Positions 1 to 64,000 of a stretch of DNA of 64,000 nt are shown piece by piece (within the stretch, counting starts at the first letter, position 1; each line of letters starts with the position of its first letter). Origin of the DNA: Thermotoga neapolitana DSM 4359 (GTDB taxonomy: Bacteria > Thermotogota > Thermotogae > Thermotogales > Thermotogaceae); the NCBI RefSeq assembly GCF_000018945.1, contig NC_011978.1, forward strand, positions 1 to 64,000, read 5' to 3'. The notes beneath the pieces were generated by a model that made no database searches, had not been told where the DNA came from, and saw only the letters and a list, made by a program, of their open reading frames with translations. The position numbers were made by a program, and so were the translations under genes.

Positions 1-95
1 ACTCATAAAAAATTTTTGGATATCACGTAACTAAATTATACACTAATTGTCTTTCAAAGTAATTTGTTTGTAATAAAAGTAACACAAAATTAACC

Positions 96-123
96 TTGAC
101 AGCGAGGAGGGGGTGTGTATAAT
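96..123 (+). promoter_or_regulatory. Sigma-A-type promoter of the polyamine operon
   Basis: A perfect TTGACA (96-101) and a perfect TATAAT (118-123) are separated by 16 bp. They lie just upstream of the HTH-cupin regulator and so probably drive regulator, speD and speE. The AT-rich stretch from 1 to 95 shows no gene. A regulator that binds its own promoter here is possible, but no clear dyad was identified. Confidence 0.85.
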
Positions 124-182
124 AATGTCTGTGATACTGAACAAATTTGTCAACTATAGTGGTCAAAGGGGCTGGGAATTTT

Positions 183-713
183 GTGAGGATCGGTGAAAAA
201 CTCAAAAAACTCAGGCTCTCGAGGGGACTCACTCAGGAGGAACTCGCAGAACGAACGGATCTTTCAAGGAGTTTCATATCACAACTTGAGTCGGACAAAA
301 CATCACCCTCCATAGACACACTCGAGAGAATCCTCGAGGCACTGGGAACCGATCTGAAACACTTCTTTTCCGACTTCGAAGAGGAAAGGGTTGTGTTTAA
401 AAAAGAGGAAAGAGTTCCGGTCTACGACGAGCCTGAGGGTGTGAAGAGCGAGATTTTGATGAGTGGTGTGGAGGACAAGGAGATAGATCCAATACTGGTA
501 ACGCTCGAGCCCGGTGCTCAGACAGAGGAAGAATCTTATCACGAAGGGTCGGAGTTTGGTTTTGTGATTCAGGGAAAGATCGATCTCTATCTCGACGGCA
601 AAAGGTACAGGTTGAAGGAAGGAGACTGCTTCTACTACAGGGCGGACAAGAAACACTACGTGAAGAATCCGGGTAAGAAGAAGGCGGTGTTACTCTGGAT
701 CATGATTGACTGA
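183..713 (+). CDS. XRE-family HTH transcriptional regulator with C-terminal cupin domain
   Basis: This 176-residue protein has a lambda-repressor-like helix-turn-helix at about residues 3-58 (motif LTQEELAERTDLSRSFISQL) and a small cupin barrel at about residues 105-175, with HEGSEFGFVIQG and a glycine-rich turn before DCFYY. This is the PuuR-like architecture, in which the cupin senses a small ligand and the HTH binds DNA. Translation could begin at TTG 147, but GTG 183 gives the standard MRIGEKLKKLR start after a weak GGGG site. It sits 25 bp before speD and under the same promoter, so control of polyamine synthesis in response to polyamines is a reasonable inference. The ligand is not shown by the sequence. 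Confidence 0.85.
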   Translation: MRIGEKLKKLRLSRGLTQEELAERTDLSRSFISQLESDKTSPSIDTLERILEALGTDLKHFFSDFEEERVVFKKEERVPVYDEPEGVKSEILMSGVEDKEIDPILVTLEPGAQTEEESYHEGSEFGFVIQGKIDLYLDGKRYRLKEGDCFYYRADKKHYVKNPGKKKAVLLWIMID

Positions 714-738
714 AAATCTTCAGAGGGGAGGGATTCAC

Positions 739-1131
739 ATGAAAAGCCTGGGAAGGCACCTGGTGGCGGAGTTTTACGAATGTGACAAGGAGATTCTCGA
801 CAACGTGCAACTCATTGAGCAGGAGATGAAACAGGCAGCCTACGAAAGTGGAGCGACAATAGTCACATCAACGTTTCACAGGTTCCTCCCCTACGGGGTG
901 AGTGGTGTGGTGGTGATTTCCGAATCCCACCTAACCATTCACACCTGGCCAGAGTACGGCTATGCTGCGATCGATCTGTTCACCTGCGGAGAGGACGTGG
1001 ACCCATGGAAGGCGTTTGACCATCTGAAAAAAGTCCTCAAGGCAAAGAGGGTACACGTTGTGGAACACGAAAGAGGCAGGTACGACGAGATAGGAATCCC
1101 GGAGGACTCGCCGCACAAAGTCACCGTTTGA
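739..1131 (+). CDS. speD: S-adenosylmethionine decarboxylase proenzyme (class 1B)
   Basis: SpeD decarboxylates AdoMet to give the aminopropyl donor for spermidine-type polyamines. The 130-residue proenzyme carries the self-processing serine: cleavage between Glu62 and Ser63 in VVISESHLTIH yields beta and alpha chains and a pyruvoyl group. His68 and Cys83 (LFTCGED), the other conserved catalytic residues, are present, so the enzyme should process and function. ATG 739 follows the GAGGGGAGGG site at 723-732. An upstream in-frame start at 706 overlaps the regulator and has no better site. The stop codon overlaps the AGGAGG of speE, which suggests coupled translation. Confidence 0.97.
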   Translation: MKSLGRHLVAEFYECDKEILDNVQLIEQEMKQAAYESGATIVTSTFHRFLPYGVSGVVVISESHLTIHTWPEYGYAAIDLFTCGEDVDPWKAFDHLKKVLKAKRVHVVEHERGRYDEIGIPEDSPHKVTV

Positions 1132-1144
1132 GGAGGTGTGTGAA

Positions 1145-2026
1145 TTGAAAGAACTGGAAAGAGAACTTCAGCCAAGACAGCACCTCTGGTACTTCGAATA
1201 CTACACGGGAAACAACGTGGGGCTTTTCATGAAGATGAACCGCGTGATTTACTCAGGACAGAGCGACATACAGAGGATCGACATCTTTGAAAACCCCGAT
1301 CTCGGTGTAGTCTTCGCACTCGATGGCATCACGATGACAACAGAGAAAGACGAGTTCATGTACCACGAGATGCTCGCACACGTTCCCATGTTCCTTCATC
1401 CCAACCCGAAGAAGGTGCTCATCATCGGTGGAGGAGACGGAGGAACACTCAGAGAAGTCTTAAAGCACGATAGTGTGGAAAAGGCGATTCTCTGTGAGGT
1501 CGATGGCCTCGTCATAGAAGCGGCGAGGAAATATCTGAAACAGACCTCCTGTGGTTTCGACGATCCCAGAGCGGAGATCGTGATAGCGAACGGTGCCGAA
1601 TACGTGAGGAAGTTCAAAAACGAGTTCGACGTCATCATCATAGACTCCACGGACCCGACGGCGGGTCAGGGCGGGCACCTCTTCACCGAGGAGTTCTACC
1701 AGGCCTGCTACGACGCATTGAAGGAAGACGGAGTCTTCTCTGCAGAAACGGAGGATCCGTTCTACGACATTGGATGGTTCAAACTCGCCTACAAGAGGAT
1801 CAGCAAGGTCTTTCCTATCACGAAGGTTTACCTTGGTTTCATGACCACCTATCCCTCCGGCATGTGGTCCTACACCTTCGCCTCCAAGGGAATAGACCCG
1901 ATAAAAGACTTCGACCCGGAAAAGGTGAGAAAGTTCAACAAAGAACTGAAGTACTACAACGAAGAAGTCCACGTTGCCTCCTTTGCCCTCCCGAATTTCG
2001 TGAAGAAAGAACTCGGACTGATGTGA
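1145..2026 (+). CDS. speE: Spermidine synthase / polyamine aminopropyltransferase
   Basis: This enzyme transfers the aminopropyl group from decarboxylated AdoMet to a diamine or polyamine. It has an N-terminal beta domain and a Rossmann fold with IIGGGDGGTLREV, the acidic CEVD after beta 2, and the catalytic segment IIDSTDPTAG. In 296-residue numbering the two aspartates are Asp170 and Asp173. TTG 1145 is 8 nt after the AGGAGG at 1131-1136; the longer GTG 1136 start overlaps that site. Thermotoga orthologues are known to accept several polyamine substrates, so products longer than spermidine are plausible. It is last in the regulator-speD-speE operon and is followed by a strong terminator. 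Confidence 0.96.
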   Translation: MKELERELQPRQHLWYFEYYTGNNVGLFMKMNRVIYSGQSDIQRIDIFENPDLGVVFALDGITMTTEKDEFMYHEMLAHVPMFLHPNPKKVLIIGGGDGGTLREVLKHDSVEKAILCEVDGLVIEAARKYLKQTSCGFDDPRAEIVIANGAEYVRKFKNEFDVIIIDSTDPTAGQGGHLFTEEFYQACYDALKEDGVFSAETEDPFYDIGWFKLAYKRISKVFPITKVYLGFMTTYPSGMWSYTFASKGIDPIKDFDPEKVRKFNKELKYYNEEVHVASFALPNFVKKELGLM

Positions 2027-2030
2027 ACAG

Positions 2031-2051
2031 CCCCGCTTCGGCGGGGTTTTT
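2031..2051 (+). terminator. Rho-independent terminator after speE
   Basis: A perfect 6-bp stem CCCCGC/GCGGGG is closed by the stable TTCG tetraloop and followed by five T residues. It starts 4 nt after the speE stop and separates the polyamine operon from miaB. Confidence 0.93.
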
Positions 2052-2057
2052 CCTTTC

Positions 2058-2066
2058 TGGTATAAT
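2058..2066 (+). promoter_or_regulatory. Extended -10 promoter of miaB
   Basis: TGG-TATAAT is a perfect extended -10 element 33 bp before the miaB start. The place for a -35 box falls inside the speE terminator hairpin and does not match TTGACA, so recognition would rest on the extended -10. Confidence 0.7.
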
Positions 2067-2098
2067 CTAATTAGCCTGAACGAACTGGGAGGTCGAAC

Positions 2099-3430
2099 AT
2101 GAGATTTTACATCAAGACCTTCGGCTGTCAGATGAACGAGAACGACTCGGAAACGATGGCCGGTCTTCTAATGAAGGAAGGGTTCACCCCCGCCTCGGCT
2201 CCCGAAGAGGCGGATGTGGTCATCATAAACACCTGTGCAGTGAGAAGAAAGTCTGAGGAGAAGGCCTACAGCGAGCTCGGTCAGATGCTGAAGATCAAAA
2301 GGAAAAGAAAGCTCGTTGTGGGAGTTGCGGGTTGTGTCGCCGAAAAGGAAAGAGAGAAACTCCTGGAGAGAGGAGCCGACTTCGTCCTTGGAACCCGTGC
2401 CGTTCCGAGGGTGACAGAGGCCGTCAAAAAAGCACTCGAAGGAGAAAAGGTGGCGCTCTTTGAAGACCACCTGGACGAGTACACACACGAACTTCCAAGG
2501 ATAAGAACGAGCAGGCACCACGCATGGGTCACGATCATCCACGGCTGTGACAGGTTCTGTACCTATTGCATCGTCCCCTACACCCGGGGAAGGGAAAGAA
2601 GCAGACCGATGGCGGACATCCTGGAAGAGGTGAAAAAACTCGCAGAGCAGGGCTACCGTGAGGTTACCTTCCTCGGCCAGAACGTGGACGCCTACGGAAA
2701 GGACCTGAAGGATGGCTCCTCTCTTGCAAAACTCCTCGAGGAAGCCTCGAAGATCGAGGGAATAGAGCGAATCTGGTTTCTCACCTCCTATCCAACGGAC
2801 TTTTCCGATGAACTCATAGAGGTGATAGCAAAAAACCCGAAAGTGGCAAAGTCCGTTCACCTTCCCGTTCAGTCCGGAAGCAACAGAATTTTGAAACTCA
2901 TGAACAGAAGGTACACGAAGGAAGAGTACCTTGCCCTCCTCGAGAAGATCAGATCGAAGGTGCCAGAGGTTGCAATAAGCAGTGACATCATCGTGGGCTT
3001 TCCCACGGAAACGGAAGAGGACTTCATGGAGACGGTGGACCTTGTAGAGAAGGCACAGTTCGAGCGTCTGAACCTTGCCATTTACTCTCCACGTGAGGGA
3101 ACTGTAGCCTGGAAGTACTACAAAGACGACGTGCCCTACGAAGAAAAGGTGAGACGTATGCAGTTTCTCATGAACCTCCAGAAGAGGATCAACAGAAAAC
3201 TCAACGAGCGATACAGAGGAAAGACGGTGCGTATCATCGTCGAAGCGCAGGCAAAGAACGGCCTCTTCTACGGCCGCGACATCAGGAACAAGATCATCGC
3301 CTTCGAAGGTGAAGATTGGATGATAGGGCGCTTTGCGGACGTGAAAGTGGAAAAGATCACTGCAGGGCCCCTCTACGGAAAGGTGGTCTGGGTTGAAAAG
3401 ACTCCTTCTCCCGTTTCTTCTTCTGAGTGA
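2099..3430 (+). CDS. miaB: tRNA-2-methylthio-N6-dimethylallyladenosine synthase
   Basis: MiaB is a radical-SAM methylthiotransferase that adds a methylthio group to C2 of i6A37 in tRNAs reading UNN codons. The 443-residue protein has the N-terminal UPF0004 domain with Cys10, Cys46 and Cys79, which hold the second 4Fe-4S cluster. The radical-SAM cluster is held by Cys150, Cys154 and Cys157 in [11 protein letters not shown]-terminal TRAM domain lies at about residues 375-435. All six cysteines are present. GGGAGG precedes ATG 2099. The end overlaps the next gene by 38 nt, so the two are probably co-transcribed. Confidence 0.97.
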
Positions 3431-4253
3431 AGTTCTTCTTTCACAGGTCTACTTCAGCATGGTGGATGACCTTTCTTTTCTTGTCATCTCACACCTGGAG
3501 TCTGCAAGCGATGTGACGGTGGTCGCCTACTCGATCGACCCTGATTATCTTGGCCTGAAAGAGTGCAGCATGGCCACAGAAGTTCCCGTAGAAGGTGCCT
3601 TCGTTCACATCTCAGATGGGCTTCTTCACTCGAAGTTCATCGTCCTCGACCACGAAACGGTGATCTTCGGCTCTGCGAACTTCAACCGCTCCAGCTTAGA
3701 AGAACATCTGAACAACCTCATCGTCTTTCACTCCAAAGAGATAGCGGACTTTTTCGAGGGAATTTATGACTGGCTCGTTCACGGGAAAAGGCCACAGGTT
3801 CGGCTCAAGACTGAAGAAGGTGAGTTCTTTTTGATCCCCGCGGTGGATGTCGAAGAGATCGTCTTGGATTCGCTCTGGAAAGCGAAAAGGTACGTTCTTC
3901 TCTGCAGCTACGCTTTCACAGATGAAGACGTCTTTGCCACGCTGAAATTCCTCTCCTCGCAGGGTGTGGAGGTGTACATCATCACGGACGAGTGGTTCGA
4001 GTCTTCAAGGCTCAGGGAACTTCCCCTTGAGACCTTCCACGTCCTCGAGGTGAGAGAACCCTTGATGCACCACAAGTTTCTTGTCGTCGATGGAAAAACT
4101 CTGATCACGGGTTCTGCCAACTTCACAGAGAGCGGGTTTCACAGAAATGTGGAAGTGATGTTCGAAACGAGTAACAGAGAGTACGTAGAATCTTTCGAGG
4201 AAGAGTTCAACAGGATCTGGAGGGGATACTTTGTACAGGGTGTTCGTTTTTGA
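3393..4253 (+). CDS. Exported phospholipase D-like protein with two HKD motifs
   Basis: This 286-residue protein starts with a likely signal peptide ([18 protein letters not shown]) and contains two PLD-superfamily active-site motifs: His79-Lys81-Asp86 in HSKFIVLD and His226-Lys228-Asp233 in HHKFLVVD, each followed by GSANF. Both halves are intact, as expected for a pseudo-dimeric phosphodiesterase. The family includes phospholipases, Nuc-type endonucleases and lipid synthases. The short length and export signal favour a Nuc-like nuclease or phosphodiesterase, but the substrate cannot be told. TTG 3393 follows AAGGTGGT and lies inside miaB. The 3' end overlaps the next gene by 23 nt. Confidence 0.8.
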
Positions 4254-5037
4254 CCTGGACGGAACGCTCCTGAACGACAGCCTGGAGATCTCGGAAAAGG
4301 ACAGAAAAGTGATCGAAAGGCTCTCGAGAAATTGCCACGTCGTTTTTGCAAGCGGAAGAATGCTCGTTTCCACACTGAACGTGGAGAAAAGGTACTTCAA
4401 AAGAACCTTTCCCACGATCGCTTACAACGGTGCGATGGTGTACCTTCCAGAAGAAGGCGTCGTCCTGAACGAAAAGATCCCGCCTGAGGTAGCAAAAGAC
4501 ATCATAGAATACATAAAACCGCTCAACGTTCACTGGCAGGCTTACATTGACGATGTGCTCTACTCCGAAAAGGACAACGAAGAGATAAAAAGCTACGCAA
4601 GACACTCGAACGTGGACTACCGCGTTGAACCGAACCTTTCTGAACTCGTCTCAAAGATGGGAACGACGAAACTTCTTCTCATCGATACCCCGGAAAGACT
4701 CGACGAGTTGAAAGAGATTCTCTCTGAAAGGTTCAAAGATGTGGTGAAGGTCTTCAAGTCCTTCCCTACTTACCTTGAAATCGTTCCGAAGAACGTGGAC
4801 AAAGGAAAGGCACTGAAGTTTTTGAGAGGGAGGATGAACTGGAAAAAGGAAGAGATCGTCGTCTTCGGTGACAACGAGAACGACCTGTTCATGTTCGAGG
4901 AAGCGGGGCTTCGCGTGGCCATGGGAAACGCCATCGACAAGGTGAAGGAGGCGGCGGACGTTGTCACGCTCACTAACAACGATTCTGGTGTGTCTTATGT
5001 TCTTGAGCGCATTTCCACAGATTGTCTTGATGAGTGA
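4231..5037 (+). CDS. HAD-superfamily Cof-type phosphatase
   Basis: The 268-residue cytosolic protein has the HAD nucleophile motif FDLDGTLL with Asp8 and Asp10. It has motif II FASGR, a C2B-type cap between about residues 85 and 190, a motif III lysine in DKGKALKFL, and the metal-binding GDNENDLFMFEEA. This is the Cof/YbiV class that dephosphorylates sugar phosphates and similar small molecules; the physiological substrate is not evident. A T. maritima protein of this kind has been crystallised. TTG 4231 follows GGAGGGGAT. It overlaps the PLD gene by 23 nt and the next gene by 77 nt, so this is a tightly packed operon. Confidence 0.9.
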   Translation: MYRVFVFDLDGTLLNDSLEISEKDRKVIERLSRNCHVVFASGRMLVSTLNVEKRYFKRTFPTIAYNGAMVYLPEEGVVLNEKIPPEVAKDIIEYIKPLNVHWQAYIDDVLYSEKDNEEIKSYARHSNVDYRVEPNLSELVSKMGTTKLLLIDTPERLDELKEILSERFKDVVKVFKSFPTYLEIVPKNVDKGKALKFLRGRMNWKKEEIVVFGDNENDLFMFEEAGLRVAMGNAIDKVKEAADVVTLTNNDSGVSYVLERISTDCLDE

Positions 5038-5731
5038 GATACCGGAGAGCACCAGTACTTCTGTGGCGGTGAACGTTCCCCTTCAGAGCATACTGAAGGA
5101 TGTTTCCCTTCTATGTCTTGGAAGTTCTGGAAACCTGAACCTCTCGAGGGATGTAGGAATCGCCGTGGGAAAGATCCTGAAAGAAAGGGGAGTCTCTTAC
5201 TACGTATTTGGCAGTTTCGACGTTCTGAGAAGAACAGACCCTGATCCCCTCCTGAAAGTTTCCTCCTCCCCATACATCACCGCACAGGTTCTCTCTCTCC
5301 TTGCAGAGGGGCTCTCCATCGCCGGTGTCGTTCCTGTCTTCAACGCAACAGGCCCCGTCAATGATCAGGTTGTCACCGCTCTCATCACGAGAAAGGCCAC
5401 CTACCCTGTGATGGTGGAAGATATGGAAAAGTACGAGTACCTGAAAAAACTCGGCTACACCACAACGTTCGTTATGGACACGAAGGGAAACGTGCTCGTG
5501 GGAAGGCCAGTAAGATTCTCCTGGGCCTATGGAAAGGAGATAGACTACGAAGATCTCAGAAGGGAAGTTCTGGAAAGCTCCGTAGTCCTTCTGGATAGAA
5601 ACACGGGAAGAATCAGTGTGAACGATCCATGGGGTGGTGGAGTGCTCGTTTTTTCCAACGAAGAGTGGCTTTTGAAGATCGCACAGGACGTGCTCGATGG
5701 GAGAAGAGCCCCTACAGGAAGGACACCTTGA
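4961..5731 (+). CDS. Exported protein of unknown function, weakly GH3-like
   Basis: I do not recognise this 256-residue protein with certainty. TTG 4961 has AAGGAGG nine bases upstream and yields a signal peptide (LTTILVCLMFLSAF). The middle, about residues 55-135, follows the order seen in family 3 glycosidases of the NagZ type: a GVSYYVFGSFDV strand, then SSPYITAQVLSLLAEGLSIA, then GVVPVFNATG where NagZ has its KHFPG loop. The Lys-His pair of NagZ is absent, and the length is well below the usual 330 or more residues. It may be an inactive or binding derivative. It is the last gene of the miaB operon and overlaps the HAD gene by 77 nt. Confidence 0.6.
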   Translation: MSRSLTTILVCLMFLSAFPQIVLMSEIPESTSTSVAVNVPLQSILKDVSLLCLGSSGNLNLSRDVGIAVGKILKERGVSYYVFGSFDVLRRTDPDPLLKVSSSPYITAQVLSLLAEGLSIAGVVPVFNATGPVNDQVVTALITRKATYPVMVEDMEKYEYLKKLGYTTTFVMDTKGNVLVGRPVRFSWAYGKEIDYEDLRREVLESSVVLLDRNTGRISVNDPWGGGVLVFSNEEWLLKIAQDVLDGRRAPTGRTP

Positions 5732-5732
5732 T

Positions 5733-6072
5733 TCACATTTTTTCTGCAAGCTCTTTAAGAAAATCTTTGAATTCGCCTATTTCTTCTCTGAAACGTTCGT
5801 AAACAGTCCACGCTCTTTCCAGAAGAGGTTTCATCCTCGCCCATTCCAGAAGATAACCGTACACGTTCCTGAAAACATGTCTGAATCTCAGATATTCATC
5901 AAGAGTTTCCCTGAGTTTTTTTGAAATCACAGCGGGACGAACCCTCGGGATCTCAAGCGACATTTTGTTCAGTAACCTCGCTCCGTTCATCTCATAAGAT
6001 ATCAGTTCGAAGGAGACTTCCGAGCGCCCTCAAGATGAAACGGTCTGGCTCTTTATTGGAAAATTCTCTGCT
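5733..6072 (-). pseudogene. hepT: Broken HepT-like HEPN toxin gene
   Basis: The minus strand encodes two halves of a HepT-like ribonuclease toxin in different frames. The upstream half reads EFSNKEPDRFILRALGSLL. The downstream half (5733-5990 and a little above it) reads FELISYEMNGARLL, then EIPRVRPAVIS and YLRFRHVFRNVYGY. The RHxFRNxYGY segment is the HEPN catalytic motif (R-x4-6-H type). The segment usually joining the halves (HDFYTGVE-like) is missing, with a frame change near 6013-6018. An in-frame TAA at 6073-6075 closes the frame above. An 85-residue ORF from ATG 5990 covers the catalytic helices but not the N-terminal part. The MntA partner lies just upstream. Confidence 0.75.
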
Positions 6073-6110
6073 TTACTCTTTCATCTCTTTCACAACCACA
6101 TCAAGGGCAT

Positions 6111-6509
6111 CTATCTATCTCCGCTATCAGTGAGAGAATCTGTTCCCTCTTCAATCTCCATTCCCTCCCTCTCGATCAGGTTCCTGAGGAACGCAGGACA
6201 TCCTTCAAGATCGATCAGATCTACCTCGAACTCAGAGAGCCTGTTGATCTCAGAGAGCACCCTGAAGTACTCCTCTTTCGGAAGGCCTTCCACCGCAAGA
6301 TCGATATCGGATCGCTCAGTGAACTCTCCTGCCCCTCTTAAGTACTTCGCAAGAGAGCCAAAAAGAACCACCCTTTTTGCACCGTACTTTTCTCTCAGTA
6401 CCCTGGTGACCTTCCTTGCCTCTTCAAGAGCCTTCTGAGCCATCAATTTCATCTTTTCTTCTTCCTTCTTTTTTCTCTCTACCCAGGCCCTTATATACTC
6501 TTCGTACAT
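6111..6509 (-). CDS. mntA: MntA-like nucleotidyltransferase (antitoxin of a HepT/MntA pair)
   Basis: The 132-residue protein is a minimal nucleotidyltransferase. Its nucleotide-binding Gly51-Ser52 lies in VVLFGSLAKY, and Asp68 and Asp70 in RSDIDLAVEG fit the GS-x10-15-DxD pattern. In characterised pairs such proteins AMPylate the HEPN toxin to silence it. A basic helical N-terminus (WVERKKKEEEKMK) precedes the core. ATG 6509 follows GGAGGAG and lies inside the end of ispF. The toxin downstream is broken, so this may be an orphan antitoxin. The active-site residues are intact. Confidence 0.82.
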   Translation of the reverse strand: MYEEYIRAWVERKKKEEEKMKLMAQKALEEARKVTRVLREKYGAKRVVLFGSLAKYLRGAGEFTERSDIDLAVEGLPKEEYFRVLSEINRLSEFEVDLIDLEGCPAFLRNLIEREGMEIEEGTDSLTDSGDR

Positions 6510-6973
6510 TTTTTCTCCTCCACAAGACACACCGCATATGCGGAGATTCCCCTTTCTTCTCCCTCAAACCCCAGCGTGTTTCCGCTCTTGAACTTCACGT
6601 TCACACGGGATGTTTCAAGTGCACTTTTGAGGTTTTCCAAGATCTTTTCTCTGTAGGGGGAGAGTTTCACGATGGAGGCCACAACCGTTGCGTCCACGTT
6701 GACCACACTGAATCCTCTCTCCTCCAGTATCTTCACCGTTTCTTTCAAAAGGTCCAGACTGTTTGCGTCCTTGTACTCCTTCGTCTCCGGAAACCACGTT
6801 CCTATGTCGCCAAGACACCCTGCCCCCAGAAGGGCATCTATGATCGCATGTGAGAGAACATCTCCGTCGGAATGTCCAAGACTTCCAAGGGGTGCGTCTA
6901 TCTCCACCCCGGCAAGGACCAGCCTTCTTCCCTCAACGAGCGGATGTCTGTCGTATCCAAAGCCGATGAACAT
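6491..6973 (-). CDS. ispF: 2-C-methyl-D-erythritol 2,4-cyclodiphosphate synthase
   Basis: IspF closes CDP-ME-2-phosphate to MEcPP in the non-mevalonate isoprenoid pathway. The 160-residue protein has the zinc ligands in GYDRHPL (DxH), the conserved LGHSDGDVLSHAIIDALLGA containing the third ligand histidine, and DIGTWFPETKEYKDANSL. The usual length is about 157-162 residues. ATG 6973 has GGAGAG seven bases upstream; the longer GTG 6988 start is less likely. The gene starts 4 nt after the endonuclease-like gene, and its end overlaps the MntA start by 19 nt, so the three are co-transcribed although unrelated in function. Confidence 0.96.
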   Translation of the reverse strand: MFIGFGYDRHPLVEGRRLVLAGVEIDAPLGSLGHSDGDVLSHAIIDALLGAGCLGDIGTWFPETKEYKDANSLDLLKETVKILEERGFSVVNVDATVVASIVKLSPYREKILENLKSALETSRVNVKFKSGNTLGFEGEERGISAYAVCLVEEKKCTKSI

Positions 6974-6977
6974 GGAA

Positions 6978-7508
6978 TCACTCTCCACGATAGTGCAGTT
7001 TCTCCCAGTAAACCTCTCTTTTTTCCACCACGTCCCTTACCTGTCTTTCTCTGGTGTTCAGATTTCCCGTTTTTCCCGTCTTGACCTCAACAAACACTAT
7101 TCTTCTCAAGTTTCCTTCACTCAAACCATCGAAGACCACAAAATCCACTGGAGTTCCTATAAATCTTGCATCTTTTGGATTGTATCTGAATTCTGGGAAG
7201 AAAGGTATCAGGTGCTCTGTAACCTGACCCATTATCACACTTTTGCTTTTGTTGATGGCATCCTCTCTGATCCTTTTCTCCTCTTCCATCTTCCACTCCT
7301 GAAATTTCACTTCGTATTCTCTTTTCAAATTTGCCTCAAGAACTCTTCTCTGGAGTTCCCACTCGCTCTTCTTCCACTCTTCAAACATTTTCATAGCATT
7401 GCTCTCAATTTTTCCCCTGAGTTCCTGGATCTCGCGTGACATTTTCAGAAGGTTTCTTGTCAGGATAAAAACAACGATGATGAGAATTACGATGATCAAA
7501 ACCGTCAT
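6978..7508 (-). CDS. Membrane-anchored endonuclease-related protein (Holliday-junction-resolvase-like)
   Basis: The 176-residue protein starts with one membrane helix (VLIIVILIIVVFIL), continues with a charged coiled coil (about residues 22-85, ELQRRVLEANLKREYEVKFQ), and ends in a restriction-endonuclease-like core: GTPVDFVVFDGL, then IVFVEVKTGK, then a basic RERQVRDVV helix. The D-x(n)-ExK pattern and this order match the family described as related to archaeal Holliday junction resolvases (Endonuc_Holl). An intact ExK motif suggests a nuclease. Why it should be tethered to the membrane is unknown. ATG 7508 follows AGGAGGGGG. Confidence 0.8.
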   Translation of the reverse strand: MTVLIIVILIIVVFILTRNLLKMSREIQELRGKIESNAMKMFEEWKKSEWELQRRVLEANLKREYEVKFQEWKMEEEKRIREDAINKSKSVIMGQVTEHLIPFFPEFRYNPKDARFIGTPVDFVVFDGLSEGNLRRIVFVEVKTGKTGNLNTRERQVRDVVEKREVYWEKLHYRGE

Positions 7509-7541
7509 GTAAATCCCCCTCCTCTATTCACATATTCTACA

Positions 7542-7550
7542 TGTTAAAAT
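7542..7550 (+). promoter_or_regulatory. Possible extended -10 promoter of nadE
   Basis: TG-T-TAAAAT (7542-7550) is a one-mismatch extended -10 element 18 bp before the nadE ATG, in the short divergent gap with the endonuclease gene. No good -35 box was seen. The predicted transcript would have a very short leader that still carries GAGGGTGA. Confidence 0.45.
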
Positions 7551-7567
7551 CCCAGAGGGTGACCACA

Positions 7568-8413
7568 ATGAAAGAAAGTCTCATCAGTTTCATAAGAGAA
7601 AAGATAGAAGAGTACAACTACAGAGGAGCCGTCGTTGGTGTGAGTGGTGGGGTGGATTCCGCCGTCGTTCTCTCGCTGTGTGTTCAGGCACTGGGAAAAG
7701 ACAGGGTCTTTGCGCTCATCCTTCCTGAAAGGGACTCCTCGAAAGATTCATTGAAGGATGCCGTAGATCTCTGTGAGACTCTCGGTGTCGAGTACAGGAA
7801 AAGATCGATCACACCCATTCTGAGAAAGATCGGCGCCTACAGGCTCTTTCCCCCAAGGTTTTTCCTTCCAAACTCGATCGTGAAAAGATACGTCCTGAAC
7901 AGGTGGAACACACTCTCGAAAGACCCTTTCCTGGACGATCTCAGAAACACCGGCCCTGAAGAGTTCCTGAAAGGTCTTGCGTACTACAGGATAAAGCACA
8001 GAATCAGAATGTGCCTTCTCTACTTCGAGGCAGAAAAGAGAGGATACGCCGTCGTGGGAACAACAAACAGAACGGAGTATCTGACGGGCCTTTATGTGAA
8101 ATGGGGTGACGAGGCAGTCGACATAGAACCCATCATGCACCTGTACAAGACACAGGTCTTCGAACTCGCAAAAGAGATGAACGTTCCAGAAAAGATCCTG
8201 AAAAAACCCCCTTCTCCCGATCTCATTCCCGGCATCACAGACGAGATGGCGTTCAACATGAGTTACTTGGAACTCGACCGCATTCTGATGAAACTCGAAA
8301 AAAACGAAGACCTCTCAGACGAGGACCCGAAAAAAGTCGAGAGGGTGAAGAAGATTCTGGAATTTTCAGAAAAGTACAGAAGAGACATTCCCATCACTTT
8401 TGATAGAATATGA
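7568..8413 (+). CDS. nadE: NH3-dependent NAD+ synthetase
   Basis: NadE makes NAD+ from deamido-NAD+ with ATP and ammonia. The 281-residue protein has the ATP-pyrophosphatase P-loop SGGVDS (residues 26-31), the deamido-NAD segment VVGTTNRTEYLTGLYVKWGD, and DIEPIMHLYKTQVFELA. There is no N-terminal glutaminase domain, so ammonia is taken directly or from a partner. ATG 7568 has GAGGGTGA upstream. It is followed 27 nt later by the chain-length gene and probably shares a transcript with it. Confidence 0.93.
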   Translation: MKESLISFIREKIEEYNYRGAVVGVSGGVDSAVVLSLCVQALGKDRVFALILPERDSSKDSLKDAVDLCETLGVEYRKRSITPILRKIGAYRLFPPRFFLPNSIVKRYVLNRWNTLSKDPFLDDLRNTGPEEFLKGLAYYRIKHRIRMCLLYFEAEKRGYAVVGTTNRTEYLTGLYVKWGDEAVDIEPIMHLYKTQVFELAKEMNVPEKILKKPPSPDLIPGITDEMAFNMSYLELDRILMKLEKNEDLSDEDPKKVERVKKILEFSEKYRRDIPITFDRI

Positions 8414-8440
8414 TACAGAACACACCAGGGAGGGAAAAAC

Positions 8441-10366
8441 GTGGAAGAAAGAGAACTCACACTCTCTGACATTCTTTTGATGTTCAAAAGAAGATCAAAA
8501 CTCTTCTGGCTCGTTCTTGTTCTGACTGTCTTTGCAACAGGGATCTATCTTTTCCTTGCGACACCCCGGTACGAAGCCGCCGCGAAGGTGAAGGTTTCAA
8601 CCCAGAAAGGAATGAGTCTTGGCCTTTCGATCGAGGGCCTTCTTGGAGGACTCTCCAGTCTTTTCGGTTCAGGTGGAGGTGCCATCGAAGACGAAATTGA
8701 GATCATGCTCTCAAGACGAAACATCATGGCCGTGATCGACGAACTCGACCTTGTTCACAAACTCCTCGACGAAAAAGACATAGAGAAGGCAAAGAAAAAC
8801 GGCCTCACAGAAGACGATCTGAAACTATCCCTCTACAGTTACATGGTGGAAAAACTCATAACGGTAGAGCCGGTGAAAAACTCGAACATACTGGAAGTCA
8901 AGGTTACCTGGCACGATCCCAAACTTGCAGCAGAAATAGCAAACAAAATCGTTGAAAACTACACAAAGATCAGCGAAAGCATCGCAAAAAGTCAACTTGG
9001 AGCAAAGAAGGCATTCCTCGAAGAGCAAATCCCGAAGATAGAACAGGAACTCAAAGAAGCAGAGAGCAAACTCAAGGTCTTCAAAGAACAGAACAAAATC
9101 TACTCTGTAGAAACACAGACAGAGGTTCTGATAGAAAGATATGCTTCTCTTCTTCAAAAAATGGAAGAAGCCAGAATCGCCATGGAGGCAGCACAGAAAC
9201 AGTCCGAGTTCTTCTCAAAAGAACTCGAAGATCTCGACATCGAAATTGAGCAGATCAAGGACAGTATCACCTTCGATCCCATCATCTCTCAGCTCAAAAG
9301 CAGGCTGATCAACCTTCAGATAGAACTCGCCGGTCTCATGGAACGCTACACAGAGACAAACCCGGCGGTGATACAGAAGAAAGCAGAACTTCAAGAGACA
9401 CAAAAACAACTCGAAACAGAACTCAGAAGACTCCTCACCTCCCAAGTGAAAAAGACTGGCAATCCCATCTACGAGGAAGCACTCAGCAGTCTCATAAAGG
9501 CAGAGTCGGAGAAAATCCTGTATCAGTCTCAGTACGAAGCCTTCAAGAAACTCTACGAGGACATGGAAAAAGAACTTTCAAAACTTCCCGAACTCGAACA
9601 GAAACTGATAGAACTCGAAAGAGACTACAAGGTGAAAGAAACGATCTACACCACACTGCTTCAGGCAAAGTACGAGTCTCTCATCTCCGAAGCCGCCATC
9701 ACCGCCAACGCGAACGTCATAGACTGGGCGGTGCCACCTCTTGAACCATCCAAACCCAACAAAAAACTCACGCTCGCAATTGGAGGTGTTCTGGGGATAT
9801 TCCTTGGAATCCTCGCTGTTTTCTTCGCTGAGTTCTCGGACAGAAGGATCAAGTCTGAAAGCGAGGCGGAATACCTCCTGGGATTGGAAAAGATCGTCGC
9901 AAGGGTTCCACTAACACAGAACGAAGAGGTGATAGAAAAAGCCCTGGGAATTCCCGCCGTGAAATCAGGAAAGGTTACCTTCATCACCGCACTCGAAGAC
10001 GGAGCGGGAGTGAGTACAATCGCGAGATACATGGCGGAACTGCTCTCGAAAAAAGAAAAGGTATTACTCCTTACAGAAGAAAAAGTGGAAGGCACTTTCG
10101 ACAGAAAAGACGTTTTCGACCTTCTGAAAAATCCTGACGTTCTCGAAGAACTGAAAGAGCGCTACGACAAAATCATCGTTGACGCTCCATCCCTGAAGAG
10201 GACACCCGACTTTCTCCCAATTGCAGAAAAGAGCGACACCGTCTACATCGTGATCCGACTGGAACACACCCTCTCCGAAGACCTCAAGATGCTTCACTCT
10301 CTCAAAAAGATCGACGGGTTCATCCTGAACGGCCTGACGAAGAACAATTCAACGTATGTGAAATGA
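8441..10366 (+). CDS. Wzz/BY-kinase-like polysaccharide chain-length protein with degenerate P-loop
   Basis: This inner-membrane copolymerase-type protein has 641 residues. It has a short cytoplasmic N-terminus, a membrane helix at about residues 21-42 ending near PRYEA, a long periplasmic coiled-coil region (about residues 170-425), a second helix at about 447-466 preceded by the Wzz-type PLEPSKPNKK, and a C-terminal ATPase-like domain. That domain keeps the fold of bacterial tyrosine kinases (VTFITALEDGAG...STIARYMAELL and YDKIIVDAPSL), but the Walker A lysine is replaced by Val524 and no C-terminal tyrosine cluster is present, so kinase activity is doubtful. Export and chain-length control with the SLBB protein encoded downstream on the other strand is likely. 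Confidence 0.88.
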   Translation: MEERELTLSDILLMFKRRSKLFWLVLVLTVFATGIYLFLATPRYEAAAKVKVSTQKGMSLGLSIEGLLGGLSSLFGSGGGAIEDEIEIMLSRRNIMAVIDELDLVHKLLDEKDIEKAKKNGLTEDDLKLSLYSYMVEKLITVEPVKNSNILEVKVTWHDPKLAAEIANKIVENYTKISESIAKSQLGAKKAFLEEQIPKIEQELKEAESKLKVFKEQNKIYSVETQTEVLIERYASLLQKMEEARIAMEAAQKQSEFFSKELEDLDIEIEQIKDSITFDPIISQLKSRLINLQIELAGLMERYTETNPAVIQKKAELQETQKQLETELRRLLTSQVKKTGNPIYEEALSSLIKAESEKILYQSQYEAFKKLYEDMEKELSKLPELEQKLIELERDYKVKETIYTTLLQAKYESLISEAAITANANVIDWAVPPLEPSKPNKKLTLAIGGVLGIFLGILAVFFAEFSDRRIKSESEAEYLLGLEKIVARVPLTQNEEVIEKALGIPAVKSGKVTFITALEDGAGVSTIARYMAELLSKKEKVLLLTEEKVEGTFDRKDVFDLLKNPDVLEELKERYDKIIVDAPSLKRTPDFLPIAEKSDTVYIVIRLEHTLSEDLKMLHSLKKIDGFILNGLTKNNSTYVK

Positions 10367-10387
10367 AGGCGGCTGAGCCGCCTTTTT
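10367..10387 (+). terminator. Terminator between convergent surface genes
   Basis: The stem AGGCGGC/GCCGCCT with a TGA loop is followed by TTTTT. It begins 1 nt after the chain-length stop and touches the stop of the convergent clostripain gene. Confidence 0.9.
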
Positions 10388-11816
10388 AGTTTAACCAGTA
10401 TTCCAGAAACTCGTCCCACTGAGTGTCATACGGAAAGGAAAGTGTCTGATAGTCTTCCCAATAGTCCTGATAACACAACATGCTCTCTGGCATGAAGATA
10501 CTGATGGGAGAAGAGAGTGGCTGTCTGGCCATCTCACTGTAGGATATCTCACCGTAGGAATAAACGACAACAGATCTCGGATCTGGAGCAGCAGTGATCC
10601 TTGAAGAAACCCACTTGTCTATGAAATCTCCAAGATCAACAAGAACTGTCTGATTGTAATCGTCAATATAACTCTTCACCACATCAGAATAAACCGCATC
10701 GACCTTGCTCAGATCTGCTTTCAGATCACTGATGAACAAGTTTAAATCAGAAACAAACACCTCCACCTGCGAGGTGTCGTACACTGCAAGACTCAGTCCG
10801 ATCTGGCGGTAATAATCATAAGAGGAATAGTACTCCCTATAACTGTCAACTATCATACTCGCTACGTCCAGCGGAGTGCTATCTGATGCTATCTCACCAA
10901 GAAAGGAGTAGTCCCATCCTTCAGCTGGCTCGTTGAAACTTGATGCCACGATATAATCTGCTGTGTTTCTGAGTTCGTATATCACCTCAAGAGATCCCAT
11001 GAGACACGCGTCAAACCCGAGGATGTCGAGTTTGTCTCCAGAAAGAGCGTTTTCAAGTGCTTTCCTCAGGTCTGCTACAGCAATTGCCGTTCCTCGAGTC
11101 TCGTCGAACCCAACAGCCTTCGTTGAGATGTAGTATGAGTCACCGATCCACGCACTCCCGTGATCCCAAATCACAAGCGCGTAGCGATCGGCATCGAATT
11201 GATTGAGAATCATCTCAAGCCAGGCTTCCAGATTTGTGTACGATCCACTGTTGAAGTCAATTCCCACCATTCCAACAACAGCCTGCCAGTTTCCGTTTTC
11301 ATCGAGCACCAGTACTCCATCACCAATTTCTACACCATCGTAGACAACAACCACAGAAACACTTCCACTGGCGTTTCTCATCTCGGAAAGGTCATCCTCG
11401 GAGTAGTAATAAAGATTGTTGTCTGCTGCCATCCACACGATGAAAAGCCACTTCGGTTTTGTGAAACTAACATCAAAAGACCTGCTCACACCACCTGCCA
11501 CCGCTGTGAATGTGTAAGTTTTCTCCGATGGAGAGAAAAAACCTATTCTTGCTACACCGCTTGTGTCGGTGGTTGCTTCTCCAAGGAAGGCACCATCCAC
11601 ATAGAAAGAAACATCCTCACCTGAGACGGGAAGACCGTACTCGTCGAGCACCTGAACGTCCACAAAAGCGTATCTCCCAGCGATGTGGGTTTCATTATCC
11701 GCGATTATTGTGGAAGGTGTGGACGCGTGTGTGTAGATCTCCGGCATACATCCAGAAAGAAAAAGAGCAGAAACCACAATCAAAAGAAACCATCTCAAAC
11801 TTCTCTTCCTCCTCAA
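10386..11816 (-). CDS. Clostripain-family (C11) cysteine peptidase, lipoprotein
   Basis: The 476-residue precursor has a lipoprotein signal with lipobox LSGC (Cys23), an Ig-like domain at about residues 35-115 (VQVLDEYGLPVSGEDVSFYV), and a C11 peptidase domain beginning WLFIVWMAADNNL. The catalytic histidine is His219 in WDHGSAW and the nucleophile is Cys271 in GFDACLMGSLEV; both are intact. Clostripain relatives cleave after basic residues and often self-process. Anchored outside the inner membrane, it could mature or turn over surface proteins. It overlaps the Wzi-like gene by 4 nt (ATGA), so it belongs to the polysaccharide/envelope operon. Confidence 0.87.
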   Translation of the reverse strand: MRRKRSLRWFLLIVVSALFLSGCMPEIYTHASTPSTIIADNETHIAGRYAFVDVQVLDEYGLPVSGEDVSFYVDGAFLGEATTDTSGVARIGFFSPSEKTYTFTAVAGGVSRSFDVSFTKPKWLFIVWMAADNNLYYYSEDDLSEMRNASGSVSVVVVYDGVEIGDGVLVLDENGNWQAVVGMVGIDFNSGSYTNLEAWLEMILNQFDADRYALVIWDHGSAWIGDSYYISTKAVGFDETRGTAIAVADLRKALENALSGDKLDILGFDACLMGSLEVIYELRNTADYIVASSFNEPAEGWDYSFLGEIASDSTPLDVASMIVDSYREYYSSYDYYRQIGLSLAVYDTSQVEVFVSDLNLFISDLKADLSKVDAVYSDVVKSYIDDYNQTVLVDLGDFIDKWVSSRITAAPDPRSVVVYSYGEISYSEMARQPLSSPISIFMPESMLCYQDYWEDYQTLSFPYDTQWDEFLEYWLN

Positions 11817-13231
11817 AAGCCAAATTCGATCCCAAGACCAGCCAGAAACTCACTACCTGAAAAAAGAAGAGAAAAACTCACGTGCCCGATTTTCCCCCTC
11901 AAACTCGCCCCGAAAATGGTTTTCGTTTCCCCTTCCTCCGCCGTCGGATATTCCGTATAGAGTGTGTTCGGCCCCTTCACAAGGTAGAAGAAATCCGTTT
12001 CAAGACTGACGTTCTCTTTGAAAAGATCAAAAGATACGTTCAAAAGTTTTGCGTCCGGCCCGAAGGCAAAACCTACAGGATAGTCAACGATCGTTCTGGA
12101 AGATGGGAGATTTGTGAGATAGACGATCCTGTTGTTGAACTTCAAGTAGGGAAGGAACGTGTTGTAGACGAATTTTGTAGCCAGAGCGTACTCCACACCG
12201 AGCACGCCTTTCAAAGATCCGGTGGAAAGCGCTCTTCTCACACCCACGTTGAACGCATAAGCGGTGGGTTTTGACTCATCCTCAGTTGTTCCCACAAGAT
12301 CGTCGAGAACGAACTCTCCGTGAACTTCAAAGCCTTTTTTTGGGACCCAGGAAAAGTCGAAAGATGCCATCGAGTTCGTGTAGCCCTCGTTGTAGTTGTT
12401 GTGCCAGATCGAAAAGGGACTCACGGCGAAAAGATCAGGGTACTTTCCACCGATCATCGTGAGCTCTCCCACACCGAGTCTCAGATTCTCCCTGATATGA
12501 AAGTCCAGTCGATGTGCTGCAAGTGTCTTCACCTTCTCCGTGTAAGGAGAAAGAGGATCCGCGTTGACCGGAACAAAAGTACTCTGCTTTTCCCACTCAT
12601 CTTCTGTCAAAACCGGGTTGATCGATACAAGATGGAACGTGTACTGGATCTTTCCTTTTGTAGAAAACGTGAAGTGATTGAAATAGGGACTCACGTCCGA
12701 TATCGCAACCGGAAACTCAGAACTTCCCCATCTGATCTTCGACCTTCCGATGACAGCGTAGAAGGAGTCTCCATCATAGACACCGTAAGCAGTGTAAGGA
12801 AAGTTCGAGTCGGGACTTGCTATCTCCTTCCACAAAGGTGGAATGTTGTTTAAAGACTCCTTGTAGAAGTAGTTGTAGTTGTTGTTGAAGGGAATTTCCG
12901 TGTAGAAAGAAAGATCCCCCACGTTTCCTTCCAGAATGACACTGAAAAGCGGTGGGGTGTTCTCGTACAGATAGAAGTTTTCCCAGGGTGGATCCGACAG
13001 AACAAACCAGCCCGTTTTCGTCTTTCCTTCGAAGTTTCCAGAGTAGAAAAACGGTGAAACACGAAAAGAGATTCCATTTCCCTTCTCACCGGACGGCACA
13101 GGAAGAACACCGGGAAGCGCTTCTTTGCTCTCAAGACTCTCATACACGAACTGTGGACTCATCTGTGTGACGAGGGGCTCAGAAAAAAGAACGCAGGAAA
13201 GCATCACGAAGAGAAAAACAGGCCACCTCAT
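11813..13231 (-). CDS. Wzi-like capsule-assembly outer-membrane beta-barrel protein
   Basis: This secreted protein of about 472 residues has a signal peptide (MRWPVFLFVMLSCVLFSEP) and ends in phenylalanine (GLGIEFGF), as outer-membrane barrels do. The middle resembles Wzi: FYAVIGRSKIRWGSSE, AISDVSPYFNHFTFST, then AHRLDFHIRENLRLGVGE and SIWHNNYNEGY. Wzi is a barrel lectin that holds capsule polymer on the cell surface. The gene lies among Wzz- and Wza-like genes, so attachment of an exported polysaccharide to the toga is a sound inference. ATG 13231 follows GGTGAG; an upstream in-frame start is unlikely because it delays the signal peptide. Confidence 0.78.
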   Translation of the reverse strand: MRWPVFLFVMLSCVLFSEPLVTQMSPQFVYESLESKEALPGVLPVPSGEKGNGISFRVSPFFYSGNFEGKTKTGWFVLSDPPWENFYLYENTPPLFSVILEGNVGDLSFYTEIPFNNNYNYFYKESLNNIPPLWKEIASPDSNFPYTAYGVYDGDSFYAVIGRSKIRWGSSEFPVAISDVSPYFNHFTFSTKGKIQYTFHLVSINPVLTEDEWEKQSTFVPVNADPLSPYTEKVKTLAAHRLDFHIRENLRLGVGELTMIGGKYPDLFAVSPFSIWHNNYNEGYTNSMASFDFSWVPKKGFEVHGEFVLDDLVGTTEDESKPTAYAFNVGVRRALSTGSLKGVLGVEYALATKFVYNTFLPYLKFNNRIVYLTNLPSSRTIVDYPVGFAFGPDAKLLNVSFDLFKENVSLETDFFYLVKGPNTLYTEYPTAEEGETKTIFGASLRGKIGHVSFSLLFSGSEFLAGLGIEFGF

Positions 13232-13235
13232 CTTC

Positions 13236-13841
13236 TCACCTGCCGATCTTGAGAGTTTCAAACAGGAGTTCCTTCAACCTGGAAGGCTCTGGAAGGTGTA
13301 TCGTGTTGAAGCCAAGTTCTTCTGCTGCTTTTACGTTCTCCTCCATGTCGTCTATGAAAAGACTCTCCTTCGGTGTGATCTTATACTTTCTGATCAACTC
13401 AAGATAGATCTCTTTCTCTGGCTTTATGAAACCAACGTGCGATGAGATCACCATCCCATCGAAAAAGTCAAAAAATCGATATCTTCTTCTCACCATCTCG
13501 AAATAGATCTTCCCGTAGTTCGAAAGAACGTACAGTTTGAAGTTCTTTTCCTTCAAAATAGAAAGCAACTTCACGTTCTCCTCTATGGGTTTTAAGAGTT
13601 TCGGGACCTCCCTTTCCAGTTTTTCAACGTACTCTCTGTACTCTGAAAGTTCTTTCTTTTTCTTTTCCCAGAGATCGTTCTCTGGAAGAGTTCCCCTGTC
13701 CATTTTCTTCCAGTCTTCGTGCTTGAAGATCTCCCTCTCCAGAACCTTTGCCACGTCCTCTGGAAAGGACTCCACCAGGTATTCGCAAGGCCTCCAGTCG
13801 ATCAGAACTCCTCCAAGATCGAAGACGATGTTTCGTATCAT
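13236..13841 (-). CDS. HAD-superfamily hydrolase (YihX-like)
   Basis: The 201-residue protein has the HAD core with nucleophile Asp8 in FDLGGVLIDW, motif II YVLSNYG, a motif III lysine in FIKPEKEIYLELI, and motif IV SLFIDDMEENV, with an alpha-helical C1 cap at about residues 18-85. FDLGGV with Gly where phosphatases often have a second Asp is typical of the YihX/haloacid-dehalogenase branch, which includes sugar-1-phosphatases. Inside a polysaccharide operon, a phosphatase acting on a sugar phosphate is plausible but not shown. It starts 13 nt after the barrel-like gene and ends 4 nt before the Wzi-like gene. Confidence 0.85.
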   Translation of the reverse strand: MIRNIVFDLGGVLIDWRPCEYLVESFPEDVAKVLEREIFKHEDWKKMDRGTLPENDLWEKKKKELSEYREYVEKLEREVPKLLKPIEENVKLLSILKEKNFKLYVLSNYGKIYFEMVRRRYRFFDFFDGMVISSHVGFIKPEKEIYLELIRKYKITPKESLFIDDMEENVKAAEELGFNTIHLPEPSRLKELLFETLKIGR

Positions 13842-13854
13842 TTCACCCCTCCTG

Positions 13855-15057
13855 CTACATCTTGAAACTCAAAAAAACCCCAGCTCCAATCCCCTCAAGA
13901 CTGCTCCACCAGACCTCCACCTTTCCACCGTACTCTCCAAAATCGCTTTCTGCAGAAACCTTCAGCGTGTGCTCTTTTGTGAGGTCTCCTATGAGCCACT
14001 TGGTGTCGGGTGGCATCTCCTTTCCATGCCAGGGCGTCTCCGGTGTTCTGTCTCCGTAGACGAGGTAGTGGTACATCAGATCGAGCGTGCACCATCCAGA
14101 GAACCTTCTCACACCGAGTTTCAAAGAGAAGGAGTTCTCGCCGTATTTGTATCCGATCATCCTCTCTTCGATCTTTCCCGTGTCAAAATAGGTGTACTCG
14201 TACGGAAGATTCTCCTGTGTTCTCTCAAAGGTGTACGCGCTCGCACCGGACACCTCCCCGTAGATCTTCCACGCACCAGTTCTGTACTCTCCTCCAAGAA
14301 GGAGTGCGACCTTGTCCGGATTCAGATAACTTCCTGTTCCAAGAAGCCTGTTCAGGCTCATGTCGTCTATCAGGGCTTCAAAATAGACTCTTCCCGCACC
14401 GAAGTTGAACTCGATCCATCCTCCCATGAGGGCGTTTGCGTTTTTGCTCTCATCTTTCCAGGGTGCTCCCTCCTGAGACAGCCAGATCTCCTGGATGGCG
14501 ATCGGTGGAAGTGGAACGAAGAAGTAATACGGATTGAACACCTCGTTCAGATAGACCACGGCGTCTTCGTAGGCGATCTTCAACTGCCCAAAATCGAACA
14601 CAACCGTTCTGTAGTTGAAACTCTTTTCCTCGTTTATGTTGAGCCAGAGAGATTCCACGTGCCAGTTGTCCTTTTTGTACTTCAAAGAAACACCGGGAAA
14701 ACCGTAAAAGCGGGAGTTGTCGTCCAGAAAGAGTTTGTCGATCCCGGGGCCTCTTTCCTCGTTCAGTATGCCCGCCTTCAACTCGAAAGGCCCAACATTT
14801 CCGGAAACGAACGCCTCTGGAAAGTAGTAGAACTCCACGAACTTTTTGAGTTCGTCGATGATTCCGGTGTGAACGATTCCGTATCCCTTTCCCACACCGA
14901 CCTCGAAACTGAAGGCCCAGTCCCTGAAAAGTGGCAGAGTCCAGTCCAGCTCCCCTGTCCACCTGAAAGAGCCCTCGTACGAAAGATCAAAAGAAACGCT
15001 CCCTCCGGCAAAGACAAGCGCCGGAAGGAGGATCAGAAGGAAAAGGTTCCTTTTCAT
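13855..15057 (-). CDS. Secreted beta-rich envelope protein of unknown function
   Basis: The 400-residue protein has a signal peptide (MKRNLFLLILLPALVFAGG) followed by repeated amphipathic strands rich in aromatic residues (GSFRWTGELDWTLPLF, FSLKLGVRRFSGW), as in a beta-barrel. The segments GPFELKAGILNEERG and GRVYFEALIDDMSLN recall Wzi-like barrels and the neighbouring gene, so it may be a distant paralogue. The C-terminus (AGVFLSFKM) ends in Met rather than Phe. It lies between the SLBB export protein (1 nt gap) and the HAD gene, and probably contributes to polymer export or surface attachment. No enzymatic motif was seen. Confidence 0.7.
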   Translation of the reverse strand: MKRNLFLLILLPALVFAGGSVSFDLSYEGSFRWTGELDWTLPLFRDWAFSFEVGVGKGYGIVHTGIIDELKKFVEFYYFPEAFVSGNVGPFELKAGILNEERGPGIDKLFLDDNSRFYGFPGVSLKYKKDNWHVESLWLNINEEKSFNYRTVVFDFGQLKIAYEDAVVYLNEVFNPYYFFVPLPPIAIQEIWLSQEGAPWKDESKNANALMGGWIEFNFGAGRVYFEALIDDMSLNRLLGTGSYLNPDKVALLLGGEYRTGAWKIYGEVSGASAYTFERTQENLPYEYTYFDTGKIEERMIGYKYGENSFSLKLGVRRFSGWCTLDLMYHYLVYGDRTPETPWHGKEMPPDTKWLIGDLTKEHTLKVSAESDFGEYGGKVEVWWSSLEGIGAGVFLSFKM

Positions 15058-15058
15058 A

Positions 15059-18044
15059 TTACCACCCCATCACGTCTTTGACGTTTCTTATAGTGCTGAA
15101 TATGGTGTTCACGATGGAGAGTGCCTCTGTCACCTGTATGAGCGGGTTGTCCGGAACGAAGACCACATCACCCGGCGAAACGTTCAGGTTCACTCCACCA
15201 CCTTTTCCAGACAAAACTCCAGAAAGATCACAGACGGTCACCTCTCCCTGCGGCCCTCCCCTGAAGAGGAAGATCCTGCTTGCTGCCGCTTTCTCTGTGA
15301 AGCCTCCTGCCCTCATCACCACATCGAACACGGTGGAATACCTGTCCACCTTCACAATGCCGGGGTTTTTCACGTTTCCAAGAACGTACACGTAGTTCGT
15401 CTCAACGGGTGGCACGTACACCACATCTCCTGGCTCCACCTTCACGTTCTGGACCTCTTCGATGCTGGTGAAGTCGTAGGTGAACTCTTTCTCTCCTCTT
15501 CTCAAGATCACCTTCGTTCTCAGTGCCCAGTTGCTCAGGCCACCTGCCTGTGCGATGAGTTTGAGAAGCGTCACGTCTCCTTTCAACTCGTACGCTCCTG
15601 GACGTGCCACCTCTCCGACCACGTAGGCAAAGTTCTCCGTCTCAAGGGGCACGAAGACCACACTGCCGCTTTCAAGAACGGGGCCACCTGTTTTTATCAC
15701 CTCTTCGTAGTCCACCTCTTCTTTTTCGCCGTCCGGTTTCACAACGACTATCCTCTCAGAGCCCGTGCTCTTCACACCACCGACCTTTCCAAGAACGCTC
15801 CTCAGAGTGGGAGTCTCTTCGTCCTCGAAGGTCACGAGTGTGTTCGTGATCCCTTCACCGAAGACGTACACGTGGGTTTTTTCTCTGTACTTCACAAAGA
15901 CAAGATCTCCATCCTCGAGTTCAAAGGAACTTGTCTGCTCTTTTGGAACGGTGATCTCGTGGCCGTCTCGCAGAACAGTTATGTTTCCTGCCTCAAAGAG
16001 TGTGTCTTCTCTGTAACCTCCTGCCTTCACGATCGCCCTGTCGAGCACGGGAGTTTCGTCCGGCTCGAACACGACCATCTGGGGTGCTCTCACAAAGCCG
16101 TCCACGTAGACCCTGATCGACTCCTTCAGATTCAGTTCAACAACCGCACCGTCTTCAAGCGGAACATCCACAAGTTCATCGAACTTCTGAACCCTTCCAT
16201 CCATGATCACCTTCAAACCTGCGATGTACTTTCTCTGAACCTTTCCAAACCTTGCGAGCGCCTTTTCCAGTGTGATATCCTCGTCCTTTGCAAAGTCAAC
16301 GTAGCCGTACACGTCCCCTGTGAAGTAGACCCTCTTTGTCTGAACCGTTCTCACAAGGATCGTGTCACCCTTTTCGAGGGGAACGTCTTCTGTGAGGATC
16401 TTTTCCGGATCGAAAGTCATCTCTCTGCCATTCCTCAAAAGCGAAAGGCTCTTTATCAAAGAGAAGTCCTCGATCCCGTACTTTTTAAGAGCGGTCGAAA
16501 GTGTGAAGGGTTCTTCCTTCTCGAAACTCATCTTTCCATTCCTTGAGACGTTGTCTCCCACCATGTAGACGAACCTGTCCGTATACCTCTCCACGTAGAC
16601 GAACACACCATCTTCGAGCAAGATGTCTTCCTTTACGATCTCGTCCGGGGAGTACTCCTTTCCTGCCACCTTCACGGACACGACCTGGCCTTCGTCAACG
16701 AAGCCCCCCGCCTTTGCGATGAGGTTTCTCAGGGTGAACGCCTCGTTCTTTCCGAAGGTGTAAAGCCCCGGATTTCTCACGTATCCCAGTACGTAGGCCT
16801 TCTTCGGGACGAACTCTTTCACGTTCACCACGTCTCCTGGCTTCACAGAAAAATCCAGATTGTTCGGTGAGAGTGTGATCACACTGCCATCTCTTGTCAC
16901 GACGATGCTGTCGACCTCTTCCAGAGTACCCTTTATGCCTCCTGCCATGGAGAGGAGCTTTTCCAGGGTCACGTTCTCTTTTGGGGAGATCTCGTAAACC
17001 CCGGGCCTTGAAACGTATCCGGAAACATAGACTTCTGTCTTTTCGAACTTCTTTATCTCGACCACGTCGCCGACTTCTATCTCAACGTTTTCGTCCAGAA
17101 CGTCCGGGTCGTACTCGAGAGTTTCTCCACCTCTTGTGATGAGGGCCTTCTCGATGAACCTTTTATCGACGGAGAGTCCTCCGGCCTTCGCCACGAGGTT
17201 CTTGAGTGTGAGAGACTCTTCCTTAGAAAACGCGTACATGCCAGGCCTTGAAACTGCTCCCACGATGTAGGCAAACCTTTCGTCCATCTTTTGAACGTGC
17301 ACCGTGTCACCTGGTTTCAGAGGAACGTTCTTCTGGTAGAGTTCCTCTTCTGAGACCTCAACGGTTTCATCTTTTGAGAGAACAACGATCTTCCCAGAAC
17401 TTTCCTGCGTTGTCCCACCTGCCACCGCGAGAAGGTCGACAAGGGTCATTCCCTTCCTGTAGGGGTACACTCCGGGTTTTGCCACGGCCCCAACGACCTT
17501 CACAAAGTCCGTGTAGGTCTTCTCTGGTAGTATGACCTGGTCGTTCTCTTGAAGCGTAATATCTTTCTCCGGTACCTCTCCCCACAGAAGAGAGGAAAGA
17601 TCGAGCGCATATACCTTCCCATTCCTCACCACCTTTACCGAGGAAAGATCCACCATGGAAAGATCTACTGTGTTGTTGAGAAGAGATAGGAGCTTTGAGA
17701 CGGTGAGATCTTCCATTCCCATGTCCACGGTCCTGTTCACAACACCTGAGATGTAGACGTTCCTCGGTGCGATCTGAAGGAGAGACACGACAACTTTTGG
17801 CTCAGAAAAACTGGAAGAGAGTCTTTCTTCCAGAAGTTTCATCACCTCTTCAACGCCAAGACCCTCCACCTTCACCCGTCCCCACGTAGGGAAAGGTGAT
17901 CGCACCCTCGATATCAACGGTGCAGTCTCTTGTGAGGTCCGGATACCCCACGACCTCGATCCTCAGAACGTCTCCCTTTCTGATGCTGTAGGAAAGAAGA
18001 AGCACCGTCATCAGAAGAAATGCCACAAACAAAACCTTCTTCAT
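15059..18044 (-). CDS. Wza-like polysaccharide export protein with about 11 SLBB repeats (frameshifted)
   Basis: Read with one frameshift, this is a protein of about 995 residues: a signal peptide (MKKVLFVAFLLMTVLLLSY), a polysaccharide-export (PES) domain from RKGDVLRIEVVGYPDLTRDC, then about eleven SLBB modules, each with a strand like VYVxGxVxxPGxY and a helix like TLxxLLxxAGG. Classical Wza has one PES and two or three SLBB domains. The frame breaks in a run of four C at 17880-17883 (plus strand): removing one base joins ITFPYVG to RVKVEGLGVEEVMK. The 952-residue frame alone lacks the signal peptide. A sequencing error, a real mutation or slippage would all fit. It is the first gene of the minus-strand export operon. 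Confidence 0.85.
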
Positions 18045-18075
18045 CGAATTCCCTCCTCCTCTCTTTTCTGAAAAG

Positions 18076-18081
18076 ATTATA
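18076..18081 (-). promoter_or_regulatory. -10 box for the minus-strand export operon
   Basis: On the minus strand TATAAT lies 32 bp upstream of the export-protein start. No convincing -35 hexamer was found, so this is a partial promoter call. It is the only good -10 in the gap facing this operon. Confidence 0.5.
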
Positions 18082-18192
18082 CCCCAGAACGGACAAAATC
18101 GGCACAGACAGATCGTTCGCTATTCTACTTTTATTCACTAATATGTTGAATACATCAAATTGTTTTCTTAACTTAAAATAACATATTAAGAG

Positions 18193-18240
18193 TTAACATT
18201 CCTGTCAGGACTTATATAAATGGAGGGGCTGCGCAGCCCT
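18193..18240 (+). promoter_or_regulatory. Promoter and 5' hairpin of the DUF1659/sigma-like cassette
   Basis: TTAACA (18193-18198) and TATAAA (18215-18220) are separated by 16 bp. Directly after it lies a perfect dyad AGGGCTGC/GCAGCCCT-like (18226-18239), which the transcript would carry at or near its 5' end, followed by nine A. The hairpin is not a plus-strand terminator because A, not T, follows. It may protect the mRNA end. Confidence 0.55.
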
Positions 18241-18270
18241 CAAAAAAAAATTCGTCAGGAGGTGTTCTCT

Positions 18271-18465
18271 GTGGAGAAGGCTCTCAGGATCCTCTGGGCA
18301 ACGGGAGAGGTGGACGAAAACGGTGACCCAGTGACAAGAAGGCAGACCATCTCTGTGAGTCCGAACGCCACGGCACAGGACCTTGCAAACGCGGTGAACG
18401 CTCTCGATTCTCTCACAAACCACACCTACGTCTCCGCTCAACTCGTCACGTACGAAACCATATGA
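18271..18465 (+). CDS. DUF1659-like small protein
   Basis: The 64-residue protein from GTG 18271 (AGGAGG eight bases upstream) ends in QTISVSPNATAQDLANAVNALDSLTNHTYVSAQLVTYE. This matches the DUF1659 pattern: a two-strand sheet, then AT-x2-D-L helix, then a strand. An upstream in-frame start at 18220 would place the Shine-Dalgarno inside the gene. Function is unknown. In Firmicutes DUF1659 genes are commonly paired with DUF2922 genes, as here (14 nt gap). It is the first gene of the five-gene cassette. Confidence 0.7.
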   Translation: MEKALRILWATGEVDENGDPVTRRQTISVSPNATAQDLANAVNALDSLTNHTYVSAQLVTYETI

Positions 18466-18479
18466 GGAGGTGATGGGGT

Positions 18480-18689
18480 ATGAAGAGGCTCTATCTGGAT
18501 TTTTACAACGAAACTGAGAACAAAAGAAGAAGGATCATCGTCAACGATCCCGTGGAAGGCCTCACAGCAGAACAGGTTCAGTCGGCCATGCAGACACTCC
18601 TTGACTCGAAGGTCCTGGAAGGATACGCGATCGACAGGGCAGTGGTTGTAGAGACTTCTTCAAATGAATTTTTTGATCTCATTCAGTGA
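18480..18689 (+). CDS. DUF2922-like small protein
   Basis: The 69-residue protein begins KRLYLDFYNETENKRRRI and has NDPVEGLTAEQVQSAMQTLL, the DUF2922 signature (a hydrophobic strand, a P-x3-L-T-x2-V-x2-AM helix, and a final strand AVVVETSSNEFFDL). ATG 18480 follows AGGAGGTGATGGGG. Function is unknown. Its fixed pairing with DUF1659 suggests the two proteins form a complex. The fold prediction is from sequence pattern only. Confidence 0.72.
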   Translation: MKRLYLDFYNETENKRRRIIVNDPVEGLTAEQVQSAMQTLLDSKVLEGYAIDRAVVVETSSNEFFDLIQ

Positions 18690-18707
18690 CGAAGGGAGGG
18701 CGTCTGC

Positions 18708-18941
18708 ATGATGACAATACTTCCAATTTTGAAGGACGTCCTCCCGCTCGCCGTCTCCCTGGTCGAAAGACCGGGGGACGGTGAGGCCAAAAAAGAAGAG
18801 GTGAAAGAGATCGTGTTCAGCCTCTTCGACGACTTCGGTATCGACCTTCCCTTCGACGACGACATCTTCGAACACATACTGGACCGCGCGATAGACTTCA
18901 TCGTCGATTTCTTCAACATTCGGGTGTGGAACAATGCCTAA
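18708..18941 (+). CDS. Small acidic protein of unknown function
   Basis: I do not recognise this 77-residue protein. It has a hydrophobic N-terminus (ILPILKDVLPLAVSLV), a charged middle (GDGEAKKEEVKEI) and an acidic C-terminal half (DDFGIDLPFDDDIFEHIL) ending in DFIVDFFNIRVW. GGGAGG precedes ATG 18708. It overlaps the sigma-like gene by 8 nt, so translation is probably coupled. Holin or YvrJ genes often occupy this place in Firmicute DUF1659/DUF2922 cassettes, but no true membrane helix is clear here. Confidence 0.6.
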   Translation: MMTILPILKDVLPLAVSLVERPGDGEAKKEEVKEIVFSLFDDFGIDLPFDDDIFEHILDRAIDFIVDFFNIRVWNNA

Positions 18942-19296
18942 GAGAAATACGAAGAAACTGAAAGATGAAGAACTCAACATCAACGAACTCTTCGAAAGAT
19001 ACAGGGCCGAGGTAGAAGCGAAAACGAGGTACTTCTTCAAGAAGTGGGGATACAAGGTCCACTCCTACGAAGACCTCTACCAGACGGTAGCCTGTATTTT
19101 CACCTACGCTTATAAAACGTGGAAAAAAGAAAAGGGAAGGTTCGATGCGCATCTAAAGTCCACCATAAACAGAAAGGTGATCGATCTTCTTCAGGGTATA
19201 CCCCTTCCAGGTTGCAGCGATGCTCCATTCGACATCCTGAAGACAGAATACAAATCACGCTGCGAACTGATGGACTTCGAAGAAGAAAATCTCTGA
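18934..19296 (+). CDS. Minimal sigma-70 region 2-like protein
   Basis: The 120-residue protein contains, at about residues 45-92, [20 protein letters not shown], then [21 protein letters not shown]. This fits region 2 of sigma factors (DLxQE...A...F/YD..KG.F..yl...I.n.iid.lR). A region 4 helix-turn-helix is not visible, and the protein is about half the size of an ECF factor. It may be a truncated or phage-type sigma factor. It could direct transcription of its own cassette; no second promoter of the type was identified. ATG 18934 lies within the previous gene. Confidence 0.6.
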
Positions 19297-19298
19297 AG

Positions 19299-19322
19299 GC
19301 GGGGGTCTCCCCCGCTTTCTTT
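19299..19322 (+). terminator. Terminator inside the cassette, before the glucosaminidase
   Basis: The stem GCGGGGG/CCCCCGC with a TCT loop is followed by TTTCTTTCT. It sits between the sigma-like gene and the glucosaminidase, only 14 bp before the next start, so read-through or attenuation probably sets the expression of the hydrolase. Confidence 0.82.
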
Positions 19323-19336
19323 CTGGAGGTGATAAG

Positions 19337-19747
19337 ATGAAAGAGAAGTTTCTCGAAAGATTCGGCGAAACCGCCTTTCTTCTTGGAAAGCTCACCGGGA
19401 TGGATCCGAAGATACTCCTTGCCCAGTCCGCCCTCGAAACTGGCTGGGGAAGACACACGGTGGGAAACAACCTCTTCGGCATAAAGAAACTCTCCTGGCT
19501 CGAAAGAGGAGTTGAAGCGGAAACGAAAGAGTTCGATGGGGTGAAAACGAGCGATACGTTTCAAACTTTTGTCAGTCCAGAAAACAGTATGATCGCCTAC
19601 TTGATTCTTATAAAAGAGTGTTATAATAAGGCCTGGGCAGAAAGAAAGAACCCCAGGTTATATTTTCATCTCCTTCAGGAACTGGGATACGCAACAGATC
19701 CGGTGTACGCAAAAAAGTGCCTTGATGTTTACAATTGTGTTGAATAA
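19337..19747 (+). CDS. Glucosaminidase-domain peptidoglycan hydrolase (GH73, FlgJ-like)
   Basis: The 136-residue protein is a bare glucosaminidase domain: [20 protein letters not shown] with catalytic Glu34, then NNLFGIKK and a [15 protein letters not shown] helix, as in GH73 enzymes that cut the glycan chain of peptidoglycan. There is no signal peptide and no cell-wall-binding domain, so it would need a holin-type or other route to reach the wall, as phage endolysins do. GGAGGTGAT precedes ATG 19337. It ends the cassette, 26 nt before the sugar transferase. Confidence 0.82.
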
Positions 19748-19773
19748 CTTTTAATTAAGGGGAGGCGAATGTT

Positions 19774-21000
19774 TTGTATCAACTGATTGTCTTCGATCTT
19801 GTGGTGCTTTCTGCACTCAACCTCCCTTTTTTTAACTGGTACGTGGGAATACTCTTTTCGCTGTGTATGACACTTTCTTTCTTTGCCTTCAGGCTCTACG
19901 ACCTTGAAAATGTTCAAAACTACAACGAACAAATCATAAGAACAACTGTTGGCACTCTTTTTTCTTTCATACTGATCCTTTTCTTCTATCCCCTCTTCGA
20001 AAAAGACATCACCCGATACAACTTCTTCTACAACTTTTTGGTCTCTGTCGTTTTGATCCCTCCTCTGAACACCCTTCTTGGAAAACTCTTCATCAAAAAC
20101 CAGCCCACAAAAACGTTCCTTGTCGTGGGAAGAAAAGAAGAAATAGAACCCATCCTGAAAGAAATAGAAGAAAAAACGACGGGAAAGTACCGCTTTGCAG
20201 AGTACATAAACCCAACGGTTGAAGTTCTGAAAAGAAAACTCGTCCATTACGACGGAGTCCTTCTTGCAGACCCAGAGTTCGAAGACGTTCTGAAGAAGGT
20301 GAACATCGAACGTGTGGAATACCTGCCAAACCTTGTGGAAAAAACCCTGAAGAGAATCCCCATGAAAGTCCTGGAAAAGTTCAGAGAGTACTACGAGGTT
20401 TGCTTCAGCGCTGTGAATGATGACTCACCGGCAAAAAGAATCCTGGACATCGCTGTCTCTCTGATCGCCCTTGCTGTCTTCTCCCCCATCATGCTCGTTG
20501 TTGGTATAATTATATACCTGGAAGATGGAAGGCCCGTTGTGTTCAGGCAAAAGAGGGTTGGGAAAGATGGGAAAACATTCACGATGCTAAAACTCAGAAG
20601 TATGAGGAAAAAGCAGGAGAAAACACCGAAGTTCGCAGACCAGGAAAAAGACAGGATACTCAAGATTGGAAGAATCATAAGACCATTCAGAATAGACGAG
20701 GCGCTTCAGTTTGTGAACGTGCTCAGAGGAGAAATGAGCGTTGCAGGACCAAGACCGGAACAGGTGGAGTTTGTCCGAATCTTTGAAAAACAGATTCCCT
20801 TCTATCACCTGAGACACAAGGTGAAACCCGGTATCACCGGCTGGGCACAGCTCATGTACAAGTATTCTTCCAGTCTGGAAGAAGTCAAAAAGAAACTCAG
20901 CTACGACCTTTGGTACGTGAAGAACAGAAACATCTTTCTGGATCTAAGGATAATCCTTCAAACGCTGGAGGCTGTGCTGTGGAGGAGAGGGGCGAAGTGA
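19774..21000 (+). CDS. Polyprenyl-phosphate sugar-1-phosphate transferase (initiating glycosyltransferase)
   Basis: This 408-residue membrane protein should load the first sugar phosphate on undecaprenyl phosphate. It has four N-terminal membrane helices (residues 5-110), a cytoplasmic linker, then the bacterial sugar transferase domain from KRILDIAVSLIALAVFSP: GGRP-like DGRPVVFRQKRVGKDGKTF, MLKLRSM, and RIDEALQFVNVLRGEMSVAG-type helix, PRPEQ, and PGITGWAQ. These match WbaP/EpsL enzymes. TTG 19774 has AGGGGAGG eight bases before it. The last four bases GTGA overlap the next gene. Parts of its 3' half are repeated at 21877-21976. Confidence 0.92.
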   Translation: MYQLIVFDLVVLSALNLPFFNWYVGILFSLCMTLSFFAFRLYDLENVQNYNEQIIRTTVGTLFSFILILFFYPLFEKDITRYNFFYNFLVSVVLIPPLNTLLGKLFIKNQPTKTFLVVGRKEEIEPILKEIEEKTTGKYRFAEYINPTVEVLKRKLVHYDGVLLADPEFEDVLKKVNIERVEYLPNLVEKTLKRIPMKVLEKFREYYEVCFSAVNDDSPAKRILDIAVSLIALAVFSPIMLVVGIIIYLEDGRPVVFRQKRVGKDGKTFTMLKLRSMRKKQEKTPKFADQEKDRILKIGRIIRPFRIDEALQFVNVLRGEMSVAGPRPEQVEFVRIFEKQIPFYHLRHKVKPGITGWAQLMYKYSSSLEEVKKKLSYDLWYVKNRNIFLDLRIILQTLEAVLWRRGAK

Positions 21001-21797
21001 ATAATAGCGATTTGGATATTTCGATCATAAGTTTGACGTGGAATAGTGAGAAGTACGTGAAGAAGTTTTTAGATTCGATTTTAGAAGATTTAAAAGAAAG
21101 TGGTTTGTCCTACGAAGTTATAATCATAGACAACGGTTCGAAAGATTCCACTTTGAAAATCTTGGAAGAATATCGTAGCAGAGAACCAAATTTTATATAC
21201 ATTCCCCTTGGAAAAAACACAGGTACAACTTTCTCGAGGAACATAGGGATACGCATAGCACGTGGAAAGTATATTGGAATTCTTGATTCAGATACGATGG
21301 TTCCAAAAGGAACTATAAAAAAGATAATTGACGCTTTCCAGGAAATACCATCAAACAGAATAGGAATAATTCATCCCAAGCTGGTCTATCCAGATGGTAC
21401 GTTCCAGGAATCAGCTAGGCGATTTCCAACCTTCTGGATTAAAGTTGCTCGGTTAATGGGATGGGAAAGAATCAGAAAAAAGTTGGAGAGTATAGAAGAA
21501 GTATTAAATGAAAAAATCACAACTGTTGATTATGCCATTTCAGCTGCCTGGTTCTTAAAACGTTCTGTTTTTGATGAGGTTGGCCTTCTTGATGAAAAGA
21601 TCTTCTATGCCCCAGAAGATGCAGAATTCTGTGCAAGATTATGGAGAAAAGGGTATGAAGTCTGGTACTATCCAAAGGTTACCATAATTCATGATGCTCA
21701 ACGAATCACAAAGAAAAAACCTTTTTCAAAACTGGGAATACTTCATATTCTTGGTTTACTGCGTTTTTGGGTTAAGCATCACAGGATTTTGAGTTGA
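20997..21797 (+). CDS. Family 2 glycosyltransferase (rhamnosyltransferase-like)
   Basis: The 266-residue protein has a GT-A fold: ISIISLTWNSEKYV, then VIIIDNGSKDST, the DxD-type GILDSDTMVP, and a C-terminal YAPEDAEFCARLWRKGYEV that is typical of WbbL-like rhamnosyltransferases. It should add a sugar to the lipid-linked oligosaccharide on the cytoplasmic face. GTG 20997 overlaps the stop of the sugar transferase (GTGA); a longer in-frame start at 20910 lies inside that gene and is unlikely. Base composition becomes AT-rich here compared with the preceding gene, which suggests a different origin. Confidence 0.87.
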   Translation: MNNSDLDISIISLTWNSEKYVKKFLDSILEDLKESGLSYEVIIIDNGSKDSTLKILEEYRSREPNFIYIPLGKNTGTTFSRNIGIRIARGKYIGILDSDTMVPKGTIKKIIDAFQEIPSNRIGIIHPKLVYPDGTFQESARRFPTFWIKVARLMGWERIRKKLESIEEVLNEKITTVDYAISAAWFLKRSVFDEVGLLDEKIFYAPEDAEFCARLWRKGYEVWYYPKVTIIHDAQRITKKKPFSKLGILHILGLLRFWVKHHRILS

Positions 21798-21876
21798 AAA
21801 TCGTGAAGAAGATAGCAAGGAGGAAATTTGATTTCGTTTGTTTTAAAAATTCTCCTGAAAATGCTCCTCGTGGTCA

Positions 21877-21976
21877 TGGAAAAGTTCAGAGAGTACTACG
21901 GAGTTGTGTTCACCAGTATACGATCTTTGGTACGTGAAGAACAGAAACATCTTTCTGGATCTAAGGATAATCCTTT
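21877..21976 (+). pseudogene. Remnant of a second sugar-transferase gene (partial direct repeat)
   Basis: Two pieces repeat the upstream sugar transferase. 21877-21900 is identical to 20372-20395 (24 bp, encoding EKFREYYE), and 21920-21976 is nearly identical to 20903-20959 (about 55 bp, encoding DLWYVKNRNIFLDLRII). About 510 bp between the two are missing, and the remaining frame is broken. The copy suggests that two paralogous transferase genes once flanked the GT2 gene, or that a recombination event copied this tract. A 65-residue ORF over it (21828-22025) is not regarded as a gene. Confidence 0.72.
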
Positions 21977-22165
21977 GTTATCAAGAGAATTTTTGATGAA
22001 AATTCAAAATAATTCGGTTATTTGAAGAAAGCAAAATTCGGTTTTGATTTCTACTCTATATCCACATTCATATTCTCAAAACTCATATTGACATTTCCTA
22101 AGCTTCCATAATACTTCGTAAAACTCACGAGTATTTCCTTACAAATAGCGTAAGGAGGTATTTGA

Positions 22166-23391
22166 ATGATGAAAAGAATGCTTTACATTACACGTTTTTT
22201 TGATCCTACAATCAGCTCTGGCTTGACAAACAGATTTTTAAGAATATTCCAGCAATTGTGTCAGAATTTTTCCGTTTATATGTTGGTGTTCGTTCCAGAA
22301 AAAGAAGCAAATAAGCTGAAGCATTTCAAAAACATAGGAGCAAAGACCATAATTCCCGTTTATATGAGTCCTTGGAAAAAAATGACAGGGTATTTTCGAG
22401 CCACCTTACTTAATGGTACGTTTTACGACTTCTTGTTTTATAATGAAAAAATCAAGGCCACAATTAAAAATCTTATACATGAGGAGTCAATAGACATGAT
22501 TTTTGCAAATTATTTTTATTCAGCAAAAGTTTTTGAGGATATTCATAACGTAAAAAAAAAATAGTTGATCTTGTTGATTCTGTATCTCTTCACATGGAGT
22601 ATGCATTGAGAGACAAAAATATTCCGATTTTACGAAGGATTTTGTATAAAAAAGTTAAGGAAAGGATTCTCAAGGAAGAAATTGAAGTAATAAGGAATGC
22701 AGATACAATCTTCATAACAACTGAAAAAGAAAAACAATTTTTTAAAGAAAAAATTGAAGAATCAGATTACAACAAGATACAGGTAGCTTATAATGGAGTA
22801 GATGAAAAAATATTAGAAGTTGGGAAAAAACGAGTCCAGATGATAAGAGACAAAGCTTTTGTGTTTAACAACAGATTGTTGTTTCTTGGAACCTTAAATT
22901 ATTATCCGAATGAAATAGCTGCTATCAGACTGGTCGAAAAAATCTTTCCACAAATACTGAAACACAAAAAAGATCTGGAATTGTACATAGTGGGGTCGAA
23001 TCCTTCAAATAAACTAAAAAGGCTATGTGGGAATAATGCAAAAATAAAATTGCTTGGTTACGTTGAGGATTTGCATGAGCTTCTAGTCAAGACAGACATT
23101 ATAATACTTCCAATGACAGTAGTCAGTGGCATCCAAAACAAGCTTCTGACAGGATTATCATCCGCTATACCCGTTGTTATAACTTCTCAGGCTATCTTCG
23201 ATGATAAACTTCAACATCTCAAAAATGTTATGGTCGCAGAAACTGATGATGATTATGTCAACGCAGTTGTTAAACTTTATGAGTCACCTTCCTTATATTT
23301 TGAAATAGCTGAAAACGCGTTTAAATTTGCTGATGAAAACCTTAGATGGTCTAAGGTTATAGAAAAATACATGAATGCGATTCTCTCATAA
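22166..23391 (+). CDS. Family 4-type glycosyltransferase interrupted in a run of ten A
   Basis: Two adjacent frames make one GT-B glycosyltransferase of about 408 residues. The first (22166-22564) begins MMKRMLYITRFFDP and ends in VKKK-stop. The second (22594-23391) carries the C-terminal nucleotide-sugar domain, with LLFLGTLNYYPNEIAAIRL, LYIVGSNPS, LLGYVEDLHELL and VVSGIQNKLLTGLSS. The break is in an A10 tract at 22552-22561; one more A would join KKK to IVDLVDSV. AAGGAGG precedes ATG 22166. This may be a real mutation, a homopolymer sequencing error, or a slippage site that lets polymerase restore the frame. Confidence 0.78.
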
Positions 23392-23403
23392 GGAGAATAA
23401 ATA

Positions 23404-24561
23404 ATGGTATATCTGCTTCCTGTAGTGGTACTATTCTTTATGAATTTAATACTATCGAAAAGTAATTTTAGGTATTCCAAGATAATTATCCTGTTTTTTT
23501 CAGTTACCTTCATTTTCATTTCATCATTGAGGTATAGAATAGGCACAGATTGGGAACCATACTATGAATTTTTTCATCTTCCCTCATATAAATTGATGTT
23601 GGAACATTATTTTGAACCCCTTTATAAACTGTTGGCAATTATTGTGAAATTGTTATTCAACAATTATTATGCATTTTTATTCGTTATAGGTTCTTTTTTC
23701 CTGGTAGAAACTTACACCGTAAACAAAATAGCACTTGAGACAATGAAACCAAGGGGATATAGCTCTACAATTTTATTGCTGGCTATTTACATGTTCAGGT
23801 TTGCAGATTACATGGGGGGACAACGACAAGCATTGGCTGTAGCTTTATGTATGGTTTCTTTAATGTTTCGATTAAAGAATAAAACGTTTGCATCTATAAT
23901 AGTGTGGATTCTTGCAATTCTTTTCCATTATTCGGCATCTATCTTTATCATACCTATGATTATCTACGGTATGATCGAAGAAAGGGGAAGAAGAATTTTC
24001 GAAATAAATCCTTTGGTAATCTCATTGTTTCTTATTGTCTTTTTCTCAATATCATATTGGATCATCAACAACTCGTTAGTGCTCAATAGAAATATTCCAG
24101 TAATCTCCAGCATATTAATGAAAATGGTTGTGTATCAGGGAAAAAGGGGCACACTTGGGATAATTGATTACAGCTTTCGTGATCCTCTTTTAGTTAGTGA
24201 AAGGATACTTTTCAATCTGCTCTTTATCATAATCGGAAAAAATTTTTATCGTAAAAATAGATTTGGTAAATTCTTACTAGCGACTTACAGCTTTTCCACA
24301 TTATATTACATATTCTTCATGTTTACTGCAAGAGTAATAGCAGGAAGAGGAATTGCTTACTTTAGATTTTCAGACGTACTGTTGTTATCAACGTTGCCAG
24401 AAGCTCTACGTTCTAGACTTCGTAAAAGTGACTACAATAGTCTCTTAGCCACAAAGCTCTTTGAATTTTTAATAATTACGTATATCGTTGCACGATTTGT
24501 CGTTGTAGTACTCTGGGCAAATCGTATTTTCTACTTACCATATAAAAGCATCCTGCAATAA
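23404..24561 (+). CDS. EpsG-family membrane protein (likely polysaccharide polymerase)
   Basis: The 385-residue protein has about ten membrane helices and the EpsG-type features SSLRYRIGTDWEPYYEFF near the N-terminus and FADYMGGQRQALAVALCMVS in the middle. EpsG proteins polymerise or export exopolysaccharide units; a Wzy-like role is the best guess, as no other polymerase is seen in the cluster. A weak AAGGAG precedes ATG 23404. The gene is clearly AT-rich. It is 12 nt after the GT4 gene. Confidence 0.8.
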   Translation: MVYLLPVVVLFFMNLILSKSNFRYSKIIILFFSVTFIFISSLRYRIGTDWEPYYEFFHLPSYKLMLEHYFEPLYKLLAIIVKLLFNNYYAFLFVIGSFFLVETYTVNKIALETMKPRGYSSTILLLAIYMFRFADYMGGQRQALAVALCMVSLMFRLKNKTFASIIVWILAILFHYSASIFIIPMIIYGMIEERGRRIFEINPLVISLFLIVFFSISYWIINNSLVLNRNIPVISSILMKMVVYQGKRGTLGIIDYSFRDPLLVSERILFNLLFIIIGKNFYRKNRFGKFLLATYSFSTLYYIFFMFTARVIAGRGIAYFRFSDVLLLSTLPEALRSRLRKSDYNSLLATKLFEFLIITYIVARFVVVVLWANRIFYLPYKSILQ

Positions 24562-24596
24562 ATAAATGATTGTGATAGAACCTTTAAGGACGTGAT

Positions 24597-25520
24597 ATGG
24601 TGCCAAAAACAGTTGCCATTTTAGTGAGCTATAACGGTTTCCATGACACAGTAGAATGCGTAAAAACTCTGCTTAATCAAACGGTACCACTACATAAGAT
24701 AGTGATTGTTGATAATGCTTCTCCTAACAATGACTATGAAAAACTCAAAGAAGTATTCTCAAACGAATCCAAGGTGGTTGTTCTCAAGACCCCAAAGAAC
24801 GGTGGTTTCGCCTATGGTAACAACTTTGGGATAAAGTATGCTATGGAACATTCCAAGCCAGATTTTTTCCTCCTTATAAACAATGACACGATTGCTGACA
24901 GGCACTTACATGAGGAACTATTAAGGGCTTACGAAAGATTCAAAGATCAAAAGATAGGAATCGTTACTGGAAAGATCTACTATTACAACGAAAAAGACAA
25001 AATATGGTTCGATGGTGGATATTTCTCTAAGTTAAAATGCAGTGGTTATCATTCTAATTACGATAAATATGACACAGTCGTTGTCAATAACGATGAAATA
25101 AGAGAAATAACATTTGCCACTGGGTGCTTGTGGTTTGTACCCACCAAGATTTTTGAGGAAGTAGGTTTTCTTCCTGAAGAGTACTTTCTCTACCTCGAAG
25201 ACACAGATTATTGTTTAAAGCTACAGCGGAACGGCTACAAGATTATCTACAATCCTAACACTAAAATCTGGCACAAAGTGGGAGCAAGCTCCGGCAACAC
25301 AAAGAAGACTCCAAAATATTACTGGATGAACCGAAACAGGATAATACTTTGCAAAAAGTACTTTGGGACTTTCAGAGCCTACCTGTTCACATTTGGATTT
25401 CTGATACCAACAAGACTCATTAGATTCCTCCAGTTTTTGATGAAAGGAAAGTTAGTCAACACATTTGAGGGTATTATAGATGGCTTGAATTTCCGTGTGA
25501 ACAAAGGAGGGGAGAAGTAA
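24597..25520 (+). CDS. Family 2 glycosyltransferase (rhamnosyltransferase-like)
   Basis: The 307-residue protein has the GT-A order AILVSYNGFHDTVECVKTLL, IVIVDNASPNND, GGFAYGNNFGIKYA, then FLLINNDT (DxD region), GCLWFVPTKIFEEVGFLPEEY and LYLEDTDYCLKLQRNGYKI. This matches dTDP-rhamnosyltransferases, in keeping with the rhamnose genes that follow directly. The stop at 25518-25520 is directly adjacent to the rfbA ATG at 25521. ATG 24597 is preceded by AAGGACGTGAT. Confidence 0.88.
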   Translation: MVPKTVAILVSYNGFHDTVECVKTLLNQTVPLHKIVIVDNASPNNDYEKLKEVFSNESKVVVLKTPKNGGFAYGNNFGIKYAMEHSKPDFFLLINNDTIADRHLHEELLRAYERFKDQKIGIVTGKIYYYNEKDKIWFDGGYFSKLKCSGYHSNYDKYDTVVVNNDEIREITFATGCLWFVPTKIFEEVGFLPEEYFLYLEDTDYCLKLQRNGYKIIYNPNTKIWHKVGASSGNTKKTPKYYWMNRNRIILCKKYFGTFRAYLFTFGFLIPTRLIRFLQFLMKGKLVNTFEGIIDGLNFRVNKGGEK

Positions 25521-26429
25521 ATGAATAGCATTGCGCGCAAAGGCATCATCCTCGCTGGTGGAGCTGGAACACGCCTGTACCCTATGACCCTTATAACTAG
25601 TAAGCAACTGTTACCCATATATGACAAGCCCATGATCTATTATCCGCTCACCACGCTCATGCTGGCTGGAATAAGAGAGATTCTTATCATATCAACACCC
25701 AGGGATCTTCCAAATTTCCAGAGACTTCTCGGTGATGGAAGTCAATTTGGAATTTATCTCGAATACGCTGAGCAATCTGAACCAAGGGGTATAGCGGAAG
25801 CTTTCATAATAGGGGAAAAGTTCATAGGGGACGATCCGAGCGCTCTTGTTCTTGGAGACAACATCTTTTTTGGACACGACCTCACAAAACTTCTCAGAGA
25901 GGCAAGCAGTAACACGGAGAAAGCTACTATTTTTGCCTACTACGTTGATGATCCAGAAAGATTTGGAATCGTGGAGTTTGACGAAACGGGAAAGGTGCTT
26001 TCCATAGAAGAGAAACCTAAAAACCCCAGATCGAACTACGCAGTCGTGGGACTTTATTTTTATCCGAAAGGTGTCTCTGAACTTGCAAAGACATTGAAAC
26101 CCAGCAAAAGAGGAGAACTGGAAATAACAGACCTGAACAAGCTGTATCTGGAAAAATGCCTTCTCGAAGTGAAAATACTTGGAAGAGGATTCGCTTGGTT
26201 CGACACAGGAACAGCGGACGCAATGCTCGAAGCTTCAGAATTTGTGAGGATTGTTCAAAAAAGACAGAATATCATAATCGCATCTCCGGAAGAGGTTGCT
26301 TTCAGAAACGGCTGGATCTCAAGAGAAGAACTCTTAAAAGCTGCTGAAAGGTACAAAAATTCCGTCTATGGAGAATATCTGAGGAGAGTTGCAGAAGGTA
26401 AAATTATATACCGGAGGGAAGAGAAATGA
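25521..26429 (+). CDS. rfbA: Glucose-1-phosphate thymidylyltransferase
   Basis: RfbA/RmlA makes dTDP-glucose from dTTP and glucose-1-phosphate, the first step to dTDP-L-rhamnose. The 302-residue protein has the signature [39 protein letters not shown] and the [19 protein letters not shown] segment, and has the length of the short, tetrameric RmlA class. GGAGGGGAG precedes ATG 25521. It starts a four-gene rhamnose set in the order A, C, B, (glycosyltransferase), D. From here the sequence is less AT-rich than its neighbours. Confidence 0.96.
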
Positions 26430-26992
26430 AGGTCATGGAAACAGATTTGCCAGGAGTTTTGATTATAGAACCCAGAGTCTTTGAAGACGAACGTGGCTGG
26501 TTCATGGAAAGTTATTCTTACAGAGTATTCAAAGAGCTTGGAATAGATGCTGTGTTCGTCCAGGATAATCACTCCTACTCTAAGAGAAAAGGAACTCTCC
26601 GGGGAATACACTTCCAGAATAATCCGGTGGCACAGGCAAAGCTAGTAAGGTGTACAAGGGGAAAAATCCTCGATGTGGCAGTTGACTTGAGAAAGGGTTC
26701 ACCCACGTACAAAAAATGGATCATGGTAGAACTCTCAGAGGAGAACAAAAGGATGCTCTTCATTCCAAAAGGCTTTGGTCATGCCTTCCTAACTCTCACC
26801 GATGATGTAGAAGTGCAGTACAAAGTCGATCAATACTACTCGAAAGAACATGACAGAAGCATCAGATGGAACGACCCGGATATAGGGATCGACTGGCCAA
26901 TAGAAGAACCTATCCTCTCAGAAAAGGACAGAAACGCTCCGTTTTTAAAAGACAGTGACTGTAACTTTGTCTATGGTGGTGATGAACAGTGA
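26426..26992 (+). CDS. rfbC: dTDP-4-dehydrorhamnose 3,5-epimerase
   Basis: RfbC/RmlC epimerises C3 and C5 of dTDP-4-keto-6-deoxyglucose. The 188-residue cupin has [30 protein letters not shown] (active-site histidine in RGIHF), [17 protein letters not shown] with the second catalytic residue, and [13 protein letters not shown]. The length is typical. ATG 26426 overlaps the rfbA stop (ATGA), and the end overlaps rfbB by 4 nt, so the three genes are translationally coupled. Confidence 0.96.
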
Positions 26993-28017
26993 AAATTCTC
27001 GTCACAGGTGGAGCAGGATTCATAGGAAGCAACTTTATACACTACATGATGGAAAAACATCCAGATTACAGAATTATCTGTCTTGACAAGCTCACCTACG
27101 CTGGAAATCTAAGAAACCTGGAAAGTGCGTTGAATAGAGAGAATTTCCGCTTCATAAAGGGAGACATATGTGACAGGGAACTGGTCTACAAGGTGTTCGA
27201 GGAAGAAAGGCCAGATATCGTTGTGAACTTCGCTGCAGAGTCGCATGTGGATAGATCCATTGAAGATCCGGAGATCTTTCTCAAGACCAACATCATAGGC
27301 ACACAGGTTCTGATGGACGCTTGCAGAAAGTACGGCATCAAAAGATTCCACCAGGTTTCAACAGACGAGGTGTACGGAGATCTTCCACTGGACAGACCCG
27401 ATCTGAAGTTCACAGAAAAAAGCCCGTTAAAACCCTCTTCTCCATATTCTGCCTCTAAAGCCTCTGCCGATCTTCTCGTCATGGCCTACCACAGAACTTA
27501 CGAACTTCCTGTTACTATATCTCGCTGTTCCAACAATTACGGTCCATACCAGTTCCCTGAAAAGTTGATTCCATTGATGATTATCAACGCTATCCACGAT
27601 AGACCTCTGCCCGTTTACGGAGATGGAAGAAATGTCAGAGACTGGATACACGTGAAAGACCACTGCGAAGCGATAGATCTTATAATACACGAAGGAAAAG
27701 AAGGAGAAATCTACAACATCGGTGGGGAAAACGAAAGATCCAACATAGAAGTGGTGAAGATGATTTTAAAGGAATTAGGCAAGCCCGAGAGTCTCATCAA
27801 GTTCGTGAAAGATAGACCCGGACACGATAGAAGATATGCCCTCGACATCACGAAGATGAAGGAAGAATTCGGCTGGTCACCAAAGATTTCTTTTGAGGAA
27901 GGACTCAGAAGCACTATAAAGTGGTACCTTGAAAACAGAAACTGGTGGGAAGAAATTATAAACGGTGAATATATGAAATACTACGAAAAGATGTATGGGG
28001 AGAGATTGAAAGAATAA
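26989..28017 (+). CDS. rfbB: dTDP-glucose 4,6-dehydratase
   Basis: RfbB/RmlB converts dTDP-glucose to dTDP-4-keto-6-deoxyglucose with bound NAD. The 342-residue SDR has the nucleotide loop TGGAGFIGSN (residues 6-15), FAAESHVDRS, the catalytic STDEVYGD (Thr-Asp-Glu), YSASKASADLL with the Tyr-x3-Lys pair, and NNYGPYQFPEKLIPL. GTG 26989 is coupled to rfbC. A 32-bp gap with GGGGGTGA leads to the next gene, whose composition shifts back to AT-rich. Confidence 0.96.
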   Translation: MKILVTGGAGFIGSNFIHYMMEKHPDYRIICLDKLTYAGNLRNLESALNRENFRFIKGDICDRELVYKVFEEERPDIVVNFAAESHVDRSIEDPEIFLKTNIIGTQVLMDACRKYGIKRFHQVSTDEVYGDLPLDRPDLKFTEKSPLKPSSPYSASKASADLLVMAYHRTYELPVTISRCSNNYGPYQFPEKLIPLMIINAIHDRPLPVYGDGRNVRDWIHVKDHCEAIDLIIHEGKEGEIYNIGGENERSNIEVVKMILKELGKPESLIKFVKDRPGHDRRYALDITKMKEEFGWSPKISFEEGLRSTIKWYLENRNWWEEIINGEYMKYYEKMYGERLKE

Positions 28018-28049
28018 ATAAGAGCTAGTGGGATTGAGGGGGTGATTAG

Positions 28050-28811
28050 GTGATTTCCATAGTTTGTGTCTATAACAAAAAAAACATTTTAAATGAGTAT
28101 CTAATAAAAAGTTTAGAAATCCAAACCTACAGTGATTATGAGCTTATACTGCTGGATAACCGAAGAAATAAATACAAATCCGCCGCTACTGCTCTAAACG
28201 TTGGAGGAAAGCGTTCAAAAGGTGAGTGGATAATGTTTGTTCATCAAGATATAAAATTTGAAAAACCGACGGTTTTGTCGGATATTGTTGAGATATTATC
28301 ATCAAATTCAAGAAAACAGGAAGCAATTTTTGGAGTAGCTGGTCGTGATCCAAAAAAAGGTGTTTTGACAAACATCACCCACGGTTATCCACCAGTAAGA
28401 GCTGGTGAGGAGAATGTGAAAAATGATGTTATAGAAGTACAAACCGTTGATGAATGTCTTTTTATTATTCCGAGATCATTATTTGAAAAATTAAGATTTG
28501 ATGAAACAACAATTGACGGCTGGCATTTGTATGCCGTTGATTATTGCCTAGAGGCATATGAAAAATTTAGGGCAAAATCATATGTAATGGGTATAGAGGG
28601 CATTTACCACAAATCCTCTGGATCATTGGACGAAAGCTATTTTAAGATCCTAAGAAAAGTGAGCAACAAGCATAAAAAAATAAAAAGGATATATACGACA
28701 ATGGGTACATGGCCCACAAACACCATTGTATTAAGAAGCAAGATTTTCCTTCTAAAAATGAAAGTCAAGTTAAGACAAATTTACAAAAAAATAATTTTTA
28801 ATTGGAGATGA
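28050..28811 (+). CDS. Family 2-like glycosyltransferase (StrF-type)
   Basis: The 253-residue protein begins ISIVCVYNKKNILNEYL and has LILLDNRRNKYKSAATALNVG, then GEWIMFVHQDIKF (DxD equivalent HQD), VDECLFIIPRSLF, and a C-terminal Lys-rich helix. This matches the StrF-like branch of GT2, whose members often have HQD in place of DxD. The acceptor is unknown. It is AT-rich and interrupts the rhamnose genes between rfbB and rfbD, which suggests insertion into a pre-existing cluster. GTG 28050 follows GAGGGGGTGATT. Confidence 0.75.
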   Translation: MISIVCVYNKKNILNEYLIKSLEIQTYSDYELILLDNRRNKYKSAATALNVGGKRSKGEWIMFVHQDIKFEKPTVLSDIVEILSSNSRKQEAIFGVAGRDPKKGVLTNITHGYPPVRAGEENVKNDVIEVQTVDECLFIIPRSLFEKLRFDETTIDGWHLYAVDYCLEAYEKFRAKSYVMGIEGIYHKSSGSLDESYFKILRKVSNKHKKIKRIYTTMGTWPTNTIVLRSKIFLLKMKVKLRQIYKKIIFNWR

Positions 28812-28815
28812 GGAA

Positions 28816-29667
28816 ATGCTGGTCCTCATAACAGGAGCCAATGGGCAGCTTGGGAGAGCCTTTCAGGAACTTTTTAAGGAACAAGGAATAGATTTTATCG
28901 CAGCTACAAAGGAAGAGCTCGATATCACAAACCTTCAGCAGATCAGGGAGTTTGTACGGAAAAATGAAGGGATCACCCACATCATCAACTGTGCTGCTTA
29001 CAACAAAGTGGACGAAGCTGAAAGAGACTGGAAAACAGCGTACCTTGTCAACGGCATCGGCCCGAAAAATCTTGCGATAGTTTCAAACGAAATAGGTGCG
29101 GAACTCGTTCATTATTCAACGGATTATGTCTTTTCAGGAAAGAAAGGATCTCCATACACGATATACGACACTTCCGATCCTATAAACAAATATGGTGAGA
29201 GTAAGGTACTTGGAGAAAGATTCGTTATGAGCTTTTCTAACAGATACTACCTCATCAGAACGAGCTGGGTGTTTGGTGATGGTATGAACTTTGTGAGAAA
29301 AGTTTTGGAATGGAGCAAGAAAAGCAAAGTGCTGAGAATCGTAGATGATGAAGTGAGTTCCCCAACGTACGCACCAGATCTTGCAAAAGCAACGTGGGAG
29401 TTGATAAAACTCAAAGCGTACGGATTGTATCACATAACGAACAGTGGCTATTGCTCTCGATATGAATGGGCTGAGTTCATTCTGAACGAAATAGGGTGGG
29501 ATGGAGAGCTCAAGAGAGCAAAGCAGGAAGATTTTAATCTTCCCGCGAAAAGGCCTAAGTTTTCGGTGTTGGATGGGTTTGGATTGAGGGAATTTACTGG
29601 GATGAAGATGGAATCGTGGAAAAGGAGAACAACAGAATTTATCGAAAAATTAGGAAGTGATTACTGA
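28816..29667 (+). CDS. rfbD: dTDP-4-dehydrorhamnose reductase
   Basis: RfbD/RmlD reduces dTDP-4-keto-L-rhamnose to dTDP-L-rhamnose with NAD(P)H. The 283-residue SDR has TGANGQLGRAF (residues 6-16), INCAAYNKVDEAE, YSTDYVFSGKKG with the serine/threonine of the active site, YGESKVLGE for the Tyr-x3-Lys pair, and RTSWVFGDG. Thus all four rhamnose genes are in the window. ATG 28816 follows GATGAGGAA. The end lies 2 nt before the first flippase. Confidence 0.95.
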   Translation: MLVLITGANGQLGRAFQELFKEQGIDFIAATKEELDITNLQQIREFVRKNEGITHIINCAAYNKVDEAERDWKTAYLVNGIGPKNLAIVSNEIGAELVHYSTDYVFSGKKGSPYTIYDTSDPINKYGESKVLGERFVMSFSNRYYLIRTSWVFGDGMNFVRKVLEWSKKSKVLRIVDDEVSSPTYAPDLAKATWELIKLKAYGLYHITNSGYCSRYEWAEFILNEIGWDGELKRAKQEDFNLPAKRPKFSVLDGFGLREFTGMKMESWKRRTTEFIEKLGSDY

Positions 29668-29669
29668 AT

Positions 29670-31037
29670 ATGAATTTGAAAAAGGATTTGGTAAAAGTCT
29701 TAGGCGCTAACTTTATCCAATTTTTGATAGGAGTGGTTAATGGCTTTCTAATACCTGCTGTCTTAGAAATTGATCAATATGCTTATCTAAAAACTTTTAC
29801 TCTTTACACAAGTTACGTTGGTGTATTACATTTTGGGTTTAACGATGGTATTTATTTAAAATATGGAGGGAGAAAAAGACACGAAATAGATCTATCCTCA
29901 CTGAAGTACGAACGTAATTTTCTTCTTAAGTTTCAACTGGTTGTAACGTTAATATTTATTGTCTTGGGTGTACTAAAAAAAGATTTTATAATCATATCAT
30001 TTGCTCTGACAATTGTGCCTTCCAATTTACGAACATTCTTTAACTTTCTCTATCAAGCAATGGGAGAATTTTCAGTATACTCAAAAATTGCAGTCATTTA
30101 TCCAATCAGCTTGCTTACATTTAATTTGATTATAATATTTGTCCTTAATTCGAAAAGTTATATTCCTTTTGTAATATCTTATCTAATAGCACTTTATCTT
30201 CCATACCTTGTATATGAAATAGAATACAATCGCTCGTTTAAAATAAACAATGTCGCTGTTGGAAAAGATTTTTCTGAAATAAAGATGTTGTTTAAAATAG
30301 GAATATTTATAATGCTCGGAAATCTTTCAACACTTCTCGTTTACTCTTTAGACAGGTGGTTCGTCAAGTTGTGGCTTACAATAGAAGATTTTGCTTTCTA
30401 TTCCTTTGCAGTATCGTTGATGTCAGTTATAAACTTAGTGATCTCATCTGTTGCAATGACGTTTTATCCATATTTATCGAGAGGATATACAGAATCATTG
30501 CTCAACAAACTGAAAAGCTATCTTATCATTGTTGGAAGCATTTCATCAACTTCATATTTTATTATAGGTTTGATCGTGAAGGTTTTTCTCTTTAAATATG
30601 TGAAATCACTAGACATAATATCAATACTCTTTGCCAGCTTCCCTGCCACTGCTATTATCAGTGTTTTATATACCAATTTATATAAAGTCAATAAACTGGA
30701 AAGAAAGTATTTCAGGACTGTTGTCACAATACTTATTATTTCTTTCACCTTGAATACCATAGCTCTATCTATCGGCCACAATAGTCAATCTATAGCCTTA
30801 GCCACAACTATCACCTTTTATATATGGCTGTTCTACTCTCTGAAAGATTTTAGAGATCTTCGATTTCATCAGAAAGAATTTCTATTCTTAGTTGTTTATT
30901 TATCTCTGTTCTTTATATGTACTCTTGTCCTGGGATTCATGGAAGGTTTCGTCACTCTTGGAGCGGGTATTTTTCTACTGACAATTACAATTTATAAAAA
31001 AGAATTCATCGAATTGATTGGTGAGATATTTAAGTAG
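29670..31037 (+). CDS. Wzx-type polysaccharide flippase (MATE/MVF superfamily)
   Basis: The 455-residue integral membrane protein has about 12-14 helices and the features of oligosaccharide-unit flippases: GVVNGFLIPAVLE, FNDGIYLKYGGRKR, LYQAMGEFSVYSKI and LSTLLVYSLDRWFVKLW. It would carry the undecaprenyl-linked unit across the inner membrane. It is strongly AT-rich. A C-terminal fragment of a different flippase follows at 31101, and a complete second flippase lies at 32982, so three flippase sequences lie close together. Confidence 0.85.
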   Translation: MNLKKDLVKVLGANFIQFLIGVVNGFLIPAVLEIDQYAYLKTFTLYTSYVGVLHFGFNDGIYLKYGGRKRHEIDLSSLKYERNFLLKFQLVVTLIFIVLGVLKKDFIIISFALTIVPSNLRTFFNFLYQAMGEFSVYSKIAVIYPISLLTFNLIIIFVLNSKSYIPFVISYLIALYLPYLVYEIEYNRSFKINNVAVGKDFSEIKMLFKIGIFIMLGNLSTLLVYSLDRWFVKLWLTIEDFAFYSFAVSLMSVINLVISSVAMTFYPYLSRGYTESLLNKLKSYLIIVGSISSTSYFIIGLIVKVFLFKYVKSLDIISILFASFPATAIISVLYTNLYKVNKLERKYFRTVVTILIISFTLNTIALSIGHNSQSIALATTITFYIWLFYSLKDFRDLRFHQKEFLFLVVYLSLFFICTLVLGFMEGFVTLGAGIFLLTITIYKKEFIELIGEIFK

Positions 31038-31100
31038 AGAACTAGTTTGTAATTTACATATTTATCCCAACTAAGACGTATAGGGATAGGATTTACCTAA

Positions 31101-31667
31101 TACTCTATTCTTGCAATGGTACTCATTTTGGTTACGATGAAGGATTTCGTGCCATTGTTCTTTGGAAGTAAGTTTCTTAAGGTAAAAGATCTTGTGATTT
31201 ATATAACACCCATAATTCTTTTCATATCTTGGAGCAATCTGTTTGGTATCCAGATCATGGTGCCGATGAAGAAAGAAAATTACCTGACAGCCTCCGTGAT
31301 AGCTGGAGCATTGGTCAATTTCACAATGAACCTGCTGTTGATTCCAAACTATCAAGCTTTGGGAGCAGTTATCGGAACAGTTGTAGCAGAGTTTACAGTT
31401 ACACTGGTTCAGATGATCCTGGTACGAAAGCTGATTTCTCTAAAACCTTTATTCTCTCAGATCTGGAAACACATTGTAGCAGGACTAATAACTCTTCTTG
31501 TATTGTTCCTTTTGTCTCAGATCAATCTAAATCCGATCTGGAGGATTGTCTTGGAACTCGCTACAGGTTTAACTGTTTATGTTTCAGTGGAGATGATATT
31601 GAAATCTTCCATAAATACTCTTGTTTTCAGAAAAATCCTTTCGTTCCTAAGAATATATCCCTCCTAA
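31101..31667 (+). pseudogene. C-terminal fragment of a third Wzx-type flippase
   Basis: The frame opens at a stop (31098-31100) and encodes YSILAMVLILVTM, KDFVPLFFGSKF, LVIYITPIILF, NLFGIQIMVPMKKE and SVIAGALVNFTMNLLLIP. These are hallmarks of the C-terminal half of the polysaccharide transporter family (the LFFG-x-KF turn and the VNFxMNLLLIPxYxxLGA helix). About 280 N-terminal residues are missing, and no convincing ribosome site lies before the first ATG (31116). It is not related in obvious detail to the flippase just upstream. It looks like the scar of a replaced flippase gene. Confidence 0.75.
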
Positions 31668-31791
31668 AAATGATCCCAATAGTCTTTTTATAAAGAAAGA
31701 ATCGTTTTTTTCTAATTACTGCTTTTGAGATATCATAAGAGAGGATTTCACATTCTACAAAATCGAAGAACACTGGGGGTAACTTCAAAAT

Positions 31792-32985
31792 ATGAACACT
31801 CTCCTCATCACCAATCTTTTTCCAAAGGTTTCAAATCCAAATTCTGGAATCTTCATTGTCCAAAGATTGAAGCATTACAAGACTTATGGTGTGAACTTCG
31901 ATGCTGTTTCACCAGCCTATGAGAATAGCAAATTGGTGGTTCTATTGAAGAAACTCTTGAAGAAGCAGAATGGAGAATATCCATTGGAAGAATATGAGAG
32001 AGTGAAGTTCAAACCTGTTCTGATTCACAGAAACTTGCATACAGTACTGATGAACAAAATCTCTCGAAGCTATTTTGTAAAGATTGCGGAGCGATTTGTC
32101 GGAGCGATTGAACAATCGTTCGATTTCAGAGAATACGATCTGATACACGCTCACGGTATGTACAGTGTTCCAGCAGGTTTAATAGCAAAGATCTTAGCAG
32201 AAAAGTACAGAAAACCTTTCATTGTCACCCTACACGGAAGTGATGTTAATATTCTCATGCCGCGGAGAAGAGAGATATACGTGTCCATCCTTGAAAGTGC
32301 ATCGGCAACGATATTTGTTAGTAAGGCGCTTCTTGAAAAAGCAAAATCTTTAGGATTTTCCGGCAAAAACGCTGTTGTGATTCCAAACGGCTACGACGAG
32401 ACAATATTCAAACCCATGGACAAAAAAGCTGTAAGAAAAGAACTTGGAATACACAGAGAAGGCTACAAGTACGTGGGCTTTGTAGGAAACCTCATACCGA
32501 TAAAGCGAGCAGATAAACTGGGAGAGATATTCCATCTCATTGCAAAAGAGATACCAGAGATGTTCTTCATCATAGTTGGAGATGGGCCGTTGAGAAAAAA
32601 GATCGAAAAAGAAACGAAAGGCTTGAACATCATCTTTACAGGAAGACTTCCACAGAAAGATGTGGCAAAGTACATGAACGCAATGGATGTGATGATGCTT
32701 CCAAGCAGAGAAGAAGGTTTTGGTGCTGTTGTAATAGAAGCCCAAGCTTGTGGAACATGTGTGATTGGAAGTAGCAACGGAGGAATTCCAGAAGCGATAG
32801 GTTTTCCAGAGTACGTTGTCGAGGAAGGAGATCAATTCGAAGAGAGATTCGCAAAAAGAGTGGTACAGGTTTTAAGGGAAGGATACGATATGAACAAACT
32901 TCTGGAGAGAGCAAAAGGATTTGCCTGGAAATATATAGTAGAAAAGGAGATAGATGTGTACAAGCGAGTGGTGCGGAAACCATGA
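31792..32985 (+). CDS. Family 4 glycosyltransferase
   Basis: The 397-residue GT-B protein has an N-terminal acceptor domain (LLITNLFPKVSNPNSGIFI, HAHGMYSVPAGLIA, LHGSDVNIL) and a C-terminal donor domain (VGFVGNLIPIKRADKL, FIIVGDGPLRKKIE, IIFTGRLPQKDVAKYM, LPSREEGFGAVVIEAQACG). The E-x7-E motif (REEGFGAVVIEA) of retaining GT4 enzymes is complete. It resembles TuaC/WcaL-type transferases. ATG 31792 lacks a strong upstream site (GGGGGTAACTTC). The end overlaps the second flippase (ATGA). The composition is closer to the host average than in the flippase before it. Confidence 0.9.
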   Translation: MNTLLITNLFPKVSNPNSGIFIVQRLKHYKTYGVNFDAVSPAYENSKLVVLLKKLLKKQNGEYPLEEYERVKFKPVLIHRNLHTVLMNKISRSYFVKIAERFVGAIEQSFDFREYDLIHAHGMYSVPAGLIAKILAEKYRKPFIVTLHGSDVNILMPRRREIYVSILESASATIFVSKALLEKAKSLGFSGKNAVVIPNGYDETIFKPMDKKAVRKELGIHREGYKYVGFVGNLIPIKRADKLGEIFHLIAKEIPEMFFIIVGDGPLRKKIEKETKGLNIIFTGRLPQKDVAKYMNAMDVMMLPSREEGFGAVVIEAQACGTCVIGSSNGGIPEAIGFPEYVVEEGDQFEERFAKRVVQVLREGYDMNKLLERAKGFAWKYIVEKEIDVYKRVVRKP

Positions 32986-34379
32986 AGCAGTATTTGAGAG
33001 GTTTTCTATCTTTTTCGTTAGGTACCTGGTTTCGTGCGATAATTGGTTTCATTTCCACTCCCGTCATCAGCTACTTGATCGTGCCCGAAGAGTTCGGCCG
33101 TGCTTCGATGTTCACGTTAGTGTACAATGTAGCTCTGCTGTTTTCCCTTCTTGGACTTGATCAGAGTTTTGTAAGGTATTACTACGAAAAACAGGACAAG
33201 AGTGAAACCTTTTGGAACTGTCTAATACCCTCCGTTGTTTTCGGAATGGGAATTTCAGTAATTTTCATATTGTTTGAAAGACCCTTGAGTGTGGTTTTGT
33301 ATGGAAAACATTACCGCTGGATCGGTTTACTTTTTGCATTATCACTGCTTACTGGAATTCTACAGAGATACAATCAACTCTCCATTAGAATGCAAAAGAA
33401 AGGGATTTTATTTTCCACATTGGATATCATTTCTTCTCTAGGCAATTTTGGAGGAACAGTATTATTTGTGTTGACCCTTTCAGGAAGTTTTTATGCAATT
33501 GTACTTGGTCAGATAGTTGGAAACATCTCTGCCTTAATAGCTGGATTTCTTGCCGATAGATCGTCTCGCAAATTCGCAAAGTTGAACATAAACCTTCTGA
33601 GAATTTTCCTGAAGTACGGCCTTCCTTTTGTGCCTTCTTCTCTCCTGTACTGGCTTTTCTCGTCGATAGATAGAATCTCGTTGAGACAATATTCCACCTT
33701 TACAGAAATAGGCCTTTACAGCGCTGCGTTCAAGATTGTCTCGGTAATGCAGTTATTACAGAGCGGCTTCACCACCTTCTGGATACCCGTTGCCTATGAA
33801 AAATACGAATTGAACAATGATTCGAAAGAGTTTTTCAAAAAGGCGAACACGATGGTCAGTGCTATTTTGTTTGTAGCCGGCATTTTTGTTCTTGGATTCA
33901 AAGATCTCATATTTCTGCTGTTCGCCAAAAGTTACAGAGAAGCATCGTACATCGCTCCATTTTTGATACTCTATCCGATTATGTACACGATCTCTGAAAC
34001 CACTGTTTTAGGTATCAACTTCTCCAAGAAGACCCACTGGCACATTGTCATCACAAGCCTTTCTGCCATTGCGAATTTCCTAGGTAATACGTTACTTGTT
34101 CCCATACTTGGTGCAAGAGGCGCCGCTGTATCAACAGGACTTTCCTACATTCTCTTTTTTATACTGAGAACGGTTATTGCGAAGAAGTATTATCCCGTTG
34201 ATTTTGACCTTGGGAGAATCTATCTGTGCACCCTTTTGACAATCACTGTTGCTGCAGCCGGCACATTTGTGAAAAACTATGCGTTCTACGGCATCCTCTG
34301 CGTTCTAGTGATGCTTGCTATCTTACTGATTTACAGAGATGCGTTTTCCTACATAAAGAATCAACTCAGAAAAAAGTGA
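32982..34379 (+). CDS. Second Wzx-type polysaccharide flippase
   Basis: The 465-residue membrane protein has about 12-14 helices, with LGTWFRAIIGFISTPVISYL, VPEEFGRASMFTLVYN and LSIRMQKKGILFSTLDIISS in the N-terminal half and YGLPFVPSSLLYWLFSSIDR in the middle, all typical of lipid-linked oligosaccharide flippases. Translation is coupled to the GT4 gene. It closes the polysaccharide cluster; no good terminator was found after it. Whether it or the 29.7 kb flippase handles the rhamnose-containing unit cannot be told. Confidence 0.87.
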   Translation: MKQYLRGFLSFSLGTWFRAIIGFISTPVISYLIVPEEFGRASMFTLVYNVALLFSLLGLDQSFVRYYYEKQDKSETFWNCLIPSVVFGMGISVIFILFERPLSVVLYGKHYRWIGLLFALSLLTGILQRYNQLSIRMQKKGILFSTLDIISSLGNFGGTVLFVLTLSGSFYAIVLGQIVGNISALIAGFLADRSSRKFAKLNINLLRIFLKYGLPFVPSSLLYWLFSSIDRISLRQYSTFTEIGLYSAAFKIVSVMQLLQSGFTTFWIPVAYEKYELNNDSKEFFKKANTMVSAILFVAGIFVLGFKDLIFLLFAKSYREASYIAPFLILYPIMYTISETTVLGINFSKKTHWHIVITSLSAIANFLGNTLLVPILGARGAAVSTGLSYILFFILRTVIAKKYYPVDFDLGRIYLCTLLTITVAAAGTFVKNYAFYGILCVLVMLAILLIYRDAFSYIKNQLRKK

Positions 34380-34784
34380 TCTGAAAGCAACAAACAGGGC
34401 ACAAAAGGACTGTTTACATATATTTAGAGGAAAAGAATTCTCCATCCCAGTTCCCGCTTTTACAAATCAGAGTCGCATTAGACACCAAAGTAATCTATCG
34501 AATACACCACCGTACATCACCATACTGTCAAATATGATCTTTTCGGAAAAGCGTTTCAACTGCTATACTTGTGAAAATCCCAGTGGGAGAGATGAAGAAT
34601 TACAAAGACACGGTAGAAACCAGAGGAAGACAGTCTACCTTCCACAGTTCCATCAGATAGCAGAGTCTTTCTTCAATTTTTGTTGTATTATCATTCACTC
34701 CCATTCTGATGTATCATATATCAATACAGAACTTAAAATTCTGGAAATCATTAGTAGAACTTCATCGGAGAAACTATAGTTCGA
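34380..34784. other. Gene-free stretch after the polysaccharide cluster
   Basis: No supported gene was seen in these 405 bp. Short frames exist on both strands, including a minus-strand 34-codon frame reading NDNTTKIEERLCYLMELWK, but none has a ribosome site or recognisable family. The stretch marks the start of the decayed island. Confidence 0.5.
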
Positions 34785-34828
34785 TTTGACCCATCCACAG
34801 GTCAAAATTTGACCTTTCTGTAGGTCAG
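34785..34828. promoter_or_regulatory. Pair of TTGACC/GGTCAA dyads
   Basis: Two inverted repeats stand side by side: TTTGACC-N8-GGTCAAA (34785-34806) and TTGACC-N8-GGTCAG (34809-34828). A near copy of this pair lies at 38681-38734 in front of an HEPN/MNT pair. A minus-strand TATAGT at 34773-34778 could be the promoter they controlled. Confidence 0.6.
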
Positions 34829-34858
34829 TCTCTTTCGAACACAGTACATAGAATCTCT

Positions 34859-35112
34859 TCAAATATCTTCTTTCCTGTAAATAACCACTCCGTTTTCGAT
34901 CATCTTTGTGTTGGATCATCATAAACCACAAGGAGATCGATATCACTGAAGGCGGTGATTTTTCTCTTTGCGTGAGAAGCGAAGAGCACCACGAGTCTCA
35001 GACGATCTTTTCAGCAAGCTCACCAGCCTTGTTGCAACTGCGTCGTCTCGGCTTTCACCGGGGCTTCTGAGATCGTTATCCCTGGCGGTGGGAACTGATC
35101 GACATTTATGGG
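34859..35112 (-). pseudogene. Decayed HEPN/MNT gene pair
   Basis: On the minus strand one frame reads RLVVLFASHAKRKI then TAFSDIDLLVVYDDP, a minimal nucleotidyltransferase core with Gly of the GS motif changed to Ala. A second frame resumes with KMIENGVVIYRKEDI and a stop, which matches the end of the intact MNT protein at 38032 (KMIEGGVVVYKAL); about 33 codons between them are deleted. Upstream, SVPTARDND, LRSPGESRDDAVATRLV matches the end of the HEPN protein at 38333 (PTRYPDALPSGSPRNR, EAERLVNYAEK). So this is a rotted paralogue of the 38.0-38.6 kb pair. Confidence 0.75.
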
Positions 35113-35166
35113 AGCGCTATGGACTGAGAACAGAGATTTCTTTGAACAGCGTGAAGACAAAGGTTA

Positions 35167-36564
35167 CTATTCGTTTCCTTCAAACACTGCAAAGAAGAGC
35201 CATGCCGGTACCGCCACGATGTTTTCGTCTCTGAAGATCGCATCCTGGGTGATGACGATTCCTTTCTTGAAGACTTTCTTCATCCCAGCATAATCGGACC
35301 TGTGTATGTTGTTCTGGAAATTGATTTCAACCGGTATGAGAGAATCTCCGTGTTCGAAAACGAAATCTACCTCATTGCCACGATCCGAATACCAGAAAAA
35401 TGGTCCGTCGTAAAGGTTCATGCCGTTCGGCAAGGTCTTTCCGTTTCCCATGAGATGTCTCAGAGTTAGCATCTCCACAATCTGGGGAAGCTTGATCTGC
35501 TTTCCGCTGATCTCTTCAATGATATCGACCACAACTCTATCGATGGGATACGTCTTCTTCTGTTTCTTCAATCTGACGGTTTTTCTGGAAATATCCACGA
35601 AAAACACGTTCATCAGAATGAAGCTGTAACCAAGATACTCGAAATATTTCTGAATCGTGTCAACACTTTCTATAGCGCCACTGAATATGTCAACAAGGGA
35701 GTTCCATGAAAAACGCTGCCCCACTATATCTGGAAGTTTTTTGAAGATCTCTATGATCTTAATTCTCGACCCCAGGTATTTCTCCGCGTCTCCCAGGATG
35801 AAATCTCGAAAAACTCCTTTCGTGATCTCGTCGATCTTGCCTTCTTTCAGGAAAACATCTATCACTTTTGGAAATCCACCTGTATTCAGGTATTTCAGGA
35901 AGTATTCCTTCAGAAAAGAGTTCTTGAGATACAGAATTCGAAGTTCTTCCTCGCTTTTCGAGAAGATATCATCCACTGACATTCTTTCCACCGAAACTCC
36001 AAGGCTTTTTAGAAATTCTCTGAAGGTGAGAGGAAGATACACCAGGTCTTCACCGTAACCCTTTCTTCCTGGAAGTCTTTCACTCGATCTCTTCAGATCG
36101 AAAGCAGAGGAACCTGTGAGTATGAGGAGGGAATTTTCAAGCAAGCCGATGTCTACCAGATATTTGATGGATTTCTGCCAGTCTTCCACCGCGGTTATCT
36201 CGTCTATGAATAGGTATCTTGTTTCACCGGCTTTCCTTTCGAAAATCTGAAAATAGGTCTTCATCGTTTCTATCAATTCGAACCTATCTTTCACGGCGTC
36301 GCATGTGAAAAAGAAAATGTTCGATGGTTTCACACCGTCTCTTAAAAGCTTCCTTATGTAGAGTTTTAAGAACGTAGTTTTTCCTATCTGGCGAGGTCCC
36401 CTTATTGTGTATATCCCGGGTTTGTTCAGCGGAATCTTCTTGAAGAGATTTTCTGGAAAGTATTTGAATGTGCTGTTTTCGAACATCGATATGTGTCGAT
36501 CAGTGTTTATGACCTCTGGGTCTCGCCACCACGGATTCATAATGTAAAGCTCGTCCATCCTCAC
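35167..36564 (-). CDS. AAA+ ATPase with DUF4143-type C-terminus
   Basis: The 465-residue protein has Walker A GPRQIGKTTFLK, Walker B YLFIDEITAVEDWQ, sensor LILTGSSAFDLKR, and then PLTFREFLKSLG, GGFPKVI and a C-terminal part with YPIDRVVVDI and a nuclease-like GNEVDFVFE...PVEINFQ segment, the order of the ATPase (AAA_14)-DUF4143 family. The D-x(n)-ExN end resembles a PD-(D/E)XK fold with the lysine lost. The family is widespread in archaea and Thermotogales and its role is not established. GTG 36564 or ATG 36558 could be the start. An extended -10 (TGG-TAAAAT, 36604-36596) lies upstream. Confidence 0.82.
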   Translation of the reverse strand: MRMDELYIMNPWWRDPEVINTDRHISMFENSTFKYFPENLFKKIPLNKPGIYTIRGPRQIGKTTFLKLYIRKLLRDGVKPSNIFFFTCDAVKDRFELIETMKTYFQIFERKAGETRYLFIDEITAVEDWQKSIKYLVDIGLLENSLLILTGSSAFDLKRSSERLPGRKGYGEDLVYLPLTFREFLKSLGVSVERMSVDDIFSKSEEELRILYLKNSFLKEYFLKYLNTGGFPKVIDVFLKEGKIDEITKGVFRDFILGDAEKYLGSRIKIIEIFKKLPDIVGQRFSWNSLVDIFSGAIESVDTIQKYFEYLGYSFILMNVFFVDISRKTVRLKKQKKTYPIDRVVVDIIEEISGKQIKLPQIVEMLTLRHLMGNGKTLPNGMNLYDGPFFWYSDRGNEVDFVFEHGDSLIPVEINFQNNIHRSDYAGMKKVFKKGIVITQDAIFRDENIVAVPAWLFFAVFEGNE

Positions 36565-36610
36565 TGCGAACCACTCCCTGGAGAGATTTCATCTTATTTT
36601 ACCATACTCG

Positions 36611-36671
36611 TTCGAATTTATCTACCTCATTCGATAAAAACGTACGAATTTATCGAATTGGTTCGATAAAT
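36611..36671. promoter_or_regulatory. Two 22-bp operator-like dyads in the divergent gap
   Basis: The second element, TTTATCGAA-N4-TTCGATAAA (36649-36670), is a perfect 9-bp inverted repeat. The first (36617-36638) has the same right arm TTCGATAAA and a partial left arm TTTATC. They start 32 bp apart, about three helical turns, and each is preceded by CGAA. They overlap the expected -35 region of the DUF4143 gene. Confidence 0.7.
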
Positions 36672-36713
36672 ATTGACGTGTTTGATTTTCAAGTCACGTC
36701 CGCCTGAGAAAGC

Positions 36714-36784
36714 TGTCGAACCTGTCCGGTGTCTGTCGAGTTTGTCGACGGTGTCGAGACGGTAACAGGAATTTGTAGTATAAT
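36714..36784 (+). promoter_or_regulatory. Left TGTCGA iteron-like array and -10 box of the AAA+ gene
   Basis: TGTCGA occurs at 36714, 36734, 36743 and 36752, with a variant TGTCCG at 36723, all in the same orientation at steps of 9-11 bp, about one helical turn. TATAAT at 36779-36784 follows and no -35 hexamer is present, so the array occupies the place of an activator or operator site. The same array recurs after the gene at 37983-38026. Confidence 0.75.
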
Positions 36785-36819
36785 CTAAACAAAACAGAAA
36801 ATAATACAGGGGTGATTTT

Positions 36820-37977
36820 GTGAAGCAAACGGTGGCCGATCTTTTGAGTGTTCTGGTGGACAGACCGCTCAGAGAAGGCGAATCAGAGTACCTGGTGAAC
36901 AGGGCCAGGGAGATAAACTATCTGAACTCAATAGCACTTCATCAACCTTTTGGGATTGTTGGTGTTTCTGGAGAGACGGGCATTGGAAAAACGACGGTAC
37001 TCAACTTCGTGAACCCGGAAGGAGTATTCACGGTCAGGGTGAACATCTCGCTCAGAGACTCCATGGAGAGCATACTCTACGATCTTTTGCACAGTCTGGC
37101 GCTTTCCCTGGAGAAGGTGGAGGGAGTGTCGGATCTTGCAAAAGAGGTTAGAAAGTGGATAACGGATGAAGTTTCAACCATAAAGGGCTTTTCCCTTGGT
37201 GTTTCCTTTGGTGTGAACGCCAGCCTGACACACGAGAAATCGATCAGACCGAGGTTCAACTTCTTCGAAGCCAGAGAAAAACTCGGAGAACTGATAAAAC
37301 AGACGGTTCAGAGAAAGGGAAAATTCCTTCTGATCATAGACGAACTGGACAAGGAGAAGAAGGAAGACGTTCTCAGGGTGATAGATTCGATAAAGAACTT
37401 CATCATCATGGAGGATTTTGTCGTTATACTTTCTCTTCCCTTTTCGATATACCGCGAATACGCTGCCGACAGACTGAGATGGAACGAAGCAGGAAATCTG
37501 GAAAACATATTCACGGACATCGTTTTTGTTGAGACTCTGAAGAAACTTGAGATCAAAGAGTTGATCATCAAAAGGCTTGGATCTTACATTGAACTCATCG
37601 AAGACGGAGTGCTCGATATAGTGGCCGGTTTTTCCGATGGAAACCCAAGAGACGGCCTGTGGATATTGACAAAGGCGATCTACGACAACATTCACAAGGA
37701 ACTGTTGAGTAAAGAGGATCTGATCAACACGATCAACAGGACGATATCAGAGTACACCGGGCTGACTCTGAACCTGACAGAAAACCAGAAAAAGGCCATT
37801 CGAGTCCTGAGAGGTTCTGTCTACTCCAGAGAAAAGATCATAGAAACACTTCAGAAAGAGGGCTTCAAGCGAACAACGGCGTACTCAGTCATGGATCAAC
37901 TCCTTCAAAAGCGGATACTCCTTGTTGAAAAGGAAGGCTACAGGATCTCTGGAAAGTTCAGTTACATGGAGATCTGA
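36820..37977 (+). CDS. AAA+ ATPase with C-terminal winged helix, flanked by iteron-like arrays
   Basis: The 385-residue protein has Walker A GETGIGKTT (residues 51-59), Walker B FLLIIDELDKE (Asp174-Glu175), a sensor-like VVILSLPFSIYREY, an arginine-rich lid with GNPRDGLWILTKAI, and a C-terminal winged helix (about residues 322-385, LNLTENQKKAIRVL and YSREKIIETLQKEGFKRTTAYSVMDQL). This is the layout of Orc1/Cdc6-like and STAND-type ATPases that bind DNA. GTG 36820 follows AGGGGTGAT. The gene stands alone between two copies of the same TGTCGA array, its probable binding sites. A plasmid-type initiator, partition factor or autoregulated switch are all possible; I cannot choose. Confidence 0.8.
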   Translation: MKQTVADLLSVLVDRPLREGESEYLVNRAREINYLNSIALHQPFGIVGVSGETGIGKTTVLNFVNPEGVFTVRVNISLRDSMESILYDLLHSLALSLEKVEGVSDLAKEVRKWITDEVSTIKGFSLGVSFGVNASLTHEKSIRPRFNFFEAREKLGELIKQTVQRKGKFLLIIDELDKEKKEDVLRVIDSIKNFIIMEDFVVILSLPFSIYREYAADRLRWNEAGNLENIFTDIVFVETLKKLEIKELIIKRLGSYIELIEDGVLDIVAGFSDGNPRDGLWILTKAIYDNIHKELLSKEDLINTINRTISEYTGLTLNLTENQKKAIRVLRGSVYSREKIIETLQKEGFKRTTAYSVMDQLLQKRILLVEKEGYRISGKFSYMEI

Positions 37978-37982
37978 CGGTT

Positions 37983-38026
37983 TGTCGATCCCGTTCGATG
38001 TCTGTCGAGTTTGTCGAGGTTGTCGA
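37983..38026 (+). repeat. Right TGTCGA iteron-like array
   Basis: Five hexamers at 37983, 37993 (GTTCGA variant), 38003, 38012 and 38021 have steps of 10, 10, 9 and 9 bp. The tract TCTGTCGAGTTTGTCGA is identical in the left array (36732-36748). It begins 5 bp after the stop of the AAA+ gene, so the gene is bracketed by direct repeats about 1.27 kb apart. Confidence 0.78.
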
Positions 38027-38031
38027 GATTT

Positions 38032-38382
38032 CTATAACGCTTTATAAACAACCACTCCACCCTCGATCATCTTCGAGATGGTCTTTTCCATCTGTTTGTA
38101 TTCACTCAGAGAGTAGACGTGCGGTTCCAGTCCTTTCAATTTGATGGTCCTTTTCACGATTTTATAAGCGTCTTCTCTGAACGGGTCTTCGTACACGACA
38201 AGAAGATCGACATCGCTGAAGACGGTGAAATTTCCCTTCGCATAAGAGCCAAAAAGTACCACAAGTCTCACAGGAAGTTTCTTCAGGAGTTGTGGAAGGG
38301 AATTTCTGATGATTCCCAGGACCTTTTCCCTTTTATATTCTGGATAGAAGATCTTCGCAGAATCGGATGATCTTTTCAGCAT
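38032..38382 (-). CDS. Minimal nucleotidyltransferase (MNT domain), antitoxin-type
   Basis: The 116-residue protein has the nucleotidyltransferase core RLVVLFGSYAKGNF with Gly45-Ser46, and FSDVDLLVVYED with Asp57 and Asp59. A C-terminal part KMIEGGVVVYKAL completes the usual MNT fold. Together with the HEPN gene just upstream (overlap 50 nt) it forms a HEPN/MNT toxin-antitoxin-type pair, in which the MNT protein modifies or binds the HEPN ribonuclease. The true start may be downstream of ATG 38382, since the overlap is large. A decayed copy is at 34859. Confidence 0.8.
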   Translation of the reverse strand: MLKRSSDSAKIFYPEYKREKVLGIIRNSLPQLLKKLPVRLVVLFGSYAKGNFTVFSDVDLLVVYEDPFREDAYKIVKRTIKLKGLEPHVYSLSEYKQMEKTISKMIEGGVVVYKAL

Positions 38383-38593
38383 AGTTCACCAGCCTTTCGG
38401 CTTCAATTCTGGAATACCTGTTTCTGGGGGAGCCGGAAGGAAGGGCATCCGGATACCTTGTGGGGATACAAGCTTTGTCCAGTTCAAGGGCATGGTCCAT
38501 GAGTTCTTCAGGGATTTCAAAGTGTCTGGAAAGTTCTTCGAGCAGATCTGCTATGGAACGTTCCCATGCCTGTGCTCCCATTTTCTGGAACAC
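38333..38593 (-). CDS. HEPN-domain protein, probably N-terminally truncated
   Basis: The 86-residue frame from GTG 38593 covers the C-terminal helices of a HEPN protein: ERSIADLLEELSRHFEIPEE and DACIPTRYPDALP-like ACIPTRYPDALPSGSPRN, then EAERLVNYAEKI. The same frame stays open upstream to 38668 and encodes NHEKISTYFSSQQAAEKAVKA-like sequence, the first HEPN helix core (QQAAEKAVKAV), but has no ATG, GTG or TTG there, and about 25 residues of a usual HEPN protein are lost. It may start at a rare codon or be inactive. The R-x4-H ribonuclease motif is not evident, as in many HEPN proteins of this MNT-linked class. Confidence 0.65.
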   Translation of the reverse strand: MFQKMGAQAWERSIADLLEELSRHFEIPEELMDHALELDKACIPTRYPDALPSGSPRNRYSRIEAERLVNYAEKIIRFCEDLLSRI

Positions 38594-38656
38594 GGCTTTT
38601 ACGGCTTTTTCTGCTGCCTGTTGTGAAGAAAAGTAAGTAGAGATTTTCTCGTGATT

Positions 38657-38734
38657 ATTATAACCCCACTAGTTTGGAGATTTTGACCTATATGTAGGTC
38701 AAAATTGGGAAGATTTGACCTTTTGATAGGTCAA
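38657..38734 (-). promoter_or_regulatory. Promoter and two TTGACC/GGTCAA operators upstream of the HEPN/MNT pair
   Basis: A minus-strand TATAAT lies at 38657-38662. Upstream of it is a perfect 10-bp dyad TTTTGACCTA-TATG-TAGGTCAAAA-type (38681-38704) and a second TTGACC-N8-GGTCAA (38715-38734), with centres 32 bp apart. The dyad covers the place of the -35 box, as expected for a repressor or activator site of a toxin-antitoxin operon. Confidence 0.72.
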
Positions 38735-38779
38735 TATGTGTTATAAAGCGGGAAAAGAAATACCCAGGGGTTGTTTCGG

Positions 38780-38887
38780 ATGCCCGAAAGATATCTTATA
38801 ACCTGGGATTTGCACACCGAACTCTCCCTGGATGGTGTGAAAATAAAAGTTCTGCCTGCCTATCTCTTTTTGCTCGACGCGGTTTGA
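38780..38887 (+). CDS. Possible small protein or gene fragment (35 residues)
   Basis: ATG 38780 follows AGGGG and opens a 35-codon frame reading MPERYLITWDLHTELSLDG, then VKIKVLPAYLFLLDAV. The periodic hydrophobic pattern looks protein-like, but I recognise no family and the frame ends early. It may be the N-terminal stub of a deleted gene. The rest of 38735-38982 shows nothing else. Confidence 0.25.
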   Translation: MPERYLITWDLHTELSLDGVKIKVLPAYLFLLDAV

Positions 38888-38982
38888 TGTTTGTTTCAAT
38901 ATCTTTCAAATAGGTAATATACGTTGAGATGTCAGTGTTTTTACTTTTACACATTGTAAAATAAAATTTTCCGTTAATTAAA

Positions 38983-39513
38983 GTGAGAACTGTTGTTTTA
39001 ATGCTCTTCGGGGTGGCTCTTCTGGGAAACGAAGTGTGGTTTTTCTTCGATCCTGTATTTTCTGTCCTTCCATGAATCATTGAAGGAAGTGGTGGTTTCA
39101 CCGGCGGTGTGGAGTTCTCTGTGTCAAACACGGACACTGTTCTCATCCGCGGAATTGGATACACAGCGTCTATGTCTGATCCTTCGAACATCGAAATCTT
39201 GGCTTTTGGAGGGGAGATTTCGTACAATCGATATTTCAAAGAAGTTTTCAACGGAGGATATGTTGGTGTGTCACTTGGTTATTCTTTGATAACATACAAA
39301 CTCAACGACACATCTCTTAACATTCACGCGCCTGTTTTTGGTGGATCACTTGGTTACAAAATAAGATTCAACCATGTGTACATCAACCCTTACATCGATT
39401 ATAGTTACTACTTCCTCATCTGGAATGAATCAGACCTGGAAGAAGACATTTCTCTTCCAAATATTTTCATGGAAGGCTTTGGATTTGGTATAAACCTGGG
39501 AGTACAATTTTGA
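38983..39513 (+). pseudogene. Outer-membrane beta-barrel gene with in-frame TGA
   Basis: A single frame from GTG 38983 to 39513 encodes a hydrophobic signal-like start (VVLMLFGVALLGNEVWFFF), an in-frame TGA at 39073-39075 (codon 31), and then a beta-barrel of about 145 residues: SGGFTGGVEFSV, GEISYNRYF, GGYVGVSLGYSLITY, GGSLGYKIRF, YINPYIDYSYYF and a terminal FGINLGVQF ending in Phe. Apart from the TGA the frame is open, so one point mutation (CGA to TGA would do) may have inactivated it. Internal starts (39109 or later) would lack a signal peptide. Confidence 0.7.
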
Positions 39514-39564
39514 AGGTTAGATCAGTATCCTTCGCCTCTGTCTGAATTAAACATAGGGCATTCG

Positions 39565-39594
39565 ACCCCCTGGCATCTGTCAGGGGGTTTTTGT
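39565..39594 (+). terminator. Terminator after the barrel pseudogene
   Basis: The stem CCCCCTG/CAGGGGG with an 8-nt loop GCATCTGT is followed by TTTTTG. It lies 52 bp after the barrel stop. Confidence 0.82.
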
Positions 39595-39657
39595 TTACCT
39601 GGAGATGGGCTTTTCACAGTGGACGGTGAAGATCCAGAGCGTTTCTCATGCCAGCAG

Positions 39658-39718
39658 GGTACGCTAAAGACCCAACCACCAGATCTCTTCCCGCATTTCT
39701 CGTCACCTAGCAAGCATG
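39658..39718 (-). repeat. Left copy of a diverged repeat that flanks the ATPase/TOPRIM pair
   Basis: This tract, which begins GGGTACGCTAAAGACC, resembles 41618-41678, which begins GGGTACACTAAAAGCC. Read on the minus strand the two encode related peptides, LGDEKCGKRSGGWVFSVP and LGRWEIYERKPDDLAFSVP, so they may be fragments of one gene family. They lie just outside the two-gene ATPase/TOPRIM unit. The rest of 39595-39843 holds no supported gene. Confidence 0.45.
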
Positions 39719-39751
39719 AAACTGCTACTTCAGCCTGATTACTCTGAAAGG

Positions 39752-39784
39752 TTATAGTTCAGACTATTATATTTTGGACTATAA
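39752..39784. promoter_or_regulatory. Inverted repeat upstream of the ATPase/TOPRIM operon
   Basis: TTATAGTTC (39752-39760) and GGACTATAA (39776-39784) are inverted with one mismatch and a 15-bp spacer. They lie 80 bp before the ATPase start in an AT-rich tract and could be an operator. No clear promoter hexamers were assigned. Confidence 0.45.
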
Positions 39785-39864
39785 TTCCTATAAGTTGAGT
39801 TCTGCGGTTTGTTTTACCGACAATTGATTTATGTAGTAATATAGTGTTGAAGGGAGGAGGAAAT

Positions 39865-41082
39865 ATGTTTATTGAAAAGATAGAGGGAAAAAACTTCAAG
39901 AGTTTTGATGAACTAAAAGTCGATCTTGGGAATTTCAATGTTGTGATTGGCCCTAACGCTTCAGGAAAGTCAAATTTCATTCGCATTTTTGAGTTTCTAA
40001 GAGATATTGCCAACTTTGGCCTGGATAACGCAATATCCCTGCAGGGAGGGCATGAGTACATAAGAAACATGAAAATAGGTTCAACCCAGGATCTATCGCT
40101 AAAGGTAACTTCTTCTGAATCACAGTCGCAAAACAAAGAAATACCATCTTTTCTAGGGAACGGAGAAGTTTTAAAGATAGTAAAGATTGAGTACGAATTT
40201 TGCTTGCGGTTTGACCAAAAGACATGGTGTAGAGTAACAAAAGAAGAATTGAAACAAGATCTTAAAATTTTTACAAGAAAAGATCAGACAGATGTTTTTT
40301 TAAAAGTTCTTCGGAAAAACGGAAAATTGAACTACCAGATAGAGGTACCAGATTCTAATTACAAAAAGATGGTCGAAAATACGCTCTTTTTATTGAAAGA
40401 AAATATACCAGAAAATTCTCTTTTGATGGAAACTCCTTTATTCAGGTTCCTGACCCCACTTGGTGATATATTCAGAGAGATCGCAATTTACGACTTCGAT
40501 CCAAAACTGTCAAAAAAGGCTATTCCTATTACAGGGAAAGCCGAACTGGAAGAGAATGGCCAGAACTTACCAATAGTGGTTAAGAAAATACTGGAAAACG
40601 AAGAAAGCCGAAAAAAGTTTTTCAATCTTGTAAAAGACCTTCTTCCTTTTGTGGAAAGCCTTGATATAGAAAAACTTGTAGATAAATCTCTGTTGTTCAA
40701 GATACGAGAAAATTACTTTGAAGACTACATACCGGCACCTTTGATTTCTGATGGGACAATCAATATAATTGCCCTTGTTCTCGTTTTGTATTTCGAAAAG
40801 AAACGTGTGGTGATCATAGAAGAGCCAGAAAGAAACATTCACCCCTACCTTGTTTCCAAGATAGTAGATATGATGAAAGATGCTTCTCGTCAAAAGCAGA
40901 TAATAATCACCACACACAATCCGGAGTTTGTGAAGTATGCAGGTCTAGAAAACTTGCTCTTTGTCTTTCGTGATGAAAAGGGTTTTTCGAGGATTGAAAG
41001 ACCCGCAAATAAAAAAGAGGTAGAGGTATTTCTCAAGAACGAAATAGGTATAGATGAACTCTATGTCCAGAATTTACTGTGA
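39865..41082 (+). CDS. OLD/RecF-like AAA ATPase of a probable defence pair
   Basis: The 405-residue protein is an ABC-type ATPase of the AAA_15/AAA_21 group: N-terminal FIEKIEGKNFKSFDEL, Walker A GPNASGKSN (residues 29-37), a divergent middle with a coiled stretch, PLISDGTINIIALVLVLYF in place of the LSGGQ signature, Walker B VVIIEEPERNIHP (Glu319-Glu320) and the switch ITTHNPEFVKYA. Such ATPases are paired with nucleases in systems like PARIS, Gabija, AbiL and Septu. ATG 39865 follows GGGAGGAGG. The TOPRIM-like partner starts 9 nt after its stop. Confidence 0.85.
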   Translation: MFIEKIEGKNFKSFDELKVDLGNFNVVIGPNASGKSNFIRIFEFLRDIANFGLDNAISLQGGHEYIRNMKIGSTQDLSLKVTSSESQSQNKEIPSFLGNGEVLKIVKIEYEFCLRFDQKTWCRVTKEELKQDLKIFTRKDQTDVFLKVLRKNGKLNYQIEVPDSNYKKMVENTLFLLKENIPENSLLMETPLFRFLTPLGDIFREIAIYDFDPKLSKKAIPITGKAELEENGQNLPIVVKKILENEESRKKFFNLVKDLLPFVESLDIEKLVDKSLLFKIRENYFEDYIPAPLISDGTINIIALVLVLYFEKKRVVIIEEPERNIHPYLVSKIVDMMKDASRQKQIIITTHNPEFVKYAGLENLLFVFRDEKGFSRIERPANKKEVEVFLKNEIGIDELYVQNLL

Positions 41083-41091
41083 GGTTCAAGC

Positions 41092-41610
41092 ATGCTCCTG
41101 ATCATATTTGTTGAAGGAAATGATGATGAAAGATTCTTTGAAAGAATTGTGGTGCCAGTTTTGAAGAAAAAATTTGATAGTGTGAAATTGGTAAAATACG
41201 CTCAGATGAAAAAAGAGCGGCTTGAGAGTTATATACGTTCCATCACAAGTGCTGGATGGGATTACATTTATGTAACTGATATGGACGATTCACCATGTGT
41301 AACTGCGAGAAAGCAACAAATACAGAATTATTTGCCCAATATAGATCCAAAAAGGGTTGTCGTTGTTATCAGAGAGATAGAAAGCTGGTATCTTGCTGGA
41401 TTGAACAAAGACAAATCTCGAGATTTAAAAATCAAAGAAAGAAAATTAAAAAACACCGAAAATATAACAAAGGAACAATTCAACCGTTTGATCCCAGAGA
41501 AATATTCTAGAATAAACTTTATGATCGAATTGCTTGAAAACTTTTCCATAGAAACAGCCAAACAAAAAAACAGATCTTTCAAGTATTTTGTCGAAAAATT
41601 CTGTTCCTAA
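41092..41610 (+). CDS. TOPRIM-like (DUF4276-type) nuclease partner
   Basis: The 172-residue protein has a TOPRIM-type core: IIFVEGNDDERFFE with Glu8, then YIYVTDMDDSP with Asp63 and Asp65, the E and DxD metal ligands of TOPRIM domains. VVVIREIESWYLAGL matches the I-E-S/T-W-Y/F-LA motif of DUF4276/RloB-like proteins found next to AAA ATPases in abortive-infection loci. It probably cuts nucleic acid (DNA or tRNA) when released by the ATPase. It is in the same operon as the ATPase. The C-terminal third is lysine-rich. Confidence 0.78.
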   Translation: MLLIIFVEGNDDERFFERIVVPVLKKKFDSVKLVKYAQMKKERLESYIRSITSAGWDYIYVTDMDDSPCVTARKQQIQNYLPNIDPKRVVVVIREIESWYLAGLNKDKSRDLKIKERKLKNTENITKEQFNRLIPEKYSRINFMIELLENFSIETAKQKNRSFKYFVEKFCS

Positions 41611-41617
41611 CACCTAT

Positions 41618-41678
41618 GGGGTACACTAAAAGCCAGGTCATCAGGTTTTCGTTCATATATTTCCCATCGCCCAAGCAT
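41618..41678 (-). repeat. Right copy of the repeat that flanks the ATPase/TOPRIM pair
   Basis: This is the counterpart of 39658-39718 and starts 8 bp after the TOPRIM stop. Similarity is clearest at the start (GGGTACxCTAAA), in TTTC/TTCCC blocks and in AAGCAT at the end. The minus-strand frame begins at ATG in AAGCAT-complement and reads LGRWEIYERK. 41679-41819 shows no gene. Confidence 0.42.
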
Positions 41679-41819
41679 ATTGTGTATCGTTGTTTCATAA
41701 CAGTATCCCGACAGAGTGGATGATTGGACTCTGCAACACGGTCATTGAATAGCAGCACTAACTTTTTCCGTTTTCAAGCGTTTTGATTCATTCTTCTCCA
41801 ACAACTGTGCTGATATTTT

Positions 41820-42830
41820 CTAGCTTTCAAGGCTGATGGCTTCAAGGCTGGAGAGATTCTCTTTCAGAACCCTGAGGATATCGTTGAGGGATTTGAGTAT
41901 TGATAGTGCTTTCTTCAATTTTTCTCGAAGTTTTTCAGATTCTGCCTGTGCTTTTTCAACTTCCCTGGTTAGAGTTTCTGAAAGGATTTTCAGCTGTTCG
42001 TCTTTTTCCTTCAAAGCCTCCTGAAGGGTGGTCAGTGAGCTCTGGTAAGTTTCTACCAGAGTTTCCAGCTCGTTCATTCGCTCCAGCTGAGTTTTGGCCT
42101 GAGATAGCTGTTCATCCCTTTTTCGAATCTCTTCTTTCAGAATTGTGATGGTGGACTCTGCTGTCTCAAGACGCTTTTTCAGATCTTTGTTTTCCTTGAA
42201 AATCTCCGTTATCGTAGCCGGTGCACTTGCAAGCGAAGCAAGAATGGTGATCTCCTCGTTCTTCGCATCGAGTAGATTTTCCAGATCCTGGATTTGATTT
42301 TTCAGGTTGAGAATATGCTGATCCTTTTCTGCTATTTTTTGATCTTTCTCTTCTAGCAGGCTTTTCAGGAAAGACACAGACGCGGTGAGAGTTGTGATCC
42401 GATCTTCCAGGTCAGACTCACGATCTTGAAGTTCTGTTATTTTTTGATCTTTTTCTTTCAGCAGGCCTTCTAGGGAAGACACAGATGCAGTGAGGGTCGT
42501 GATCCGATCTTCCAGGTCTCCTATGGTCTGTTCTTTGTTTGAAAGTTGGTCTTTAAGATCTTCAATCTGGCTCTCCAGTTCACTCACTTTCTGCCTCAGA
42601 CTTTTAACATAACTTTCGTTTCGCTGAATCACAGATCTCAATTGCTCAAATTCACTTTTTGAAATGTCCACGTAGTCATCGTGTCCCACCCACGTATGAA
42701 GTTCTGAATCAAGCATATAGTGGATTTCATAGGACCTGTTCGCTGAAAAATCCAGAACGGAGAATGTTCCCCTTGCAAAAAGTATCAGAGAGATCAGTAA
42801 AAAAAGCACACCAGACACTTTCATCCTCAT
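41820..42830 (-). CDS. Exported or membrane-anchored coiled-coil protein with internal repeat
   Basis: This protein of 336 residues has one N-terminal membrane segment or signal (KVSGVLFLLISLILFARG), a short globular part (SYEIHYMLDSELHTWVGHD), and then a coiled coil for the remaining 260 residues with heptads rich in Leu, Glu, Lys and Gln. A block of about 36 residues is duplicated: DLEDRITTLTASVS, then SLEGLLKEKDQKI, returns as DLEDRITTLTASVS, FLKSLLEEKDQKI. ATG 42830 follows GGGGGGATC. No enzymatic domain is visible. An envelope spacer or filament is possible. It faces away from the HD-GYP gene across 74 bp. Confidence 0.72.
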   Translation of the reverse strand: MRMKVSGVLFLLISLILFARGTFSVLDFSANRSYEIHYMLDSELHTWVGHDDYVDISKSEFEQLRSVIQRNESYVKSLRQKVSELESQIEDLKDQLSNKEQTIGDLEDRITTLTASVSSLEGLLKEKDQKITELQDRESDLEDRITTLTASVSFLKSLLEEKDQKIAEKDQHILNLKNQIQDLENLLDAKNEEITILASLASAPATITEIFKENKDLKKRLETAESTITILKEEIRKRDEQLSQAKTQLERMNELETLVETYQSSLTTLQEALKEKDEQLKILSETLTREVEKAQAESEKLREKLKKALSILKSLNDILRVLKENLSSLEAISLES

Positions 42831-42904
42831 GTTGATCCCCCCTGAACTCGATATCACCGATATTATATAATTGTCCTGGAAACTTCCCTGCAACGAGGTG
42901 AAAA

Positions 42905-44164
42905 ATGTTGAATTTAACGGTGCAGGTTCCCCTTGAGTCTTTTGTGAAAATATTCAATCACTTTGGAATCCTCGAGTACAGAAATTTTGTCAAGCACTCT
43001 ATCCAGGTTGCAAAAATTACAAGGGAGATGGTAGAAAAACTCTCACTTCCGGTAGATCTGGATCTTGCCTATCTTTCCGGGTTGGTACATGACACCGGGC
43101 TTGTTCTTCTCGCATCGACGGAGAACTACAAAAGGTTCAGCGACCTGTTCAGAGGAGTGGCCGACCTGGAAAAACTCGTATTTTCCCTCGATGAAAAGAA
43201 CAGACACGCTGGTGTTTCCCATACACTCATTTCCTCCGTGGACTTTCTGTCTTCAGAATGTAAAGAGGCCGTTTTGTATCATCACGCACCATACCATGAA
43301 CTGAAAGATGAAACAACAACCTTGCTTGCAAACTGTATAAACGCCGCTGACAGGATCTCCCAGATTCATCTGAAACACCACACCGAAGAGTTAAGTGTGG
43401 ACTTTCTGAAAGAAGCAACCGAGAGAATAGAGAATGATCCGGGCATAACTTCACCGGTGAAACAGGTGGCACTGGAAATTCTGCACGATCACTGCATTGT
43501 ATATCTTCTGGATGAGAATCCAAGGTTCCATTCTCCCAGGCTTTTGTCTCTCAGCGAGTTTGAACCCCTCGTTAAGATCCTTGCCTTCTTGCTCGATGTG
43601 AGAAGCATCTACACGAGACAGCACACACTCACGGTTGCCGAAGTTTCCAGAATCATTGCTGAAGAGATGCTGGGCGAAGAGGATGCCAAACTTGTTTACA
43701 TCGCCGCTTTGCTTCACGACGTGGGAAAGATCAGCGTCCCACTTGAGATACTTCACAAACCGGGCAAATTGAACGAGGTTGAGATGTTCATCATGAGAAA
43801 CCACGTGGTGGATACCTACAGAATTCTGGAAGAAGCAGGCCTTGGCTACATAACAAAGATAGCGGCCGCACACCATGAAAGGTGCGATGGATCTGGATAT
43901 CCTCTTGGGCTGACCTCACGAAACCTCACCGTGCACCAGAAGATTCTTCAGGTAACGGATGTGTTCTCAGCACTCATCGAGGACAGACCATACAGAAAGG
44001 CACTCTCTGTTTCTGAAGCACTGAAGATTCTGGAAAAAGAAGCCTCTCAGGGTAAACTGGATCGAAGGGTGATCGAAACACTGAAACTCCTTGTGGAAAG
44101 GAAAGATACCGTTTCCCGGTTGAAAGAACAGGCTTTTGCCCGATTCTCTAAGATGCACTTGTGA
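42905..44164 (+). CDS. Tandem HD protein with C-terminal HD-GYP domain (c-di-GMP phosphodiesterase)
   Basis: The 419-residue cytosolic protein has an N-terminal HD-type domain (FVKHSIQVAKITREMV, LSGLVHDTGL, YHHAPYHEL) and a C-terminal HD-GYP domain at about residues 225-400: RQHTLTVAEVSRIIAEEM, AALLHDVGKISVPLEIL, MRNHVVDTYRIL, AAHHERCDGSGYPLGL and DVFSALIEDRPYRKA. The full HHExxDGSGYP motif is kept, so hydrolysis of cyclic di-GMP is likely. The first domain resembles a signal-sensing HD module. ATG 42905 follows CGAGGTG. A TATAAT at 42866-42871 may serve as its -10 box. Confidence 0.88.
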   Translation: MLNLTVQVPLESFVKIFNHFGILEYRNFVKHSIQVAKITREMVEKLSLPVDLDLAYLSGLVHDTGLVLLASTENYKRFSDLFRGVADLEKLVFSLDEKNRHAGVSHTLISSVDFLSSECKEAVLYHHAPYHELKDETTTLLANCINAADRISQIHLKHHTEELSVDFLKEATERIENDPGITSPVKQVALEILHDHCIVYLLDENPRFHSPRLLSLSEFEPLVKILAFLLDVRSIYTRQHTLTVAEVSRIIAEEMLGEEDAKLVYIAALLHDVGKISVPLEILHKPGKLNEVEMFIMRNHVVDTYRILEEAGLGYITKIAAAHHERCDGSGYPLGLTSRNLTVHQKILQVTDVFSALIEDRPYRKALSVSEALKILEKEASQGKLDRRVIETLKLLVERKDTVSRLKEQAFARFSKMHL

Positions 44165-44246
44165 GAACTATCACCTCAACGATCCTTCCGGCAGCGTTTC
44201 CGTCACCGTACAGTCCATCTGGATAATATGATCCAAGTACTTTCAT
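44148..44246 (-). pseudogene. Scar of a UDP-GlcNAc 2-epimerase (wecB-like) gene
   Basis: A 32-codon frame whose ATG overlaps the glycosyltransferase stop (ATGA) reads MKVLGSYYPDGLYGDGNAAG, RIVEVIVLTSAS. GDGNAAxRIVExI is the C-terminal signature of WecB/MnaA epimerases (usually NPYGDGNASERIVEIL), and MKVLG is their usual start. About 330 codons in between are missing. It overlaps the end of the HD-GYP gene by 17 bp on the opposite strand. Confidence 0.7.
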
Positions 44247-45346
44247 TCGATCACCTCGGCTATTTTCTTCAGAAATTCTTCTTCTTTCCTTTCATCCCAG
44301 ACGAAAAGGTTCTGATGTTTCTTGATGTTTTCCAGTATTCTTTCGTATCTTTGACAGGCGTCTTCTATTTTCCTCAAACTGTCCTCTGTATTTGAAGGAT
44401 CAATGACAACTCCTATCTCTAACTCTTTAACTAACCTTGCCATTGATACGAAGGATTTTTTGACAACAACCGGAGTACCGGCAGCGATGGAATCGTAAAA
44501 TTTATGCGGCAGAGCGTACAAATCGTTCTTGTAGTCCTCTCTCCCGATTGTACTGTAAGACACAAGCGAAAACATTCCTTTTGAGATCTCCTCCATCATT
44601 TTCTCATACGGTAGAAAGGAAGTGTATGTGTGAGGCACATCGGAGAACACTTTTGATTCCATTCCTATTACTCTGAAAGAAAATCCCTTTTCGATCAGTG
44701 CCTTTATGAGTTTCTTTTCATAGGTGAGATTTCTCTGGGTTTTTCCCACCATGATGATTTCCTTTCTTTTTCTGCCGGAATCAGGTTCGATTTTCAATGA
44801 CGCATAATTCGGAACAACGAAGGTCTTTGACGGGGCCAGACCAGTTTTTGCGACGATCTCATCCCGTGTTTCTTCAGAGACAAAGATACACAGGTCAGAC
44901 AGTTCAAGTTGTTTTTTGAATATTCTCCACATGAAAAATTCTTTCAGATCACTCAATGGTCTGGGAAGGACGTTGAGGAAATTTTGGGGATGGTATTCGT
45001 GAATATCGTAGATGATCTTTTTCCCCTGTTTTTTGGTTATCAGAAATGGTTTCAAGGGCTTCGTGGCCGGAAAGTGATGGAGGTAAAGCACATCGTAGTC
45101 CTCTCTTTCCACAAGATGACAGATCTTCTCATCGAAGATCCTTCTTTCTGAAAGTTTGCGCAAAACGCTTCCTGTGTTCTCGCATTTTAGTGGTATGTAT
45201 TCAATTCCTCTTTCCTCGAAACCGGATTCTGATTCCTTCGTTCGGTACTGGTATATGACCTTCCATCTTTTAGACAGTGCTCGCACCGTTCTGAAGACCC
45301 TTTTGTCGTCTCGAGAATGCATGTATCCGATGACAAGAATCTTCAC
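44243..45346 (-). CDS. GT-B glycosyltransferase
   Basis: The 367-residue protein has a GT4-like layout: an N-terminal domain (KILVIGYMHSRDDKRVFRTV, VLYLHHFPATKP, IIYDIHEYHPQNF) and a C-terminal domain (IIMVGKTQRNLTYEKKLIK, FRVIGMESKVF, SFLPYEKMMEEIS, ALPHKFYDSIAAGTPVVV). The E-x7-E motif is reduced to the KFYDSIAAG part, so it is a diverged member. GTG 45346 has AAAGGAG eight bases upstream; the earlier GTG 45355 overlaps that site. Its neighbour was once a WecB-like epimerase, so a HexNAc-containing glycan is likely. Confidence 0.8.
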   Translation of the reverse strand: MKILVIGYMHSRDDKRVFRTVRALSKRWKVIYQYRTKESESGFEERGIEYIPLKCENTGSVLRKLSERRIFDEKICHLVEREDYDVLYLHHFPATKPLKPFLITKKQGKKIIYDIHEYHPQNFLNVLPRPLSDLKEFFMWRIFKKQLELSDLCIFVSEETRDEIVAKTGLAPSKTFVVPNYASLKIEPDSGRKRKEIIMVGKTQRNLTYEKKLIKALIEKGFSFRVIGMESKVFSDVPHTYTSFLPYEKMMEEISKGMFSLVSYSTIGREDYKNDLYALPHKFYDSIAAGTPVVVKKSFVSMARLVKELEIGVVIDPSNTEDSLRKIEDACQRYERILENIKKHQNLFVWDERKEEEFLKKIAEVIE

Positions 45347-45374
45347 AGCAGTCACTCCTTTGAAGATGTCGTTT

Positions 45375-46088
45375 TCAACCTCTCACAGTGATTGTTTCTT
45401 CATGAAAACCCGTCATCCACTTCACACCCTTCACCACGACCCAGGTGTCCAGATAGTCGAAGAGCCATTCAAAGAGCGTTGTCCAGATGAGAAAAACGGT
45501 GATTGTTCTCAGGGAGAAGTACCCGGTGAGGGCACCGTAGAAGAAGATCACGTTGTCCACAAGTTGAGCGAGTTTCGTCGCTGCGTTGTCACGGAGCCAC
45601 AGGTGTTTTCCAAAAAGACCTTCTGTTCTCTTCAGAAAATCCTGAAAGCGCGCCTTGAAGACACCGGACACAACGAAGGCAATCCAGCTGAAGATCGTGG
45701 TCCTCCAGACGGGAAGGAAGAGAGCCTTCATGTGCTCGTGAGCCCAGTCCTCGTTCGATGGAACGTATCCGAGGGCAACAAGCATTCCCGCAAGGAACAC
45801 AACCTGGGCGAAGAAACCAACGGCAACCAGTTTCTGTGCTTCCCTGTATCCGTAAACCTCCGTCACGATGGCAACCAGCGTGATGAAAAAGGGGCCAAGG
45901 AAGACACCGGCGTACAGCTGTACACCGGGAAGCAGATCGTACGCCTTCAACACAGCCACGTTCATGTAGAGCACCAGCATCGCCCCGAGGGCGTATATTC
46001 CCTTCAATCCGAAGAAACGAATGGTGATGAAAACAAGCAAAACTCCAAGGAAGTATTCAAGGGAAAGAAAGAGCCAGTTCACAACCAT
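45375..46088 (-). CDS. VUT-family membrane transporter (YhhQ-like, queuosine precursor type)
   Basis: The 237-residue protein has six to seven membrane helices and matches the DUF165/VUT family: FFITLVAIVTEVYGYREAQKL, AHEHMKALFLPVWRTTIFSWIAF, KHLWLRDNAATKLAQLVDN and FEWLFDYLDTW. YhhQ of this family imports queuosine precursors (preQ0/preQ1). Here the substrate is inferred only from the family. ATG 46088 shares its A with the stop of the MBL gene (TGATG) and has GGAGG eight bases upstream, so translation is coupled. Confidence 0.85.
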   Translation of the reverse strand: MVVNWLFLSLEYFLGVLLVFITIRFFGLKGIYALGAMLVLYMNVAVLKAYDLLPGVQLYAGVFLGPFFITLVAIVTEVYGYREAQKLVAVGFFAQVVFLAGMLVALGYVPSNEDWAHEHMKALFLPVWRTTIFSWIAFVVSGVFKARFQDFLKRTEGLFGKHLWLRDNAATKLAQLVDNVIFFYGALTGYFSLRTITVFLIWTTLFEWLFDYLDTWVVVKGVKWMTGFHEETITVRG

Positions 46089-46963
46089 CACACTCGCCTC
46101 CACAAGAGTGTGTTTTCTCTGAACTCTCTTTCCACTTCTTTTCTATCCAGAAGAAAACTCAGATACGCATGAACGGTGGATCTGTAGAGTACGTACTGTG
46201 TGAGGTTCTCCAGGGTGATTTCAAACCTGTCGAAAAGACTCTTCATGAGTTCTTCTGTTTTTGCTGGAACCTTCAGAATGTCCAGGATCGTGTTGATGAC
46301 GCTTTCTACCGTTTTTCTGTTGAGTTCAACAAGTTCTTCTATGTCCTGAACCACCTTCCCATGAGACGGCACGTAGTAGTTGTAGTTTGTCTTTTCCAGA
46401 AAGTTCAGCGTCTGAAGGAACTCTTCCACGTTGTAGACGACGAAGATCCTGTGTTTTTTGATCGACTCTTCGGAAAAGACCGAATCGGCACAGAAGAGAA
46501 CACCATCCACGGCCACACCGATCTGTCCTGGGGAGTGTCCGGAAAGAGAGACGATCTCAAGTTCCACTCCATCGAGAATGAGAGGGCCTTCTTTCAGTGT
46601 TTCGTCGACCTTTGAAGGTTTTGCCATGAGGAACTTGTTTCTGAGTTCTTCAGGTGGAAAGGCACCGTAGAGGTAGAACGGTTCGAGGACGGTGTGTTCT
46701 ATGATCTCTTTTTCCAGTTCCGAGGCGAGCACTCTGGTGGAAAAACGCTTTTTCAAAAACGCGTTCCCGCCGCAGTGGTCGGCGTGTGAGTGGGTGTTTA
46801 TGAGATAGAGCGGAGGCTTTTCTAAAAGACGTGAGACCTTTCTCGGAACGCTTTCGTCGATGCCGCTGTCTATGAGAACGCTGGAATTTTCTGCGTGAAC
46901 GACTCCTATGTTCACCGGGTTTGGAACGTAAGACACCCTCTCTGTGAGGCGTTCTATCTCCAC
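46088..46963 (-). CDS. Metallo-beta-lactamase-fold hydrolase
   Basis: The 291-residue protein has the MBL metal motif THSHADHCGG (His58, His60, Asp62, His63), the next ligands in LSGHSPGQIGV and FCADSVF, and the last histidine in YVPSHGKVV. The N-terminal ERVSYVPNPVNIGVV strand is usual for GloB/RNase-Z-related hydrolases. A C-terminal helical region (residues 215-290) is like the DNA-binding or dimer lid of LACTB2-type proteins. The substrate is not evident. GTG 46963 follows AGGAGG. It forms an operon with the VUT gene. Confidence 0.85.
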   Translation of the reverse strand: MEIERLTERVSYVPNPVNIGVVHAENSSVLIDSGIDESVPRKVSRLLEKPPLYLINTHSHADHCGGNAFLKKRFSTRVLASELEKEIIEHTVLEPFYLYGAFPPEELRNKFLMAKPSKVDETLKEGPLILDGVELEIVSLSGHSPGQIGVAVDGVLFCADSVFSEESIKKHRIFVVYNVEEFLQTLNFLEKTNYNYYVPSHGKVVQDIEELVELNRKTVESVINTILDILKVPAKTEELMKSLFDRFEITLENLTQYVLYRSTVHAYLSFLLDRKEVEREFRENTLLWRRV

Positions 46964-46999
46964 GGTTTCAGAACCTCCTGATGGGCGGATCTCTGGAAG

Positions 47000-47008
47000 A
47001 TTATACCA
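47000..47008 (-). promoter_or_regulatory. Extended -10 promoter for the MBL/VUT operon
   Basis: On the minus strand TGG-TATAAT lies at 47008-47000, 37 bp before the MBL start. No good -35 box was seen, which is acceptable for an extended -10 promoter. Confidence 0.65.
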
Positions 47009-47013
47009 GAGAC

Positions 47014-47042
47014 TTGATTTTCTCTTTCACAAATGGTAGTAT
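47014..47042 (+). promoter_or_regulatory. Promoter of the His-rich small protein
   Basis: TTGATT (47014-47019) and TAGTAT (47037-47042) are 17 bp apart, with a TGG extension before the -10. The element lies 37 bp before the ATG and beside the divergent MBL promoter. Confidence 0.68.
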
Positions 47043-47078
47043 TTCTCAGAGCACAGTTTTTTCAAGGAGGTTTTTATT

Positions 47079-47408
47079 ATGAGTATGCACGAGCATGAAC
47101 ACGAACATGAACATCAGACGGAAGTCTTCAGCCTGTTCGACCAGGATGGAAACGAGGTGTTCTTCCACAAACTGGGAGAAGTTGAAGACGAAGGGAATAC
47201 CTTCTGGGTCTGCGAAGAGGTCTTTCTGAACGACGCAAGGGACATGATAGAAGACCTCGGTGAAGTTTACATCTTCAAGGCAGACGAGACTCCCGAAGGC
47301 ATCATGCTGGAAGGAGTAGAATACGAAACGGCGAAAAAAGTCTTCGAGAAGTGGCAGCAGAGCATTCCCGATATCGAAGAGATGTTCTTCGAAGAGGACG
47401 GGGAATGA
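47079..47408 (+). CDS. DUF1292-like small acidic protein with His-Glu repeat
   Basis: The 109-residue protein begins MSMHEHEHEHEHQ, a metal-binding-type His/Glu repeat. It is followed by FSLFDQDGNEVFFHKLGEVE, FWVCEEVFL and EDLGEVYIFKADETPEGIML, a three-strand pattern like the DUF1292 family. The last 30 residues are acidic (IPDIEEMFFEEDGE). Function is unknown; metal chaperoning or buffering can be suggested from the repeat but not shown. AAGGAGG lies 8 bases before ATG 47079. It is a single-gene unit with its own promoter and a shared terminator. Confidence 0.75.
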   Translation: MSMHEHEHEHEHQTEVFSLFDQDGNEVFFHKLGEVEDEGNTFWVCEEVFLNDARDMIEDLGEVYIFKADETPEGIMLEGVEYETAKKVFEKWQQSIPDIEEMFFEEDGE

Positions 47409-47438
47409 AAAAAGGGCGCATCGGCGCCCTTTTGTTTT
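47408..47438. terminator. Bidirectional terminator
   Basis: GGGCGC/GCGCCC with an ATCG loop is flanked by an A-run on the left and TTTTGTTTT on the right, so it can stop both the His-rich gene and the convergent S6-SSB-S18 operon. Confidence 0.9.
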
Positions 47439-47664
47439 ATATCTTCAGGTAAGGAAGTAGTCCCATCTGTCTTGCCCTCTTGATGGCCACCTTCACCATT
47501 CTCTGATGCTTGGCGCACGTTCCGGTGAGCCTTTTTGGAATGATCTTTCCCTTGTCCGTGAGGAAATCACTGAGGAGTTTTGTGTCTTTATAGTCAACGT
47601 AATCCAATTTCATCTCACAGAGTCTGCACTTTTTGATCTTCTTTCTTCTTCTTCTGTAAGCCAC
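47437..47664 (-). CDS. rpsR: 30S ribosomal protein S18
   Basis: S18 is a small-subunit protein that pairs with S6 on the platform. The 75-residue chain has the basic start [33 protein letters not shown], then [19 protein letters not shown] and [10 protein letters not shown], all typical. It keeps paired cysteines (CRLCEMK, plus GTCAKH) of the zinc-binding form. GTG 47664 with GGAGGTG upstream is preferred over the earlier GTG 47673. It is the last gene of the rpsF-ssb-rpsR operon, the usual bacterial order. Confidence 0.97.
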
Positions 47665-47678
47665 AGCACACACCTCCC

Positions 47679-48107
47679 TCAGAATGGCGGTTCGTCTTCA
47701 CTGAAGGTATCATCGGTGAAATCTTCCTCTGGAATCTCCAGTTTTTCTTCGATGTCTTCGCTGGGCATCTCGACAGGCTTTCTGTCCATGAACCTCACGA
47801 CGTTCGCAACCACCTCTGGAGAGACCCTCTTTTCTCCGGTCTGGGTTTCCCATCTTCTCATTCTCATTTCACCTTCGACGAGGATGAGCCTTCCTTTGGT
47901 GAGGTAAGTTCTTGCGAACTCTGCGAGCCTTCCAAATGTCACCACCCTGAAAAAGTCCGTCGTTTGAGCATCGTCGGGGGCGTTCTTCCTTGGAACCCTA
48001 TCCACCGCTATCGTGAAGGTGGTGACGGGCGTTCCACTCAGGGTGTATCTCTCTTCAGGGTCTCTCACGAGTCTTCCAATGAGGATGATCCTGTTGAAAA
48101 AAGACAT
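47679..48107 (-). CDS. ssb: Single-stranded DNA-binding protein
   Basis: SSB coats single-stranded DNA in replication and repair. The 142-residue protein has an OB fold ([60 protein letters not shown]) and ends in an acidic tail finishing DEPPF, the protein-interaction tip. It is smaller than E. coli SSB, as is known for Thermotoga. Its start overlaps the rpsF stop by one base, so the two are coupled. Confidence 0.97.
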
Positions 48108-48490
48108 CAGGCTTCGGTTCCTCCTTCACCCTCAGAGACCTCAGCCTCTTTCTTTTCGCTCTGAGCCTTCCTCTCTTTCTTTTCCAGGTCAAACCTTCTG
48201 AAGGTCTGCCATCTGATGATCTCCGGGGTTATCCTGTAGAAATTCTCCAGTTCCTGAAGGTGCTGTCCGTCACACCTGAAGTAGATCACCGTGTAGTCTC
48301 CTTCGCTGAACTTTTTGATCTCGTAGGCGAACTTCCTCATGCCCATCCTTTCGACTTTGTCGATCTTTCCCTTGACCCTCTCTTCGATGATTCCTTTGAC
48401 TCTTTCGACGAGTTTTTCTCTTTCTTCTTCTGGTACGTTTGGAGCGATGATGAACATGCTCTCGTAGATCCTCTCCTTCACGTAAGCCAC
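48107..48490 (-). CDS. rpsF: 30S ribosomal protein S6
   Basis: The 127-residue S6 has the ferredoxin-like fold: YESMFIIAPNVPEEEREKLV, GKIDKVERMGMRKFAYEIKK, GDYTVIYFRCDGQ and ITPEIIRWQTFRRFD. The C-terminal tail is a charged extension (KKERKAQSEKKEAEVSEGEG), as in Thermotoga. GTG 48490 follows GGAGGTGAG. It is the first gene of the S6-SSB-S18 operon, with a structured leader. Confidence 0.97.
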   Translation of the reverse strand: MAYVKERIYESMFIIAPNVPEEEREKLVERVKGIIEERVKGKIDKVERMGMRKFAYEIKKFSEGDYTVIYFRCDGQHLQELENFYRITPEIIRWQTFRRFDLEKKERKAQSEKKEAEVSEGEGGTEA

Positions 48491-48510
48491 AAAAACTCAC
48501 CTCCCTCGGA

Positions 48511-48546
48511 CATCTGGCCCCACCTCCGGTTCGGTGGAGCGGGATT
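48511..48546 (-). promoter_or_regulatory. Hairpin leader upstream of rpsF (possible S6:S18 binding site)
   Basis: The leader of about 60 nt reads, on the minus strand, CCGCTCCACCGAACCGGAGG and on. CCACC pairs with GGTGG around a GAACCGGA loop. In many bacteria an S6:S18 complex represses this operon by binding such a leader with a CCG loop element. The assignment is from position and this partial match only. Confidence 0.42.
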
Positions 48547-48557
48547 TCACTCTCACG

Positions 48558-48586
48558 ATTATACCATCACCTTTTGAGTCTGCAAA
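48558..48586 (-). promoter_or_regulatory. Promoter of the S6-SSB-S18 operon
   Basis: On the minus strand TATAAT (48563-48558) has a TGG extension and a 17-bp spacer to TTTGCA (48586-48581), a 4/6 match to the -35. It overlaps the end of the DtxR-like gene, so the two may be partly read through. Confidence 0.75.
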
Positions 48587-49022
48587 GGGTTGGAAACTCT
48601 CCTGTTTCCAGATATTCTTTGAAGCCCTTTATACAGATGGGCGTTATGTGAGGACAGTGTGTGAGGAAGTTCATGAAGTCGACGACCCTGTCTGCTATCT
48701 TCTCCTCGAGATTGAAGAAGATCTCCCACGCACCCTTTTCTGCCTCTTCCTCATCGAGGAACAGGATCTTCTTCAAAAACTCCTTCAGGTTGTTGAAGCG
48801 CTCCAGTTCTTTCTGGGCAAGTTCTGTACCCTTTTTTGTGAGGGAAATGGGGCCCCTTCTCACGTAGTTTATCAGTTTTTTCGATGCGAGTTCTTCGAGG
48901 ATTTGCTTGGCAGATGGCATCTTCACTCTGAGAAAATCCGATACTTTCTTCAGCCTTGTGCTTCCCTCATCCAGTGTCAAAAGGACCGCAAGAAGGTATC
49001 GCTTTTCGGTCGGTGATAACAT
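48567..49022 (-). CDS. DtxR/MntR-type metal-dependent transcriptional regulator
   Basis: The 151-residue protein has a winged HTH at residues 3-65 (SPTEKRYLLAVLLTLDEG, VSDFLRVKMPSAKQILEEL, LINYVRRGPISLTKKG) followed by a helical dimer/metal domain (FLDEEEAEKGAWEIFFNLEE, IADRVVDFMNFLTHCPHITP). This is the DtxR family plan. The usual HRL-E metal residues are replaced by a Glu/Cys/His-rich set, and the end has CPHITPIC and a final Cys, so metal or cluster sensing may differ from MntR. ATG 49022 follows GGGAGGTAG. It is not next to a metal transporter here. Confidence 0.78.
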   Translation of the reverse strand: MLSPTEKRYLLAVLLTLDEGSTRLKKVSDFLRVKMPSAKQILEELASKKLINYVRRGPISLTKKGTELAQKELERFNNLKEFLKKILFLDEEEAEKGAWEIFFNLEEKIADRVVDFMNFLTHCPHITPICIKGFKEYLETGEFPTLCRLKR

Positions 49023-49065
49023 ATTTCTACCTCCCTTTAAGGTTATTCTAACACAGATGTCGGGA

Positions 49066-49074
49066 TGGTAGAAT
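49066..49074 (+). promoter_or_regulatory. Extended -10 promoter of the small membrane protein
   Basis: TGG-TAGAAT (49066-49074) is an extended -10 element with one mismatch, 25 bp before ATG 49100. It lies in the divergent gap with the DtxR-like gene. Confidence 0.55.
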
Positions 49075-49099
49075 ATCGTTGAACGCAGGTGAAGGGGTG

Positions 49100-49414
49100 A
49101 TGAAGTTGAAGTTCTTCGGAATGGTCCTGATACTCCTTGGGGTACTCATTCTTCTTTCTGTCTTCAACGTCTTCGATGTTTCCTTTGGAAAGTTTCTGGG
49201 CTTTGTCTTTGCGGCACTCTTTGGTTACACGGGGGTGAACGCCCTCGTGAGGAAGGGCTTCCCTAACGGGCTTGTCTCCTGTGCGATAGCCCTCGTTCTT
49301 GTGCTTCACGTTTTCGGTGTCCACAGGTTCACCTTCTGGGAAGGTTTCGTTGTTTTCTTCTCTGTTCTTCTCATAGAGTGGGGATTCTTTGCGATTCTCT
49401 CTCACAGGGGCTGA
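49100..49414 (+). CDS. Small integral membrane protein of unknown function
   Basis: The 104-residue protein has four predicted membrane helices: FFGMVLILLGVLILLSVFNV, FLGFVFAALFGYTG, LVSCAIALVLVLHVFGV and GFVVFFSVLLIEWGFFAIL. I recognise no family signature. LiaF/DUF5668-like membrane proteins have a similar layout and a similar first helix-turn, so that is one possibility. AAGGGGTG precedes ATG 49100; an upstream in-frame start is unlikely. Its end overlaps the convergent FAD gene by 13 bp. Confidence 0.6.
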   Translation: MKLKFFGMVLILLGVLILLSVFNVFDVSFGKFLGFVFAALFGYTGVNALVRKGFPNGLVSCAIALVLVLHVFGVHRFTFWEGFVVFFSVLLIEWGFFAILSHRG

Positions 49415-50748
49415 ATCTTCATTCCCATTGCTCTCATGTAGCCCATCGATGTGGCGTACTGGACCGATCTTGTCCAGCCTGAACAGTCTCCGATGACGTG
49501 AAGGTCTTCCACCACGTCGTTGAGGAACTTGTTGGTGTAGAACTTCACCTCGACCGCGTAGAGCAGGTTGTCGAAGTAAGCAGCCCCCGGTATCACCCTG
49601 TCGAGGTTCTCAACGAAGTCCACAAGGGACTCTCTTATCTTCGAGGGGAACACGAGGTTCGCGTCTCCGAGAATGTAACTTTCCGGGTCCAGGGTGGGGT
49701 GGACCCTTCCAAGCCTTTTGGTCCTTCTGAACTCTTTGAAATCACCATACGTCTGGAGAATCACTTTTTCCCTGTCTCCTGCGAGGATGTTTGCGAGTTT
49801 TGCGAGATTCACCCCGTAGCCCGTCGGGTCTTTGAAGGGCTCTGTAAAACGCGTGGTGACCAGGATGGCAAAGTTCGTGTTCTCTGTCTTTCGAAGACTG
49901 TCCGAGTATCCGTTCACCGTGGTGAAGTCCTCGTACTTTTCCAGGGTCACCTTCCCTGCCGGGTTCTGACAGAAGATCCTGCAGATGTAACCCGTTTTCG
50001 TTCTGTAACGGATCTTCACCTCGTACATGTCGGAGAAGGGATCCATAACGTGGTTTGGAAGTTCGTATCTGATTCCGATGTCGACGAACTGATTCGGTTT
50101 CACAAGTTGTGGGTACTTCTCTTTGAGACGTTCCATGAGTCTGTGACCACTTCTTCCTACGGCGATCACGAGTTCATCGAATTCGAAGTCTCCCTTTTCG
50201 GTGTGTACCCTGTGGGGTGGCCCAAAGTCCACGTCCTCTGCGGTAACTCCGAAGAGAAATTCGATGTTTTCGAACGAGGAAAAGTGTCTGTATATGTTCT
50301 CGTTCGTCTCTTTGAGTATGTCAGTTCCCAGATGGAAGAAGTACGACTTCACCGGCTCAAAGCCGTGGTGGTAGAAGAGTTTGTAGACTCTCTCGTTCGA
50401 AAAGGACTCTCCAAACTCGATCTTTTTTCCGTCTCTTTCGAAGGATCTCAGATAGTTTATGAGGCCTTCTCTTCTGTCAGCGGCTGGCTTGTAGCCGGAA
50501 AACTTCAGGTAGAACTCCACCGTCTTTGCCTGGATTTCGAGGGGAATGTAGATCTCTCCTCCCATGCCGTATGAGATGAAGATCTTTCCATCCATCCTCA
50601 CACCGGAGATGGTGTTGTGGGCGTAGTCCTTTCCCCTCTCAAGAATGGTGATCCTGTAGTTGCTTATCTTTCCACTCTCTATGAGGCCGTGAATGAAACC
50701 GATTGCACTCGCACCAAAACCAACAATCCCGAGTTTCTTCAACCACAT
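49402..50748 (-). CDS. FAD-dependent dehydrogenase (COG2509-like)
   Basis: The 448-residue protein starts with an FAD-binding motif GIVGFGASAIGFIHGLIE (GxGxxG variant) and ends with VIGDCSGWTRSVQYATSMGYMRA, where an NAD(P)/FAD GD motif is expected. The middle has FDELVIAVGRSGHRLMERL and FVDIGIRYELPNHVM, which fit the family of uncharacterised FAD-utilising dehydrogenases (COG2509). These are often called 5-amino-6-(5-phosphoribosylamino)-type or geranylgeranyl-reductase-like in error. The substrate is unknown. ATG 50748 shares a base with the stop of the PHP gene (TGATG). Confidence 0.78.
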   Translation of the reverse strand: MWLKKLGIVGFGASAIGFIHGLIESGKISNYRITILERGKDYAHNTISGVRMDGKIFISYGMGGEIYIPLEIQAKTVEFYLKFSGYKPAADRREGLINYLRSFERDGKKIEFGESFSNERVYKLFYHHGFEPVKSYFFHLGTDILKETNENIYRHFSSFENIEFLFGVTAEDVDFGPPHRVHTEKGDFEFDELVIAVGRSGHRLMERLKEKYPQLVKPNQFVDIGIRYELPNHVMDPFSDMYEVKIRYRTKTGYICRIFCQNPAGKVTLEKYEDFTTVNGYSDSLRKTENTNFAILVTTRFTEPFKDPTGYGVNLAKLANILAGDREKVILQTYGDFKEFRRTKRLGRVHPTLDPESYILGDANLVFPSKIRESLVDFVENLDRVIPGAAYFDNLLYAVEVKFYTNKFLNDVVEDLHVIGDCSGWTRSVQYATSMGYMRAMGMKIQPL

Positions 50749-52388
50749 CACTCCCCAAGCAGTTTCTCCTTCAACTCCTCGGTTGTGACGACTTCACCTT
50801 TTATCTGTTCCAGGTAGGTCTTTCTGTACTCTTCATCACCACCCGGCACGATGTATATTTTACCTTTGAAGTTTTCGATCGCCTCCAGCTCTTTCTGAGA
50901 GAGTTTCTTGGCAAAACTCAGTCCACCTTCTTTCGGTGTCGAGATGATGAGGATGTCAACGCCTGACAGGTCTTTCAGCATCACCTTCGGATACTCCACT
51001 CTGTATCCTTTCTTTTCCAGTTCTTCTGCAAGGACTTTGAGTTTTTCCAGATGGTCGTTCTCGTGGAGAGTGTCTATCATGATCACGCCCCTGAGTCTTT
51101 CTTCAACGAAGAAGCTCACAGATTGAACGATTTTTCCATCAACGAGGAAGGATACCCGGTGGAATCCTTTCTTCAGCGCCCCGGTGGAAACAACGAATCT
51201 CTTCACCTGGTACGGAGAAAACTCCTGGGGAACCTTCCTGAGTGTTTCACCGTCCAGAAGTACAGAGAGCGACACCTTCTTTTTTTCGTCCGTTACATTG
51301 TAAATCTCAAAGTAAATCTTTGCAACCTCACCCTCGTGGATCTCCTCTGGAGACACCCTCACACTGTTCACGTAGACAGAAGACGGTATCTGAAACCAGA
51401 TCGGTGAGGTGACGATTTCGTCACCGTCCATCTGTTTCATGTAGACGAAGTACCATTCGTAACCATCGGAAGGTGTGACCGAGAGGGTCAGGTTCAGTCT
51501 TTCTATGTTCGGTCTGAGTTCCAGAACGGTCCCACTCTGGGAGATGACGGCAAGGTAGAGGAGTTTTTCCGTATCCTGATACTCGACGGTCAGAGTCCTT
51601 GGGGAAAGATCGTCCACGAAGACGACGTCTCCCATGAGGTGCTGGCCGCTCTTCAGAAGAACTCGAACGTTTCTGTCTTCACTTCCGAAGGTGTGTCTCT
51701 TCCAGAGGGCGTCCATGATGGAGTCGTAAGTCAGTGCGTCTGCCACTATCCCCGTTCTTGCCTCGTTTGCGCTTCCCCAGTTTGGCTTGTGGTTGTCCTG
51801 TCCGACGGTGGCTCCAAGGTGCCATCCTCTGTTGAGTGCGAGGATGTAGTTTCCGTACATCTCGGGGTTTATCACATCACCCGAGGACCAGTTTCCGTTT
51901 CCCACCTCGATCAAATTCACGTACTCGTCCGCCTCGGGAAAATACCTGAACGAGTCGAAGGTTCCAAAGGTGCTTATGGGATGGTTGAACTGGGCAAGTT
52001 TTCTGTGTTCGACGAGCCACCTGTAGAAGCCCTCCAGACTGCTCTCTCTGTTTCTGTCGATCCACTCGAGGGACTCGTACACGTTTATGTGCCCAACACC
52101 CGCCGTCCACTCGAACCCCTGAAGGGCTACGAACTTTCCATCTTCCGTGTGTCTTTCTGCGGCAAGTTTTGTCAGATACGGCTTTGTCTTGCCGTTTATC
52201 TTCTGAGCAAAATAGTAGGCGTGGTCCGTGATCGCAAGAACGTCGAGGTAGTTCTTCGCGTATTCGTAGGCCTGATCCGGTGTTCCGGAGCCGTCAGAGT
52301 AGGACGTGTGAGAGTGCAGATTTCCGTAGTATATCCCTCCAAAGGCCACACAGGAAAGAACAAGTAAAAAGAGCACCAGTTTCTTCAT
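50748..52388 (-). CDS. Secreted PHP-domain metallohydrolase (CehA/McbA-like)
   Basis: The 546-residue precursor has a signal peptide (MKKLVLFLLVLSCVAFGG) and a PHP domain with the metal motifs NLHSHTSYSDGSG (His25, His27, Asp32) and LAITDHAYY, then GFEWTAGVGHINVY, FNHP and TVGQDNHKPNWG. This is the CehA/McbA order. A C-terminal half carries a beta-sandwich domain (residues 330-440) and a DUF4350-like end (VDILIISTPKEGG). Secreted PHP hydrolases of this type cut phosphoesters or amides of unknown natural substrates. It lies with the sugar ABC transporter (13-nt gap), so a role in handling an imported compound is plausible. Confidence 0.82.
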   Translation of the reverse strand: MKKLVLFLLVLSCVAFGGIYYGNLHSHTSYSDGSGTPDQAYEYAKNYLDVLAITDHAYYFAQKINGKTKPYLTKLAAERHTEDGKFVALQGFEWTAGVGHINVYESLEWIDRNRESSLEGFYRWLVEHRKLAQFNHPISTFGTFDSFRYFPEADEYVNLIEVGNGNWSSGDVINPEMYGNYILALNRGWHLGATVGQDNHKPNWGSANEARTGIVADALTYDSIMDALWKRHTFGSEDRNVRVLLKSGQHLMGDVVFVDDLSPRTLTVEYQDTEKLLYLAVISQSGTVLELRPNIERLNLTLSVTPSDGYEWYFVYMKQMDGDEIVTSPIWFQIPSSVYVNSVRVSPEEIHEGEVAKIYFEIYNVTDEKKKVSLSVLLDGETLRKVPQEFSPYQVKRFVVSTGALKKGFHRVSFLVDGKIVQSVSFFVEERLRGVIMIDTLHENDHLEKLKVLAEELEKKGYRVEYPKVMLKDLSGVDILIISTPKEGGLSFAKKLSQKELEAIENFKGKIYIVPGGDEEYRKTYLEQIKGEVVTTEELKEKLLGE

Positions 52389-52401
52389 TTTATCGCCTCC
52401 C

Positions 52402-54510
52402 TCACTTCAGTCCGGTCCTTGCGATTCCCTGTATGAAGTACTTCTGGGTGAAGATGAACAGGATCACCACGGGAAGAATGGAGAACGTTGCCGCCGCCAT
52501 GAGGAGGTTGTACTGTGTTCCCACGTCGGAACTGAACGCCTGAAGTCCCACGGGGAGTGTTCTGTACTTTTCGCTGTTCGTCACGATCAGAACCCAGAGG
52601 AAGGCGTTCCAGCTTCCAACGAACTTCAAAAGTGCCGAGGTGATCACGGCTGGTCTGCTGAGAGGAACGACTATCTGCCATAGGAACCTCCAGTGAGAAC
52701 ACCCATCTATCTTCGCAGCGTCGAAGAGTTCTTTTGGAATGGTCAGAAAGTGCTGTCTCAGAAGGAATATGGCAAAGACACTGACGATCCAGGGAACGAT
52801 CAGAGCGTAGTAGGTGTCTATCCAGCCAAGTTTCGATATCGTGATGAAGTTGGGAACGAGGAGCACCTCACCCGGAATCATCATCGTGGCAAGAAAGAGC
52901 CCGAAGATGAAATCCCTTCCCGGAAAGACCATCCAGGAGAAGGCGTATGCGGCAAGGGACGCGGTGATCACCTCAAGGATGGTCGTTGCGGAGGCAACGA
53001 AGAAGGTGTTGAAATAGTATCTTGGAAACGGAGCGGCGTTCCAGGCATCGACGTAGTTCTGAAAGATGTTCGCCAGCACCTCACGGAAGGAAAACCTGAG
53101 TTTCACGGATTTTATGGGTTCGTCGCTCAAAAAGACAGCGGGAACACCCTCAAGGAGGATCTCTATGACCTCACCGTTTTTCACCCGGACTTCCTTCACG
53201 AAATCTGGAGCGTCCACGATCTTCCAGGAACTCATGGCATCCTCGTAGGCCTTTCTGAGAACGGCAACACTTCTGAGGTACTGCGCAATCGCACCGAGCA
53301 CATCTTCGCTCAGATCAATCTGGGAGAGTTTTGACTTCAGGACCCTGTAGGTGGAACTATCGAAGAGAACGGTGTCCAGTTTCTCCATCATCGTGGAAAA
53401 GTCTTCCTCTTCGATGCCATTTTCTTGTGCTAGACTGATCAGAGAAGAGATGACGGGTTTCAACGTGGCTATGGTGAGAAGGTCGATGTGATACTTTTCT
53501 GAGATCTCTTTTTCCTTCAACGACACGTAGTTTTCCAGAAGGTTTTCTTTCGACTCTTTCAGGAGTTTCTCAACGATTTTTCTGTCGGGGAAGCGTTCTA
53601 TCTTCTTCAAAAAGAGCGCTTCTCTTTCTTTTTCACTCATCGCCCTTGCAACGATGTTCTTTTCGACCGTGAGGTTCTGAGCGCTCTGGAAGAACTCATT
53701 GACCTCGAGGTAGTAGGAGATGTTGTCTTTTATCCCTTCGATGGGAAGGACCACTCTGTTTTCGTACACGGAAACGAGAGGGTTGTCTCCAGAGTACTCG
53801 AGGTTCACACCTTTCAGTATTGCATAGAGATCCCTTATTTCGTTGTCGGAGAGAATGAGTGTGCTTCCTGCCTTCATCTTCTCTACGTTCTCCTGGAGTG
53901 TGGAGAGTTCTTTCTTTTTGGCTTCAAGAAACAGGCGGAACCTCTCTCTTTCTGCGTCGTCTTTTATTCTCAGTTCTGTGAACCTTTCAAGTTGAGAGAT
54001 CGTTCTCAGCGAGTTTTCTATCGCACCTGAAATCTCGTTTATCAGGGTTGCCCTCTGAAAGTATGGACTCGCACCGCTTCTGTAGTGAATGAAGAACTGC
54101 TCGAAAAACTCCTCCGGCGTGTTCCAGGAAAGTTCAAAAGGAGCCTTCGAAGCGATTTCTCTGACTCTTTCCTCGTCCACCTTCGTTGTGTACCTTGCTC
54201 CTTTCAGAGGGATCGTCATCGTTCCTCTGTAGAACGGGTCGTCGTTCACCGTGATGGTCAGAAGGTTTTCCTCTTTCACCTTCAGTGCGTAGGCCTCCCT
54301 CAAGCTGACTCCCCTGGACACCTTCTGAACACCTGGTTTCAGGACCACCTTCACATCACGGGAAAATGAGAAGTTCTTCGTGTAGAACTTCGGAGGCCAC
54401 TGCTGTACCTCAGAGGGTGCCTTGAAGGAAGTGAGCACCATCCAGACGAAGGGCCCAAGCATGATGACAGCACCGAATATGAGAAGGAGGTAAACGATCA
54501 GTTTCTTCAC
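52402..54510 (-). CDS. Sugar ABC transporter permease (MalG-like) with about 420-residue insertion
   Basis: MalG-type permeases have about 280 residues; this has 702. The first membrane helix (YLLLIFGAVIMLGPFVWMVLTS, residues 5-27) and FKAPSEV are normal. A charged, coiled-coil-rich region follows from about residue 40 to 480. The usual five further helices then come (AYAFSWMVFPGRDFIFGLFLA), with the EAA loop AAKIDGCSHWRFLWQIVVPL and the end FTQKYFIQGIARTGLK. The insertion sits where the P2 periplasmic loop is and should face the outside. The gene is in the order MalF, MalG after the binding-protein gene, which is divergent. Frame integrity is good across the insertion. Confidence 0.85.
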   Translation of the reverse strand: MKKLIVYLLLIFGAVIMLGPFVWMVLTSFKAPSEVQQWPPKFYTKNFSFSRDVKVVLKPGVQKVSRGVSLREAYALKVKEENLLTITVNDDPFYRGTMTIPLKGARYTTKVDEERVREIASKAPFELSWNTPEEFFEQFFIHYRSGASPYFQRATLINEISGAIENSLRTISQLERFTELRIKDDAERERFRLFLEAKKKELSTLQENVEKMKAGSTLILSDNEIRDLYAILKGVNLEYSGDNPLVSVYENRVVLPIEGIKDNISYYLEVNEFFQSAQNLTVEKNIVARAMSEKEREALFLKKIERFPDRKIVEKLLKESKENLLENYVSLKEKEISEKYHIDLLTIATLKPVISSLISLAQENGIEEEDFSTMMEKLDTVLFDSSTYRVLKSKLSQIDLSEDVLGAIAQYLRSVAVLRKAYEDAMSSWKIVDAPDFVKEVRVKNGEVIEILLEGVPAVFLSDEPIKSVKLRFSFREVLANIFQNYVDAWNAAPFPRYYFNTFFVASATTILEVITASLAAYAFSWMVFPGRDFIFGLFLATMMIPGEVLLVPNFITISKLGWIDTYYALIVPWIVSVFAIFLLRQHFLTIPKELFDAAKIDGCSHWRFLWQIVVPLSRPAVITSALLKFVGSWNAFLWVLIVTNSEKYRTLPVGLQAFSSDVGTQYNLLMAAATFSILPVVILFIFTQKYFIQGIARTGLK

Positions 54511-54519
54511 GCTACCACC

Positions 54520-55782
54520 TCACGATACGTACTCGACCGCTCTTCTTCCAACCCTGTACTGAATGAAGGTGAAGACGAGGATGATGGCGAAAAGGATGTA
54601 CGCTGCCGCCGAGGCGATTCCCATCCTCTGCTGTCTGTAGAACAGATCGAACACGTAGTACACGAGCGTCATTCCACTGTTGTTGTAAGGGCCGGGAAGT
54701 CCATCGTAGAGAATGTAAATTTCTGCAAAGACCTTGAAGGCGCCTATGAGGGAGACGATGAGCAGAAAGAACGTCGTTGGAGACAGAAGGGGCCAGGTGA
54801 TGTAGAAGAACTTCTGGAAGGAATTCGCACCGTCGACCTCCGCCGCTTCGTAGTAGGACCTGTCTATGTTCTGAAGGCCCGCAAGGAATATCACCGCGTC
54901 GTACCCCACGGTCTTCCAGACAGAGACTATGGCGATCGTGGGGATCGTCCACCTTTCATCTTTCAGCCAGGAAACTGGATCTATGTGAAACAGTGAAAGG
55001 ATGTAGTTCAAAAGACCGAACTCGTCGTTGAATATCCACTTCCAGACAAGGGATATGGCGACGACGGACGTGACGAAGGGAATGAAGTAGGCGGTCCTGA
55101 AGAAGACCCTGAATTTGACGTTGCTGTTCAAAAGGAGGGCTATCACAAGAGACAGAAAGATCTGGGTTGGAACACTGAGTATCACGTAATAGAGCGTGTT
55201 CGTGAGAGCCTTGAGGAAGAGGTTCTTGTCCTTTGCATCGAGCAGAAAGTTCACCATCCCGGGAAGAGAGGAACGAAGTTCCACGAAGGCAAAAACCACA
55301 AGAAACAGAACGAACCAGATCCAGGTGTTTTTCATGTTCAGTCTTCTGAAATCGTACACCAGCCACGACCAGGAGATCGCCGCCACAAGGAAGGAAAGCA
55401 GAGGATTTTCTACGTTGAACAGGTTCAAGGCAACGTACATCATGATAACAGCCACGTTCGAGAGGATTCCAGAGAGCGTTCTTTTCTTCAAAAGGTGAAC
55501 GATCAGAAGAACAACGGCGGCCGCAACGGCAAGGTGGAAGAAGGTGTTCAAAACGGTGAATATGAATGAGTACTTCGGAGGATATTCGAAGCGAAAGATC
55601 TCGATGTAGTTGTCGAGCCCTGTGAAGTAGGGATTCTTCATGTTTCTGAAGTCCCACTTGAAGAAACTCAGAACGAAGGAAAAGCCAACCGGCCAGAAGA
55701 CGAACATACCGAGGACCACAAGTGAAGGAAGCAGAAAAAGATACGCAAGGACCGTCTCCTTGAGCTTTTTCGATACCTTCAT
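54520..55782 (-). CDS. Sugar ABC transporter permease (MalF-like) with extra membrane helices
   Basis: The 420-residue permease has the N-terminal helix LAYLFLLPSLVVLGMFVFWP, VLSFFKWDF, then an inserted hydrophobic stretch (about residues 75-185, with VAAAVVLLIVHLL, VAVIMMYVALNLF, LVAAISWSWLVYD and WIWFVLFLVVFAFV), and then the usual permease core: LTNTLYYVILSVPTQIFLSLVIALLL, FRTAYFIPFVTSVVAISLVWKW, and the EAA loop EAAEVDGANSFQKFFYITWPLL. MalF-like proteins often have extra N-terminal helices, though in another place. It forms a heterodimer with the next gene (9-nt gap). Confidence 0.88.
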   Translation of the reverse strand: MKVSKKLKETVLAYLFLLPSLVVLGMFVFWPVGFSFVLSFFKWDFRNMKNPYFTGLDNYIEIFRFEYPPKYSFIFTVLNTFFHLAVAAAVVLLIVHLLKKRTLSGILSNVAVIMMYVALNLFNVENPLLSFLVAAISWSWLVYDFRRLNMKNTWIWFVLFLVVFAFVELRSSLPGMVNFLLDAKDKNLFLKALTNTLYYVILSVPTQIFLSLVIALLLNSNVKFRVFFRTAYFIPFVTSVVAISLVWKWIFNDEFGLLNYILSLFHIDPVSWLKDERWTIPTIAIVSVWKTVGYDAVIFLAGLQNIDRSYYEAAEVDGANSFQKFFYITWPLLSPTTFFLLIVSLIGAFKVFAEIYILYDGLPGPYNNSGMTLVYYVFDLFYRQQRMGIASAAAYILFAIILVFTFIQYRVGRRAVEYVS

Positions 55783-55820
55783 CTTCAGCCCTCACTTCCC
55801 TGTGGTTTCTTCACACTCAA

Positions 55821-55842
55821 ATTATAACCTATGCGGTATAAT
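55821..55842. promoter_or_regulatory. Divergent -10 boxes of the sugar ABC transporter
   Basis: TATAAT occurs on the minus strand at 55826-55821 (for the permeases) and on the plus strand at 55837-55842 (for the binding protein), 10 bp apart. -35 hexamers are not convincing. Such close back-to-back promoters allow a single regulator site to control both directions. Confidence 0.55.
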
Positions 55843-55878
55843 TCATTGTGGTGAAAGCTCAAGAAAGGAGGGATTTCT

Positions 55879-57138
55879 GTGAAGAAAGTTCTTGTTCTTT
55901 TGATGGTGGTTTTGAGTGTTTTGGCTCTTTCGAAGGTGAAGGTCACGTTCTGGCACGCCATGGGTGGTGGACACGGTAAGACACTTCAGGAGATAGTGAA
56001 CACCTTCAACGAACTCCATCCCGACATCGAAGTGGAAGCGGTCTACGTTGGAAACTACGGTGCCCTTTCCCAGAAACTCCTTGCGGCCGCACAGGCAGGA
56101 GAACTTCCCACCATCGCCCAGGCGTACTCCAACTGGACGGCAAAACTCATACAGAGCGGAGTTGTGCAGCCTCTGAACGAGTTCGTGAACGATCCAAAGA
56201 TAGGCCTCACGAAAGAAGAATGGGAAGACATCTTCGAACCTTTGAGGAAGAACTGTATGTGGGGTGACACCATATACGCTGTTCCTTTCAACAAGAGTCT
56301 CTATGTACTCTACTACAACGCGGATGCTTTTGCGATGTACGGTGTGGACGTTCCCAAGACGATCGATGAGCTCTACGAGGCAGCACGTATCATGACGGAA
56401 GATTTCGACGGAGACGGAAAGATCGACCAGTACGGATTTGGCTTCAGAACCACCGTTGACTTCTTCCAGATTCTTCTCACTCTGCGCGGTGGATCCATTC
56501 TGAAACAAGTCGATAGGAAGTGGGTGTCCAACATCGACAGTCAGGAAACAAGAGAAGTTCTTGCTTTCGTGAAGAAGATGGTCGACGATGGTATCGCCTA
56601 CTACCAGGGAGGATACCTGGATGGGGTCTTTGGACAGCAGAAGATCATGATGTACATAAGCACGATAGCGGGAAGACCCTACGTTGAGCAGTCCACGAAG
56701 GGTAAGTTCACGTGGAGCTGGGCACCCGTTCCCACCTGGGTGACGAACAAGGTGCCTTTCGCGGGAACGGATATCATCATGTTCAACACAGCAAGTGAAG
56801 AAGAAAAAAGAGCAGCCTGGGAGTTCATGAAGTACCTCATCTCTCCTGAAGTGACCGCCTACTGGGCGATAAACACGGGTTACATTCCGGTGAGAAGAAG
56901 TGCCCTCGAGACCTCCATCTGGAAAGAGGCGGCAAAGTCCGATCCTCTGCTTGAGATACCACTTTCTCAGATAGACAACGCCGTGTTCGATCCGCAGATT
57001 GGTGTCTGGTACGAGATCAGAACGGTCGTTGGAAACATGTTCTCCGATTTCATAAACGGAAAAGTCGATATGGAAACGGCGATAAAGACGGCGGATCAGA
57101 AGATAAAAGAGTATCTGAAGGAAGAGTACGGCGAATGA
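55879..57138 (+). CDS. Sugar ABC transporter substrate-binding protein
   Basis: The 419-residue precursor has a signal peptide (MKKVLVLLMVVLSVLALS) and the family 1 binding-protein fold: VTFWHAMGGGHGKTLQEIVN, FNELHPDIEVEAVYVGNYG, VVQPLNEFVND, YAVPFNKSLYVLYYNADAFAMYG, and AAWEFMKYLISPEVTAYWA. UgpB/MalE-like members bind oligosaccharides or glycerol-phosphate compounds; WHAMGG and the YNADAF segment are typical of UgpB relatives. The ligand is unknown. GTG 55879 follows AAAGGAGGG. It is divergent from its permeases and ends at a strong terminator. Confidence 0.9.
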   Translation: MKKVLVLLMVVLSVLALSKVKVTFWHAMGGGHGKTLQEIVNTFNELHPDIEVEAVYVGNYGALSQKLLAAAQAGELPTIAQAYSNWTAKLIQSGVVQPLNEFVNDPKIGLTKEEWEDIFEPLRKNCMWGDTIYAVPFNKSLYVLYYNADAFAMYGVDVPKTIDELYEAARIMTEDFDGDGKIDQYGFGFRTTVDFFQILLTLRGGSILKQVDRKWVSNIDSQETREVLAFVKKMVDDGIAYYQGGYLDGVFGQQKIMMYISTIAGRPYVEQSTKGKFTWSWAPVPTWVTNKVPFAGTDIIMFNTASEEEKRAAWEFMKYLISPEVTAYWAINTGYIPVRRSALETSIWKEAAKSDPLLEIPLSQIDNAVFDPQIGVWYEIRTVVGNMFSDFINGKVDMETAIKTADQKIKEYLKEEYGE

Positions 57139-57168
57139 GCGGGAGGGTGTTCCTCCCGCTTTTCTTTT
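57139..57168 (+). terminator. Terminator after the binding-protein gene
   Basis: GCGGGAGG/CCTCCCGC forms an 8-bp stem with a GTGTT loop and is followed by TTTTCTTTTG. It starts directly at the stop of the binding-protein gene. Confidence 0.92.
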
Positions 57169-57215
57169 GTTTAAAGTGCTCTTAAAGAAAACATGAGAGA
57201 ATCAAAACAAAGCCT

Positions 57216-57242
57216 GGGATCTTCCGATCCCTTTAAATTTTT
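57216..57242 (+). promoter_or_regulatory. Hairpin with T-rich tail in front of the purine permease
   Basis: GGGATC/GATCCC forms a 6-bp stem with a TTCC loop, followed by TTTAAATTTTTT, 20-45 bp before the permease start. It could be a weak terminator used for attenuation. The gap is too short for a standard purine aptamer and no aptamer core was seen. Confidence 0.42.
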
Positions 57243-57261
57243 TATACCGGAGGTGAGGTGT

Positions 57262-58578
57262 GTGTTCCATCTGAAAGAGCATGGAACGAACGTGAAAACG
57301 GAGATCTTTGCGGGTATCGCAACTTTCCTCACCATGGCCTACATCGTCTTCGTGAACCCCTCCATCCTCGTTCAGGCAGTTGGAGTGGATGCGGGAAGCC
57401 CTCTGTATCAGCAGTTCTTCGGAGCCTTCATGGTCGCAACGATCCTGGGATCTGCCACGGCAACACTCGTGATGGCCCTCTTTGCCAACTATCCCTTCGC
57501 ACTCGCCCCCGGTATGGGGCTGAACGCGTACTTCACCTACACAGTGTGTCTTGGAATGGGGATCGACTGGAGGGTGGCACTTGCGGCAGTTTTCGTTGAA
57601 GGTCTCATCTTCATCGGTCTGACGCTCGTTGGATTCAGAAAGTTCGTGGCCGGCATCATCCCTGAATCCATAAAGATCGCAATCTCTGCTGGAATCGGGT
57701 TTTTCATAGCGTTCATAGGATTGAGGAGCGCAGGGATCGTCGTGTCGAATCCTGCAACCTCCGTTGCCTTAGGCGATCTCACAAATCCCGGGGTTCTCGT
57801 GACTGTTGTGGGGCTTCTTGTGATCGTGGCGCTTTACCACAGGAAGATTCCGGGTGCTGTGATGATCGGAATCCTCGTTGCAACACTCGTGGGTGCCATT
57901 CCGGGAATAGGTGTTACGAAGTACCAGGGGATCGTTGGACCCATTCCGGACATTTCCCCCACGTTCATGAAACTCGACTTTTCTGGGTTTCTGAGTCTTG
58001 ATTTCTGGATCGTGGTCCTCACGTTCTTCTTCGTTGACTTCTTCGACACGCTCGGCACCATCACGGGGCTTGCCCAGAGTGCCGGCTTCATGAAGAACGG
58101 GGAGCTTCCACGAGCAAACAGGGCGTTTCTTTCGGACGCCATAGGAACCTCGGTTGGTGCCCTCTTCGGTACATCGACGGTGACGACCTACATAGAGAGC
58201 GGTGCAGGAATAGCAGAGGGTGGAAGGACGGGACTCACCGCTCTCGTTGTGGCACTGTGTATGCTCGCCATGCTCTTCTTTGCCCCCCTTGCCCAGACGG
58301 TTCCCGGATACGCCACAGCCCCCGCTCTGATCTTCGTCGGAGCCCTCATGATAGGAAACCTCGGAAAAGTCAGATGGGATGACATAACAGAGGCACTGCC
58401 TGCGTTCATCACGGTCATAACGATGCCGCTCACGTACTCCATAGCAAACGGTATTGCACTCGGAGTCATCTCCTACGCTCTGGTAAAACTCTTTTCTGGA
58501 AAAACAAAGGAGGTTCACTGGTTCACGTGGATCCTTGCTCTTGCTTTTGCACTGTGGCTTCTCTTCATAAAGCATTGA
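57262..58578 (+). CDS. NCS2-type purine permease (AzgA-like, guanine/hypoxanthine)
   Basis: The 438-residue protein has about 12-14 helices and the AzgA signature: KTEIFAGIATFLTMAYIVFV, NPSIL, ALAPGMGLNAYFTYTV, SAGIGFFIAFIGLRSAGIVV, VDFFDTLGTITGLAQSAGFM and SGAGIAEGGRTGLTALVVA. AzgA relatives are proton symporters of guanine, hypoxanthine and adenine. GTG 57262 follows GGAGGTGAG five bases upstream; a 23-residue longer start from 57193 lies before the hairpin and lacks a site. The hairpin upstream may set its expression. Confidence 0.88.
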   Translation: MFHLKEHGTNVKTEIFAGIATFLTMAYIVFVNPSILVQAVGVDAGSPLYQQFFGAFMVATILGSATATLVMALFANYPFALAPGMGLNAYFTYTVCLGMGIDWRVALAAVFVEGLIFIGLTLVGFRKFVAGIIPESIKIAISAGIGFFIAFIGLRSAGIVVSNPATSVALGDLTNPGVLVTVVGLLVIVALYHRKIPGAVMIGILVATLVGAIPGIGVTKYQGIVGPIPDISPTFMKLDFSGFLSLDFWIVVLTFFFVDFFDTLGTITGLAQSAGFMKNGELPRANRAFLSDAIGTSVGALFGTSTVTTYIESGAGIAEGGRTGLTALVVALCMLAMLFFAPLAQTVPGYATAPALIFVGALMIGNLGKVRWDDITEALPAFITVITMPLTYSIANGIALGVISYALVKLFSGKTKEVHWFTWILALAFALWLLFIKH

Positions 58579-58590
58579 TATGCAAAAAGA

Positions 58591-58599
58591 TGGTATAAT
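58591..58599 (+). promoter_or_regulatory. Extended -10 promoter of the amino-acid ABC operon
   Basis: TGG-TATAAT (58591-58599) lies 17 bp before ATG 58617. TTGATA at 58575-58580 is only 13 bp upstream and is not a good -35 partner. Confidence 0.62.
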
Positions 58600-58616
58600 A
58601 ACTCAGGGGTGATAGA

Positions 58617-59357
58617 ATGAGAAGGCTGATCGCAGTACTGGTTCTTGCAATTTCAATGGTGGCTTTTTCAGGAGCCATCGAGGAGATCAAAAGCAGAGGG
58701 TATCTTCTTGTTGGGCTCTCTGCGGACTTTCCACCTTTTGAGTTCGTCGATGAGAACGGAAACATCGTGGGATTCGATGTAGATCTTGCAAAGGAAATAG
58801 CAAGAAGGCTTGGTGTGGAACTCAAGATAGTCGACATGACCTTCGATGGCCTCATTCCAAGTCTTTTGACGAAGAAGATCGATGTGATCATCTCCGGTAT
58901 GACGATCACAGAAGAGAGAAAGAAAGTGGTGGCCTTCTCCGATCCATACTTCGATGCGGGACAGGTCATCGTGGTGAGAAAGGACAGCGACTTCCGGCCG
59001 AAGACCTACGAGGACCTTGTGGGAAAGACCGTGGCGGTTCAGATAGGAACCACAGGAGACATAGAGGTTTCGAAATACGAGGGAATCAACGTCGTCAGGT
59101 TCGACAAGTTTACCGATGCCTTTCTGGAACTGAAGAGGAAAAGGGCAGACGCCGTGGTGCTGGATTCTGCTACCGCAAGGGCCTTTGTTTCAAAGAACCC
59201 TGACATTGTCATCTCAAGTGATGTTCTCTCCAGTGAACAGTACGGTATCGCCGTGAGGAAAGAGGACACGGATCTTCTTGAGTTCATCAACGGTGTTCTG
59301 AGAGAGTTGAAAAAGAGCCCCTACGACGTGCTCATAGAAAAATGGTTCTCAGAGTGA
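58617..59357 (+). CDS. Amino-acid ABC transporter substrate-binding protein (arginine type)
   Basis: The 246-residue precursor has a signal peptide (MRRLIAVLVLAISMVAFSGA) and a PBP-II fold: GLSADFPPFEFVDENGNIVG with FDVDLAKEIARRLGV, FDGLIPSLLTKKIDVIISGM, TITEERKKVVAFSDPYF, VAVQIGTTGDIEV and EQYGIAVRKEDTDLLEFIN. It is nearly the same as the arginine-binding protein studied from T. maritima (from memory). GGGGTGA precedes ATG 58617. It leads the three-gene operon with permease and ATPase. Confidence 0.94.
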   Translation: MRRLIAVLVLAISMVAFSGAIEEIKSRGYLLVGLSADFPPFEFVDENGNIVGFDVDLAKEIARRLGVELKIVDMTFDGLIPSLLTKKIDVIISGMTITEERKKVVAFSDPYFDAGQVIVVRKDSDFRPKTYEDLVGKTVAVQIGTTGDIEVSKYEGINVVRFDKFTDAFLELKRKRADAVVLDSATARAFVSKNPDIVISSDVLSSEQYGIAVRKEDTDLLEFINGVLRELKKSPYDVLIEKWFSE

Positions 59358-59371
59358 TGGAGGAGTGAAGG

Positions 59372-60022
59372 ATGCCAGAATGGTTGAAGGTGATCGTTGA
59401 CAATCTGCCTCTTCTTCTGAAGGGTGCCCTGCGCACCCTTCAACTTACTTCACTTGCGGTTCTTATAGGACTTGCCATAGGAATCTTCGTCGGTATGGGA
59501 AGGCTTTCGAAGTACCGGATCATAAGGTACCCATCTTCCGTTTACGTGGAGTTCATCAGGGGAACCCCGTTGATGGTCCAGCTCTTTCTGGTGTACTTTG
59601 GGCTTCCCGAACTTGGCCTTGAGTTCGACAGGTTCACGGCTGCCGTTGTTGCACTGGGCATAAACAGTGGAGCGTACGTTGCCGAGATCGTGAGGGCAGG
59701 AATACAGTCCGTACCGAAGGGACAGTACGAGGCGGCAAGATCCCTTGGAATGTCACACTTTCAGGCGATGGTTCACGTGATACTTCCACAGGCGTTCAGG
59801 CACATTCTTCCCGCACTTGGAAACGAGTTCATCGCCCTCGCAAAAGACAGCTCTCTTGCGATGGTGATAGGAACGGTCGAACTCATGAGGAGCGCCCAGT
59901 ACATCGTCAGCAGAACCTTCATGAGTTTTCCCATATACGGTGGAGTGGCGCTGATCTACTTTGCCATCACCTTTTCCGTCTCCAGACTGGTGAGGTTCGT
60001 GGAAGGCAGGTTAAAGATATGA
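59372..60022 (+). CDS. Amino-acid ABC transporter permease
   Basis: The 216-residue HisM/GlnP-type permease has [42 protein letters not shown] and the EAA motif [40 protein letters not shown] and SLAMVIG. It makes a homodimer or pairs with itself because no second permease is near. GGAG and a 14-nt gap separate it from the binding protein. It overlaps the ATPase gene by 4 nt. Confidence 0.94.
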
Positions 60023-60753
60023 AAGAGACCGTTTTGAAGATCGAAGGACTCCACAAGTTTTTTGGAAAACTCCACGTGCTCAGGGGAATTGACCTTGAAG
60101 TGAAAAAAGGCGAAGTGATATCGATAATAGGACCGAGCGGAAGCGGAAAGAGTACACTTCTTCGCTGCATAAATCTGCTCGAGGAGTACCAGAAGGGGAA
60201 GATCTATTTCAAGGGAGAACTCATAACCCACAGGAACATAAACCGGATAAGAAGTTCCATCGGAATGGTCTTCCAGCAGTTCAACCTCTTTCCCCACCTT
60301 TCCGTTCTGGACAACCTCATACTGGCACCGGTGAAGGTGAAGAACATGCCAAAGGAAGAGGCCATAGAGAAGGCAAGAAAACTGCTTGAGAGGGTTGGTC
60401 TCATCGACAAGATAAATGAAAAGCCGGGAAACCTCTCCGGAGGCCAGCAGCAGAGGGTGGCGATAGCAAGATCTCTCATGATGGATCCTGAACTCATGCT
60501 CTTCGACGAACCCACTTCCGCTTTAGATCCGGAACTTGTGAAAGAAGTTCTCGACGTCATAAAGGATCTTGCGCAGACGGGCATGACCATGCTGATCGTG
60601 ACACACGAGATGAGGTTTGCCCGGGACGTCTCCGACAGAGTGATCTTCATGGATGAGGGAAAGATCGTTGAGAGTGGCCCACCGGAGAAGATCTTTTCTA
60701 ATCCTGAGAGTGAGAGGACGCGTGAGTTTCTCGGACACTTTCTCTCAGTTTGA
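60019..60753 (+). CDS. Amino-acid ABC transporter ATP-binding protein
   Basis: The 244-residue ATPase has Walker [10 protein letters not shown], the Q loop [16 protein letters not shown], the signature [16 protein letters not shown], Walker [17 protein letters not shown] and the switch IVTHEMRFA, as in GlnQ/ArtP. The start overlaps the permease (ATGA). The last 56 bp overlap the 3' end of the convergent PBP2 gene, so the two transcripts are complementary there. Confidence 0.95.
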
Positions 60754-62371
60754 AGTATTCTGAAAGGACCTCTTTTGCAATCTGGGCGGCTGCACCAGAA
60801 CCGTAACCTCCATGTTCCACCATCACAACGATCGCAACCTCGGGATCCTCGGCAGGGGCAAAGCCCACAAACCACGAGTGTGGATCACCGTTTGAAGTCT
60901 CTGCCGTCCCCGTTTTCCCAGCCACCCTGTAGGGAAAACCCCTGAACACGTGGTACGCGGTTCCGGGGTCTTCCTCTTCGTTTCCCCTGAAAGATGTCAC
61001 ATCGACCATGGCATCTTTGAGGAAAGTCCAGATTTTCTCGTCGATCTGAATCTGTGTTTCGATCTCTGGTTTCACCTCTTCTGAGCCGATCTTTTTGACC
61101 ACGTGTGGCCTGTAGAACACACCTTCGTTTGCCACAAGTGAGACGAGTTTCAAAAGTTCTACGGGGGTGACCTCGAGGTATCCCTGGCCGATGGACATCA
61201 AGATGGTGTCACCGGGATACCATGGTTCTCCGACCTTTTCAATCTTCCACCCAGGCGTTGGAAGAAGGCCTTCCTTTTCTCCGGGAAGGTCTATCCCTGT
61301 TTTTTCGAAAATTCCAAACTTTCTTGCGGTCTCCGTCATCTTTTCAACACCGAGTTTCAATCCGAGTTGATAGAAGTAGACGTTGCAGGAGACCCTGATC
61401 GCCTTTCTGAGATCTGTTGGGCCGTGCCCTTCTTCTTTCCAGTCCCTGTACCTTGCAACAACCTCTCCTTTACTGTTCCTGTAGTTGAACACTCCGTGGC
61501 AGTCGATCTTTTCGTTCGGATCGATCCCGTTCAAAAGAGCAGCCAGAGCCCAGAGGACTTTGATGGCAGAGCCAGGATTGTAGACAGAAGAGATCGCCCT
61601 GTTGATGAGAGGAGAGGGAGAATCTCTCAGTAGTCTTTCCCATTCCCTCCTTGTGAACCCTTCATAGAAGTCTTGGGGATTGTACTCCGGGAAAGAAGCC
61701 AGAGCGAGAATTTCTCCTGTCTTCACTCTGGAGAGAATCACGGCACCTGGTTTTCCAGCTTCTTCCAGGGATTTTTCCGCGACTTTCTGTATCCTGGAGT
61801 CGATGGTGAGCGTTATGTCCTCTCCTGGCTTTGGAGGGCTTTTCATCACTTCTGAGGTGACCCTCCCGGAGGGTTCCACGAACACCATCTTTGCTCCTTC
61901 GATTCCCGTCAGAAACTCATCGTAAACACGTTCAACACCGTACATACCCTTTCTGTCCACGTTCACGTACCCCACAACGTGAGATGCAGTGAGGGTGTAT
62001 CTTCTTCTGTAGTCCAGACTGATGCGCACTCCCTTTTTTGAAAGAACGTCCGCACGTGCCTTATCGAGAACGACCTTTTCACCCCTTATGAGACGAAGGA
62101 CCTCCTCTGATGTGAGAAGACCTGTTTTTTTCAGTTCATCGATGTTGTTCAACCACGGATCGAGAACGTACACCTCCTCGTCTCTGGCAAGGACCTTTCC
62201 ATCACTGGTGAGGATCTTTCCTCTGGGAGCAGGCACCTTCACAATCCTCGTCTGAAGAAGTTCCAGATACTTTCTGTGTTCCTCGTGCTCGAGGATCTGA
62301 ACCTGAAAAGCCTTGATGATGATCAGAACGAACGAAAGTGCCATGAAAAGCAATATCAATCTGTTCTTCAC
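60698..62371 (-). CDS. mrdA: Penicillin-binding protein 2 (cell elongation transpeptidase)
   Basis: This class B PBP crosslinks peptidoglycan during elongation. The 557-residue protein has a membrane anchor ([21 protein letters not shown]), a dimerisation domain ([57 protein letters not shown]) and a transpeptidase domain with Ser268-x2-Lys271 in [13 protein letters not shown] in [11 protein letters not shown] and KTG in [10 protein letters not shown]. All three active-site motifs are present. GTG 62371 overlaps the mreD stop (GTGA). The gene order mreB-mreC-mreD-PBP2 is the classical shape operon. Confidence 0.95.
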
Positions 62372-62702
62372 CGCCGCCTCACCCACAACAGAAGGAATAT
62401 CCCGGAAAGAGCAGACAGAACAAGAGAAACAGAGTCAGAAGGGATACATCCCATCACGATCAAAACAGAAGCGGGCAGGATCATCGATGAGAAATGACCC
62501 CTGAGTGCGTCAAGAACAAGAAACGAAAGGAGGATGATCACGTACCAGTAGCTGGGCATGGCAAGGAACCTGATCAAGAGAACAAGAAAAAAGAGGGTGT
62601 TTTTCCTTCTGTAGAGAGCAAGTCCAAGAAAGGCAGGGAAAAACATCAGAACGTCTTTGAAGACAAAATCCCAGAGAACACTCAGGACGGCAAGAGCGTA
62701 GA

Positions 62703-62706
<4 letters not shown>
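62368..62706 (-). CDS. mreD: Rod-shape-determining membrane protein MreD-like
   Basis: The 112-residue protein has four hydrophobic helices (MIYALAVLSVLWDF, VLMFFPAFLGLALY, VIILLSFLVLDALRG and SDSVSLVLSALSGIFLLLWV) and ends in WVRRR. The sequence is poorly conserved and shorter than usual MreD (150-170 residues). The call rests on its place between mreC and PBP2. ATG 62706 overlaps the mreC stop (ATGA); the longer open frame above lies within mreC. Coupled translation with PBP2 is likely. Confidence 0.7.

Positions 62707-64000
<1,294 letters not shown>

Follow-up and report, generated by a model that had tools for sequence, protein, structure and literature searches.

What could a domain of more than 400 residues be doing in the first external loop of an ABC transporter permease, and is the domain real? 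The question is raised by one gene in a stretch of 64,000 nucleotides of Thermotoga neapolitana DSM 4359 (contig NC_011978.1, positions 1 to 64,000; hereafter, the window), which a sequence-only reading had singled out as encoding a MalG-type permease with a very large insertion after its first helix. Judging from its sequences, the locus probably encodes the binding protein and the permease pair of a CUT1-type, Ugp-like ABC importer, which would be a core system of the Thermotogota (Table 1).

The permease gene and its family

The gene is a single intact frame of 702 codons with a GTG start, preceded by a GAGGTGG sequence that resembles a ribosome-binding site. The in-frame gene described earlier is thus borne out, on the minus strand; a plus-strand reading of the same interval meets six stops and was ruled out. 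In an alignment of the permease to UgpE and MalG of E. coli, matching sequence covers about residues 1-41, which hold helix 1, and resumes at about residue 479, from where it runs to the end, so that residues 42-478 (437 residues) are extra sequence that separates helix 1 from helix 2. The earlier placement of the insertion at about residues 40-480 was therefore accurate, and the claim that the insert greatly exceeds the P2 loop of MalF holds too, P2 having about 180 residues (PMC2246101). In Pfam, the permease domain PF00528 (BPD_transp_1) is recognized at 80.5 bits against a cut-off of 26.4, at residues 516-696 only. The core is 69-99% identical across the phylum, and its ATPase-coupling EAA loop is intact, with D597, A598, I601, D602, G603 and P616 invariant in 17 sequences. 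This architecture of permease and insert is near certain.

The label “MalG-type” can be kept in part. The protein is a CUT1 permease, as the label implies, but not a MalG in the strict sense, since it scores 147.5 bits with the UgpE equivalog PRK10973 (cut-off 297) and 71.2 bits with the MalG equivalog PRK10998 (cut-off 261), short of the cut-off in both cases. For all three proteins of the putative importer, the best NCBIfam model is a Ugp model (UgpE as above, UgpA at 105.9 and UgpB at 109.7 bits), with the Mal models lower and every score under both the Ugp and the Mal equivalog cut-offs. By this measure the transporter appears nearer to Ugp than to Mal, and outside the cut-offs of both families. 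The glycerol-3-phosphate importer UgpB-UgpA-UgpE of E. coli is accordingly the best-scoring named system for the set, although E. coli UgpE and UgpA lack either insertion of the Thermotogota pair.

Table 1. Features of the importer locus and its neighbours, in window coordinates.
Feature	Position	Strand	Basis or remark
FAD-dependent protein, PF21688 C-terminal domain	49402-50751	-	four-base overlap with the metallohydrolase gene
Secreted CehA/McbA-type metallohydrolase	50748-52388	-	directly downstream of the permease
UgpE/MalG-like CUT1 permease gene, 702 aa, giant first external loop	52402-54510	-	ORF, Pfam, NCBIfam
Permease core, residues 479-702, helices 2-6	52405-53076	-	Pfam PF00528; identity across the phylum
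EAA coupling loop, residues 593-617, KELFDAAKIDG...PL	52660-52734	-	needed to bind the ATPase; invariant residues
Insert domain, residues 42-478	53077-54387	-	UgpE/MalG alignment; AlphaFold2 on residues 41-482
Predicted C-terminal half of beta base, residues 428-472	53095-53229	-	model strands; conservation mostly higher, 0.44-0.67
Predicted helical bundle of insert, residues 113-427	53230-54174	-	model helices; fast evolving; mostly absent in short paralogue
Predicted N-terminal half of beta base, residues 50-100	54211-54363	-	model strands; conservation; kept in short paralogue
Transmembrane helix 1, residues 4-28	54427-54501	-	hydropathy peak 4-22; model helix 2-28
Partner permease, UgpA/MalF-like, 420 aa	54520-55782	-	Pfam, NCBIfam; orthologues phylum-wide
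Four-helix membrane insertion of partner permease, residues ~70-185, first external loop	55228-55575	-	alignment and hydropathy
Substrate-binding protein, 419 aa	55879-57138	+	signal peptide without lipobox cysteine; divergent gene
NCS2-type nucleobase permease-like gene	57193-58578	+	by eye; no NCBIfam match

Predicted structure of the insert

From topology alone, we infer that the insert is extracytoplasmic. AlphaFold2 was run with 17 sequences; the whole permease was modelled with a pLDDT of 78 and the insert by itself (residues 41-482) with a pLDDT of 86.8 and a pTM of 0.75, the five models being alike in confidence. The insert is predicted to be a compact alpha/beta domain, in which the two ends of the insert together form a beta base that bears a helical bundle. 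Strands are modelled at residues 50-58, 83-88, 97-100, 428-433, 438-444, 448-453 and 468-472, with a short one at 286-290, and about 15 helices lie between the end strands. The base may be interpreted as the part nearest the membrane. Conservation within the insert is highest in the strands and at positions such as R51, D90-D91, R95-G96, P435, V438 and F473; R51, DD90-91 and R95-G96 make up the signature of the N-terminal half of the base, and R95-G96 is invariant. Conservation in the helical bundle is 0.33-0.49. A shorter paralogue of 567-574 aa (L125, L126), found in one family of the class, keeps the beta base and lacks most of the helices; in this second system, one or two binding-protein genes adjoin the permease.

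The earlier description of the loop as coiled-coil-rich is right only in part, since the model is of a compact alpha/beta domain in which coiled coil would be local at most. The accompanying suggestion that the domain could reach the toga now seems unlikely, since the model is compact and its longest helix, of about 33 residues, would span only about 50 Angstrom (at about 1.5 Angstrom per residue).

A Pfam search of the insert gave no match that recurred among its members, a PDB sequence search with the insert alone found no relative, and Foldseek found no fold match to its model in the PDB at E<=0.001 (best E 0.07, TM below 0.2). PDB sequence matches to spike HR1 and a sorting nexin, obtained with the whole protein, look like an effect of helical composition and were gone when the insert was searched alone. 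Without a relative in Pfam, PDB sequences or PDB folds, the insert is best described as a domain of unknown family, and its fold is possibly new.

Distribution, selection and the question of an artefact

Of the 103 Thermotogota genomes, 99 contain a genuine match to the insert profile; the exceptions are G002, G033, G034 (which gave one chance-level match only) and G090. The insert-bearing frames are mostly 690-845 residues long. Compared with other genera, the insert is 17-42% identical and the core 69-87%. Between close species, dN/dS is 0.09-0.19 for the insert versus 0-0.05 for the core, so purifying selection acts on both parts, though less tightly on the insert. Beyond the phylum, a scan of the genome collection confined whole-protein matches to the Thermotogota, no match to the insert was found in 251 Chloroflexota genomes, and in the phyla of G107 (398 genomes) and G106 (247 genomes) the insert profile gave only partial matches of 19-23 bits, in helical stretches. 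As far as searched, then, the insert is restricted to one phylum.

Could a separate gene have been joined to the permease through a sequencing or assembly error? The permease frame is indeed broken in a few relatives (G091, G057 and G041), and in two others (G039 and G081) it carries a single internal TAG codon. Specifically, a 19-base deletion within the insert region of G091 (L128, 6918-9010) splits the gene into frames of 153 and 581 codons. However, uninterrupted full-length copies occur in nearly all of the 103 independent genomes, and this phylum-wide conservation leaves the error so improbable that it can be rejected. A fused gene or an assembly artefact is what the sequence-only reading had named as telling against its own observation; the insert proved to be phylum-wide, and the observation stands.

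A second large insertion in the same loop

In the MalG1 and MalG2 permeases of Thermotogales, helices 1 and 2 are separated by a hydrophilic stretch of about 500 residues, which was reported to be present in no other MalG and to have no known function (Noll et al. 2008; PMC2246101). These proteins (TM1202 and TM1836) correspond to frames of 837 and 824 residues in the present genome, and their type is also phylum-wide. They share with the permease described here the phylum, the TM1-TM2 loop of a CUT1 permease as the site, and the large size of the insert. Unlike it, they belong to a different transporter of the Mal lineage, and their insert lies further from TM1, after an HYKDLV motif; it also looks all-helical by sequence and is rich in long helical stretches. 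Homology between the two inserts was considered and is not supported, since the hhalign alignment, for all its probability of 64%, scored 46.8 and thus barely above the 44.0 of a reversed control. If the inserts are not homologous, large insertions entered the same loop in two CUT1 lineages of the phylum, apparently with separate origins. The majority of the remaining CUT1 permease frames in this genome are 273-314 aa long, a normal size.

The partner permease and the gene neighbourhood

The partner permease also carries an insertion in its first external loop, the same loop that holds the big insert. It comprises about 115 residues and four predicted transmembrane helices, and positive charge is found in the turns on the side expected to face inwards. 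This insertion is present in all aligned Thermotogota orthologues and absent, by alignment, from UgpA and from Chloroflexi and Sumerlaeota relatives; as a conserved feature of the partner, recognized from alignment and hydropathy, it is new here.

In the genera examined other than Thermotoga, the permease pair is usually found by itself. At two such loci (L123 and L124) it lies directly downstream of hslU (plus hslV in L123) and is followed by housekeeping genes; genes such as miaA, hflX, aspS or transaldolase lie in the vicinity, and no sugar-import genes are close by. The binding-protein gene adjoins the pair, in divergent orientation, within the genus Thermotoga; in the genomes examined outside the genus it is unlinked to the permeases, and in distant Thermotogota (L137, L138, L139, L141, L142 and L144) it often follows genes that resemble apt (adenine phosphoribosyltransferase), pgi and coaE, as judged by eye from their sequences. 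Among the loci examined, the metallohydrolase gene is next to the permease in the genus Thermotoga only. In the window, the NCS2-like gene begins 54 bases after the binding-protein gene, and the two possibly form one operon.

The binding protein and joint losses

The binding protein occurs phylum-wide in the Thermotogota. No lipobox cysteine is evident after the signal peptide in the window protein or in nine distant ones (ten examined). Its nearest PDB binding protein, 7c14, is named only as a sugar-binding protein, and a paper describing it was sought in the literature and not found. With regard to the ligand, UgpB residues Tyr42, Ser121 and Arg374 are invariant in the same set of one window and nine distant Thermotogota proteins, and Glu66 and Trp169 are not conserved in the Thermotogota proteins compared; all five are residues of the glycerol-3-phosphate pocket of UgpB. 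A phosphate-bearing ligand is thus suggested as no more than a lead.

The four genomes without the insert permease, which belong to three genera, also lack its partner and the binding protein. The binding protein is missing from eight genomes and the insert permease from four, and the overlap is complete (four). By hand calculation, the chance of such an overlap is about 1.6e-5 on the assumption that genomes are independent, which is not fully true, or 7.7e-5 if G001 is scored as lacking. Three of the four genomes (G033, G034 and G090) retain a permease of the MalG1 type, the other long MalG, so the losses do not reflect a general loss of sugar transport. Gene content across these genomes shows that the three proteins have been lost together.

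Possible roles of the insert

The most economical reading is that the insert serves as a docking or capping platform for a binding protein that is unanchored and usually encoded elsewhere, in view of those two properties of the protein, the intact EAA loop and the shared losses. We regard this reading as having close to an even chance of being correct. On this model, the insert would capture and orient a binding protein that lacks a lipid anchor and whose gene usually lies at a distant locus, and docking would keep ligand transfer efficient in a wide periplasm and at high temperature. In MalFGK2, where the external loops of the two permeases are related by pseudo-symmetry, the P2 loop of MalF contacts the maltose-binding protein. 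The insert, on the UgpE/MalG side, would do the job that P2 does in enteric bacteria, and may be braced by the partner's membrane insertion.

Docking gains support from the fact that the TM1-TM2 loop is the pseudo-symmetric counterpart of P2, from the near-universal presence of the insert, the purifying selection on it and its confident fold when modelled alone (and, for the most part, within the full protein), from the partner insertion, which occupies the same loop and is equally widespread, and from the short paralogue, which keeps the beta base and adjoins binding-protein genes. The likeness to P2 of E. coli is that of a large external domain on a pseudo-symmetric loop of a partner-type subunit. 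P2 is carried by MalF rather than MalG, however, and the 50 best Foldseek matches to the modelled insert include no MalF structure; the Ig-like fold of P2 was not encountered. Several observations count against docking. The helical part is poorly conserved, which suggests a spacer rather than a precise interface. The net charges of the insert (-7) and the binding protein (about -15) are both negative, and thus offer no complementarity. Finally, most other CUT1 permeases of the genome, which are of normal size, evidently work without such a domain.

The last of these points also bears on the idea that the insert is an envelope anchor, which would attach to peptidoglycan, a periplasmic protein or a toga protein and thereby position the transporter in the unusual envelope of the Thermotogota. 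An anchor would fit a domain that is limited, as far as searched, to one phylum with a peculiar envelope, and would also fit the second, unrelated insert in the same loop of MalG1/MalG2 and the enlargement of both permease subunits. Yet no known peptidoglycan-binding or outer-membrane-binding domain was matched in Pfam, PDB sequences or PDB folds, and the prediction is of a compact domain that would not be long enough for the toga itself, all of which makes an anchor rather unlikely. A role in recruitment or regulation, with the insert holding a periplasmic enzyme or sensing ligand to gate transport, would account for the secreted metallohydrolase encoded directly downstream in Thermotoga and for a helical bundle that differs between lineages, as might be expected of a partner-specific surface. 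The hydrolase gene does not adjoin the permeases in the other genera examined, however, while the insert is found in nearly all genomes, and we consider such a role distinctly unlikely.

It is also conceivable that the domain has no specific binding function and merely thickens and stabilizes the permease at high temperature. In favour of such a neutral or stabilizing expansion are its fast sequence change relative to the core, its tolerance of protein lengths from 690 to 845 aa, the existence of a short paralogue without most of the helices and the fact that many Thermotogota are thermophiles. Against it are retention across nearly the whole phylum at a dN/dS of 0.09-0.19, with an invariant R95-G96 and a conserved base, and the presence of mesophilic lineages in the phylum, and such an expansion seems improbable.

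Returning to the docking platform, its fullest form would be a new ABC importer architecture: a vertically inherited, phylum-wide Ugp-like system in which the same loop has been enlarged in both permeases, by a soluble domain of new fold in one and by four membrane helices in the other, the two together making up a permanent tower to receive a binding protein that diffuses freely and is remotely encoded. We offer this larger picture tentatively, as one that is possible but more probably wrong in some part than right as a whole.

Significance

The importer is kept in nearly every Thermotogota genome and, in the genomes examined in detail, has housekeeping genes as its neighbours. The literature searched yielded no study of it and nothing relevant on TM0595-TM0599 (presumed locus names); the 19-base deletion in the permease of G091 could be part of the reason that the complete system went unnoticed. 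Within a single phylum, at least two transporter lineages now turn out to carry giant insertions in the same loop, apparently of independent origin. The insert itself is a candidate new protein fold, and the system as a whole would provide a defined test of how unanchored periplasmic binding proteins find their transporter.
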